From IMG/VR virus record IMGVR_UViG_3300038682_000083, positions 1-46,176 of that record: a stretch of DNA of 46,176 nucleotides; one strand, given 5' to 3'. This stretch comes from a virus. The notes under the pieces were generated by a model. It had not been told where the DNA came from. It worked only from the letters and a program-made list of their open reading frames with translations, and did not search any database. Of the stretch, positions 1 to 46,176 are shown one piece after another (positions within the stretch are counted from its first letter, which is position 1; the number at the start of each line of letters is the position of its first letter). The position numbers and the translations under genes are program-made.

Positions 1-17
1 GTTTCCCAGTCACGATC
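1..17. other. Amplification-primer sequence at left end
   Basis: The first 17 bases are identical to the reverse complement of the last 17 bases of the window. The sequence matches, from memory, the fixed part of the primer widely used for random-primed (sequence-independent) amplification. It is therefore best read as a laboratory tag left on the assembly, not phage DNA, and the true left end is unknown. Confidence 0.9.
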
Positions 18-225
18 TGAAGGGGGAAGGGGGTTAGGGGGTGCATATTGTGTGCATTAGGTAACTAAAAAAAATCTAACGCAAAATATCAGATTATCGA
101 CATAGAGGGGAGGATGATAGGCGCTGAAGGAAGCTGTAGGAGTGAAGATAGTAGGAGCGTAGCGACTACATCTGAGCGACTCAGTTCACTAAAATTAAAA
201 ATAATTTAAAAATAATTGGAACCAA

Positions 226-254
226 TTGGAATTTTAAGGATCTTACTATAGTAT
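226..254 (+). promoter_or_regulatory. Candidate sigma70 promoter for virion genes
   Basis: TTGGAA (226-231), a 17-base spacer and TAGTAT (249-254), each 4 of 6 matches to the consensus, directly after an A/T-rich stretch that could act as an UP element. A second TTGGAA lies 10 bases upstream. It is the best promoter candidate I found before the rightward structural genes, but it is only a moderate match. Confidence 0.4.
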
Positions 255-338
255 ATATTTATAGTTTACTAGGAGTGAAGAAGTAGTGAACGAAGTGAAC
301 TACGATGAACGACTATAGACAACAAGATTAAGTATACT

Positions 339-351
339 AGGGCTTTGCCCT
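339..351 (+). other. Small GC hairpin in 5' leader
   Basis: AGGGC-TTT-GCCCT forms a five-pair stem with a three-base loop about 10 bases upstream of the AAGGA ribosome binding site of the first virion gene. It has no T tract, so it is not an ordinary terminator; a leader-stabilising role is possible. Confidence 0.4.
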
Positions 352-375
352 CATTACATAGTAAGGAAGACATTG

Positions 376-1524
376 ATGGGTAATGCATTAGTACAAAGCG
401 CAACAATACAGAATAAAGCTCAAGCGGGTGGAGGGTTTGGGAGTGTGCCTGATGGTGGTGGTTTAGAGAATGGCACCCTAATTACAATTAACGCCGGATC
501 AGGTGTGGATTTCGGAACAGGGCCAATAAAAACAGGAATAACGGGTTTTGGTTTAGGGCCGCTACAAGATCAAGCGCTAGGCACAGCATTACCACTTTCG
601 TATTCGGATCAGTATCTCTCATCATGGAATAACGAATTCTCAGACCCAGCTATCAGGGAGATAAGAGAGGTTGATGGCATTCGCACCTTGGGCGGTGAGT
701 ACGGTAGGAATGACCCTAACAACAGAGGTGGAACTACAGGAATGGATTTGGGGGCTGATGTTCTACCGGGAGAGCGCATAATGCTTTCTTCTTGGGTAAG
801 AGCGACTGCTGCAGGCGATATAAACAACTCACAATGGAAAACATACAGGGTTACTCATACGGGGAATTCTTCTGACTTATCAAACCCTGACGCATTTTAT
901 ACTAAGACTTTTGTAGCTTCATCAGCAAGCGGAAGCTCTGTGTTAGATTTATACAGACCGCTTTCAACAGAAAGGTATGACCAACAGAAAATTAATCATC
1001 CTATTTATGATGGCAAGTGGACTCGATATGATGTGTTTATCGAGCCTAGTGGCGAGGGTCTTGACAACGGCACAGCCTTTTCACGCGGAATTAAACAAGG
1101 TGAAATTGGTATAGATAAATCTTTTTACGGTTCGTCTGGGGCTGGTATAACCGGAAACGGCGACCTTAACACTTACTCAGTAGGTAATACCAAATACCGC
1201 TGGTTAAGAGATCAAGACTTTGTAAATAATACCATAGTAGGTGGTGGTCAGTGGGTTGATAATTTAGAGATTCTTAGAACTGACAAGTATTATCAGAAAG
1301 GTTGGGCTAGGGTAGAGCTAGTCAACTCTGCAAACGAAACTGAAATGGTGCTTCCTACGATACAACCGTACCTAACATGGTCTTCAAGTCAGATAACATT
1401 AAAGCTGTATAAAGGTCTTAACTCTGATTTTGCTGGTAAATCGTTAGTTGTTTATGACGATAATGACGTCATTATCGCCGTTGCACCAATTGATTCGCTG
1501 GTTGTTACTGCGGAGGCTGCGTAA
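376..1524 (+). CDS. Putative virion (tail/receptor-binding) protein
   Basis: A 382-residue protein I do not recognise. I chose ATG 376 over the in-frame TTG 373 because AAGGA lies 8 bases before it. There is no signal peptide or membrane segment. The protein is rich in Gly, Ser, Thr and aromatic residues and looks beta-rich, as in tail fibre or carbohydrate-binding modules. It is the first of four genes (to 5955) that end in an evident tail spike, and its stop overlaps the next start by one base (TAATG). A role in the adsorption apparatus is inferred from position and composition; a specific function is not supported. Confidence 0.7.
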   Translation: MGNALVQSATIQNKAQAGGGFGSVPDGGGLENGTLITINAGSGVDFGTGPIKTGITGFGLGPLQDQALGTALPLSYSDQYLSSWNNEFSDPAIREIREVDGIRTLGGEYGRNDPNNRGGTTGMDLGADVLPGERIMLSSWVRATAAGDINNSQWKTYRVTHTGNSSDLSNPDAFYTKTFVASSASGSSVLDLYRPLSTERYDQQKINHPIYDGKWTRYDVFIEPSGEGLDNGTAFSRGIKQGEIGIDKSFYGSSGAGITGNGDLNTYSVGNTKYRWLRDQDFVNNTIVGGGQWVDNLEILRTDKYYQKGWARVELVNSANETEMVLPTIQPYLTWSSSQITLKLYKGLNSDFAGKSLVVYDDNDVIIAVAPIDSLVVTAEAA

Positions 1525-2825
1525 TGGGAATTATAGGTTTTAATGACGAATCAGGTTATGATCAAGTTGAACGGAAGCCTGGATGGGGAGCAGGCCTTCT
1601 AAGTAAGTATCCTTATTCACCTGCGAGCAATGAGACGCTTACAGGGTTTCATGTATACGGAAGAACAAATACTTCAGCGACACGAGAGGTATACGCATCA
1701 ATCTATGACGTTACCAACGGCGTTGATAGTGCACCGCTAGTTGGAAGTAATCCTGTTACTCTTGGAATATCGGCAAATGGTCTTCAGTGGTGTTCTGTTA
1801 CCGGGCTGTCAATTTCGCTATTGTCGGGCAAATCTTATGCGATACACCTGACCAGTTCTGCCTCTGGCTCTATTTATTTATCACGCATTGCTGATGCCGG
1901 GGCGATAACCACAGGAGAAGGAGGGCGTAACGCTCCAATAGATCCGTTTGTATTAAGTTCAGAAGGAGAGGGTAACTATGACTATCACTTTGTCTTTTAC
2001 GCCACTACCGAGATAGCTGTAGCAGCAGGCCCAACAATAACAGGCCCAGACACAACGACTGAGGGTTCGGTAACTGTTCAGACTGGTACGCTACTCGATA
2101 CAGTAGTAACCCCAAGTTTAATATCTGGCAGTTACTCAATAGAGCAAACGATAGATAGCGCAACCGCTGGAACGTTAACGTACAATGCTGAGTCAGGAGT
2201 GAATCTGTGTACTCCGAGTACACCAGTGTCAGGTGTGCCGCTAGAGCCAACAATAACAGCAGCAGGTATAACGCCTTATGTGGTGCAGCAAGAAGCTGAT
2301 GACGGCACTAACCCACCTGCCACTAGAAACATAACGCTAAACCCTGAAGCTACGCATGACGTTATTCAAACAATGGCTGGGGTGGCTAATACTACCCCTG
2401 ATCAATCTATCTTCGGAACAAATATAATTATTGTTGAAGACGATATGCAGGCGTATGTACCCAAGACTGCTAATGGTATGACGATAACATGGGCTGCTGA
2501 TGGCACTTTTACAACAGGTATGGTTGATCAAACAGAAGTTATAGATGTAGCATTCTTTTCTCCAGCTACAGGGCAGTGGTCTTGCATAGCGCTCACTATT
2601 AAAGATACTTCTATTATCTCTGTGTCAGAAGGTTATAGCAATACAGATGCGATCAACTTCTTTGTAGCACAGACTGGAACTAATAGCAGACAGTTTAACC
2701 AAGCAGCTGTTGCATACTACAAGTCTGTTACAAGCAGCAACTCAAATCAATTTAACGTATTGCTTAAAGCCGCACAAGAAGCTGTAGGTTTCGTAGGACA
2801 CTGGCCGGGCGATAGAGGTAATTAA
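1524..2825 (+). CDS. Putative tail-associated structural protein
   Basis: A 433-residue protein of unknown family. The N-terminal part (to about residue 165) reads like a beta-sandwich with repeated strand-like segments, followed by a Thr/Pro-rich middle and a C-terminal part rich in Asn, Gln and Ser. No catalytic motif was recognised. It is translationally coupled to the preceding gene and followed 3 bases later by another beta-rich protein, so I infer a tail fibre or accessory adsorption protein. Absence of a signal peptide fits a virion component assembled in the cytoplasm. Confidence 0.65.
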   Translation: MGIIGFNDESGYDQVERKPGWGAGLLSKYPYSPASNETLTGFHVYGRTNTSATREVYASIYDVTNGVDSAPLVGSNPVTLGISANGLQWCSVTGLSISLLSGKSYAIHLTSSASGSIYLSRIADAGAITTGEGGRNAPIDPFVLSSEGEGNYDYHFVFYATTEIAVAAGPTITGPDTTTEGSVTVQTGTLLDTVVTPSLISGSYSIEQTIDSATAGTLTYNAESGVNLCTPSTPVSGVPLEPTITAAGITPYVVQQEADDGTNPPATRNITLNPEATHDVIQTMAGVANTTPDQSIFGTNIIIVEDDMQAYVPKTANGMTITWAADGTFTTGMVDQTEVIDVAFFSPATGQWSCIALTIKDTSIISVSEGYSNTDAINFFVAQTGTNSRQFNQAAVAYYKSVTSSNSNQFNVLLKAAQEAVGFVGHWPGDRGN

Positions 2826-2828
2826 GAA

Positions 2829-3449
2829 ATGACAATAGAACATTCAGTAATGACTGACCCTGAGCTGCATGAGCCTAAAGGTATTTCGGTAGCAGCGTCA
2901 GGACAAGTCTATGAAGCAGATGGATTAGGTTCAGGGGCGTGGACTACACCTGTCTCTCTGTTCGACCCAGCTGATATCATAACACAACCTATAATGGTAG
3001 CGACTAGCGTAGCTTCTTCTCAAGAACCTTCAGCTTTAGATACACCTCTACAGGTAGAAATAGGGCCAGCACAGAATACTGGAGCTGATCCTGTCATGAT
3101 AGATGTTAATGGCCTGATCACTTTTAATGAAGCAGGCACTTACCGACTAGATGTCACAGCGCACTTTGGAAGGACTGGAGGAGCAGGTGTCTCTTACTTA
3201 ATGACAAGAGAGCTTATTAATGGAGTGCAGCAGGGAAATTCTCTAGCGTCAAGACTAGACGATTCTGATGTACTCCTTCCGTTCTCTTTCGAAACATGGC
3301 TAACAGTTCCAGCTTCGACAACAGCGGCCTTTGAAGTCATAAGAGATTCAGCTGGTAACAACTCAGGCGGTCTGTTTAGACAGGAATCCTCTAATGGCTG
3401 GGTAGCAGCGCCTTCTTTCTCTGTAACAATATCAAAACTTATTAAGTAA
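2829..3449 (+). CDS. Tail fibre-like protein with C1q-like jelly-roll
   Basis: A 206-residue protein. The C-terminal half (about residues 95-206) has the pattern of C1q/TNF-like or phage fibre jelly-roll domains: a segment of the type IDVNGLITFNEAGTYRLDV, then alternating hydrophobic strands and a final SFSVTISKL strand. Such domains commonly trimerise and bind receptors in phage fibres. It lies directly upstream of the tail spike. Receptor binding is inferred from the fold-like pattern and neighbours, not shown. Confidence 0.6.
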   Translation: MTIEHSVMTDPELHEPKGISVAASGQVYEADGLGSGAWTTPVSLFDPADIITQPIMVATSVASSQEPSALDTPLQVEIGPAQNTGADPVMIDVNGLITFNEAGTYRLDVTAHFGRTGGAGVSYLMTRELINGVQQGNSLASRLDDSDVLLPFSFETWLTVPASTTAAFEVIRDSAGNNSGGLFRQESSNGWVAAPSFSVTISKLIK

Positions 3450-3459
3450 AGGAAGAATC

Positions 3460-5955
3460 ATGGGCGTACAAGTCACATTAAAAGATATACAATCAGGGTT
3501 CTTATCAGCGACTACCCATACTGCTAATAATACCCTGATTGAAGAAGCTCTAGATAAGGCGTTAGACAGAACGTCTAACGTAAACAATGCAATGGCTGTT
3601 GATCTAGATATGGGTTTAAATTACATAAACAATGTAAGGGAAGCAACATCTGACTTTCAAGCTACTAATAAAAGACAAGTAGAAGATTTAGTAATATCTA
3701 AATCTTTATTTATAGGATTCGCACCACCGCTACCCTATGCAGCTGGGATAGCTTTTACTACGGCTGACAACAGTAAGACTGTAGAAGTTTCTGGGAATGT
3801 CTACGCACCGTTGACAAGTGCCCTGCCTTTCTCAACTTCAGGTATCTTCGTCGGAGACGATGACGCTAGGTTCTATGTAGTACAAGGGCTTACCGTAGAT
3901 AAACTACCTGACTATACAAATATAAATTTCACAACAGTCGAAGAACTGAAAGCCGATGTAACTGTAAAAGTAGGCGACTTCATAACAATCGAATCTTATA
4001 CCGCTACCAATAATTCAGGCGCACTGTTCGGCAGTATTGTGCCGGGCGGGACTGGTACAGAAGATGGGCTAAACTATATAAACCTTACAGCAAGTGGATT
4101 GCAATTTAAACAAACTGTTTCAGGCCCAATAAGTGTAAGGAAGGGAGGCCTAGAGGGCGATGGGGTGGTTGACGACACCACTGCATGGAATCTTATTGAG
4201 CCTAGCCTAGTGGACGGAGATAAGATTGTATTCCCTAAAGGGACGTACAAAGGTAATTTCAGCACGAAGAAGGCTGTCAGCTTTGAATTTGATAAGGGGG
4301 CCAAGCTTATAAATAGCACTGACGTTGATCCTGTATTAAAGATTGGACCAGACTTCGCAGACTTTACATCTTACCCAGTAACAGAGACAACACTGGTTTA
4401 TTTGGATACGCTGTTTACAGTTGTTGGTGCAAGCGGGTTGTTCAGCGTAGGAGACATAGGCTACTTATACGACGGTTCAGTTAGACCAACTGGCGGTAAT
4501 GTTAATCAAGAAATGGTTAAGATAAAATCCATCACAGGTGATCAGATTTTAGTTGAGGGCATTATCCATGCGCACAAAGGTACAAGCTCGATTACTTTTA
4601 GCCACTCTGCATATCAACCTAAAAACGTATCTGTAACCGGAATAGATATCGAGCCTACGAGTTCTCATAACGCTCAAGGGTTCTTAGCGTTAGGGGTTGA
4701 AGATCTTGTTATCGCTGACACAACTGCTAAAAACACAACAGGTGAAGCTATTAGTGTTAGAAACTGCTATAACATATCAGTAGAAAACACAACTGTACAT
4801 AAACCAAATGCCGTAGGAAGTGGTCAGGGCTACGGAGTAGCTCTGTTTAACGTTACTATAGCAAATGTACAAAATGTAGTGGGGCATGGAACAAGGCACA
4901 TACTGGACGCCGATAGTGTTTACGGTTTCGATTACAAAAACATAGAAGAAACTAACGATCAGTCAGCACCTGTTGCCATCGCGCATAACGGGTTTGCCGG
5001 GTTCGGTACTATTAATAATGTTAGAGTAAAAACAGCACAGTATCCAGTCAGTACAAGCGATCAAGGTTTTGGGCCTGGAGCGTCTAACGCTAAAAAGAAA
5101 AACCATCCACTGAGAAACGTAACAATAAAGAATGTTTTCTCTACTGTTGATGTAGCTGTTGCGCCGGATGCTCCGGGTACGCGAGGAGTATATCTCAGAA
5201 ATAACTTAGATAATGTCCATGTTGATAATGTTAATGTTAACCACATCAATGGCACAGCTCTTAGTGCAGCGGCGACATCCATTCTTGTAAGGGTTGACGG
5301 TATTGCTATAGGCCCGTTTACTTGTAAGAACATAAGCGCTGACAGAATCGGCAGAGGTTTTTTCTCTAACGGAGACAGCGATAGCGCTGTCATTGGGGAC
5401 TCTGTTACTAAGTTTGAGGGAGTGTCGTGCGGAGATATCAGGCAGGTAATATTTGCTCAAGGCTCATGGAAGATAAGCGTAGATGATATATCGGTAGGTG
5501 ATGTTCTAGGAACAGAACTGATACATTTAGAAACTACTGGCTCAGATGATCCTAAACATTTGAACGTTGGTAATAAAATTAAGTATACCGGAACCTTGAA
5601 ACAGGTTTACAAAACCACAGTTCTGGTGACGGGTAACGTAGTTCAATCCAGCCGTGATATAGCTTCATCAATTGTGGTTTCTGCAGCGTTCGTGATCACA
5701 GCAGCTCACATTCAGAACAGGGGAAACTTCTTGCGACTAGTTGCTCCTGTGGGGGCTGGAACTGTAACCATGGGTGATTTTCCTACACCTTATGTGGACG
5801 GGCAGACCATTACTGTGACTGGTTGGAATATCGGACGACAGGACATATTAATACCAAGCACTATACCAACTATAGCTGCGGATATAACGTTCGACGCGTC
5901 AACACCTGCACATACGTTAATAGCATACGGCGGTCTATGGCGTAAAACTAGATAG
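3460..5955 (+). CDS. Tail spike, pectate-lyase-like beta-helix
   Basis: An 831-residue protein. Around residues 230-240 it has the GLEGDGVVDDTTAWN signature that opens pectate-lyase-3-type right-handed beta-helices in phage tail spikes, followed by several hundred residues of short repeats rich in Asn and Val (for example VENTTVHKPN and VDNVNVNHING), which fit helix coils. The N-terminal 200 residues would anchor it to the tail. These proteins bind and often cleave surface polysaccharide (capsule or O-antigen) outside the cell. A GGAAG ribosome binding site precedes ATG 3460. The spike fold is well supported; enzymatic activity is inference, since catalytic residues vary in this family. Confidence 0.85.
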   Translation: MGVQVTLKDIQSGFLSATTHTANNTLIEEALDKALDRTSNVNNAMAVDLDMGLNYINNVREATSDFQATNKRQVEDLVISKSLFIGFAPPLPYAAGIAFTTADNSKTVEVSGNVYAPLTSALPFSTSGIFVGDDDARFYVVQGLTVDKLPDYTNINFTTVEELKADVTVKVGDFITIESYTATNNSGALFGSIVPGGTGTEDGLNYINLTASGLQFKQTVSGPISVRKGGLEGDGVVDDTTAWNLIEPSLVDGDKIVFPKGTYKGNFSTKKAVSFEFDKGAKLINSTDVDPVLKIGPDFADFTSYPVTETTLVYLDTLFTVVGASGLFSVGDIGYLYDGSVRPTGGNVNQEMVKIKSITGDQILVEGIIHAHKGTSSITFSHSAYQPKNVSVTGIDIEPTSSHNAQGFLALGVEDLVIADTTAKNTTGEAISVRNCYNISVENTTVHKPNAVGSGQGYGVALFNVTIANVQNVVGHGTRHILDADSVYGFDYKNIEETNDQSAPVAIAHNGFAGFGTINNVRVKTAQYPVSTSDQGFGPGASNAKKKNHPLRNVTIKNVFSTVDVAVAPDAPGTRGVYLRNNLDNVHVDNVNVNHINGTALSAAATSILVRVDGIAIGPFTCKNISADRIGRGFFSNGDSDSAVIGDSVTKFEGVSCGDIRQVIFAQGSWKISVDDISVGDVLGTELIHLETTGSDDPKHLNVGNKIKYTGTLKQVYKTTVLVTGNVVQSSRDIASSIVVSAAFVITAAHIQNRGNFLRLVAPVGAGTVTMGDFPTPYVDGQTITVTGWNIGRQDILIPSTIPTIAADITFDASTPAHTLIAYGGLWRKTR

Positions 5956-6028
5956 GACATGGTGATCAGATGTTTATAATAAATGCCTTTAGCTGTTATA
6001 TGCTCTGGTTTTCTGATGGAGAAATATT

Positions 6029-6568
6029 TTGAAAGAAATCTTTGTTGACAGTAGAGGTGTGATGAGGACAGACTCTCTGTTCTATGAACGTACTACTAAA
6101 CGACATACAGATAAAGGTATTGAACCTATCTGGACTCTTTGCGAATACGCTAGAACAATTAACGGAAAGACATACCCATCATTCTATAAAGCTTATATGG
6201 AATGTGTAGATGACTATGATGCAGGTATGACACTGCTAGGATCTTCTACGCATTGGGCTAAGTTAAAAAAGGTTAAGTGGTTTGCTGAAGGTTGGAAAGC
6301 ACACCCAGCTCACAGAGGTTACAACTCTTGGGCTGAAGATATGTTCAAGAGAGACTGTTCTATCGCTAAGAAAACCTTACTGACTAAAGCAAAAGAAGGC
6401 AATGCTTCTGCCGCCAGTCAACTGGCGGCTCTACTTAAAGCCGAGCGTATGCCTGCTAAAGGCAGACCTAAGGATGCTGATATAGCAATGGCTGCTGCTT
6501 CTAAAGTAGAAGAGGATGCAGCTTTCGAAGATGATATCAAACGGCTTAACGTAATTAAGATAAGGTGA
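6029..6568 (+). CDS. Putative terminase small subunit
   Basis: A 179-residue protein ending 4 bases before the large terminase gene, the usual place for the DNA-recognition subunit. The start is TTG 6029, supported by GGAG 7 bases upstream; the next ATG would be 6062. The protein is charged, predicted helical, with a basic C-terminal region (GRPKDAD then an Asp/Lys-rich tail). I cannot see a textbook small-terminase motif, so the call rests on size, position and composition. The gap before it (5956-6028) shows no clear promoter. Confidence 0.6.
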   Translation: MKEIFVDSRGVMRTDSLFYERTTKRHTDKGIEPIWTLCEYARTINGKTYPSFYKAYMECVDDYDAGMTLLGSSTHWAKLKKVKWFAEGWKAHPAHRGYNSWAEDMFKRDCSIAKKTLLTKAKEGNASAASQLAALLKAERMPAKGRPKDADIAMAAASKVEEDAAFEDDIKRLNVIKIR

Positions 6569-6572
6569 TAAC

Positions 6573-8183
6573 ATGTCTTCAACAAGACTGACAAAAGAAG
6601 ACATACGTAAAGCAGCTGAAGCAGATCTATGGACTTTCGCACAGCTAGTTAATCATAACTACTGCTATGGTGACATCCATGAGAAGGTTTTTAGATGGTT
6701 CTCAGACCCTATAGCAGGCTTGAGACAGCTACTACTACTACCGCGAGGTCATCTTAAGTCTCACTGTATAGCTACATGGGCAGCGTGGCAGATAACTAAG
6801 TTTCCTTGGATCTCTATTGTATACCTATCAGCAGGTGACGATCTCACTAAAGGGCAGATATACGCTATACAGAACATGATCTCTTCTGACATATACAGAA
6901 GGTACTGGCCTGAGATGACCTGTCCTGATGAAGGTAGAAGAGAGAGATGGTCAGCATACGAAATCATAGTAGACCACCCAGCTCGTAAGGAGAGGGGGAT
7001 AAGGGACAGCACCTTGCTAGGGAAGACGATCAAGTCTAACTTCACAGGGCTACACGCTGACATAATAGTATTCGATGATGTCGTTGTGCCTAACAATGCT
7101 TACACAGAAACCGGTAGGCAAGATGTTAAGAGAGCGTTATCTCAGTGTACTTCTATACTTAATCCCGGCGGTTGCATTAAAGCTGTAGGTACTAGGTATC
7201 ACCCACAAGATGCTTACTTCGATATGCAAGAAGCTAAGTACAGAGTGTGGGATGAGATAGAGAAAGAGTTTGTTTCAGAAGAACCTCTATGGGATATCAT
7301 GGAGGAGGTTGTAGAAGATGAGGGTGATGGTACAGGAAACTTCTTATGGCCTCGTACACGATCTACTGCACTGGCTATAAGCGACGCAGATGAAGAGGGT
7401 GCATGGTACGGCTTTGATATTCAACAGCTTGAGATAATAAAGACTGACTACTTCTCTAAAGGAGAGCAAGGACAGTTCTATGCTCAGTACTATAATGATC
7501 CTAATGATCAATCTACTAATGTGTTTGATCGCAGCTTATTCCAGTATTATGATCCTAAGTATATTGGGAATACTAACGGTTATGTTACATTCAAAGGCAA
7601 GAGACTAAACGTCTACGCTGCGATGGATGTAGCTTGGACTGACGCTTCGGACATGAAAGCTAAGAAGGCTGATTACACTGCCATAGCTGTAGTAGGTGTA
7701 GACGATGAAGGTTACTATTACGTACTGGACTTAGCAAGATTCAAAACTTCCAGCTTCCAAGTGTACTACGATAACATCATATCGTTGTCTAGTAAGTGGG
7801 GGTTTAGGAAAGTTAAGATAGAGACTAACGCTGGTGGTAAGCTAGTTGCTCAAGAAGTTGAGAGGCTAGCTAGACAAGCAGGCGGTACTCTATCAGTAGA
7901 TAAGAAAGCTAACGCAGGTTTCGGTACTAAGTCTAAAGTCATGCGACAGTATGCTATAGTAAACCCTAAGTACGAACTGCAATCTATCTTCCACAGAAGA
8001 GATGGTTTGTTCTCAGTGCTAGAAGAAGAACTTGTATTAGAAAGACCGCCTCACGATGACTTGGTGGATGCTTTAGGGATGGCTCTAGAAGATGCTAAGC
8101 CTCCTATGAAAACTAAAAAATACTTAGACACTGAACGAAAGATTATAACAGATGCACGTTTCGGTGGCAGGAATAGGAGATAG
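6573..8183 (+). CDS. Terminase large subunit
   Basis: A 536-residue DNA-packaging motor. The N-terminal ATPase has a Walker A-like loop PRGHLKS (about 57-63) and a Walker B IIVFDD (about 164-169), as in T7 gp19-type terminases. The C-terminal RNase H-like nuclease shows the first acidic residue in AAMDVAWTD (about 349-357) and the late HDDLVDAL (about 495-502). It pumps DNA into the prohead through the portal and cuts the concatemer. It lies between the putative small subunit and the portal, the order usual in podoviruses. Confidence 0.93.
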   Translation: MSSTRLTKEDIRKAAEADLWTFAQLVNHNYCYGDIHEKVFRWFSDPIAGLRQLLLLPRGHLKSHCIATWAAWQITKFPWISIVYLSAGDDLTKGQIYAIQNMISSDIYRRYWPEMTCPDEGRRERWSAYEIIVDHPARKERGIRDSTLLGKTIKSNFTGLHADIIVFDDVVVPNNAYTETGRQDVKRALSQCTSILNPGGCIKAVGTRYHPQDAYFDMQEAKYRVWDEIEKEFVSEEPLWDIMEEVVEDEGDGTGNFLWPRTRSTALAISDADEEGAWYGFDIQQLEIIKTDYFSKGEQGQFYAQYYNDPNDQSTNVFDRSLFQYYDPKYIGNTNGYVTFKGKRLNVYAAMDVAWTDASDMKAKKADYTAIAVVGVDDEGYYYVLDLARFKTSSFQVYYDNIISLSSKWGFRKVKIETNAGGKLVAQEVERLARQAGGTLSVDKKANAGFGTKSKVMRQYAIVNPKYELQSIFHRRDGLFSVLEEELVLERPPHDDLVDALGMALEDAKPPMKTKKYLDTERKIITDARFGGRNRR

Positions 8184-8186
8184 TAC

Positions 8187-10010
8187 GTGGCTACAACTGG
8201 AGCTAATACAGCTGACTTCGCTAACGCACTAGGATCAGAAAGCTCTTTAGCTGGAGAGATTACTAGGCTGTGGGATCAGTGGAAAGGTGCTAGACATTTA
8301 GCAGAGGCTAGATGGACTGAGACTAAGAAGTACACATTCGCTACTTCTACTAGAGATACAACTAATGCTCAGAACCCTTGGAGCAATACAACTAACAGAC
8401 CTAAGCTGTATAACATATACAACAACCTATCTGTTAACACTGACTTCTCTTTGTTCCCGCATAGAGATTGGTTAGAGTTCTACGGTTATGATGAGGCTTC
8501 CGACTCTAAAGAGAAACGACAAGCAGCTCTCTCATACCTGAACACTAAGCATAGGATGTCAAACTTTCGTAAGGTTGTTCGTGATCTTATAAACGATTGG
8601 TTGTTATACGGTAACTGTTTCGCAGGTATTGAGTACGTCACTGAGATATCTTTAGACCCTGTGACAGGAGAAGAACTCCCAGCGTACATAGGGCCACGCC
8701 CTTACAGGATCTCTCCTTACGATATCGTAATGAATCCTAAGGCAGTAGACTTTGCACACACACCTAAGATTGTTCGTATCAACAAGTCTTTAGGAGAACT
8801 GGAGCGAGAAGCTTTAGAGCGCAGCGATCTAGGATACTCTCCTGAAGTTATTCAGTTGATGAAGGATGAGCGCATAGCCATTAACTCAGCTGAGTATGAC
8901 GGTGAGAAAGAGAACAGCTTTGTTGCTGATGGGTACGGAAGTTCAAGCGAATACTACCAGTCTGGTCATGTTATCATGTATGAGTTCTACGGAGACATAT
9001 ATGATAAAGAGACAGACACCTTCTTGAAGAACCATCTTATAACTGTGGCTGATGGTAAGTACATCCTACGTAAGACGCCTATGGCTACTTACAGCGGTAC
9101 TCCTCACATCTACCACTCTACGTGGAAGCAACGTCCTGATAACCTATGGGGCTTTGGCCCACTAGATAATCTAGTAGGGCTACAGTACAGAATCAACCAC
9201 CTAGAGAATGCTAAGGCAGATGCCTTCGATCAGATGCTAGATCCTGATATGGTGTTCAGCGGTGATGTTGAGATAGAGAAGGTTGGTGCAGCTACTTACT
9301 ACTATGTACCTGAGAACGGAGATGTTCGTCCTCTAGCGCCTGACACTACAGTGCTTAATGCAGACTTCCAGATACAACAGATCGAAAGAGATATGGAAGA
9401 ATATGCAGGTGCTCCTAGCGAAGCGGTAGGTATCAGAACTCCGGGAGAGAAGACTGCCTCTGAGTTCAACGGACTAACTAACGCAGCTAGTAGAGTGTTT
9501 GAGTACCAGACTAATATCTTCTCAGCGTTCTTAGAAGATATGGTTAATGCTGAGCTTGAGCTAGCAAGAGTTAACTTGAATACATCTGATGTTATATCTG
9601 TTATTGATGACGACTTCGGTATTGAACAGTTTATTAAGATAACAAGAGAAGACTTGACAAGCAACGGTAAGGTTATTCCTGTAGGTGCAAGAGAGTACGC
9701 ACGTAAACAGAGACTGCAACAGCAGCTTGCCTTGTTCTATCAAACAGGTCTCGCAGATCCAGAAGTACTTCAACACTTCCCATCAGAGAAGATGGCAGTA
9801 ATGTGGTCTGAGCTTCTAGACTTTGAAGACTTGTACCAGAAGTACGGAAGAATACCTGAGAGGTTAGAAGCTGCTAGTCTTGAGTCGACTGCACAAGACA
9901 TGCTTCAAGAGAGACAGATGATAGATCCTACAGGTGCAGACGAGGAGCAGATACTTGAAGACCAAGCGAACGCTGAAGCTGGTAGCCCAGACCAAGCGGA
10001 ACTTATCTAA
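8187..10010 (+). CDS. Portal (head-tail connector) protein
   Basis: A 607-residue protein with the features of T7 gp8-like connectors: position straight after the large terminase, acidic C-terminus, and helical core with segments such as RINHLENAKADAFDQMLDPD and the later PGEKTASEFNGL. A dodecamer of it forms the DNA channel at the capsid vertex. The start is GTG 8187 with AGGAG 7 bases upstream. Its 3' end overlaps the next small gene in another frame. Confidence 0.9.
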   Translation: MATTGANTADFANALGSESSLAGEITRLWDQWKGARHLAEARWTETKKYTFATSTRDTTNAQNPWSNTTNRPKLYNIYNNLSVNTDFSLFPHRDWLEFYGYDEASDSKEKRQAALSYLNTKHRMSNFRKVVRDLINDWLLYGNCFAGIEYVTEISLDPVTGEELPAYIGPRPYRISPYDIVMNPKAVDFAHTPKIVRINKSLGELEREALERSDLGYSPEVIQLMKDERIAINSAEYDGEKENSFVADGYGSSSEYYQSGHVIMYEFYGDIYDKETDTFLKNHLITVADGKYILRKTPMATYSGTPHIYHSTWKQRPDNLWGFGPLDNLVGLQYRINHLENAKADAFDQMLDPDMVFSGDVEIEKVGAATYYYVPENGDVRPLAPDTTVLNADFQIQQIERDMEEYAGAPSEAVGIRTPGEKTASEFNGLTNAASRVFEYQTNIFSAFLEDMVNAELELARVNLNTSDVISVIDDDFGIEQFIKITREDLTSNGKVIPVGAREYARKQRLQQQLALFYQTGLADPEVLQHFPSEKMAVMWSELLDFEDLYQKYGRIPERLEAASLESTAQDMLQERQMIDPTGADEEQILEDQANAEAGSPDQAELI

Positions 10011-10221
10011 AGAAGAATTAGAGCAGTTGGAAGAAAGCTTCACAGCTGCTCGAAGATTTATCAATCGTGTAGCAGACATACTCGATAAAGAGATTGAGAC
10101 GAAAGTTCTACAGTCCGAGCATGAACTGAAATACGATAACCCTAATTGGATGTTGTACCAAGCAGACAATAGGGGATACAGACGAGGGCTACGCAAAGCT
10201 CTTGAACTAATTGGTGCTTAA
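9955..10221 (+). CDS. Small basic protein between portal and scaffold
   Basis: An 88-residue basic, helical protein of unknown function, overlapping the portal 3' end by 56 bases in the +1 frame. I chose TTG 9955 because a strong GAGGAG lies 7 bases before it; an upstream GTG at 9934 has no good ribosome binding site. A frameshift extension of the portal is an alternative I cannot exclude. It sits just before the scaffolding gene, so a role in head assembly is possible but not shown. Confidence 0.6.
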   Translation: MKTKRTLKLVAQTKRNLSKEELEQLEESFTAARRFINRVADILDKEIETKVLQSEHELKYDNPNWMLYQADNRGYRRGLRKALELIGA

Positions 10222-10240
10222 TATTAAGACAGAGATTACT

Positions 10241-10966
10241 ATGACTGATACATTTAATACTTCAACTGACAACGTTGATGCAGGGAACAACACCTTTGGG
10301 AATGCTGTAGCAGCTGACACGGCTGGACAGACTAACACAGGTGGCGAGAATAATCTTCAATCACAAATTGCTGGTATGGAAAAGCGTATCTCGGATAAAG
10401 ATACTCACATATCTACAGTTGAAAGCGAGAACCTCAAGCTAAGGGAACAGATGGCCGAGACCCAAGAGAAGCTTGAGAAGATGGCTAAGATAGAAGAAGC
10501 TCTCGAAAGGATGCAAGCGAATCAAAACGGTAGTACTCAAGATACAGCCCTTGACGAAAACGCCTTGATTAATAAAACTTTAGAAGCTCTTGATGAAAAG
10601 AAGCGTGAGGCAACAGCTGAAGAAAACTTCAACGCTGTATCCGCTGAGCTTACTAAACAGTTTGGTGCTGACGCAGTAGACGGTAAGGTGGCGCAAATTG
10701 CTAAGAACAATGGATTATCTTTTGATGATATCGTTGACCTAGCTAAGAAGTCTCCCAATGCTGTATACACAATGGCAGGTTTGAAAGGTATAACATCTCC
10801 TTCAACATCTCCATCGCGCAGCAGCAACATCGGCTTTAATAATGATGATGATGGTTCTTCTGCAAGAGAGCGTAAGCTTGCTGAGTTTGCCAAGATGCGA
10901 AGAGAGAATGCTTCGTTGTATTGGAAACCAGAAACGCAGAAAGAATTTCGTAAACTATTTGATTAA
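10241..10966 (+). CDS. Scaffolding protein
   Basis: A 241-residue acidic protein directly before the major capsid gene. It has a low-complexity Asn/Thr/Gly N-terminus, a long heptad-like coiled coil (about 40-100), and a basic, Arg-rich C-terminal end (about 205-241), the classic architecture of internal scaffolds whose C-terminus binds the capsid protein. It would guide prohead assembly and leave before or during packaging. ATG 10241 was preferred over an in-frame TTG at 10211, although the ribosome binding site is weak. Confidence 0.85.
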   Translation: MTDTFNTSTDNVDAGNNTFGNAVAADTAGQTNTGGENNLQSQIAGMEKRISDKDTHISTVESENLKLREQMAETQEKLEKMAKIEEALERMQANQNGSTQDTALDENALINKTLEALDEKKREATAEENFNAVSAELTKQFGADAVDGKVAQIAKNNGLSFDDIVDLAKKSPNAVYTMAGLKGITSPSTSPSRSSNIGFNNDDDGSSARERKLAEFAKMRRENASLYWKPETQKEFRKLFD

Positions 10967-10977
10967 GGATAACCACA

Positions 10978-11979
10978 ATGGCTGGTATTGATTCTACGTG
11001 GGGAGCTACCCACTTAAAGCGTAATGAGATTTTCTCAGCGCAGATTAAAGAAATGCTACAAGATGAGTTGATGGCTAACTCATGGGTAAACTGGATTAAC
11101 GATATTCCCGGTGACAGTATCCGTACTGAGTTGAAAGTTAACTCTATCGGTGAGCTAGAGTTGGATGATTGGCTCGAGTCTAAGTCTCTTCCTGATCGTC
11201 GTATGGACACAGGTCAGTTCAAGTTTAACATCGACGAATTCAAAGGTGTTAAAGTCCCTTTCACTGATCACTTCTTCGAGACTAGCTTCCAAGCTAACGA
11301 AGTACTTTCACGTACTCCTGTTAAGATGAAGCGTGCTCTTGATGAGTATATGGAAACTAAGATCCTTGAGCTTGCTAATGCTCATACTCTTAACAACGAT
11401 AACGTTATCAACAACGCTAAGCACCGTTTCGTTGGTGGTGGTGACGGTTCTGCATTCCCAACTAACAGCCTAGTAATCGAAGATTTCGCTTACGCTAAGT
11501 ACGCACTTAAGAAAGCTGCTGTACCTATGTCTGGTTTGGTTGCAGTTGTTTCACCTGAGACTGAGTTCAACTTGAACTTAACCTCTAACATCGTAGACAT
11601 CAGCAACAACCCAATGTGGGAAGGTGTTGTAACTTCTGGTCTTCTAGACGGAACTGGTCTACGCTTCATCCGTAACATCTACGGCTTCGACGTATTTGTA
11701 TCTGACTACTTGTCTACTAACGCAGCAGACGAAGCAGCTCTTACAACTCGTGACGGAACTGCGGTAGGTTCTACTGCTGGTATGATCTCTAACATCTTCA
11801 TGTCTGTTGCAGACAATGATGTTAAACCTTTCATCGGTGCAATGGGTCGTACTCCTCAGCTTAAGTCTTGGAGAGATGAAGATATCGAGACTGAGTACCA
11901 TCAGTTAACTAGCTCTTTCGGTCTTGGTTTGATCCGTCCAGAGTCTATGGTTACTTGTCTTTCAAGCGTAGCTATCTAA
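10978..11979 (+). CDS. Major capsid protein
   Basis: A 333-residue protein of the length expected for T7-supergroup HK97-fold capsid proteins, placed straight after the scaffold. Codon use is noticeably regular (many -CT and -AC endings), as expected for the most highly expressed gene. No catalytic motif and no membrane segment. It builds the icosahedral shell. Assignment rests on order, size, codon use and overall resemblance to T7-type capsid proteins. Confidence 0.88.
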   Translation: MAGIDSTWGATHLKRNEIFSAQIKEMLQDELMANSWVNWINDIPGDSIRTELKVNSIGELELDDWLESKSLPDRRMDTGQFKFNIDEFKGVKVPFTDHFFETSFQANEVLSRTPVKMKRALDEYMETKILELANAHTLNNDNVINNAKHRFVGGGDGSAFPTNSLVIEDFAYAKYALKKAAVPMSGLVAVVSPETEFNLNLTSNIVDISNNPMWEGVVTSGLLDGTGLRFIRNIYGFDVFVSDYLSTNAADEAALTTRDGTAVGSTAGMISNIFMSVADNDVKPFIGAMGRTPQLKSWRDEDIETEYHQLTSSFGLGLIRPESMVTCLSSVAI

Positions 11980-11994
11980 TAGGAGATTTATATA

Positions 11995-12468
11995 ATGGCT
12001 CGTCAAAACACATGGGTAAATGAAGATGGCCTTCGTGTAGGTTTCGGAACTCGCGACACTATTAACGGTGACGCTGGTGAAGTACATACCAAAGGTCTTA
12101 TCAAGCAGATTAAAGTTGATGTGAATGCAGCAGATCTTGAGAAGGGTGGAGTTGTTCCTACTTCTCACAACATGCAGATCCCAGCAGAAGCAGCTATCTT
12201 AAGCGCAGTTCTTACAGTGAACGAAGCTTTCGATCAAGCGGTTGAAGTTGGTACTAAGGATGTTGCTGGTGCAGCTGTTGATAAGGATGGTCTTATCGCT
12301 TCAGCAGCACACGCTTTAGATGCTGTTGCTGTCGGTGCTGGTGCACAGATAGAAACTAAAGCATTGGTTGATCTATACATCACAGTCGAGGAGACTACTA
12401 CAGCTCCTACTACTGGTCGTGGTCAGCTAGTTGTAGAGTACATCATCAACAACAACGATGACGTATAA
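11995..12468 (+). CDS. Putative capsid decoration/accessory protein
   Basis: A 157-residue protein with Ala/Val/Thr-rich beta-like composition and an acidic NNNDDV tail. AGGAG precedes ATG 11995. It shares the regular codon use of the capsid gene and is placed between it and a terminator, which suggests equally high expression. A head decoration or cement protein is the natural inference; I do not recognise the family. Confidence 0.65.
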   Translation: MARQNTWVNEDGLRVGFGTRDTINGDAGEVHTKGLIKQIKVDVNAADLEKGGVVPTSHNMQIPAEAAILSAVLTVNEAFDQAVEVGTKDVAGAAVDKDGLIASAAHALDAVAVGAGAQIETKALVDLYITVEETTTAPTTGRGQLVVEYIINNNDDV

Positions 12469-12482
12469 GTAAGAAAATAAGA

Positions 12483-12507
12483 GGGAGAGCTTAGTCTCTC
12501 CCTTTTT
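12483..12507 (+). terminator. Intrinsic terminator after capsid genes
   Basis: Stem GGGAGAG (12483-12489), loop CTTAGT, stem CTCTCCC (12496-12502), then five T. It follows the capsid and accessory genes, the same place as the T-phi terminator after gene 10 of T7. It probably lowers expression of the tail genes relative to capsid. Confidence 0.85.
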
Positions 12508-12524
12508 ACTTTGTGAGGTATAGT

Positions 12525-13283
12525 ATGGCTAGGACTCTTAATTACACAGTTCAACGTGTCCTTGAAAAATTAGACTTGGATGTTATTGATTCTATCAATG
12601 ACTCACAAGATGCGGTATTAGTAGCTAGAGAAGCTGAGGATACATTCTTTGACTTGTTAAGTAGAAACGAATGGCCAGAACGACATGACCTCTTAGAAGT
12701 GGAGTCGGTGTCTGACACCAATCTGCCTACAGCGTTAAGACTTCCTACTAAGGTTCTTAGTATAAGCTCTCTTAGGTATGATGTAACAACTCCAGAGGAT
12801 GACGATAGTGTCATCAAGACTTTAGAGAAACTAGATGTAGAAGATTTTCTAGAACTAGTACACTCAAGGAATACAAGTGCTGACGAAGTAGTGGCAGCAA
12901 CTTATAAAGATATTCCTATTTACTTATTAAACAACCAAGCTCCTACGTATTTCACTACCTTTGATAATGAAATGCTTGTAATGGATTCTTGGATAAGTAC
13001 AGTAGAAACAACTGTACAAGGTTCTAAAACAATAGCTAGAGGTTCTTTTGTTCCTGTATGGGAACATGATGATGACTTTGTAATCCCTCTAGATAATGTA
13101 ACATACCCTTTATTCTTATCTGAGTTAACAGCTGCTTGCTCTGTATACCTAAACGGTGCACAGTCTTTAGAAGATGAGCGACGAAGACGTCTAGGTATCA
13201 GCAGGATGCGTCGTAAAGCTTTCAGAGTAGACCAAGACCTGAAGAAAAACTTATATGGTAGGAAAGGTAACGGAGTTTCTTAA
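12525..13283 (+). CDS. Tail tubular protein A-like
   Basis: A 252-residue protein matching T7 gp11-type gatekeepers in position, size and N-terminal style (MARTLNYTVQRVLEKLDLDV). It would sit under the portal and connect head to nozzle. I chose ATG 12525, with GAGG 6 bases upstream, over the in-frame GTG 12513, which lies too close to the terminator. It starts just after that terminator, so it depends on read-through or an unseen promoter. Confidence 0.82.
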   Translation: MARTLNYTVQRVLEKLDLDVIDSINDSQDAVLVAREAEDTFFDLLSRNEWPERHDLLEVESVSDTNLPTALRLPTKVLSISSLRYDVTTPEDDDSVIKTLEKLDVEDFLELVHSRNTSADEVVAATYKDIPIYLLNNQAPTYFTTFDNEMLVMDSWISTVETTVQGSKTIARGSFVPVWEHDDDFVIPLDNVTYPLFLSELTAACSVYLNGAQSLEDERRRRLGISRMRRKAFRVDQDLKKNLYGRKGNGVS

Positions 13284-13285
13284 TC

Positions 13286-15607
13286 ATGGCTAGAGCTGCA
13301 CAAGAAAAAATATATGCTGACTTCTCTGGAGGCTATCTTACAGAAGGGAACTTGTTATCGTACCCTGAGAATGCAGCTTCCGAGCTAAGTAACTTCGATC
13401 TTAAAGAGAACGGTAGTATCCAAAGACGCTTAGGTATGGGGTTTGAAGCTTCAGCTTCTAAGACTTTGGAGGCTGATAGACCGAACCTTATCCCTGCTGT
13501 AAACACTTTTAAATGGAACAATGTTAACGGAGTGTCTTCAGAAGAACTTATAGTTATTCAAACAGGGGCTAGGTTAGATTTCTACTCAGCACTTACAGAC
13601 GGTATAACAGACCAAGCGGTAGCATACCCTTCTATAACACTCACTCCTGTATCTGGAAACTCATCTGACGATGTATACGTATCAGATATCTCAGCCGCTT
13701 CTGGTGCTGGGGTTCTGTTCATAGCAGGTAGATACATCACACCTTCTTACTTACAAGTATCTGGCAGTTCTGTCGTACGTGTCCCTATAGACATGAAGAT
13801 CAGAGACTTCGAGATATGGAAAGAAGGAGAATTTGAACTAGATGGCACATCTCTTGCAGGAGAGGTAAGACAATCTACTATGTCAGCGTACCACCAGTAC
13901 AACATGTACAACCAAGGGTGGCCTGATATACGAGATAAACGTCCATTCACCGGTGTTGGTGAAGACACTACATACATAGCTCTGTTTGATAATGCAGGTG
14001 GCGATGTGTTCTCAGGTTTCCCATTACTAGAAACTTTCAATAGACACGGATACTATCCTACAACTGCTAATCTTTTTCATACGTACCAACAAGGTGCAGG
14101 AAATACTACTCTTAAGCAAAGAGCTTATGATATAGAACAGCTTGATCCCGGATATGATGGTAACACAAAGACTGCCAGAGGTCATAGCATCCTAACAGCT
14201 TTCAGTAGAAGAAGAGAAGGTAAAGGTAGCAACAATATAAACATATGGGAAACTACTTCTACTAAGTTCAGACCTGAGGCAGTTGCTTTCTACGCAGGAA
14301 GAGTTTGGTACGCTGGCACACAGGGTAAAGGTTTCTCATCTGAAGTATACTTCAGTCAAGTGATAGGTAACGATCTATCTAACGCTGGGCTATGTATGCA
14401 AGATGCTGACCCTACTGCTGAAGTTGTTAACGAGTTAGTTGCTACAGATGGAGGTGTCTTGTCTATAGATGAGATGGGCAAAGTCTACGCAATGCGTCAG
14501 TTCAGCTCAAGCCTAGTTCTAATAACTTCTGAAGGAGCTTGGGCAATCAGCGGTGCTGGAGACAATGCGTCATTCACAGCAGACAGTTTCTCTGTTAAGA
14601 AGATAACAGACAAGGCTGCTGTTAGCGCAGCTTCTATTGTAGAGGCTAAAGACAGTATCTTCTATCTAGGTACTACAGCTATCTATATTATGTCAGAAAA
14701 TGAAGTAGGGTATCTTGCTGTTAAAGATGTATCATCTGATAAAGTTAAGACTTTCTATCAAAGCCTGTCAACAGCGCAGAAGAGTTTCGTATTCTCTGTG
14801 TATGATGCTGGACAAGACAGAGTGTTTTGGTACTACCCATCTACAGTAGACATAAGTTCGGAACCTGTGCCTATTATAGATGAAGCTTTGTACTTAGACA
14901 TTTCATTAGGAGCTTACGGAAGGTACACACTATCTGCAACCTCAGCTGCGATACCCAGATCTGCGGTAGGTCTTGATATAAACACAGTACTTGTTCAAGT
15001 AGACACTGTTGTTGCAGGAGCTAGTGGCACTGTAGTGGCTAACGGTGTTGAGGTTTGTCAGACTATCGAAAGAATAATACCTGATAGAAGTTCTGTCAAG
15101 TTCTTGGTGATTGAAGATAACGGAGTAGGTAACAAAACCTATCGTTTCGCTGACTACCGAGATACTAAGTTCAAAGACTTCGATACAGCTTTTGTCAGTA
15201 CTGTTAACACAGGGTTTGATTCTCTTGGTGATATAATGCGTAAGACTAAGAAAGCTCCTGTATGTATCTTCCATCTAGAAAGAACAGAAGATGGCTTCGA
15301 ACTTAACCCTGATGATATAGACGGACTAGAGCTACAGCTAAAGAATCAATCCAGTTGTCTAGTAAGTTATAAGTGGGATTGGGGTGACAAACCTTTCTCT
15401 AATCAGTTCCAAGCATACCGTCTTCTTAAGAATTATACTCCTTCAGGTACAGGCGATGCCTTCAACTACGATAGAGCTGTTGCTACTAGTAAGAACAGGT
15501 TGCGAGGAAGAGGTACATCTATAGGTTTCTCAATAACTTCTGAAGAAGAGAAAGACTTAAGGCTGTTAGGGTACGGCGTACTGTTCACAGTCGGGGATAT
15601 GATATGA
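13286..15607 (+). CDS. Tail tubular protein B-like (nozzle)
   Basis: A 773-residue, beta-rich protein directly after the gp11-like gene, the place and size of T7 gp12. The N-terminus (YADFSGGYLTEGNLLSYPEN) and the recurring phrases LVLITSEGAWAISG and FYLGTTAIYIMSENEVGYL fit a beta-propeller nozzle. It forms the distal part of the short tail. Its stop overlaps the following start (ATGA), so the acetyltransferase is translationally coupled to it. Confidence 0.83.
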   Translation: MARAAQEKIYADFSGGYLTEGNLLSYPENAASELSNFDLKENGSIQRRLGMGFEASASKTLEADRPNLIPAVNTFKWNNVNGVSSEELIVIQTGARLDFYSALTDGITDQAVAYPSITLTPVSGNSSDDVYVSDISAASGAGVLFIAGRYITPSYLQVSGSSVVRVPIDMKIRDFEIWKEGEFELDGTSLAGEVRQSTMSAYHQYNMYNQGWPDIRDKRPFTGVGEDTTYIALFDNAGGDVFSGFPLLETFNRHGYYPTTANLFHTYQQGAGNTTLKQRAYDIEQLDPGYDGNTKTARGHSILTAFSRRREGKGSNNINIWETTSTKFRPEAVAFYAGRVWYAGTQGKGFSSEVYFSQVIGNDLSNAGLCMQDADPTAEVVNELVATDGGVLSIDEMGKVYAMRQFSSSLVLITSEGAWAISGAGDNASFTADSFSVKKITDKAAVSAASIVEAKDSIFYLGTTAIYIMSENEVGYLAVKDVSSDKVKTFYQSLSTAQKSFVFSVYDAGQDRVFWYYPSTVDISSEPVPIIDEALYLDISLGAYGRYTLSATSAAIPRSAVGLDINTVLVQVDTVVAGASGTVVANGVEVCQTIERIIPDRSSVKFLVIEDNGVGNKTYRFADYRDTKFKDFDTAFVSTVNTGFDSLGDIMRKTKKAPVCIFHLERTEDGFELNPDDIDGLELQLKNQSSCLVSYKWDWGDKPFSNQFQAYRLLKNYTPSGTGDAFNYDRAVATSKNRLRGRGTSIGFSITSEEEKDLRLLGYGVLFTVGDMI

Positions 15608-16065
15608 ATATAACTTACCAAGTAGAGAAGTATTCTGACGTACGTGAAGAGGTCTCCCCCTTAGGAGAGGCTAACTTCTTAGAAGGGGATGCTAGGAATA
15701 AGCACACATCTATAAACATAGATTGGGATATGTACTCCGAATTAGAAGATAGAGGGTCTGCTATCCTTATCACAGCTAGAGATAATGAAATTCTTGTAGG
15801 ATATCTTAGCCTATGTCTGTCAACACACCCTCATGTTAAGGATAAGGTTCAGGCAACCTCTGATGCAATATACATAGAACCTGAAGTACGTAACTCAGGT
15901 ATAGGTGGAGGTTTATTAGCAGCTGCGGAAGAAGCGCTTAGAGGTGCTGGAGTATTTTGGCTTAGTCTTAGCTTTAGAAAAGAAAGTATAGCTAAACCTT
16001 TAATGGATAGATTAGGGTACGAGCAAACAGATGTTGTGTTCGGCAAAAATTTAGGGGATAAATAA
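15604..16065 (+). CDS. GNAT-family N-acetyltransferase
   Basis: A 153-residue protein. Strand-helix motif A of the GNAT fold is clear at about residues 89-112 (AIYIEPEVRNSGIGGGLL), including the pyrophosphate-binding RNSGIGGG for acetyl-CoA; the C-terminal MDRLGYEQTDVVFGK is typical of the family's last strands. It is coupled to the nozzle gene upstream (ATGA) and to the ejection protein gene downstream (TAATG), so it is made with virion proteins. The substrate is unknown; a host protein or a virion protein are both possible. Confidence 0.85.
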   Translation: MNITYQVEKYSDVREEVSPLGEANFLEGDARNKHTSINIDWDMYSELEDRGSAILITARDNEILVGYLSLCLSTHPHVKDKVQATSDAIYIEPEVRNSGIGGGLLAAAEEALRGAGVFWLSLSFRKESIAKPLMDRLGYEQTDVVFGKNLGDK

Positions 16066-16544
16066 TGGCAACAGTAGGTGCATTAACAGCCGCGCAGATA
16101 GCTGCAATCGGTGCAACAACCGCTTCTGTTGTCGCTACAGGTGTTGGTGTTAACGAACAGCGCAGAGCAGGTAAGAAGTCTGAGCGTAAGCAGCGAGAAG
16201 CGAATGCTGTAAGCAAAGCTCAGGCTTCAGTAGCGGCATCGCAGAATCGTAGGAGAATCATAGCTCAACGTAGGATAGCAGAGGCTAGGAATATATCCGC
16301 TGGTGTATCTGAGGGGCTTACTCCTACATCTAGCCCTATAGCAGGAGCTAACGCTTCTCTGGCTTCAAGTGCTGGAACTAATACAGCTAATCTAAACAGA
16401 TCTTTTGCTTCAGGACAACAGACATTTAACTTGCAACAGCAAGCACAGAATGCTTTGAGGAAAGGGCAGGAGCGTGCAGATCTGGCACAACTACCAAGTG
16501 CAGTGTTAAGTACAGCAGCAGCAGGTCAACAAGTCTTTCGTTAG
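16065..16544 (+). CDS. Internal virion protein, gp14-like
   Basis: A 159-residue protein with an Ala/Val/Gly-rich hydrophobic N-terminal helix (about 3-28), then an Arg/Gln/Ala-rich helical region. This matches the T7 gp14-type ejection protein that inserts in the outer membrane, and it precedes two large helical proteins as gp14 precedes gp15 and gp16. Function is inferred from architecture and order. Confidence 0.72.
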   Translation: MATVGALTAAQIAAIGATTASVVATGVGVNEQRRAGKKSERKQREANAVSKAQASVAASQNRRRIIAQRRIAEARNISAGVSEGLTPTSSPIAGANASLASSAGTNTANLNRSFASGQQTFNLQQQAQNALRKGQERADLAQLPSAVLSTAAAGQQVFR

Positions 16545-16554
16545 GAAATAAATT

Positions 16555-19500
16555 ATGGCAGAGTTTACACAAGATACAGTACTACCTGATGTTCTTCAGG
16601 AAAGCCGGATAGAAGATAGAGCTTTGCCTGAAGTTCCTCAACCTGAGGCTAAGTCTAAAGAACTAGACAACTTGTTTGCAGCGCAGGCAGCTGGGATAGA
16701 TACTTACCTTAACGGAACAGACATAGGTGAGAATGTAGGGAAGTACAAACAGATACTAGAACCTAAGAAAGCGGTAGAAGTCTTATCTATGCAGAAGGCT
16801 CAGGCTGATTCTCAGGCGATTACAGAGGAGTTTGTAGTTAACCCTACTGTTGGTGACAACCCAGTAGAAACTAACCTCCTAGCTACCTCTACGGCCCGAC
16901 AACAGGCTATAGCAGATGCTACTAACCCTGATAAACAGTTCATAGAGTCTATTACTACTACTCCTGAAGGTCTTGCTAACCTAGAGAAGAATACAGGGCG
17001 TATGAAACTACAGCGTATGCTTATGGAAGCACAGGCTGACGTATCTGGTTGGGATGTTGCTGCTGGTTTTGGCGGGAGTGTTCTGCCTTTTGTAGATTCT
17101 GTCACTCAAGGGCTACTTACTGGAGATATCTTAGGCGGTCAAGATGTTATGGAGACTGCGATAGTAAGATACAAGAATCTTCCTGTAGAAGAACAGCTAA
17201 GACTTTTTCCTGCTCTTAAAGAAGAGTTGATTGATCATCTAGGGGAGTGGAACGGTGTTACTACTTTGTCCAAGTTCATAACTCCCGGAGGTGAAGATGA
17301 TCTCGGAGAGTTTAATGCTTGGTGGAGAGCTTTGGATGCTGTAGATATCGTAGGTGTTGCCGCTGTCGCTAAGGGTTTCTTAGATAGCAGGACTATGGTT
17401 AAAACTTTGACTGATGCAGGAGATAAACCTCTGGCAGTTAAAGCTAACATCAATGCTATGACTAACCCTGAGACAGCAGAGACTTTAGGAACTACGACAC
17501 AGACAGCTACATCCTCTGTGCTACCGTTCGACCTAGATGTTAATGATATCGCACGAAGCGATCACTTCTCAGATGCGTCTATAAGAGAGTTAGACGAGTT
17601 CTTTAAAGAAGCTGATACTACAGCTGGTAACATCATACAAGGTAATGGCTTTCTTAAGGAAGGCATAGTTGACACAGCTGATCGTGTTATAGCAGAAGAG
17701 AAGGCTGCTGCTAGATTCCGTAAGGCGGGGCATGAAGAGATAGAGATCATAGAGTCAGGTGATAACTTCACAACATTCTCTTACAAAGCTAGAGATGAAG
17801 ACGGAAACCTGCTCCCTGAAACGTACACACTTAACTTAGACCTTGATGCTGTTGGTACTTGGAAACAAACAGACATCTCTATAGGGTCTGAGTTGATAGC
17901 TAGTCCTACTGTATGGGCTAAAGGAAGTACTAGACGTTCTGTAGACCAAGCACAGAGGCTAGATTACTTAGACTCTAAGGTTAACAAGCAGCTAACAGAC
18001 ACTATGGTAGAGGCTCTTAAGCCTTTAGGTTCTGTGCTTAAGCCTAACACTAAGAAGCGTATTGCTAAGATAGATAAAGCTTTAAGGGAAGGAGATGAGT
18101 ATAAGAACGTAGACGGTTCTAGAGGAAAGGTGTTCAACACTGATGAACTGCACAGTGTGTACGGCCTAGACGAAGCAGAAATGCAGACGTACTTTCGCAT
18201 GAACAGAGTATTTAATAACCTGTTCAATATTGCTAACAATACTAAGCGAGAAGAGATGCTTGCTCTTAAGTACAAAGGTATTAGGATCAACGATGCTGAG
18301 TCTACTTATGGTAAAGTTCTTGAGACAGCTACGGGAGGGTTAGAATCCCTACGTAAAGCAGAGGTACGCTACGTATATGATGCTGAGGCTGGTAAAGCTA
18401 TACCCTCTTCAGGAAGACAAGGTTGGCTTGACGATGCTTACGATCAAGAGAAAGTTCTGGTACATTTAGATACGCCTTATGAAACAGGAATAGACGGTGT
18501 AGGTAAAGCTAAGTTTGCTTTGGTTAATAAGAATAGTGTAGGGGAGCTTCCTACTACTGTGCTTAACCGGAAGGTAGGGTATGTTCCTAGAAGCACAGAC
18601 GAAGCAGCTTACTTTGTTAAAGAAATATTCCCTGACACAATAGACGGTGTTGTCTCTTCTCGTAAAGAAACACTTAGATTCTTCAGCAATAAGGCTGAAG
18701 CTGATAAGTTTAGAGAGCAGAAGGTGCGTGAATACCAAGAGAAAGGTTTAGGTACAGCGGAAGAAGCTGATCGTAAGTTTGTTTCTCTGTCTGATAGAGA
18801 AGAAGAGACAATATCTTCAGCTATTGGAGACTTCTCTCACGGCTCAGGCGGTCTATATACCGGTGCCAGAGCGCAAGACGATATACTGTTTGGCCTAGAT
18901 GGAGATAAAGCAGTACGTGTTAATGCTTTTGAGTCCCTGACAAGGAATATTGCTACAGTTTCTAGAGCTACCTCGATAAATGAGTGGCGTTTAGGTATGG
19001 AACAGAAGTGGATTAACTCTGTTAACCAATATCTAAAGAGCATAGGAGCTTCTGGTAGAGTAGAAAGCTTCGGCGGACTACCTGACACAGTACGTGGTTC
19101 AGAAGCAGGAGCTTTCTTCTCTAAGATGGAGAAGCAGATAAGAGATTGGCAAGGTTTCCCTTCTAGAGAGGAGCAGATTTGGCAAGGAGCTATGCAGCGT
19201 ACCCTTAATTGGGCAGCTGATAAAGGTGCAGGAAAGAATTTGCTAGGTGTTATAGGCACAGCTAAGTCTAAAGATCCTATTGCTGCTGCTAGAGGTGTTG
19301 CTTTTCACTCTTTGCTAGGCTACTACAACCCTGCTCACTTGTGGATACAGGCGCAGGGTACTGCGGTATCGCTATCTCTTGCAGCAGGTAAGTATGCAGG
19401 TAAGGTAACACGCAATGCTACGGCCCTCACAGGCTTAGGAGAGGGTGCTATTGATGCAGGTAGTGTAAGGTTCAAGCTTGCAGCGAAAGCCTCAGCAGAG

Positions 19501-20871
19501 ACACCAGAGGAGTTAGAAGCGATACATGGTTTATGGAAGAAGACTGGTCTAGGTGACACTGTACTACAGACTGCTGACCATGCAGCTGCTACTAAGGGGC
19601 ACGGTATAACAGCTGAAGCTTTACGTAGAGTAGCTGATAGAGGTTTGTTCTTCTATCGTAATGGCGAGTTAACTAACAGACGCACTGCTTTCCTTACGGC
19701 TCTTGAAAGATACAAGGATACTAAGAATCTTGATAGTGTTAAGGGTTTGTCAGACGATGCTCTTAAAGAAGTGTTCGATGATACTAATAACATCCTCCTT
19801 AACATGGGTAAAGCTAATAGAGCACAGTGGCAGAAAGGTATCTTCTCTCTTCCTACACAGTTCTTACAGGTTACTACCAAGTCTATGGAGACTATGACAG
19901 GTATTAACGGAAACTTCAGTCCTAGTGAGATAAGTAGAATGATGACAGGGCAGCTTGCTCTGTACGGAACTGCGGGTATCCCTCTTATAAGTCTGCCTAT
20001 CATGTGGGCTATGGAGGCAGGAGGTCTTACTCAGGAAGATGTAGATAATAACCCTAGTCTAGTCAAGGCTATTAACGACGGATTCTGGGGAGTGACATCG
20101 CACTGGATGCTAGGTGCTGATATAGAGGTGTCTGAGCGAGGCTCATTGCTTAGAGGTGCATCTGATCTAGTGGAACGTATACTAAGTTCAGAGGCTACAC
20201 TAGCAACAGCTATGCTTGGAGCGACAGGGACTACAGGGCAACGTGTATGGGACAGCTTCACTAAGCAGATGCGCCCTATAACACTAGGCGTTCATGAAGC
20301 ATCTCCTATAGATGTAGTTAAGATACCTACCCTTAGCGCATTGAGCGGTATCTCTTCTTGGAGGAACGGTGAGAAGGCTGTAGTAATGCACGCTTTGAAC
20401 CGGATCAACGATAAGCATGGCGACCCTATAGTCAACAAAGACTTCAGCGTATCTGACGAAGTAGGCGCTTTGATAGGTTTCAGATTATCTGATGAAGAGA
20501 GAGGTTGGGACTTAACAGAACGTGAACGTCACTACCAATCTGTTAAGAAGAAGATAGGAGACATGGTGATTGAGATGCAGAACACCTATGCTCTTAGATC
20601 AGAGACATCTGGTATCTCGGAAGAGTATCAAGAAGAGTTTGATAGAGAGATGTCCTTCTTAATGAAGATAATGGAGAACCCTCTAGATAACATAGAGATA
20701 TCTGAGGCAGTTCAGAAGAGAATACTAAGAGACAGCAAGCTAGAGATGGCAGTATCTCGTTACAAAGACAGGTTGATTAACTCAACAGCTGATGGTGTGA
20801 GTGCAGGTAAGGCCTTATTAGGTTCTAAGATACTTATACTTAACCCACCTGAAGAACAGGAAGAAAAATAG
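16555..20871 (+). CDS. Large internal virion/DNA-ejection protein
   Basis: A 1438-residue, mostly helical protein, the longest in the window and in the size class of T7 gp16 (about 1300 residues). It has a hydrophobic stretch near residues 1135-1165 (LALYGTAGIPLISLPIMW) that could insert in the inner membrane. I saw no convincing lytic transglycosylase motif at the N-terminus, unlike T7 gp16. It is expected to be packaged in the head and ejected to form the DNA conduit. The largest protein comes before the 704-residue one, the reverse of T7 gp15-gp16. Confidence 0.75.
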   Translation: MAEFTQDTVLPDVLQESRIEDRALPEVPQPEAKSKELDNLFAAQAAGIDTYLNGTDIGENVGKYKQILEPKKAVEVLSMQKAQADSQAITEEFVVNPTVGDNPVETNLLATSTARQQAIADATNPDKQFIESITTTPEGLANLEKNTGRMKLQRMLMEAQADVSGWDVAAGFGGSVLPFVDSVTQGLLTGDILGGQDVMETAIVRYKNLPVEEQLRLFPALKEELIDHLGEWNGVTTLSKFITPGGEDDLGEFNAWWRALDAVDIVGVAAVAKGFLDSRTMVKTLTDAGDKPLAVKANINAMTNPETAETLGTTTQTATSSVLPFDLDVNDIARSDHFSDASIRELDEFFKEADTTAGNIIQGNGFLKEGIVDTADRVIAEEKAAARFRKAGHEEIEIIESGDNFTTFSYKARDEDGNLLPETYTLNLDLDAVGTWKQTDISIGSELIASPTVWAKGSTRRSVDQAQRLDYLDSKVNKQLTDTMVEALKPLGSVLKPNTKKRIAKIDKALREGDEYKNVDGSRGKVFNTDELHSVYGLDEAEMQTYFRMNRVFNNLFNIANNTKREEMLALKYKGIRINDAESTYGKVLETATGGLESLRKAEVRYVYDAEAGKAIPSSGRQGWLDDAYDQEKVLVHLDTPYETGIDGVGKAKFALVNKNSVGELPTTVLNRKVGYVPRSTDEAAYFVKEIFPDTIDGVVSSRKETLRFFSNKAEADKFREQKVREYQEKGLGTAEEADRKFVSLSDREEETISSAIGDFSHGSGGLYTGARAQDDILFGLDGDKAVRVNAFESLTRNIATVSRATSINEWRLGMEQKWINSVNQYLKSIGASGRVESFGGLPDTVRGSEAGAFFSKMEKQIRDWQGFPSREEQIWQGAMQRTLNWAADKGAGKNLLGVIGTAKSKDPIAAARGVAFHSLLGYYNPAHLWIQAQGTAVSLSLAAGKYAGKVTRNATALTGLGEGAIDAGSVRFKLAAKASAETPEELEAIHGLWKKTGLGDTVLQTADHAAATKGHGITAEALRRVADRGLFFYRNGELTNRRTAFLTALERYKDTKNLDSVKGLSDDALKEVFDDTNNILLNMGKANRAQWQKGIFSLPTQFLQVTTKSMETMTGINGNFSPSEISRMMTGQLALYGTAGIPLISLPIMWAMEAGGLTQEDVDNNPSLVKAINDGFWGVTSHWMLGADIEVSERGSLLRGASDLVERILSSEATLATAMLGATGTTGQRVWDSFTKQMRPITLGVHEASPIDVVKIPTLSALSGISSWRNGEKAVVMHALNRINDKHGDPIVNKDFSVSDEVGALIGFRLSDEERGWDLTERERHYQSVKKKIGDMVIEMQNTYALRSETSGISEEYQEEFDREMSFLMKIMENPLDNIEISEAVQKRILRDSKLEMAVSRYKDRLINSTADGVSAGKALLGSKILILNPPEEQEEK

Positions 20872-20872
20872 T

Positions 20873-22987
20873 ATGGCAAACCTTACAACAAAAACACAAG
20901 GTGTACAAGGTGGTGGTATCGGTAATCAAAGTATCGTATCAGCACCTACACCTAGCTTCTCCTCTGCTGTACGTAGCGTAGGACAAGATCTGAATGCTAT
21001 AAGATCTTTGACACAAGACTCTGTCAATAAAGAAGCTGAAGACATCTCTATGGCTGCTGTTAAGGATTTAGATACAGCGTTAGGTTCTTTACAAGAAGCC
21101 GAAGAGGAGCGTAATGCTGGCCCTTTTAAAGAAGAAGCTATTGCTGCGTTAGAGAATCCCGGCAGAGAAGCTTTAGGTGAAGAGGAGTTCGAACTTCTTA
21201 AGAAAGGTGTGCGTAACGGTAAGATCACACAAGACCAAGCTAATCTATTCACAGCTAACCAGATAACAAAGAAGATTCAAGAGCGTCCTGTGTTTGCTGA
21301 ACGCATAAGAGAGGCTGCAAGCCGAGTGGTAGGTTTTGACCCAAGGTCTTTGCAAGTCAGGACAGTGCTTGACGCCTTAGGTACGGAGCCTACTAAAGCA
21401 GGTGGTGCTAAAACTTTCGCTGAGAAGAAGAGAGAGGAGGCTGAGTTTCAGGCTGCTGTCTTAGGCACTACAGTTGAAGAAGAACTAGGTAAGATATCTA
21501 AAGGTATCGAAGCTAGTCGTGCAGCACAGACAGCACAAGATGATTATAACATAGGTGCTATATCTCTTGAAGAGAACTTAGGTAAGCAGGTAAGCAACAT
21601 AGGTGTTAGAGTTCTTGATAGTATCCAAGAACAGGTGCGTATATCTACCGAGTCTGGCCAACCTATAGATGCAGTGGCTATTGCAGGTGGTATAGAGGCT
21701 GCTAAGATACAAGCAGCTAATAACCTACGTGCAGCAGCAGGTAACAAAGCTACCGCTCCTGCAACTCTCAAAGCTATACAAGAAAGTAATAAGATATATG
21801 ATGCTTGGCAGAGCTACGCAGACACAGTAGGTGTAGATAATATTACTCAAGCTAAACTAGAGCGTGTTAAAAGATTCCAAGACCTGTATGGAGCTGAAGC
21901 GTTCGGACAGTACAGGGTATTGAAGAATCAGCTAGGTGATAGGGCTGTAGACAGATTGATGGACTTGTCTATACAGTACAGCGACAAACCTGATCTGTTT
22001 GCACAGCGCCTTAAACTGTTCCCTAAGTCTAAAGAGATGCTAGACTTCATGAATGGAGACACAGTAGCGTACACTAAGGCTAAGTTCAAAGTGATGGACA
22101 GTATGTCTAAAGGAATACCTTTGACACCTATGCAAAAGCAGATGATGCCTGAGATAATAGACGAGATCACTAGATTACCTAACGGTAACAGAGATGGTCA
22201 AGCAGCTGAGAGTGTTATCAAATCTTTAGGAGGGAATGGGGATGCTATGACAAGCTCAATGCTTGCTAAAGTTCCTGTTATCGAGGCAGGTGCAGCAGGT
22301 AAGGCTGAACTGAAGAGAGCTTACGCTGAAGACAGAGGTTCTTACATCAACTCAGCTTCACAGTGGATAGCACAAGACCCTGACAACAACGGGTTCACCT
22401 TTGATGGCAAAGGTAACTTAGTTCTTACTAGAGAAGGACTACCTAGTGCTACACAAGGTGCTTTTGATGTGCAAGAGAGAGTTAATATCTTCAACAATGC
22501 TTTAGATAGAGGTTGGGGTTCTACTCTAGGTACATCTAAAGAGAAAAATATTCAGGATATTACTAATAGATTAAGGCAAGGTATCGAAGCTGCTAAGGAC
22601 AGTAGAGTTGCTGGCGTACTTACTCAAGTATCAGCTAAACTGCAAGCAGGAGATGAGGAAGGTGCTAAGAAGCTGTACTCACAGGCACAGAAGTTGGCTC
22701 CTGAGAAGATAGTTGTTGATTTCTCTCAGGTTAAAGACGAGTTGGCTGCTACTACACAACCTTTCATCACTACTCCTGAGCTGAAAGTACAAGAGAAGCA
22801 GTTGCCTGTAGGAACTGGTACAGTTTTGGATGATGGTGTTATAAAAGACATCACCAGCAGAGCTGAGAAAGCTGGAATAACAGGAGATAGGTTGAAACTT
22901 GTACTAGACGAGACACTTCGTAGAAAGAAAGAAGCTGAGTTAGGTAATGTACTTACCTCTGGTGGATTAAGTGATAACTTATTCTAG
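20873..22987 (+). CDS. Internal virion protein, gp15-like
   Basis: A 704-residue protein, almost entirely helical, acidic and Ala/Lys/Glu-rich, starting one base after the stop of the 1438-residue gene. Size and partners match T7 gp15 (747 residues), the middle part of the ejectosome that spans the periplasm. No enzymatic motif or membrane segment was seen. Function is inferred. Confidence 0.72.
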   Translation: MANLTTKTQGVQGGGIGNQSIVSAPTPSFSSAVRSVGQDLNAIRSLTQDSVNKEAEDISMAAVKDLDTALGSLQEAEEERNAGPFKEEAIAALENPGREALGEEEFELLKKGVRNGKITQDQANLFTANQITKKIQERPVFAERIREAASRVVGFDPRSLQVRTVLDALGTEPTKAGGAKTFAEKKREEAEFQAAVLGTTVEEELGKISKGIEASRAAQTAQDDYNIGAISLEENLGKQVSNIGVRVLDSIQEQVRISTESGQPIDAVAIAGGIEAAKIQAANNLRAAAGNKATAPATLKAIQESNKIYDAWQSYADTVGVDNITQAKLERVKRFQDLYGAEAFGQYRVLKNQLGDRAVDRLMDLSIQYSDKPDLFAQRLKLFPKSKEMLDFMNGDTVAYTKAKFKVMDSMSKGIPLTPMQKQMMPEIIDEITRLPNGNRDGQAAESVIKSLGGNGDAMTSSMLAKVPVIEAGAAGKAELKRAYAEDRGSYINSASQWIAQDPDNNGFTFDGKGNLVLTREGLPSATQGAFDVQERVNIFNNALDRGWGSTLGTSKEKNIQDITNRLRQGIEAAKDSRVAGVLTQVSAKLQAGDEEGAKKLYSQAQKLAPEKIVVDFSQVKDELAATTQPFITTPELKVQEKQLPVGTGTVLDDGVIKDITSRAEKAGITGDRLKLVLDETLRRKKEAELGNVLTSGGLSDNLF

Positions 22988-23005
22988 AGAAGTAATTAGT
23001 GAGTA

Positions 23006-23021
23006 GTCTAATTTATTAGAC
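23006..23021 (+). other. Palindrome before lysis genes
   Basis: GTCTAAT-TT-ATTAGAC, a seven-pair near-perfect palindrome in the 88-base gap between the ejection protein and lysozyme genes. It has no T tract, so it is not a standard terminator. It could be an mRNA-processing hairpin or a protein site. Confidence 0.5.
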
Positions 23022-23075
23022 ACATAGAACTACTACTTCGTTCCATTAATTTGAAAATAAATTCAGAGGTATTTA

Positions 23076-23984
23076 ATGACACAGCTTAGAGATTGGTTAA
23101 AGAGTGTCGAAAACCCTAAAGCTGTTGGCCGAAGGAACAATAAATGGAAACCTCATACCTCTCCTGAGGGAGGTGCGAGGACTTTAGGATACGGACATAA
23201 GCTTACTGATGCAGAGGAAGCCGGGAACTACGTAATTCTCCCGGATGGTTCTATCCACGACTTCGATACCGATGGCGGTTTATCTGATGAACAGGTAGAA
23301 GCTTTGTTCGAGAAAGATTTCACTACTAAAGAGGCTCTTGTAGCTAAGCAGTGGGATAAAAACAACAAAGGTGCACAGTTTGCAGCGTTAGATGATAAAT
23401 ATAAGAACGTTCTTATCGACATAGGCTTCCAAACCGGTGGGTTACTAAACAAGAAAGGTAAGTACAGCTGGCCTAAGTTGAGTAAAGCTATCATTGCAGA
23501 CGATATAGAAGCAGTGAAGAAGGAATCTGAGACTACTTTCTTAAAGGAAGGTGTTAGGGTTAAGGATAACAGACGTAATAAGTTGAAGAAGCAGTTGCTA
23601 GAAGCTCCTCTCGTACAGCAGGAGGTGACTTCTACACCTATCCCTGACGTTAGTACTGTTGAAGAGAACGTCGCTGATACAGGCTCTCAGGTACCTTCTG
23701 AGCTGACCCCTGAGGAGCAGGCTTTCATCACAGATTATGTAGACAACCTTAAAGGAACAGCTCAACAGGGTTTAGATAGAGCTGTTGTAGCTGAAAGCAA
23801 ACCTCAAGAAGATGCACTAGCTCTTGCTTCACAACAGGCAGAGGTTAAATTCTCTGAGAAAGAAGAAGCATTCATGAACAGCATACTATCTCAGGAGTTT
23901 GAAGGAGAGGCTGGTATGGCTGAACGATTAGCAGCTGATGAAGCAAGGGAGCTTGAAGATGTCAGACTCGATGAACTCTTTTAA
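23076..23984 (+). CDS. Lysozyme (T4-type fold) with C-terminal extension
   Basis: A 302-residue protein. The first 185 residues match the T4-lysozyme-like superfamily: catalytic Glu candidate at E12, the TLGYGHKLT segment (about 36-44), an EALFEKDF helix, and NVLIDIGFQTGGL. The remaining 115 residues are acidic and probably disordered. It cleaves peptidoglycan, either at entry from the virion or at lysis. There is no signal peptide, so a holin or virion delivery would be needed. Its place between ejection proteins and membrane proteins allows both roles. GAGG lies 6 bases before ATG 23076. Confidence 0.82.
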   Translation: MTQLRDWLKSVENPKAVGRRNNKWKPHTSPEGGARTLGYGHKLTDAEEAGNYVILPDGSIHDFDTDGGLSDEQVEALFEKDFTTKEALVAKQWDKNNKGAQFAALDDKYKNVLIDIGFQTGGLLNKKGKYSWPKLSKAIIADDIEAVKKESETTFLKEGVRVKDNRRNKLKKQLLEAPLVQQEVTSTPIPDVSTVEENVADTGSQVPSELTPEEQAFITDYVDNLKGTAQQGLDRAVVAESKPQEDALALASQQAEVKFSEKEEAFMNSILSQEFEGEAGMAERLAADEARELEDVRLDELF

Positions 23985-24249
23985 GGCTAACAGCGAGGAA
24001 CCTGCACGAAGATTAGAGGATAAGATTAAGCTGGAGAAACTTGAGATGCAGACACAGTACGAACTTAAGTACTTGTCTAATGCATTTGAAGATTTGAAGG
24101 TGTATGTTAAGGATTCTTTAAGCAGGGAGGTAGATAGGTTCAATTCACTAGATCGTAAGGTGAATATGATTATCTTGGCAGTGATAGCACAGATGGCAGG
24201 GGTAGATTTAACAGCTGTTATTGCACTATTTAGAGGGATTGCTCTATGA
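23959..24249 (+). CDS. Small membrane protein, possible holin partner
   Basis: A 96-residue protein with a charged coiled-coil N-terminus (to about 65) and one C-terminal hydrophobic segment (about 70-92). I chose ATG 23959 because GGGAG lies 7 bases upstream; an earlier in-frame ATG would overlap the lysozyme gene further. It overlaps the lysozyme end and the next gene (ATGA). One-helix proteins with this design often sit in phage lysis cassettes; holin or spanin-like function is inference. Confidence 0.65.
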   Translation: MSDSMNSFKANSEEPARRLEDKIKLEKLEMQTQYELKYLSNAFEDLKVYVKDSLSREVDRFNSLDRKVNMIILAVIAQMAGVDLTAVIALFRGIAL

Positions 24250-24713
24250 TTACAACAGGGTTGGTTACATTCTTTGTATCAACCATAGTAGGTGCTGTAT
24301 TCAAGCTTGCTGCTACTAAGATAGAGAATAACAGAGCTGTTGAAGAGGCTAAGCTTAGAGCTTTGAATGCTAAAGCTGTAGTAGTTGATCAAGCTAGGCG
24401 TTATGCTAACAAAGGTTTCCAAGTTACTAGAAGATTCATAGCTATTTCAGCTACTCTCTCTATTCTTGTGCTACCTATAGTAGCTCCCTTCATATATACG
24501 CTGATGTATCCAGTTGATGTGATACAAGCAGGTGTACAGCCTAGTGTGTGGTTTGGGTATGATGTAATTAAGGAAGGATTCTGGCCATTCACCAGTGATA
24601 GTACTGTTACTGAATGGAAGGAAATGAAAGGGGTAGTGATAACCCCTGATCATTGGAATATAATGAACTCAATCATCGGTATGTACTTCGGTACTGCTAT
24701 AGCGAAGAGGTAG
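24246..24713 (+). CDS. Putative holin-like membrane protein
   Basis: A 155-residue protein with hydrophobic segments at about 2-22 and 64-88 and a weaker one at 139-152. It closes the rightward gene block beside the lysozyme, so a holin or other inner-membrane lysis protein is likely. The internal basic helix (about 25-60) is unusual for small holins, and I do not recognise a named family. Its stop codon lies inside the terminator stem. Confidence 0.6.
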   Translation: MITTGLVTFFVSTIVGAVFKLAATKIENNRAVEEAKLRALNAKAVVVDQARRYANKGFQVTRRFIAISATLSILVLPIVAPFIYTLMYPVDVIQAGVQPSVWFGYDVIKEGFWPFTSDSTVTEWKEMKGVVITPDHWNIMNSIIGMYFGTAIAKR

Positions 24714-24732
24714 CCTTAGTGCTACCTTTTTT
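24708..24732 (+). terminator. Terminator ending the virion block
   Basis: Stem AGGTAGC (24708-24714), loop CTTAGT, stem GCTACCT (24721-24727), then T tract to 24732. The loop is identical to that of the terminator after the capsid genes. It separates converging transcripts; there is no T tract for the - strand, so leftward transcripts are not stopped by it. Confidence 0.88.
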
Positions 24733-24736
24733 CGTT

Positions 24737-24970
24737 TCAGTCCATACGAAACATATCGTCTTTAAGTTCGTATATACCAGCTTCTACTAAGTAGAGTAAG
24801 CTGTTGTTAGTGAACCCTGAGCTGCATAGGGTGTAAGGTACGCTGTTACCGTCCTCGTCTTTCTTATATCCAAAGATTACAGCTGCTTCCAGTTCTTTTT
24901 CTTTAGCAGTGTCAAGCATATCTTCCACTGAGAAGTGGGTGTGTCCTGACATATCTACTATGTTACTCAT
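24737..24970 (-). CDS. Hypothetical protein, last leftward gene
   Basis: A 77-residue acidic protein of unknown family. ATG 24970 is chosen because GGAG lies 6 bases upstream; a longer ORF from 25012 would begin inside a terminator. It lies beyond that terminator, so its expression relies on read-through or a promoter I did not find. It ends 4 bases after the rightward terminator, the convergence point of the two gene blocks. Confidence 0.6.
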   Translation of the reverse strand: MSNIVDMSGHTHFSVEDMLDTAKEKELEAAVIFGYKKDEDGNSVPYTLCSSGFTNNSLLYLVEAGIYELKDDMFRMD

Positions 24971-24986
24971 ACCAAACTCCAGTCGT

Positions 24987-25018
24987 AAAAAAGGGAGTAC
25001 AGATTTCTCCATACTCCC
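24987..25018 (-). terminator. Terminator of the leftward replication operon
   Basis: On the - strand: GGGAGTA, 12-base loop, TACTCCC, then six T (24992-24987). It lies 19 bases after the stop of the acidic-tail protein and would stop most leftward transcripts. Confidence 0.87.
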
Positions 25019-25036
25019 TGTTAATGCGAGACTATT

Positions 25037-25432
25037 TTAGTTTTCTTTTGCAGCCTCTTCCTGAGTCACAGTCTCAGGCTTACTGTCAGTTTCCACAACA
25101 CTTTCCTCTGTCGATGCTTCCACTGTCGCCTCTTCCACTGCTTCGGTTGACTCAGGAGCTTTCTCTTTCGTTTCGCCCTGATCTTCAACATCAGAAGAGG
25201 TATTCTCTTCGAGAGCTGAGGTGATAGATTCTGCACGCTCTAGCACTTCAAGCACCTTAGCATGTTCTGTTGACAGTTGTTCATCAGCTTTAATAGCTTT
25301 GATCAAGTGACGTAGAGCTGCCACTCGGTCTTCATCTGCTAGTCGCTTAGGTAACTCAGTCATTAGAGGTACATCATCTGCGATCATAGCTGCGATAAAG
25401 TCTTTAGTATTCTGTTCGATAGTAGGGGTCAT
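25037..25432 (-). CDS. Hypothetical protein with acidic disordered tail
   Basis: A 131-residue protein. Residues 1-75 look helical; residues 76-131 are nearly all Glu, Thr, Ser, Val and Ala with very strong negative charge. Such tails occur in DNA mimics and in ssDNA-binding proteins, but no specific family is recognised. It is the last gene before the operon terminator. Confidence 0.65.
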   Translation of the reverse strand: MTPTIEQNTKDFIAAMIADDVPLMTELPKRLADEDRVAALRHLIKAIKADEQLSTEHAKVLEVLERAESITSALEENTSSDVEDQGETKEKAPESTEAVEEATVEASTEESVVETDSKPETVTQEEAAKEN

Positions 25433-25437
25433 AATTA

Positions 25438-25689
25438 TTACCTTAAGTTCATGTATACGTTAACTACTTCTGCTTCATTTACGCAGTTCTTTTCTTCATC
25501 CCATAAACCGTAAGGTTGTAGGATGTATTCACAAGCTTGCTTCACTTCACGCCACTCTTCATCAGAGATATGAGCGTCTAGGTTCTTGGTGCGGTATAGA
25601 TCAATCGACTCCTTTATGTCCATCCAAGCACCTTCCGATAAACTCAGCTTCTCGTTTGATGTCATGCCATTCCGGTTGTTGTAAGTCAT
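25438..25689 (-). CDS. Hypothetical small protein
   Basis: An 83-residue protein with two similar segments (AWMDIKESIDLY and EWREVKQACEYI). The start is uncertain: ATG 25689 overlaps the upstream gene by 89 bases; ATG 25623 has a GGAAGG nearby and would overlap by 23. The upstream protein carries a related segment (EWHDIKREAEFI), so the two may be distant paralogues. Function unknown. Confidence 0.55.
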   Translation of the reverse strand: MTYNNRNGMTSNEKLSLSEGAWMDIKESIDLYRTKNLDAHISDEEWREVKQACEYILQPYGLWDEEKNCVNEAEVVNVYMNLR

Positions 25690-25819
25690 AGTGCCATACC
25701 TTATACTTTTTAAAGATACCTATAGCCTTATTAAGTTCCCAATCTTCTTGGTCTTGCTTGTACCACAGGACTGTAGCTAGGTCTAACTCTCTCTTAGCTT
25801 CGGCAGGGTCATACTTCAT
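25601..25819 (-). CDS. Hypothetical small protein
   Basis: A 72-residue, Trp-rich, charged protein. ATG 25819 has GGAGG and GAGG upstream and overlaps the stop of the 41-residue ORF before it (ATGA), a sign of translational coupling. It shares a W-x-D/E-I/V-K motif with the next protein. Function unknown. Confidence 0.6.
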   Translation of the reverse strand: MKYDPAEAKRELDLATVLWYKQDQEDWELNKAIGIFKKYKVWHYDLQQPEWHDIKREAEFIGRCLDGHKGVD

Positions 25820-25941
25820 ACCTCTACCCTCCAGTTGCAATCATCTTTCTTGTAGAAATCTCTAGACATAGCGCACGATAGCGCAGTTCCATACTCAGTA
25901 AATACCGGAGTATCAACTGTCTCCCAATGCGCTGTTATCAA
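25816..25941 (-). CDS. Possible 41-residue ORF
   Basis: A short frame from TTG 25941 to TGA 25816 that fills an otherwise empty gap. It begins inside the end of the upstream gene and ends in an ATGA overlap with the next start, which is the normal spacing in this operon. Composition (two Cys, two Trp, mixed charges) looks protein-like, but the start codon is weak and there is no clear ribosome binding site. Confidence 0.4.
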   Translation of the reverse strand: MITAHWETVDTPVFTEYGTALSCAMSRDFYKKDDCNWRVEV

Positions 25942-26275
25942 GCCTCTCGGCTTCTTCTGGAGCCTTATTTCGTTTGACAATGGCATACTCTCCCGTCTGT
26001 GTGTAAGCTCTCCACAGCTCTCTCTGTGCCTTTATCGCTGTAGTTCTCATATCAAACTTAAACTCTAGCTTGATGTCCTTGTTACCACCGCTGAGTGTCA
26101 CAAACATTTTGTAAACACCACGATCTTCGCTGAACACCTCAGAGATATGTCGCACATGCTCTAAGTCAAAGGCTTGGTGGCAGTACACTACAGGTCTTTC
26201 GTATACCCACTCTTCTGGTTCAGTAGTTGGAGGTATCTGGAAGCAGGTGCTTTGTACTTCATCCAAAGAGTTCAT
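25913..26275 (-). CDS. Hypothetical protein
   Basis: A 120-residue soluble protein of mixed beta and helical character, unknown family. I chose ATG 26275; TTG 26284 lies too close to the AAGGA. It overlaps the endonuclease I gene by 17 bases, so translation is probably coupled. Position in the DNA-metabolism operon suggests a role near recombination or replication, without direct evidence. Confidence 0.6.
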   Translation of the reverse strand: MNSLDEVQSTCFQIPPTTEPEEWVYERPVVYCHQAFDLEHVRHISEVFSEDRGVYKMFVTLSGGNKDIKLEFKFDMRTTAIKAQRELWRAYTQTGEYAIVKRNKAPEEAERLDNSALGDS

Positions 26276-26720
26276 CAGTTTCAAATCCTTTCTTCATACA
26301 GAAGTATCTAAAGTTATTTTTCTCAGCCCACTCAGCGTGAGTCTGCTTAGTACCGTCCTTTCTACGCTGTGCATGTGGCATAGGTGTATCAGCTTTATAG
26401 AAGACGAATACTAACTCTTCTTCTTTGCTCTTGGCTTTCGTTTTGCCTTTGGCTTCGATGGCTTCTCTGATGTACAGGTATTTTCTTGACTCTGCTCTGT
26501 CTCTGAATCTACCTTTGACTTCAAGAAGGATAGTACGTCCATCTTTAGTACGTTTAAAATCTGGTTCATAAGTGTGTGGAACATTGTAATCAATTTCATT
26601 TGGATGGAACTCCCAATCTTTTAGTTTGTCTTTGTGTAAATCGTATTCGAATATACTATCGTAACCTTTAGGAGGTTTCAGTTTCGCTTTTCTGTAGGCT
26701 CTTCTCTTTCTTCCTGTCAT
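26259..26720 (-). CDS. Endonuclease I (Holliday junction resolvase)
   Basis: A 153-residue protein, close to T7 gp3 (149). The catalytic set is visible: E25 (DSIFE), D54 (YEPDF), E67 and K69 (LLEVKG), in the same spacing as E20, D55, E65 and K67 of T7. The enzyme resolves branched DNA and helps degrade host DNA. ATG 26720 is chosen because AGGA lies 6 bases upstream. A YIREAIEAKG segment follows, as in the T7 family. Confidence 0.88.
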   Translation of the reverse strand: MTGRKRRAYRKAKLKPPKGYDSIFEYDLHKDKLKDWEFHPNEIDYNVPHTYEPDFKRTKDGRTILLEVKGRFRDRAESRKYLYIREAIEAKGKTKAKSKEEELVFVFYKADTPMPHAQRRKDGTKQTHAEWAEKNNFRYFCMKKGFETDELFG

Positions 26721-26755
26721 ACTTAGTCCTATCCTTAACAACCTGCATCTTAAAC

Positions 26756-27589
26756 TTAGGTTGCATTACTTGATGCTTCGCTGATAAGATTTTCTTCGTA
26801 CTCACCATAAAGCTCCTGCAGTTTAGACAATAGTTGATCAGTACCGTCCCCTTCAAATTTAGGTTTAGGTGTTCTTAGAATCCAAAGCAGCTGTGCATTC
26901 TCTACTAAGAACCTCCAAGCATGTGCGCCAAACCTTTCTTCATAACGCTTCCATACTTCATCAAACATATCTTGCTCAGCTTCATATGTATCTATTCTCT
27001 TGACACAGGCTGCTGCTTTGCCGACACCAAACAGACCAAGGATATTATCGGTAGAATCGCCAGTAAGAAGCTGCTTATAAAAAGATCTAATACCCATTTG
27101 CTCTGTGACAAACCACTTCCTCTCTTTTTGTTTACCGCATTCCCAGCTGTAGTGCCATCCGGGTATCATGTCCATATCTTTATCACGGGAGCAGATAATA
27201 GTCCCGCCTGCATCAGCCTCGCTTAGCACCAGCTCTCTATTATCATCACACTGCGCAATACCCATAGCATCGTCAGCTTCAATACCATACTGCACCTGTG
27301 CATCGTAGTTATCTATCAGGTGTTGTCTGATGTTCTCCCAATGAGGAGGCTTCTCTGATACTCGGTGGCCTTTATAGGGTAGGATAGTTGCAACTTCGTT
27401 CCTGAAATTTGATTTGGAATCAGTGAGGTAGAAGACAGAGGAGGTAGCCTCAACAGCTGTAAGAATTTGTTGGATACGATCATCAACTAACTTCCTCGTT
27501 ATCGGCCAAGGTAACAGACCTCCTGTCTCTAAGTCTTCCATGTTACCAAATTCGTAACAGAAGATATCACTATCAATCAGAGCTTTCAC
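26756..27589 (-). CDS. 5'-3' exonuclease (FEN/T7 gp6-like)
   Basis: A 277-residue flap-type exonuclease. Metal-binding signatures: LIDSDIF near the N-terminus, YGIEADDAMG (about 101-110), IICSRDKDMDMIPG (about 131-144) and LLTGDSTDNILGLFGVGKAAA (about 175-195), which includes the helix-hairpin-helix region. Such enzymes remove RNA primers and degrade host DNA. Start GTG 27589 with GGAG 7 bases upstream; it overlaps the small zinc-ribbon gene by 17 bases. Confidence 0.9.
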   Translation of the reverse strand: MKALIDSDIFCYEFGNMEDLETGGLLPWPITRKLVDDRIQQILTAVEATSSVFYLTDSKSNFRNEVATILPYKGHRVSEKPPHWENIRQHLIDNYDAQVQYGIEADDAMGIAQCDDNRELVLSEADAGGTIICSRDKDMDMIPGWHYSWECGKQKERKWFVTEQMGIRSFYKQLLTGDSTDNILGLFGVGKAAACVKRIDTYEAEQDMFDEVWKRYEERFGAHAWRFLVENAQLLWILRTPKPKFEGDGTDQLLSKLQELYGEYEENLISEASSNAT

Positions 27590-27743
27590 TAGGCTTCTCC
27601 TCGTAGTAATACTTATCAGCTGTCTTTAAGCACACACAACAGAGCTGCTCGTCATAGTCTGCTTGCTTAACACAGTTATCACAGTGTCTAGTAGCCCTAA
27701 GCTCAGCTATCATAGCAACTGCTTCATCGTTAGTCATTACCAT
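27573..27743 (-). CDS. Small zinc-ribbon-like protein
   Basis: A 56-residue ORF with two Cys pairs (C21-x-x-C24 and C35/C36-x-C38) spaced as in a zinc ribbon. Its ATG 27743 overlaps the stop of the preceding gene (TAATG), and its end overlaps the exonuclease start. It is likely real by this tight coupling. Nucleic-acid or protein binding is a reasonable guess from the Cys pattern only. Confidence 0.6.
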   Translation of the reverse strand: MVMTNDEAVAMIAELRATRHCDNCVKQADYDEQLCCVCLKTADKYYYEEKPSESSD

Positions 27744-27904
27744 TAGGTATTCCCCAACTCTGACAGAGCTTTGTACATTTCTTCGAAAGCTTTATCTAAC
27801 GGTGTCTTCTTCTTGCCAAAGATTCTATCGTAACCTGATGAGTACTCTTCTGTAACTGAGCGGAACCTGCTAAGGTCTCCGTATGTCATACGCTTGTCGC
27901 TCAT
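27743..27904 (-). CDS. Small basic protein
   Basis: A 53-residue protein (MSDKRMTYGDLSRF...), basic with a KKK patch and a helical C-terminus. It starts in an ATGA overlap with the upstream gene and ends in a TAATG overlap with the zinc-ribbon gene. Function unknown. Confidence 0.6.
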   Translation of the reverse strand: MSDKRMTYGDLSRFRSVTEEYSSGYDRIFGKKKTPLDKAFEEMYKALSELGNT

Positions 27905-28113
27905 GCTGCCCTCGCGTAGTTACGCTTCATACCTTTGACTAAAGCTTTAATACAGAAAGGGTTGAGTTGGTATTGATCTCGGTCGTACTCAGAAGGTAAC
28001 GGCATACCTTTGAAAGACTTAGTAACTTTAACCGTTACTCCGTCTGCGTACTCAGCATCAGGGAACAAAGCCTTAGCTTGCCTACGTAATTGTTTAACTA
28101 CTTTGTTTCTCAT
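27901..28113 (-). CDS. Small basic hypothetical protein
   Basis: A 70-residue protein with a strongly basic N-terminus (MRNKVVKQLRRQAKALF) and a basic C-terminus. ATG 28113 has GGAG 5 bases upstream and overlaps the stop of the coiled-coil gene (ATGA). Nucleic acid binding is possible from charge; no family recognised. Confidence 0.65.
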   Translation of the reverse strand: MRNKVVKQLRRQAKALFPDAEYADGVTVKVTKSFKGMPLPSEYDRDQYQLNPFCIKALVKGMKRNYARAA

Positions 28114-28502
28114 GTGTACTCCAACAGTGCATACCTGCACTCGCTAAGTTGTTTGTTAAGAGAGGCGATCTCTAGTGCCATGTTCAATGTCCGGTCTCTG
28201 AACTCTTCAGCTATTGTTTCTAGCTCTTCGATGTATAAGTCAAGACCGTTACGATCATGCTCTAATTCTTCTATAGTATCTGTAAGCTGTTCATTAGTTG
28301 ACCTAAGGCTGCTGATCTCTTCCTTGTCGCACAAGTATAAGGTTGCCTTAAGGTTTTCTACTTCCTTACGTAGCTCAGAGTTCTGTCCTTTGATAGATCG
28401 TACTAACATTTCGTAAGAATTTATCTTCTTGTTGAGAGTGTCGATCTCGTCTTGCATATTGTCTCGCACTAGCATCTCAACAGTTGTTCCTAGTTCGCTC
28501 AT
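28110..28502 (-). CDS. Coiled-coil protein
   Basis: A 130-residue acidic protein predicted to be one long coiled coil from about residue 15 to 125 (heptads of Leu, Ile and Val among Glu, Lys and Asn). ATG 28502 with GGAG 6 bases upstream is preferred over TTG 28514. It is the first gene after the structured 368-base gap. A structural or scaffolding role in replication is possible; the family is not recognised. Confidence 0.68.
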   Translation of the reverse strand: MSELGTTVEMLVRDNMQDEIDTLNKKINSYEMLVRSIKGQNSELRKEVENLKATLYLCDKEEISSLRSTNEQLTDTIEELEHDRNGLDLYIEELETIAEEFRDRTLNMALEIASLNKQLSECRYALLEYT

Positions 28503-28523
28503 ATTAATCTCCAATTGCTTTAC

Positions 28524-28688
28524 TCTTTAGGGTATGCACCACCACATTGTCCATTTCGAATAGGGAACTCCCCGCTATCTGAGGCAAGTTCTTACTCGAC
28601 TTGCTCTGTGTCAGAATCTCACGTTAAGGGAGCAGACCCACACCGACTAGTATTCGTGCTGTCTTATGGAAGGTGCATACGCTAAAGA
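28524..28688 (-). ncRNA. Candidate structured RNA, 165 nt
   Basis: The ends pair: TCTTTAG (28524-28530) with CTAAAGA (28682-28688) and GTATGCACC (28532-28540) with GGTGCATAC (28672-28680), separated by a single mismatch. Inside is an eight-pair hairpin with one bulge (28581-28606, GAG/CAAGT with ACTTG/CTC). This closed domain with a long base stem resembles small regulatory RNAs in outline. I do not recognise a known RNA family; strand is inferred from operon direction. Confidence 0.45.
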
Positions 28689-28766
28689 ATAAAGTTAGAC
28701 AACAGTGAGTAGATTCAGCCTACTCTTTAATCAGCCTCTAAATATCCGAGCTGCTGTCTATTCTCC

Positions 28767-28806
28767 GTGTTACATAAGTGCTAATGCTTAGGTCTTATGA
28801 TAACAC
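28767..28806 (-). other. 12-pair hairpin after SSB gene
   Basis: GTGTTA and CATAAG pair with CTTATG and TAACAC with one bulged base and a 15-base loop. It lies 64 bases downstream of the ssDNA-binding protein stop and lacks a T tract, so it may stabilise or process the mRNA rather than terminate it. Confidence 0.55.
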
Positions 28807-28846
28807 TACCGTCTTTCGGCGTCTTGGCGCAACCAGTAGGACGGTA
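28807..28846 (-). other. Hairpin immediately after SSB gene
   Basis: TACCGTC (28807-28813) pairs with GACGGTA (28840-28846) around a GC-rich interior that contains a near-duplicated GTCTT-GGCG. It adjoins the 12-pair hairpin, giving a compact two-hairpin element 25 bases past the SSB stop. Confidence 0.5.
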
Positions 28847-28870
28847 CACTGGCCTTGCAAGGGCTGCTCT

Positions 28871-29476
28871 TTAGAATGGAATATCATCATCGAAGTTATC
28901 ATCAGCAGGTGTAGTCTGAACTACATTACCTTCAAGCTTAGCTAACATGTCAGCTGAGTTATCAGCATTCTTCATGTCTTCTTGACGAGACTCAGATAAC
29001 TTATCCCATATCTCTTTGTTAGGTTTATCGAACTCAAACATGTATACATCACAGTCTGGTTCAGCGATAGTTAACCCTGCCATAGGCTTAGTAACGTTAA
29101 TGATGTTAGCGTACACTGTACCGTCAGGCTTAGGCTTAGAGTGCTCTATCTCAATCATACACGGCTTGCCTAGCAGCTGCTCCATGTGTGTTACCTTGCT
29201 GTCGATAGCGTTGACATACTTCATCAGCGTACCGTCAGGGTTAGACGTTTGGTTAAGACCGAACTTACTAGTCCATACCATCTTCTGTTTCTCTTCACCA
29301 TCAATGTTAATAGTGAGAGCCGGTACTGTGAAACCTAGTACCACCTTAGGTTTAGACCCAAACTTGTCTGTCTGTGTGCCTATCTCAAGTATGCGTACCA
29401 ATCTAGCAGCATATAGACCTTCGTCGATTAATTCGAATGTTGTCTGCGGTGCTTCTTGTGGGTTGAAATGTGTCAT
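28871..29476 (-). CDS. Single-stranded DNA-binding protein
   Basis: A 201-residue protein with a beta-rich OB-like core and a C-terminal acidic tip (DDNFDDDIPF), the hallmark of SSB proteins that recruit replication partners. It lies between polymerase and exonuclease genes, as T7 gp2.5 does. It would coat ssDNA and coordinate primase-helicase and polymerase. One copy of the 16-bp palindrome is inside the coding sequence near its C-terminus and encodes NVVQTTP. Confidence 0.8.
   Translation of the reverse strand: MTHFNPQEAPQTTFELIDEGLYAARLVRILEIGTQTDKFGSKPKVVLGFTVPALTINIDGEEKQKMVWTSKFGLNQTSNPDGTLMKYVNAIDSKVTHMEQLLGKPCMIEIEHSKPKPDGTVYANIINVTKPMAGLTIAEPDCDVYMFEFDKPNKEIWDKLSESRQEDMKNADNSADMLAKLEGNVVQTTPADDNFDDDIPF
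28910..28925. repeat. 16-bp palindrome copy 1 (inside SSB gene)
   Basis: TGTAGTCTGAACTACA: arms TGTAGT/ACTACA intact, centre CTGA. In frame it encodes NVVQTT in the SSB protein, the same peptide as another copy in the 638-residue gene. Confidence 0.7.
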
Positions 29477-29949
29477 CCTATTTCCTTATCAATATAAAGT
29501 TTCCAGCCGTGATGAGACTTTCTCTTACCTAGTGCGACCTCAGACATATTGCCTTGAGACAAATTGTTCTCTCTTGAGAACTTAGTTAGGTTGTATATAG
29601 AGACTACCTCACCTTCTGGTGAAATGAATTTGTAGTGTTTGGCCAGAGTATGCTCAGCATTCTTCTGTCTTGTGCACCACTCTAAGTTGTCTACACTGTT
29701 GTTGGTCTTGTCTTCATCAATGTGGTTAACTTCAGGAAGATTGTTAGGATTAGGTAGATAAGCTTTTGCCACCAACCTGTGCACTTTGAAGTTAGTACGA
29801 ACACCTTCCTTGCACAAAGATAATTCCAGATAACCGTCTTTGTCAGGTGCGGGTTTAAGAATATGTTCGGAATTATTAACAACCAAACCAATCTCAGACA
29901 CCTTATAAAGCCCTTCGTATCCTAGAACATCCTTACGAGACAAGAGCAT
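29473..29949 (-). CDS. HNH homing endonuclease
   Basis: A 158-residue free-standing homing endonuclease. N-terminal NUMOD4-like segment YEGLYKVSEIG (11-21), HNH core HRLVAKAYLPNPNNLPEV (57-74) then NHIDEDKTNNSVDNLEW (75-91), and a C-terminal NUMOD1-like DNA-binding segment (about 115-155). It overlaps the SSB start by 4 bases and has a weak ribosome binding site. These genes spread by cutting related phage genomes that lack them; no intron is evident around it. Confidence 0.88.
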   Translation of the reverse strand: MLLSRKDVLGYEGLYKVSEIGLVVNNSEHILKPAPDKDGYLELSLCKEGVRTNFKVHRLVAKAYLPNPNNLPEVNHIDEDKTNNSVDNLEWCTRQKNAEHTLAKHYKFISPEGEVVSIYNLTKFSRENNLSQGNMSEVALGKRKSHHGWKLYIDKEIG

Positions 29950-29961
29950 AATTAAAACTCA

Positions 29962-30270
29962 TTACCATGATACCTTTATTTCGTTAGGGTTTGATTTAGG
30001 CTTGCTTAGAATACTTTCAGCATTCCATTCTGCTATGTTTTGAGAGTCTTTAGCCGCCAAGGATTTCTCTAAGAAACATGCTAATCTGCTAAGCTCTTGT
30101 AGTTCTGTCTTACTAAGCAGTACTGCTACCGGTTGTTTATTGCGGTAGTCAGGAAGCTTAGTTATCTCTATCTCCCCGCACTCACCCCGCACTACTAAAC
30201 CGTGAAGACCTGTGTAACCTTCGTTTAACTCTGCTTCTAGCTGTTCTACTTTTGTTTTCTCTTCGCTCAT
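29962..30270 (-). CDS. Hypothetical protein
   Basis: A 102-residue soluble protein between the polymerase and the homing endonuclease. ATG 30270 has GGAG 8 bases upstream. The C-terminal part is helical, the N-terminus acidic. No family recognised. Confidence 0.6.
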   Translation of the reverse strand: MSEEKTKVEQLEAELNEGYTGLHGLVVRGECGEIEITKLPDYRNKQPVAVLLSKTELQELSRLACFLEKSLAAKDSQNIAEWNAESILSKPKSNPNEIKVSW

Positions 30271-30283
30271 GGCGCTGTCTCCA

Positions 30284-31729
30284 TTAGTGTGTGTCGTACC
30301 AAGTGTCGCCTATCTCTGCTTCACCTTTAATTGGACACTTAGATTTTATAAAAGTTCCTGCTTTAATTATACTATCCTCTAAGATGTAAGCCACCCTAGC
30401 TGCATGTTCTTCCTTAACATGGAATTGAAATTCATCATGCTGCATGGTAACTATCTCAGCATCTAGCTCTTGCTTCTTGATAGCATCGTAAGCAAAGCAT
30501 AGCGCTACCTTCATTAAGAACTGTTCGTAGTCTTGAAGCAGATACACTAGCAGCATATGCTCAGAGTCTACGTATATTCTATTACCAGCTATGCCTAGTA
30601 TGTACCCGTTCTTCTTCCAGAACTTAGAGAGTTCTTTAAGCAACTTGGTTAATGCAGGTAAACCTTTCTCAAACTTCTTGCGTATGTCAGCTGCTACTTC
30701 TTCGCTGACTCCAAGCTGAGAAGCTGTCTTAGCAACTCCTGCTCCGAACAAGTACCCATAGAATACTCCTTTAGCATGTTGTCTAGTAACTCCTGCTCTA
30801 GCGCCGTTAAGTGAGTGGATGTCAGTGCCTTCAGACTTCTTTCCGTACTGTAGTGCATGGATAAACTCCGCATCATCTAGGTAGTGGGCTAGTCCTCGCA
30901 CCTGACACTGATCTGCATCAGCTCCTACTATCTTATAGCCTCCCTCAGAACAGAATACCTTACGCATAGGCTTCCATAAGAAGTGTGTCTTATGCCCGTC
31001 ATAAGATTCCTTGCCGGGATTAGGTACGTTAGCTATCTGCGAGTGTGTCATACGCCTAGTAGCTGCACCGATAGAGTTAACCTTAGAGGATAGCCTACCG
31101 TCAGGTCTACAGTTACGTATGAAGCCTTCGATCTGTGACTTCTTATGACGAGCTTTAGTACGGTATCCTATCAGCTTAGCTATAGGGCCAAGAGTTTCAA
31201 GATCATCAAGAGATTCATCCGTTATCTTAGGAGAAGTCTTGACACGATCACCGAAAGCATTACGTACTTCTCTCCCGTTAACCTTCTTGTAGTTCCACTC
31301 CCTTGGTTGCCAACCGTTCTTAAGCAACCATTCCTTTACCTGCTTATCAGACCCAAGGTTAATTGGAGTATACTCAATACGACAAAAGCATCCAGCAACC
31401 AAAGATTCAGTCTCGGTGTCTGTACTGTCTCCATAGATTTCTCTAATCCAGTCTGATACTTGCTTCGTATACTGTCCATTAAGTTTGTAAATCTTTTCAA
31501 CTGTAGCCCCCTTAGGTTTAATCCTAGCAGGTATGGAAGGGACAGCATAACTATCCACCCAATCCATACGTTCTTGTAGATGTGATATCTGCTTATGGCA
31601 TTCATCTTTATCGAGAGGGAATCCATTCTTCTCCATCTCGAACATGATGTCAGCTACCTTAAGCTCAAGCCGCAGTGCGTCGCTTCGAGTCAAATGTGTG
31701 GTAAAACATTTCGGTATCTTCGCACTCAC
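30284..31729 (-). CDS. DNA polymerase, family A polymerase domain (split)
   Basis: A 481-residue polymerase domain of the T7 type. Motif A VGADADQCQVRGL (about 266-278), motif B RQHAKGVFYGYLFG (about 314-327) and motif C MQHDEFQF (about 426-433) are intact. The 3'-5' exonuclease domain lies in the preceding ORF, in another frame, overlapping by 65 bases. GTG 31729 has GGAG 7 bases upstream, so separate initiation is possible. Removing one T from the run at 31703-31706 would fuse both ORFs into one ordinary polymerase, so a sequencing error or a programmed frameshift are the alternatives. Confidence 0.88.
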   Translation of the reverse strand: MSAKIPKCFTTHLTRSDALRLELKVADIMFEMEKNGFPLDKDECHKQISHLQERMDWVDSYAVPSIPARIKPKGATVEKIYKLNGQYTKQVSDWIREIYGDSTDTETESLVAGCFCRIEYTPINLGSDKQVKEWLLKNGWQPREWNYKKVNGREVRNAFGDRVKTSPKITDESLDDLETLGPIAKLIGYRTKARHKKSQIEGFIRNCRPDGRLSSKVNSIGAATRRMTHSQIANVPNPGKESYDGHKTHFLWKPMRKVFCSEGGYKIVGADADQCQVRGLAHYLDDAEFIHALQYGKKSEGTDIHSLNGARAGVTRQHAKGVFYGYLFGAGVAKTASQLGVSEEVAADIRKKFEKGLPALTKLLKELSKFWKKNGYILGIAGNRIYVDSEHMLLVYLLQDYEQFLMKVALCFAYDAIKKQELDAEIVTMQHDEFQFHVKEEHAARVAYILEDSIIKAGTFIKSKCPIKGEAEIGDTWYDTH

Positions 31730-32186
31730 GTTCCAACTCCTTAAGCATCAGCCTGTTAATCTCTACATCTTCACAACACCTGTGCCCCATAGCTGCTGTG
31801 TACTTACTCCAGTCCTTATGCTCAGGCTTACCTCTACCTACCCTATACCCCCAAGCTTCTATGCTGTGAGTAGCTCCTCCGTAGTACCCTACAGGGAGCG
31901 GTCTCTTAGGGTACAGCATACGTGAGTACACTAAGGTATCTAAGATTATCTGGTGAGACTTAGGCTTCCAACCGTATAGCTTTTCAAAGAGAGGTAGGTC
32001 ATGTCGCTTCTCGTTGTGACATACTAGAACATCACATTGATGTAGTCTAGACAACGCTACCTCTATCTGATCAGGTGCATACAAGTCTACTTCTTCCTTA
32101 CCGTACCATCCCATAGCTATGCACCAAAGGACAGAGGCTTCTTCAACGAAGCCGTCTGATTCTGAATCGTAGATTAGTATGTCCAT
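31665..32186 (-). CDS. DNA polymerase 3'-5' exonuclease domain (split)
   Basis: A 173-residue proofreading domain that in T7 is the N-terminal part of gp5. Exo I YDSESDG (D7, E9), Exo II HNEKRHDLPLFEKL (about 56-69) and Exo III CEDVEINRLML (about 137-147) are all present; HSIEAWGYRVG matches the T7 HALEAWGYRLG segment. It ends about 22 residues after the point where the reading frame of the polymerase takes over. It is either an independent exonuclease subunit or one half of a frameshifted gene. Confidence 0.87.
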   Translation of the reverse strand: MDILIYDSESDGFVEEASVLWCIAMGWYGKEEVDLYAPDQIEVALSRLHQCDVLVCHNEKRHDLPLFEKLYGWKPKSHQIILDTLVYSRMLYPKRPLPVGYYGGATHSIEAWGYRVGRGKPEHKDWSKYTAAMGHRCCEDVEINRLMLKELERECEDTEMFYHTFDSKRRTAA

Positions 32187-32188
32187 AC

Positions 32189-32596
32189 TTATACCTTAGG
32201 TGGGTATACGACAGCTGCTACTAAGTCGCCGTAGTTATCTTCGTATGTCATTATTTCTTTAAAATCTGTTGCATCTTTATCCCAAATTAAAGAGGATACA
32301 ATAAGCTTAACCTCAGTCTCTATGTCTACAGGGTTACCTGAGTCTGGATTTACTTCATACCACTTGCCGTTTACATTGGTAAGAATATCAAAGCATCTAT
32401 TGCCTTCGTAAGCCCAATCTATTACAGACTGCTGACGTTTAGTCTTTGAGAATTCTTTCTCTTTAACATCAGTAAGAGCATTGATAGCAAAGTCGAAGTC
32501 TGCTTCTGTCAATTCTTGTGGGCCAAATACCCAATCATTTCTGCTTAATGAAACTTTTGTATCTGTACCAAACTTAACTGCATCGTATGTTTTCAC
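32189..32596 (-). CDS. Hypothetical protein
   Basis: A 135-residue acidic protein of unknown family, directly before the exonuclease domain gene. GTG 32596 is supported by GAGAGG 8 bases upstream and overlaps the preceding gene by 23 bases. No motif recognised. Confidence 0.6.
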   Translation of the reverse strand: MKTYDAVKFGTDTKVSLSRNDWVFGPQELTEADFDFAINALTDVKEKEFSKTKRQQSVIDWAYEGNRCFDILTNVNGKWYEVNPDSGNPVDIETEVKLIVSSLIWDKDATDFKEIMTYEDNYGDLVAAVVYPPKV

Positions 32597-32771
32597 TTTG
32601 CCAACCTCTCATTACGTTGTCTTTAATTCTTTCGTTTGTAATATCTTTGACACTATCTTCTAAGGATAGTTTCAACTCTGCGTACTTCTTTCCTTGCAAG
32701 TACCAGTACTTATCCTCTTGATACTGTGCATCCTTATTGTCTTGGTTAATAGCTTTCATTTCTCTGAACAT
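32574..32771 (-). CDS. Small hypothetical protein
   Basis: A 65-residue charged helical protein. ATG 32771 has GAGG 8 bases upstream and follows the primase-helicase stop by one base. Function unknown. Confidence 0.6.
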   Translation of the reverse strand: MFREMKAINQDNKDAQYQEDKYWYLQGKKYAELKLSLEDSVKDITNERIKDNVMRGWQSENIRCS

Positions 32772-32772
32772 G

Positions 32773-34428
32773 TTACCACCTCTCACTGAGCTGTGTAGTT
32801 TCAGGGTCGTAGTGCAGGAAGAAGTTACCTACGTTACCGTACTCCCTATCTTTAAGCATAACTATCTTACGTGTGTTACGTTCATGCTCAGGTATGTCTG
32901 AGTCTTTACTCCCTTCGATACCCCATATATAGTTAGACCACTTCATCATAGCCCTACTGCCTGTCATTTGAGACTCTAGTACCTTACCTCCACGCTCATG
33001 GTTAGCACCAGTCTTAGGTGGGTTGAGGTGTGCAAAGTATATGACACTGAAATCTAGCTCTTGTGTCATAGCTGATATGTCTGCAAAGATATTATTCAAC
33101 ATATCATTAGCTTCTGATGAACCTAGGTGAGCTACCAATGCAGTGATAGGGTCTAGGTATACCAGCTTACTACCTCGTAGTACATCCCTACGCATGTAAG
33201 CTTTGATCTCATTCCAATCCCTTGAGCCTCTGTGTGTGCAGAGAGTTACCAAACCCTTTAGTGGTAGTAGGGCTGCTTGTATCTCCTCTTGTGTGGCACC
33301 ACAGTCAGGTTTATGGTATGGTTTCTTACCTACCTTGGAGGCTAGCAATCTACCGGACTTTACAGCTGAGTATTCTAAATCAAATACAGTTTGCTTAAGC
33401 TTATGTTCAGTAGCAAGGTGCGCTATGATCTGATTCTTTACATCAGACTTACCCATACCTACGCCACCAGCAAAACCTATGATCTGTTGTGTGTGTAAAC
33501 CATAGGTTAGCTTAGTCATAGAAGCAAACGGGTAAGAGATACCATGCTTAGGCGGTTCTATTATCTCATTAACCAAGTCGTATATATCTGTCATACCTGA
33601 CATTACATACTCAACTGAGGAGAACATAGCAAGCTTAGCCAGCTCGTCTGACTTGCCGTCCATCAGCATTTGATTAGGGTCTTGTCCCTCAGGTAAGGTA
33701 ACGTACTTAACGTGAGGTAGTATGGATGCTACTTCTTCTACACACTTACGACCTGCTTCATCTGAGTCCATCACTAAGATGATCTCGCTGAACTTATCAA
33801 GAAGACTTGTCTGTTCAGTCAGCACATCTACTGCACAACCTGTACCATGAGGTAAGCCTACTACATTAGGCTCAGCTGATGCGAACTTAGACTTTGCCCA
33901 GCTGTCTTTGATGGCTTGGTATAAGGATACCGCGTCGATAGGACTTTCAGTAATGAAGAGTTTCTTCCCTCCTCCCTTATTAACCAGCTGTTGTCCGAAC
34001 AGGACAGCTTCCTTAGGTCTACCTTGGTTCCAGAATCTTTTTTCATCAGCTAACCTAACCTTATAACCGCATAGTTTTAAGGACTCATCGTGGTAAGGAA
34101 CGAGATAACTTCCAACACTGTTCCTATCAGTAGGGCTGACACCAACACGGCAACCATACCTTTCGAGTGCAGCCTTCTTGAGTTTTCTTTTCGGCCATGC
34201 CTTGATGTCACAAGATAAGAACTCCTTTAGTTGTTCATTGACTTGCGCGTCTGTTAATTCAACACGCTCTTGAGGTTTGATATCCTTTTCTTTCCAGTTG
34301 GTAGCGTGCCCGCAACGATTGCAGTACGCACCGCCATCCTTGAATAACATCAGGTGGTTTCCTGTGCTATCAGAACCTTTCTTCCTACATTCGGGGCAAG
34401 GTGCATCCCCTATAATATTCTTAGCCAT
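32773..34428 (-). CDS. Primase-helicase (T7 gp4-like)
   Basis: A 551-residue bifunctional replication protein. A zinc ribbon lies at the N-terminus (C11, C14, C36, C39), then a TOPRIM primase core (KLFITESPIDAVSLY around 152-167 and an ILVMDSDEAG segment around 215-224), then a RecA-like hexameric helicase with Walker A GGVGMGKSD (about 317-325) and a Walker B-like LVYLDPITALV segment. It unwinds DNA at the fork and synthesises primers. It follows the phosphoesterase gene by one base. Confidence 0.92.
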   Translation of the reverse strand: MAKNIIGDAPCPECRKKGSDSTGNHLMLFKDGGAYCNRCGHATNWKEKDIKPQERVELTDAQVNEQLKEFLSCDIKAWPKRKLKKAALERYGCRVGVSPTDRNSVGSYLVPYHDESLKLCGYKVRLADEKRFWNQGRPKEAVLFGQQLVNKGGGKKLFITESPIDAVSLYQAIKDSWAKSKFASAEPNVVGLPHGTGCAVDVLTEQTSLLDKFSEIILVMDSDEAGRKCVEEVASILPHVKYVTLPEGQDPNQMLMDGKSDELAKLAMFSSVEYVMSGMTDIYDLVNEIIEPPKHGISYPFASMTKLTYGLHTQQIIGFAGGVGMGKSDVKNQIIAHLATEHKLKQTVFDLEYSAVKSGRLLASKVGKKPYHKPDCGATQEEIQAALLPLKGLVTLCTHRGSRDWNEIKAYMRRDVLRGSKLVYLDPITALVAHLGSSEANDMLNNIFADISAMTQELDFSVIYFAHLNPPKTGANHERGGKVLESQMTGSRAMMKWSNYIWGIEGSKDSDIPEHERNTRKIVMLKDREYGNVGNFFLHYDPETTQLSERW

Positions 34429-34429
34429 A

Positions 34430-35197
34430 CTAAATCTCTATGACCTTTGTTGAATCGAAGTCAGGGTTAGTTTCGTAATTGTAATACCCATAAGGGTTAG
34501 CAACTACGCGTGTCTCTCCTATCATGTAGTCCTTAGAGCTGTGTATATGCCCGTGACACCACAACTTTATGTTAGGGTTGTCTTTGATAAGATCATCGAA
34601 CTCGTTATGGTACGCACAGTTTAGTCTATCTCCTATGAACTCATCATCACAGCTGAGGTATGACGGTGTGTGGTGAGAAACAATAACAACTTTATCTACC
34701 TGTTTGTTGCTTAGGTCTATGTCCAGATTCTTTTTAAATCTTAAGTTGTTTTCGTTAGCGTCGTAAGGAGAGAATGCCACTATCTTAGCGGTGTTAGGGT
34801 CTACTTTCTTGATAGAACGGAAGTCATTCATACTATGCTGAATGACAGGAGCGTCTTCCTCAGGGATGTTAGTCCATCCTGTACCTCCGTAGAACATAAC
34901 ACCATCTATCACTACGTTATCATTGTATAGATAGTGAACATTGTCTTGGACACAGCGATACCACAACACATCGTCTAAGGTATCTATGTCGTGATTGTAA
35001 TACTCATGGTTCCCTGATACATAAACAACAGCTTTAAACCTACCTGACAGCTCGTCTAAGAGACTTTCTTTAGCACCCCCTACGTCTATATCCCCTGCTA
35101 AGACAAGCACCGTGTCGCTGTCCTCAGGAAGTTCTGGTATCTTGTAGTCCACCGGAGCAAACTCATTATGTATGTCGCTGAATAATCTTATCTTCAT
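34430..35197 (-). CDS. Calcineurin-like metallophosphoesterase
   Basis: A 255-residue enzyme with the full metal-binding set: D-x-H (FSDIH, about 7-11), GD (LAGDID), GNHE (SGNHEYY), SHH (VIVSHHTP) and GHIH (CHGHIHSS). Family members hydrolyse phosphodiesters, nucleotides or phosphoproteins; the substrate here is unknown. It is the first gene of the replication operon, just after a sigmaE-like promoter, and has no good Shine-Dalgarno: a copy of the 16-bp palindrome occupies the 16 bases directly before its ATG. Confidence 0.88.
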   Translation of the reverse strand: MKIRLFSDIHNEFAPVDYKIPELPEDSDTVLVLAGDIDVGGAKESLLDELSGRFKAVVYVSGNHEYYNHDIDTLDDVLWYRCVQDNVHYLYNDNVVIDGVMFYGGTGWTNIPEEDAPVIQHSMNDFRSIKKVDPNTAKIVAFSPYDANENNLRFKKNLDIDLSNKQVDKVVIVSHHTPSYLSCDDEFIGDRLNCAYHNEFDDLIKDNPNIKLWCHGHIHSSKDYMIGETRVVANPYGYYNYETNPDFDSTKVIEI

Positions 35198-35213
35198 TGT
35201 AGTCTAGCCTACA
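35198..35213. repeat. 16-bp palindrome copy 2 (adjacent to a start codon)
   Basis: TGTAGTCTAGCCTACA, one mismatch from a perfect palindrome, placed directly before the ATG of the phosphoesterase gene where a Shine-Dalgarno would be. It lies between the sigmaE-like promoter and the start, so it could block transcription or translation when bound or folded. Confidence 0.7.
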
Positions 35214-35230
35214 TTGGTGGGTTGTATGTA

Positions 35231-35259
35231 TTTGGATACGCGTATTAGGGAAAAGTTCC
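35231..35259 (-). promoter_or_regulatory. Candidate ECF-sigma promoter of replication operon
   Basis: On the - strand: GGAACTT (35259-35253), 15-base spacer, ATCCAAA (35237-35231). The -35 and the spacer length are identical to the sigma gene promoter, and the -10 matches it at 5 of 7 positions. It lies just beyond the sigma gene terminator and 34 bases before the first gene of the replication operon. Confidence 0.65.
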
Positions 35260-35292
35260 TTTGCTGATAAGCGAATGGTTTCTTACAGGCGT

Positions 35293-35324
35293 AAAAAAGC
35301 CCGCGACTAATTAAAGTGCGGGCT
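35293..35324 (-). terminator. Terminator of the sigma factor gene
   Basis: On the - strand: AGCCCGC, 13-base loop, GCGGGCT, then six T (35298-35293). It starts 6 bases after the sigma factor stop and separates the early region from the replication operon. Confidence 0.92.
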
Positions 35325-35330
35325 AAAGGA

Positions 35331-35870
35331 TTAGTTCAATGAGGTTTCGATCATAGCCTTAGCTCTTGAGAGGCGGGATCGGACAGTGCCGATAGGTATA
35401 CTGAGCTGGTTGGCTATGTCTACGTAGCTTAGTTCATCTACGTATCGTAATGTGAATGCTTCTTTGTACTTAGCAGGGAGGGTAGCTATTCGTTTGTCTG
35501 CCTTAGCTGACAGTTCTTCCTCAATCATAAGAGACTCAGGCGTATCAGCTGTAGGTAATTCATCTACCGTATCCACTGCATCTACGTTACGTCTAGCCCT
35601 ATTCTCTAAGGCTCTGTTACAAGTGTTGATGCCTATCCTATGGAGCCAAGTATAAAACTCGCTGTCGTTGCGGAAATTATCAAGGTACTTGTAAGCCTTG
35701 ACGAACGTATCTTGTGTTGCTTCTTCTGCATCTTGTACATCCTTAAGGTATCCAAGTGTTAGCTGGTATATACGTTTGGTGTACTTGATTATCAGCTTAT
35801 CAAACTCTAAACCTTTGATAGTATCAGAGTCCGCTGCTTGTATCTTGCTTATAATTTCTTTATCAGACAT
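35331..35870 (-). CDS. ECF sigma factor, RpoE-like
   Basis: A 179-residue two-domain sigma factor. Region 2 (about 23-95) includes DAEEATQDTFVKAYKYLDNF and SEFYTWLHRIGINTC, nearly the wording of bacterial RpoE. Region 4 (about 132-179) includes LPAKYKEAFTLRYVDELSY and the helix-turn-helix IANQLSIPIGTVRSRLSRAK. It would direct host RNA polymerase to GGAACTT-type promoters. Such a promoter precedes its own gene, which suggests positive autoregulation. There is no anti-sigma gene beside it. The ribosome binding site is weak (AGG about 10 bases upstream). Confidence 0.94.
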   Translation of the reverse strand: MSDKEIISKIQAADSDTIKGLEFDKLIIKYTKRIYQLTLGYLKDVQDAEEATQDTFVKAYKYLDNFRNDSEFYTWLHRIGINTCNRALENRARRNVDAVDTVDELPTADTPESLMIEEELSAKADKRIATLPAKYKEAFTLRYVDELSYVDIANQLSIPIGTVRSRLSRAKAMIETSLN

Positions 35871-35934
35871 AATATTAATACCTAATAACTTATTACTTAC
35901 TTAATACTACTAAGGTTCTTCGCCCCCTTATGGG

Positions 35935-35963
35935 TTTAGACGCGCGAAAACTAAAAAAGTTCC
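35935..35963 (-). promoter_or_regulatory. SigmaE-type promoter of the sigma gene
   Basis: On the - strand: GGAACTT (35963-35957), 15-base spacer, GTCTAAA (35941-35935). This matches the known enterobacterial sigmaE consensus (GGAACTT, about 15-16 bases, GTCTRA) almost perfectly. Transcription would begin near 35928, leaving a leader of about 58 bases before the sigma ATG. Host RpoE could also use it. Confidence 0.8.
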
Positions 35964-36033
35964 AGCCAATCAGAAATAAATTCATCTCAGCTAGAACAAT
36001 TAACTTACTTTATTAGAGGAGGACTCTCATTAT

Positions 36034-36089
36034 GGTAGAGTAGGTTATAATATATACTCAGCTGAATACACATTATGATCTACCCTACC
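36034..36089 (-). other. Hairpin between early genes and sigma gene
   Basis: GGTAGAGTAG (36034-36043) faces CTACCCTACC (36080-36089). In the - strand RNA the one non-Watson-Crick position becomes a G-U pair, giving ten continuous pairs; in + strand RNA it is an A-C mismatch. This favours a role in the leftward transcript, upstream of the sigma promoter. Confidence 0.55.
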
Positions 36090-36109
36090 ACCAGCTGCCT
36101 GAGCATTGA

Positions 36110-36271
36110 TTATAAGCTAAGCCGTACTGTTTCCAGCAGCTCTGCTAACTCTGGTTTTATAATACTGCCGTACAACGTACCCATGTAGAACAGAGAAGTT
36201 ACTACTGAGTTGGTCAGCTCCATACTTAGAGGGTATGTTACTGGATGTAAGGCAAAGAATCCTAAGGACAT
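36110..36271 (-). CDS. Small hydrophobic protein
   Basis: A 53-residue protein (MSLGFFALHPVTYPL...) with a hydrophobic first half and an acidic-amphipathic second half. AGGA lies 7 bases before ATG 36271, 8 bases after the upstream gene's stop. Function unknown; a membrane association is possible. Confidence 0.6.
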   Translation of the reverse strand: MSLGFFALHPVTYPLSMELTNSVVTSLFYMGTLYGSIIKPELAELLETVRLSL

Positions 36272-36279
36272 AACAATTC

Positions 36280-36576
36280 CTATTGAATCTTAGAGAGTTT
36301 GAATAGGATGGCTTCGGTTGCTACAACAGCAGCGAAGACACATACTACATAGTGTTGCATTGGGTCGAGATAAGCTAAATCTTCCCAAGCGAAGGCGATA
36401 CCTCCAGCTATTACAACATCCTTAACAGCTGCGATGTACATCAGCATGTTAGTTTTAAACCCATTCTCTTTAGTCGTAACGAGCTTACCTTTCGGCTCAC
36501 GGCTACGGGTATTCTTTTTATTAATACCGCTACTATCTACTTCTGGTGTGCCTACTAATTCTAATTTTCTACGCAT
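36280..36576 (-). CDS. Early membrane protein
   Basis: A 98-residue protein with a basic N-terminal 40 residues and two hydrophobic segments (about 43-66 and 74-94), consistent with a two-helix inner-membrane protein. GAGG precedes ATG 36576. Early location suggests host takeover or exclusion, but no family is recognised. Confidence 0.62.
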   Translation of the reverse strand: MRRKLELVGTPEVDSSGINKKNTRSREPKGKLVTTKENGFKTNMLMYIAAVKDVVIAGGIAFAWEDLAYLDPMQHYVVCVFAAVVATEAILFKLSKIQ

Positions 36577-36643
36577 AACATTGTCCTCTTAATGCAGGTG
36601 AATTGATTGTTATGCTCAGGCAAACCTCTAAGATTGTATCCTC

Positions 36644-36661
36644 CAAGATATTATTATCTTG
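36644..36661 (-). other. Hairpin in early gap
   Basis: CAAGATA-TTAT-TATCTTG, seven pairs with a four-base loop, in the gap before the two-helix membrane protein gene and next to a copy of the 16-bp palindrome. No T tract follows. Confidence 0.5.
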
Positions 36662-36671
36662 TGTTCCACCT

Positions 36672-36687
36672 TGTAGTTTAGACTACC
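36672..36687. repeat. 16-bp palindrome copy 3
   Basis: TGTAGTTTAGACTACC, one mismatch at the last base, in the 155-base gap upstream of the 36576 gene. Confidence 0.75.
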
Positions 36688-36731
36688 CCACCCCACTGAG
36701 GTAATCTACTAGCTTGGACAGCTACATGCTG

Positions 36732-36992
36732 CTAGTGTACGGTAGGTGACTGACCCTCTCGATCCACTAGCTTAAGGAACTTGGTGTTCTCTCGCGGAGA
36801 TCGGTACTCCACGTCGTACTGCATTGCCATGTCTTTGTATTCAGCAAAGACCTTATCAGTTAACCCATCCTTACGGATAGAGTCTTCATGTTTTTCCCAA
36901 ACCTTACTGAAATCCAACAGCATACAAATCTCTGTTGCAGACAAGGCTACCTGTGAATCAAATACGTCTTGACGCGATACGAAATCTGTCAT
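36732..36992 (-). CDS. Early hypothetical protein
   Basis: An 86-residue soluble, charged protein of unknown family in the early region. AGG about 9 bases before ATG 36992. No motif seen. Confidence 0.6.
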   Translation of the reverse strand: MTDFVSRQDVFDSQVALSATEICMLLDFSKVWEKHEDSIRKDGLTDKVFAEYKDMAMQYDVEYRSPRENTKFLKLVDREGQSPTVH

Positions 36993-37049
36993 AATACATT
37001 ACCTGTTTGATTTTGAATGAGATTAAACTTACACTGTCCGACTAACGAC

Positions 37050-37089
37050 CACACCTAAGACAACAGTTCGTGTCGTGATATTAGGTGTG
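37050..37089 (-). other. Nine-pair hairpin after a stop codon
   Basis: CACACCTAA (37050-37058) pairs with TTAGGTGTG (37081-37089), 22-base loop, starting 4 bases after the stop at 37093. No T tract, so more like an RNase III-type processing hairpin between T7 early genes than a terminator. Confidence 0.6.
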
Positions 37090-37092
37090 ACC

Positions 37093-37371
37093 TTACACCC
37101 GCCGGACGGCGATCTCCTCAAGGTCATGCGGTAATTTAAGTCTCCTATCTACTTCATACAGCATTGTCATTACTTCTAATAGATAGATCAGCTCTCGATC
37201 ATCCATGTCGTCTATGATATTGATCATGTGTCTGTCTGATGTTGTCAATACATCTGATTCTACAACCTCAGCTGCTTCCTCAGAGCGATTCAGATAGCAC
37301 AGTACCAATGGCATAGTCAATGCAAGCAAGCTTGCTAGGACTACGAGAAGCGGTAGAATCAACTCTATCAT
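37093..37371 (-). CDS. Early single-pass membrane protein
   Basis: A 92-residue protein with an N-terminal hydrophobic segment (about 2-28) and an acidic cytoplasmic or periplasmic part. AAGGAG lies 6 bases before ATG 37371, and a palindrome copy lies 29 bases upstream of the start. Function unknown. Confidence 0.65.
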   Translation of the reverse strand: MIELILPLLVVLASLLALTMPLVLCYLNRSEEAAEVVESDVLTTSDRHMINIIDDMDDRELIYLLEVMTMLYEVDRRLKLPHDLEEIAVRRV

Positions 37372-37399
37372 ATGCTTCTCCTTACTTGGTTAATGTGAA

Positions 37400-37415
37400 T
37401 GTTATCTAGACTACA
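37400..37415. repeat. 16-bp palindrome copy 4 (degenerate)
   Basis: TGTTATCTAGACTACA, two differences from the consensus in the left arm. It overlaps a CTAGAC-TACAT-GTCTAG hairpin (37406-37422). Confidence 0.6.
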
Positions 37416-37501
37416 TGTCTAGCGACTGATCAACCCCAGCCCAAGGGTACACACTCATGGTGCATTACATAGCACACCCATAGGATATGCTACATGATAC
37501 A

Positions 37502-37723
37502 TCACTCTTCTTTAACTATCCAAGAAGTGTTAGCTGCTGCTTCTAGTTGTAAGGTTGAGTTGTTATATAACTCTACCATCTTAACAGAGGCTAGCCCTAT
37601 TACTATCAACAAGAACATTGCTACCACTACCTGAGCAACTGTCTTAAGAAAACTTAATATAGCTGCAAAGAATGTACCTATCCGTTCAACAAGTTTAACT
37701 TCGCTGTCACTAACGGGTTCCAC
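37502..37723 (-). CDS. Early small membrane protein
   Basis: A 73-residue protein with one long hydrophobic segment (about 15-48). Start GTG 37723 with GAGGAG 8 bases upstream. It overlaps the upstream gene by 46 bases. Function unknown. Confidence 0.6.
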   Translation of the reverse strand: MEPVSDSEVKLVERIGTFFAAILSFLKTVAQVVVAMFLLIVIGLASVKMVELYNNSTLQLEAAANTSWIVKEE

Positions 37724-37920
37724 CTTTCTAACTCCTCGCCGTACTTGTCGGCATCAGTTGATGATAAGGCATCAGCTAGTGTGTTGTAAAAAGGTTGAGG
37801 CATTTTTAATTTCCTTAAACATTTTACTACAATCATAGCTTCTTCCTTAGACATATCTTGCTGCACTAATGCAGTCAAGTCTTTCTTATCATATAGTACG
37901 AGTAGCCTTGATGATATCAT
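37678..37920 (-). CDS. Early hypothetical protein
   Basis: An 80-residue soluble helical protein. It overlaps both neighbours (46 and 32 bases). The AAGG is only 3 bases from ATG 37920, so the start may lie further down, for example ATG 37854. Function unknown. Confidence 0.52.
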   Translation of the reverse strand: MISSRLLVLYDKKDLTALVQQDMSKEEAMIVVKCLRKLKMPQPFYNTLADALSSTDADKYGEELERWNPLVTAKLNLLNG

Positions 37921-38125
37921 CTACCTTACCCTTAGCTGTAGTCAAACCTTTAAGTACCCCTGAGTTATAGGCTACGTTAAGTTCAGCTACTATCGCTGTC
38001 TTAAGGTGAAGCGGTATGTTAGCAGCACTTAAAGAAGGGACGTCGTTAATCTTAACACCACCTACCTCAGTCTTTTCTAGCACACGTATCTGTTGACTAT
38101 CGTTTAATATGAATTGCTTACTCAT
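37889..38125 (-). CDS. Early hypothetical protein
   Basis: A 78-residue soluble protein with a strong GGAGGAG ribosome binding site before ATG 38125. It heads a set of three overlapping genes downstream of a 358-base gap. No family recognised. Confidence 0.62.
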   Translation of the reverse strand: MSKQFILNDSQQIRVLEKTEVGGVKINDVPSLSAANIPLHLKTAIVAELNVAYNSGVLKGLTTAKGKVDDIIKATRTI

Positions 38126-38483
38126 GATGTCTCCTCCTTCATTAGATTAACATCTGCGGTAGCCCTATTGCTAAGACTACCTGAGTTGTTAACCTGTTGT
38201 AATCTATACCATCAACTTACTAGCCAGCTCACCACCGACTCACCTTTAAAGGTAACAGCCCCTCAACGCAGAACGCTTGAGCTGTAGTGTAGTTTAGACT
38301 ACATGATAGTTTCACTGGCGAACCTATAGCACCTGATAGCTGTGCTACAATAGCTACTGACGACATCCTGTTCACACCGTTCATAAGTTATAGGGTTTCA
38401 AACCTGCTTATGATGCTACGTATCAGTGCTACTAACGCTATGTCTACCAGCCCAGCTCCTATCTACTAAACAGTACCACTAAA
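38126..38483. other. Non-coding early gap, 358 bases
   Basis: No convincing gene. It contains one palindrome copy (38288-38303), a TAGCAC/GTGCTA hairpin (near 38314-38334) and further short inverted repeats such as AACCTATAG-type stems. A 45-codon frame (38366-38229) lacks a ribosome binding site and was not called. Confidence 0.55.
38288..38303. repeat. 16-bp palindrome copy 5
   Basis: TGTAGTTTAGACTACA, full match, 163 bases upstream of the 38125 start. Confidence 0.85.
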
Positions 38484-38975
38484 CTAATGTACCTTGGTAG
38501 ATACTAAGAGGTCTAGCAAAGAGCGACCACCCTGTCCCTTACGTGAGGACTGTTGGTTGTTACTCTTGTTCTGCTGCTCGTTGGTAGGTCTTTCACCACC
38601 TCCCTCACTCCCAGACTTACTTGCTGCTTGACCTCCTCCTTTGTTAGAGGAAGCTCCCTGCTTGTTGTTCTGTTTAGTTTCTGTGTACTTCATCCCTTCC
38701 CGTTCTTCTAAGATCGACGGTTCAGTAGGGAACTCGAAGTGTGCAGTGCTGTTCGTCATAAGCTGGTGATTTAATACCGTCTTATCCATCTTAACATTAG
38801 CCTCGGCAACAATACGAGAGTGCTTCAGGCTATTAGCTTTCGCTAATGCAGCGGCTTCAAGGTCTTTAAGTACTCTAACTTCTTCGCTTAGATTCCGGTA
38901 TGGTTTCCAAACTTGTGACCACCAATATGATTTCATCAACAAGAGATCACTATCGACTATCGTCTTACGAAACAT
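38484..38975 (-). CDS. Early protein with Gly/Ser/Gln-rich tail
   Basis: A 163-residue protein. Residues 1-100 are helical and charged; residues 100-150 are low complexity (Asn, Lys, Gly, Gln, Ser repeats such as GGGQAASKSGSEGGG), then LLDLLVSTKVH. ATG 38975 is chosen because GAGGAG lies 6 bases upstream, not the longer frame from 39035. Function unknown. Confidence 0.65.
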   Translation of the reverse strand: MFRKTIVDSDLLLMKSYWWSQVWKPYRNLSEEVRVLKDLEAAALAKANSLKHSRIVAEANVKMDKTVLNHQLMTNSTAHFEFPTEPSILEEREGMKYTETKQNNKQGASSNKGGGQAASKSGSEGGGERPTNEQQNKSNNQQSSRKGQGGRSLLDLLVSTKVH

Positions 38976-39053
38976 AAGTTTCTCCTCAAAAATAATTGTT
39001 GATTTTTGGTGGAACATTTTACTGTAGCTGTCCAAGCTTTGTTACTTACCGCT

Positions 39054-39125
39054 ACTAGGAGTGAACCGTTTGTGATCACTGACCTCCTGCTTCAAAGGCA
39101 GACGCTCTACTCTGAGCTACCTAGT
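39054..39125 (-). tRNA. Degenerate tRNA-like element, anticodon TTG (Gln)
   Basis: Read on the - strand: acceptor ACTAGG/CCTAGT (six pairs), TA, D arm GCTC/GAGC, anticodon arm TCTGC-CTTTGAA-GCAGG with anticodon TTG, then a T arm AGTGA/TCACT whose loop is 11 bases instead of 7 and lacks TTCRA. There is no encoded CCA. The cloverleaf up to the anticodon arm is convincing, the T arm is not. It may be a decayed tRNA, a tRNA mimic or an attachment-like remnant. Confidence 0.45.
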
Positions 39126-39161
39126 GTTGGGTATCTTTCTTACTGTAGACCAGACTAGTGG

Positions 39162-39177
39162 GGTAGTCTAGACTACA
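39162..39177. repeat. 16-bp palindrome copy 6
   Basis: GGTAGTCTAGACTACA, one mismatch at the first base, with the fully symmetric CTAG centre. Confidence 0.75.
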
Positions 39178-39367
39178 TTGATATTCTGTTTACTATACAT
39201 ACATCCTATGCTTCCCGATCTTTAAGCCATCGTAGGTGAAGTGTTACCTATTGCTCAGGCTAGACTTTGTTTAACGTGGAGTTGTACCTGTTCCCAAACC
39301 ACGCCTTCAATGAAGGAGATATTACTTGCAACTTCTAACGGTGTTAGGTACTACGCACTCATAGAGT

Positions 39368-39399
39368 ATAGCGGAGTCGCTATCCTAACCGCTGGTTAG
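39368..39399 (-). other. Two back-to-back hairpins
   Basis: ATAGCG-GAGT-CGCTAT (39368-39383) and CTAACC-GCT-GGTTAG (39385-39399), each six pairs, separated by one base. No T tract on either strand. Confidence 0.55.
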
Positions 39400-39453
39400 T
39401 GGTGTTGCATGACAGTCCAAGAGAGCTTGCCTAGTATAGCTTCTCTCGCTGTC

Positions 39454-39526
39454 CCTGAGAGGCGTTGTGCCTTAGCTTGTGTGTTAACTAGGATTAACAC
39501 TAGCGTCCAACACGCAGCCTCTCAGG
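39454..39526 (-). other. Nested stem-loop, 73 bases
   Basis: Outer stem CCTGAGAGG (39454-39462) with CCTCTCAGG (39518-39526); inner perfect hairpin GTGTTAA-CTAGGA-TTAACAC (39481-39500). The organisation suggests a folded RNA element or mRNA-processing site. Confidence 0.55.
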
Positions 39527-39533
39527 AGGTATT

Positions 39534-39677
39534 ATGTACACCTTGTTAAGGCGGTTTGTCTGGTCGTTTTGTTGTTGTGTTCATGTTGTTGTCCGTTGTA
39601 GTTTAGACTACATGGTTAGTTGCGGGCACAACTATTGCAAGGGGTTGGCTTGTGTGCCCTGTGTTATCTATCAGTGA
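39534..39677 (+). CDS. Possible Cys-rich 47-residue ORF on opposite strand
   Basis: A short rightward frame with an ideal AGGAGG four bases before ATG 39534. The product is rich in Cys (nine) and aromatic residues and includes CSLDY, encoded by a palindrome copy. It runs against the direction of all neighbours and overlaps the 3' end of the 638-residue gene by 7 bases. No promoter was found, so the good ribosome binding site may be a by-product of the stem at 39518-39526. Confidence 0.22.
   Translation: MYTLLRRFVWSFCCCVHVVVRCSLDYMVSCGHNYCKGLACVPCVIYQ
39597..39612. repeat. 16-bp palindrome copy 7
   Basis: TGTAGTTTAGACTACA, full match, 59 bases downstream of the stop of the 638-residue gene. 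Confidence 0.85.
39624..39659 (-). other. Hairpin after 638-residue gene
   Basis: GGGCACA pairs with TGTGCCC around a 20-base loop, beginning 12 bases past the stop. No T tract follows, so a processing or stabilising hairpin is more likely than an intrinsic terminator. Confidence 0.5.
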
Positions 39678-41587
39678 GCAAGGCGCATCGCCTGTCTAAT
39701 ACGCTGACGTTCATCAGCCTTAGACTTGCGTTGCAACTTAGCTGCCTGACGTTTAGCTTTTATCTCAGCTTTACGTGCAGCCTTTGCCTCCTCTGCTTTC
39801 TTACGTTTGTTAACGGTGTATGGATTTACATCCATCAATAAAACTTTCTTAACATTCTTACCTAACTTGATAAGCTCACTAGCTGCTTTGTTCACAGGCT
39901 TAGTTAATAAGTACTGCATGTTAAGCGCAGCCTCTTGCTTCTCCCACCATCGTACATACGCAGCACGCTGATGTGTTGGCTTGAATGAATACTGCTTGTT
40001 AATAACCCTTGCGTAGTTCACCTCAGTCTTATTAGTACTTCGGTTATTCCACTTATGAATCACAGCTCGGTTATGTACCAAGCTCCCGACATCCCTTACT
40101 GCTTGACGCTTAGCATGATCAACACCTAGCTTGTGAAGATACTTGGTGTACTGTGCACGCTTGTAGTTTAGACTACATGCCTTACCTTTAACACCTATCC
40201 TACGTAGAGCATTCGCTTCTTCACGTACCAGCTTGAGCGTAGCTCTGCACTGTGCGTTGTACGTCTTCAGTCTCTCGCTATCGTTAGCATTGTAACCGCT
40301 AACACGTAGGAAGTTCTTCACAGCATCACTACGATGCAGTGTCATGTAAGATTTAAATTGTTCACGCAGTTCAGGTAATGGCGGGGTTGGCATATTACCT
40401 TTGGGCGGTGCAGCGTAAGGGTATTCTCCCTTATTCACACACACTTCCCACATCAAGAAGTTATTCTCGTCAGAGATCATAGCTTTTTCTTCTGCAAGAT
40501 AGCTGTTCTCTCTTTCTAAATCCTTGACCTGTTGTTGTAGGTTGGACAGCTGTTGCTCATAGCTGTTCATCAGCACAGTCCTACGATACTGCTCACCGCT
40601 ACCTATTACAGTAGGCTTCGCTTCATCTTGGACATACGCTTGGATGTGCTCAATAATATCTTCAGGCCAATCTTCAGGCTTAACATTATGTGCATACCAA
40701 CCTGCTGTTGCATCATCTGGAACCCACGAAGGGTCATTACGAGCAGCACTCATAATCTGTACTATACCTAGCACACCTTTGCTTTCTTTCCTGTTACGCC
40801 CTGTCTTGCCGAGCGTCGATGTCTTGAATACACCGCACTTGCCTACCTCGCTAGGCGTTGTAGTCTGGACTACATTACTGTCAGCAACACGCTTACATAT
40901 CTCAGCATGTTCCTTAATGAGAACGTTAGTCTCATGGTCACGCTTACGGATAGCTGTTGAGCCTCCATAAAAATCTGACACATCAGAGTTACTCTTGATT
41001 AAATCCATGTGCTCGTTAATCAAGCGGCGCTTAGCCTTGGCATCACGCTTACGTGCTATCTCAGCAGCGTTATGTTCTCCTGACTCAAGCATCTTAAGGC
41101 GTGCTTGTTGTCGTGCTACCAGCTCCCCTTCGGGTAGGTATATGGTACCGAGCTTAGCTTTGAATGCTAACTTCTCGTAAAAGGATTTCTCTTTTTCAAC
41201 GTTGTAGTTTAGACTACATTGCTTTGTTACTGGCGGAGCTGTGCTCAACGCTTTGTTCTTTCGACTAGCCTGACGCTGTTCCTTAGTTTGATAAGGGATA
41301 TGCTCAGGGTTTTTCTTAACACCTATCGTACCAATGACAGGGGCTAGATGTTTCTTAACATGGCTAGGGTTATCTTTGATAGCCTCAGCCGGTGGCTTAC
41401 ACTGCTCTTCAACAGCAGTAAAAGCCTGCGCCATTGGTGTCTTAGCGGATGGCGGTGCCGCTGGTTTACGAGAGATCGGATTACCTTCATGATCTATAGG
41501 TATCCTCACTATGGTTTCACGAAACCGTATGGTTTTCTTTTCATCATGGCCACGGGTAGACCGCCGCCCTTTTCTTTTCTTAGCCAT
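39671..41587 (-). CDS. Large basic early protein, unknown
   Basis: A 638-residue, very basic protein, by far the largest early product. It has a Lys/Arg-rich N-terminus (MAKKRKGRRSTRG), a coiled coil at about 342-378 (LSNLQQQVKDLERENSYL), and a C-terminal run of Lys/Ala/Arg helices (EEAKAARKAEIKAKRQAAKL). Nucleic acid or ribosome binding is suggested by charge alone. Three palindrome copies lie inside the gene; two in the same frame encode CSLNY. ATG 41587 has GAGG and AAGG upstream and is preferred over a longer frame from 41608. I do not recognise a family. Confidence 0.75.
   Translation of the reverse strand: MAKKRKGRRSTRGHDEKKTIRFRETIVRIPIDHEGNPISRKPAAPPSAKTPMAQAFTAVEEQCKPPAEAIKDNPSHVKKHLAPVIGTIGVKKNPEHIPYQTKEQRQASRKNKALSTAPPVTKQCSLNYNVEKEKSFYEKLAFKAKLGTIYLPEGELVARQQARLKMLESGEHNAAEIARKRDAKAKRRLINEHMDLIKSNSDVSDFYGGSTAIRKRDHETNVLIKEHAEICKRVADSNVVQTTTPSEVGKCGVFKTSTLGKTGRNRKESKGVLGIVQIMSAARNDPSWVPDDATAGWYAHNVKPEDWPEDIIEHIQAYVQDEAKPTVIGSGEQYRRTVLMNSYEQQLSNLQQQVKDLERENSYLAEEKAMISDENNFLMWEVCVNKGEYPYAAPPKGNMPTPPLPELREQFKSYMTLHRSDAVKNFLRVSGYNANDSERLKTYNAQCRATLKLVREEANALRRIGVKGKACSLNYKRAQYTKYLHKLGVDHAKRQAVRDVGSLVHNRAVIHKWNNRSTNKTEVNYARVINKQYSFKPTHQRAAYVRWWEKQEAALNMQYLLTKPVNKAASELIKLGKNVKKVLLMDVNPYTVNKRKKAEEAKAARKAEIKAKRQAAKLQRKSKADERQRIRQAMRLAH
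40162..40177. repeat. 16-bp palindrome copy 8 (inside a gene)
   Basis: TGTAGTTTAGACTACA, full match, inside the 638-residue gene, encoding CSLNY on the - strand. Confidence 0.85.
40859..40874. repeat. 16-bp palindrome copy 9 (inside a gene)
   Basis: TGTAGTCTGGACTACA, arms intact, centre CTGG, inside the 638-residue gene and encoding NVVQTT as in the SSB gene. Confidence 0.75.
41203..41218. repeat. 16-bp palindrome copy 10 (inside a gene)
   Basis: TGTAGTTTAGACTACA, full match, inside the 638-residue gene, again encoding CSLNY in the same frame as copy 8. Confidence 0.85.
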
Positions 41588-41642
41588 TGCCTTGTCCTCT
41601 ATCAACAATGAATGAATGATTAGTTGTTGTTCAAAATTGTAT

Positions 41643-41809
41643 GTGACCTGCTATAGTAAGCTCCGACTGTGCAGATTGTAGTCTAAACTACACGTGCATT
41701 CCCTTTCATATAGCTCCCGTAGTCTGTCCAAAGGCGACGACGTTATCATATAGCAGTCAGCTATGAGTACTTTACCTCGCGGAGTACCGTTGTTATATTA
41801 GCAGGTCAC
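41643..41809 (-). other. Long-range inverted repeat in gene leader
   Basis: GTGACCTGCTA (41643-41653) is perfectly complementary to TAGCAGGTCAC (41799-41809), enclosing 145 bases that include a palindrome copy. It lies in the 255-base leader of the 638-residue gene and would close a domain like the one at 28524-28688. No gene is evident in this leader. Confidence 0.5.
41677..41692. repeat. 16-bp palindrome copy 11 (reverse orientation)
   Basis: TGTAGTCTAAACTACA, the exact reverse complement of the common form, 90 bases upstream of the 638-residue gene. Confidence 0.85.
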
Positions 41810-41842
41810 TCATGCTACCACGCTGTGTTATGTAAGGCGCTA

Positions 41843-42079
41843 TCAAGGACACTCTTGACCTACCTTACGTAACAGTTTCTTAACTTCCATCTTGCACAAA
41901 GCTACCTCAAACATACCATCGTAACAATATTCAATTGCGTTCCTGACATCAGGCCATAATGCGTTTAGTCGCTGGCACTCTTCGCTAGTCAGGGCTATAT
42001 CAAGTTCTAGTAAGACTTGTTTCTCATAGTTGCCTAATGAGTACGTGTTACGCATGGAATTCGAGTGTACCTTTTTCAT
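41843..42079 (-). CDS. Early hypothetical protein
   Basis: A 78-residue soluble helical protein (MKKVHSNSMRNTYSL...). GGAG lies 6 bases before ATG 42079. Unknown family. Confidence 0.62.
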   Translation of the reverse strand: MKKVHSNSMRNTYSLGNYEKQVLLELDIALTSEECQRLNALWPDVRNAIEYCYDGMFEVALCKMEVKKLLRKVGQECP

Positions 42080-42203
42080 TACTGTCTCCTTTCAAGACTG
42101 TATTATTATGACTGTGATGGTTTTTGGTGCGACCATCAGCGCACACAGCACTAAGCTGCTATAGATTGGACGTGTTACTTCACACGTTATTGACTTGCCG
42201 CAC

Positions 42204-42230
42204 TACTTAAAGGTGTCGCGGTCTACCTAT
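42204..42230. repeat. 27-bp direct repeat, copy A
   Basis: A block containing GGTGTCGCGGTCTACCTAT that recurs at 42395-42421 with 25 of 27 identical bases. It is part of a hairpin-forming AGGT/ACCT element. Confidence 0.65.
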
Positions 42231-42266
42231 TAACTAGGGAGGCTAGCACTCCCTGTTGTACTGTGT

Positions 42267-46176: not shown

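Follow-up and report, generated by a model that had tools for sequence, protein, structure and literature searches.

A dispersed 16-bp palindrome in the early half of a podovirus genome is retained at the DNA level and tracks a small early protein family in related phages

Genome setting and the palindrome array

We analyzed a stretch of 46,176 nucleotides (the window; IMG/VR record IMGVR_UViG_3300038682_000083) that represents a marine podovirus of the Zobellviridae type, with a terminase 42 to 48% identical to those of Vibrio phages VP41s3 and ICP2 and Salinivibrio phage CW02. The plus strand (0 to 25 kb) carries the structural genes, and the minus strand carries the replication and early genes, including an SSB-like gene, an early gene with no assigned function (the 638-residue gene), and a candidate regulator gene (Table 1). 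The DNA polymerase (30284 to 32186, minus strand) is split into overlapping exonuclease and polymerase open reading frames (ORFs), with an HNH endonuclease (29473 to 29949) nearby. It is likewise split in one relative described below (G007) and is a single gene in two others (G008 and GX1). Perfect inverted copies of GTTTCCCAGTCACGATC, which resembles an amplification primer, form the two ends of the window (positions 1 to 17 and 46160 to 46176); thus, these ends probably arose as library preparation artefacts.

The palindrome TGTAGTYTARACTACA was present in 18 copies with zero to two mismatches in the whole window; ten order-3 Markov shuffles averaged 0 copies. The single match with three mismatches corresponded to the chance level. 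When 14-mers with up to one mismatch were counted, the window contained 15 copies and the shuffles a maximum of 2. All 18 copies were located within 28.9 to 45.9 kb (i.e., the minus-strand early/replication half), and the structural half, scanned with the same tolerance of up to two mismatches, contained none. The general form of the 16-bp word is TGTnnnCnnGnnnACA, which is two-fold symmetric.

Table 1. Genes, predicted promoters, and palindrome copies in the window
Feature	Position	Strand	Remarks
SSB-like gene (phrog_862)	28871..29476	-	Protein ends DDDIPF
Palindrome copy	28910..28925		SSB-like gene, linker before DDDIPF tail; peptide NVVQTT
Palindrome copy	32041..32056		Polymerase exonuclease gene; TAG to TTG avoids stop; peptide LSRLH
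Palindrome copy	35198..35213		Abuts ATG of metallophosphoesterase gene
Palindrome copy	36672..36687		Intergenic
Palindrome copy	37400..37415		Intergenic; 28 nt upstream of ORF 37093-37371
Palindrome copy	38288..38303		Intergenic
Palindrome copy	39162..39177		Intergenic; 35 nt upstream of tRNA gene (39052-39126, -)
Palindrome copy	39597..39612		Intergenic; downstream of 638-residue gene
Early gene with three palindrome copies	39671..41608	-	No function assigned; 645 aa from TTG, 638 aa from MAKKRKG...
Palindrome copy	40162..40177		638-residue gene, frame 0; peptide CSLNY
Palindrome copy	40859..40874		638-residue gene, centre TAG to CAG; peptide NVVQTT
Palindrome copy	41203..41218		638-residue gene, frame 0; peptide CSLNY
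Palindrome copy	41677..41692		Intergenic; upstream of 638-residue gene
Palindrome copy	42267..42282		Intergenic; between candidate regulator and ORF 41843-42079
Candidate regulator gene	42442..43107	-	221 aa; putative remote family member (hhalign and position)
Palindrome copy	43182..43197		74 nt upstream of candidate regulator start
Six sigma70-like promoters (predicted)	43585..45243	-	Scores 10-12 of 12; taken as early promoters
Palindrome copy	44134..44149		Intergenic; 13 nt upstream of ORF 43959-44120
Palindrome copy	44305..44320		Supplies stop codon of ORF 44316-44582
Palindrome copy	45114..45129		Intergenic; 86 nt downstream of -10 box of predicted 12/12 sigma70-like promoter (45243-45216, -)
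Palindrome copy	45911..45926		16 nt upstream of ORF 45691-45894

Palindrome copies begin 86 to 390 nt downstream of the predicted early promoters and continue through the operons, and none in the window overlaps a predicted promoter scoring at least 10 of 12. They are often located at gene junctions, directly upstream of a Shine-Dalgarno sequence, and most of those in the window and in G007 are intergenic. The early promoter cluster also contains a perfect 20-nt inverted repeat, TTGTCAAGTGCTTTGTTGTG, at 44711 to 44730 and 44966 to 44985 (235 nt apart). The tRNA gene of the window, apparently with the anticodon TTG, was found by Rfam and not by ARAGORN; in G007, a palindrome is also located just upstream of a tRNA-Arg gene (L022 18331-18407).

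Scanning IMG/VR with the window word yielded two further records, G007 (49,976 bp) and G008 (45,006 bp), with 12 to 13 copies each; G002 and G008 are one virus, and G002 was left out of the counts. The replication proteins common to these two phages and the window are only about 30 to 45% identical. When all 16,384 14-bp palindromes were searched in each genome separately, each of the three (the window, G007, and G008) independently gave GTAGTCTAGACTAC as the top-ranked one. Other lineages carry other words. GX1-k141_326647 (GX1) contains GTTGTCTAGACAAC four times in the corresponding region, and the word of GX1 and contigs G018 and G019 is TGTTGTCTAGACAACA. Vibrio breoganii phages have a dispersed word, TGTATACATGTATACA, that is unlike the window word in appearance but equal in size, and contig L043 has three ACTAGTCTAGACTAAT-like words in the 400 bp preceding a gene of the regulator family described below. 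The half-sites are GTAGTC, GTTGTC, CTAGTC/TTAGTC, or GTATACA depending on the lineage, and these lineages have divergent regulators. Between the two V. breoganii isolates, the words showed 0/80 changes versus 10/341, a difference that points toward conservation of the words but is nonsignificant (P = 0.22). Two copies of a similar word each were found in G010/G005 and in G020. The word was absent from the sigma factor-bearing relatives CW02, T2S2, and 1.264.O, and a search of ICP2 found no palindrome array. Two apparent arrays were rejected, namely, that of VP41s3 as collagen-like repeats and that of G010 as terminator-like hairpins (L028-L030; many copies of AAGTGCAnnTGCACTTT genome-wide, most followed by T runs).

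Palindromes inside genes

The earlier note on this DNA described three palindrome copies in the 638-residue gene, of which two encode CSLNY and one NVVQTT, and a copy in the SSB gene that also encodes NVVQTT. Both observations were confirmed. On the coding strand, the copies at 40162 and 41203 read TGT AGT CTA AAC TAC (CSLNY), the copy at 40859 reads AAT GTA GTC CAG ACT ACA, and the copy in the SSB-like gene reads AAT GTA GTT CAG ACT ACA (NVVQTT in both). The further claim, in which preservation of the DNA word is what gives unrelated proteins their common peptides, was supported by frame shifts between homologous genes and by deviations from the word that avoid stop codons.

A perfect word holds TAG at positions 3 to 5 and 8 to 10. 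In-gene copies whose frame reads positions 8 to 10 had CAG or TAC there in all four cases (giving VVQTT or VVYTT), compared with 2 of the 39 other copies (P = 1.2e-4), and TTG stood at positions 3 to 5 in the one copy read in the frame of that triplet. Copies in frame 0 need no change, and their peptide is C/S/R-S-L-D/N-Y. Given that an in-frame stop is impossible in a gene, the missing TAG is expected; the informative observation is the preservation of all other parts of the word on both sides of a minimal change. Furthermore, six genes terminate within the word, using its stop codon. The same peptides thus recur because the reading frame through the word dictates them.

No homologues of the 638-residue protein were detected in IMG/VR or among 50,697 phage records, and comparison with the large early protein that GX1 and G019 encode showed no relation. 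The comparison of homologues that had been suggested for this gene was run on other genes, in which the same word, in different frames and places, gave different peptides. In the polymerase exonuclease domain, the encoded peptide is ALSRLH for the window and RSLDYM for G008, with the two words offset by 4 nt, and G007 has no word. In the amidoligase, the word occupies a different place in each of two phages and encodes RSLDYS (G007) or IVVYTT (G008). In the COOH-NH2 ligase, G008 accommodates the word in a conserved stretch (CSPDYNAW; CDPDINAW in G007), with one central mismatch that preserves the proline. The word aligns without gaps in all three genes. The sole gap case was in G019, in which the word lies in a low-complexity stretch of five residues that is absent from the GX1 homologue, and this case is ambiguous. 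We conclude that retention of the word at the DNA level is well supported.

G008 also encodes six small paralogues (L024 5415-6557 and 10367-10947) with differing N-terminal halves and a common C-terminal tail, SSLDYMNDDxLSDEDKxII. SSLDYM is common to five of them, and the paralogue without the word also lacks the peptide (RSTDYM). Across the six, the codons of the common SSLDYM are less variable than those of adjacent conserved residues. Protein and DNA constraints are not fully separable in these paralogues.

A candidate regulator family

An early protein family of about 190 to 245 aa, with the core PRxWSQxKSnxxAAyxlGLD, is encoded by G007, G008, and GX1. In the first genome set compared, it was the only nonstructural family that the phages with the word had in common and those without it lacked. 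When the window was searched by hhalign, ORF 42442-43107 ranked first of 259 ORFs (E = 5e-4; 7.8e-5 with a fuller profile), and the HMMER match was not significant (E = 1.2). The palindrome copy 74 nt upstream of this gene lends positional support to the assignment. On the basis of these results, the window gene is probably, if by no means certainly, a member of the family.

We examined the link between word and protein in both directions. Phages were chosen solely for the family protein and then checked for the word: besides GX1, the 50,697 phage records yielded V. breoganii phages, and the two examined both carry a word array. Together with L043, whose family homologue is 57% identical, the word was present in both of the lineages tested. 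In the opposite direction, IMG/VR was scanned with the GX1 word and contigs with at least three copies were kept (G018 and G019); both encode the family (hmmsearch E values of 5.6e-20 and 1e-31). A word copy lies 26 to 223 nt upstream of the family gene in the window, G007, GX1, G018, G019, L043, and V1034. Unlike these seven lineages, G008 has no copy in front of its family gene. Thus, the word tracks this small early protein family in the relatives.

The candidate protein had no match in Pfam, PHROG, or PDB sequences, and no known DNA-binding fold was recognized. AlphaFold models were of low confidence (pLDDT, 52 and 61; only residues 110 to 155 of the latter exceeded 80) and gave no PDB match with Foldseek; given this low confidence, the Foldseek lists served only as leads. 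One lead, Pseudomonas phage PPpW-3, has a weakly similar protein (hhalign E = 5e-4), and we found no dispersed palindrome in that phage. Pseudomonas phage DDSR119, with another remote homologue, has no clear dispersed palindrome, and MR5, also with a remote homologue, has three weak copies of TTAACGCGTTAA. The link between word and protein thus applies within this podovirus group and does not extend to all remote homologues. No family member was detected in G010/G005 or G020 despite their two similar words, and ICP2 gp27 was a borderline match to the family. The family is consistent with a role as the regulator that reads the word, although for the window gene in particular this identity is put forward as a candidate one.

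Between two palindromes upstream of its regulator gene, G007 contains tandem repeats of TTATGACAATTATGGTCACA (L022 15004-15070; G007 35004-35070), which are possibly iterons or additional operator sites.

Proposed role of the word

To characterize how the word varies, we counted pair changes in 43 copies from three phages. Of the 52 changed pairs, 51 were one-sided (42 unpaired and 9 G-U) and 1 was compensated. Between lineages, changes were symmetric in both half-sites, and within a lineage they were one-sided. This combination suits a protein that binds DNA as a dimer; it does not suit an RNA stem. Of the mechanisms suggested in the earlier note, selection at the DNA level is supported, selection on an RNA hairpin is disfavored by these counts, and a mobile in-frame element finds no support in the gapless alignments. 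The word has a partial orientation bias (centre CTAA, 10 versus 2 in the window; a 5' A in G008 and V1034; none in G007).

We suggest, with about even confidence, that the word is the operator of a dimeric phage-encoded early regulator that probably hinders early transcription. The regulator would be made early in infection and would bind the two-fold symmetric 16-bp word, presumably as a dimer, at sites distributed over the transcription units for early and replication genes and usually also before its own gene. The bound protein would stand in the path of RNA polymerase and would most likely hinder or shut off early transcription, as a roadblock or in a stoperator-like manner; repression of this kind is the direction that we prefer. 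Through the site before its own gene, the regulator may limit its own expression. Sites within genes would be retained as binding sites, and the frame would hence decide the peptide.

Sites in double-stranded DNA could instead serve a phage protein in activation or antitermination, in replication or segregation, or in organizing or marking phage DNA, without blocking transcription. This reading is unlikely. In its favor, the evidence for recognition of double-stranded DNA fits it equally, and the sites span the replication half of the window and avoid its strong predicted promoters. Placement at junctions before ribosome-binding sites and upstream of the regulator gene nevertheless points to transcription control, and a ParB-like gene was not found among the window ORFs scanned. 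In the V. breoganii phages, the word lies mostly between a gene stop and the next ribosome-binding site; 5 of 6 copies in V1034 are fully intergenic, against 18% of all positions (P = 0.001). Proximity to Shine-Dalgarno sequences would also suit an RNA hairpin in early mRNA, bound by protein or processed, that controls translation or decay, and the word can fold as a 6-bp stem with a 4-nt loop. We consider such a hairpin improbable in view of the near absence of compensated changes. Moreover, the would-be loop (i.e., the central four bases) is itself palindromic in the lineage consensus words, and Rfam matches were to tRNA only.

Capture of the site of a host DNA-binding protein might explain the different words, as the phages concerned probably do not infect the same hosts. 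However, exact TGTAGTCTAGACTACA occurred only eight times, singly, in 84,980 bacterial and archaeal genomes (GTDB scan), and word and phage gene go together in both test directions; we regard this origin as very improbable. A mobile short in-frame element, or conservation of the peptides at the protein level, is scarcely credible. SSLDYM in five G008 paralogues and the G019 stretch missing from the GX1 homologue are in its favor, but the gapless placement in three genes, the differing frames and peptides in homologous genes, and the mostly intergenic copies of the window and G007 have largely refuted it.

Several known systems resemble the proposed operator array in part. Stoperators of Cluster A (L5-like) mycobacteriophages are short sites with many copies genome-wide, most of them away from promoters; their consensus is lineage-specific and shifts with the regulator, a site precedes the regulator gene, and the mycobacteriophage L5 repressor blocks elongation at them (PMC6550527). 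The window array is likewise numerous, dispersed, and off the predicted promoters, with a lineage-specific consensus alongside divergent regulators and a site in front of the candidate regulator gene. However, the window word is 16 bp and symmetric, whereas the stoperator is 13 bp, asymmetric, and oriented with transcription, and no relation between the candidate regulator and helix-turn-helix repressors was detectable. An immunity repressor of the L5 gp71 kind was not found among the window ORFs scanned, nor was an integrase or lysogeny gene among the window genes scanned. Given the common features together with the symmetric site, the unrelated candidate, and the lack of a lysogeny gene, the array may be stoperator-like in its action yet fall outside that system.

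Operators of lambda-type repressor/cro systems share the symmetry and size of the site, and in G010 a related word, read by eye, lies beside a divergent promoter as in classical operators. Unlike those operators, the word has a dozen or more copies over about 17 kb, both within genes and at junctions, and no helix-turn-helix repressor was found in the window ORFs scanned. The parS sites of plasmids and phage N15 are 16-bp palindromes with several copies per genome, as is the window word, but neither ParA nor ParB was found among the window ORFs scanned, and the sites follow the gene junctions of early operons. A sigma factor gene (35331 to 35870) near the array recalls the phage sigma factor promoters of the phiEco32 gp36 type; the word, however, is palindromic with no -35/-10 arrangement, and the sigma-encoding phages CW02, T2S2, and 1.264.O lack it. 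Unlike REP or MITE-like mobile repeats, the copies are not insertions relative to homologues in the three gene alignments.

Multisite operators at which elongation is hindered are documented chiefly for temperate actinobacteriophages. Should the proposed role be true, their occurrence in symmetric form in marine podoviruses that lack recognized lysogeny genes would indicate that the strategy is wider and is used in lytic control. We tentatively extend this to a broader, rather doubtful proposal, namely, that marine podoviruses that appear to be lytic have their early transcription controlled by a new family of phage regulators, which lack a known fold and bind DNA at a dozen or more symmetric stoperator-like sites, with regulator and site specificity having coevolved into several incompatible codes. 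The array also offers a worked example of putative DNA-binding sites that constrain protein sequence, in that the frame of a regulatory word sets the peptide and stop codon avoidance shows how far the word can bend.

Isolates exist in the form of V. breoganii phages 1.034.O and 1.015.O, which makes this a directly testable system. In 1.034.O (L040), the main word is accompanied near the regulator gene by repeated occurrences of a variant one base longer, GTATACACTGTATAC (e.g., 42905-42927 and 43257-43279). The annotated CRISPR spacers of the same phage (L040 39761-40081) sit in an 18-nt tandem repeat within a coding gene and are probably a misannotation.
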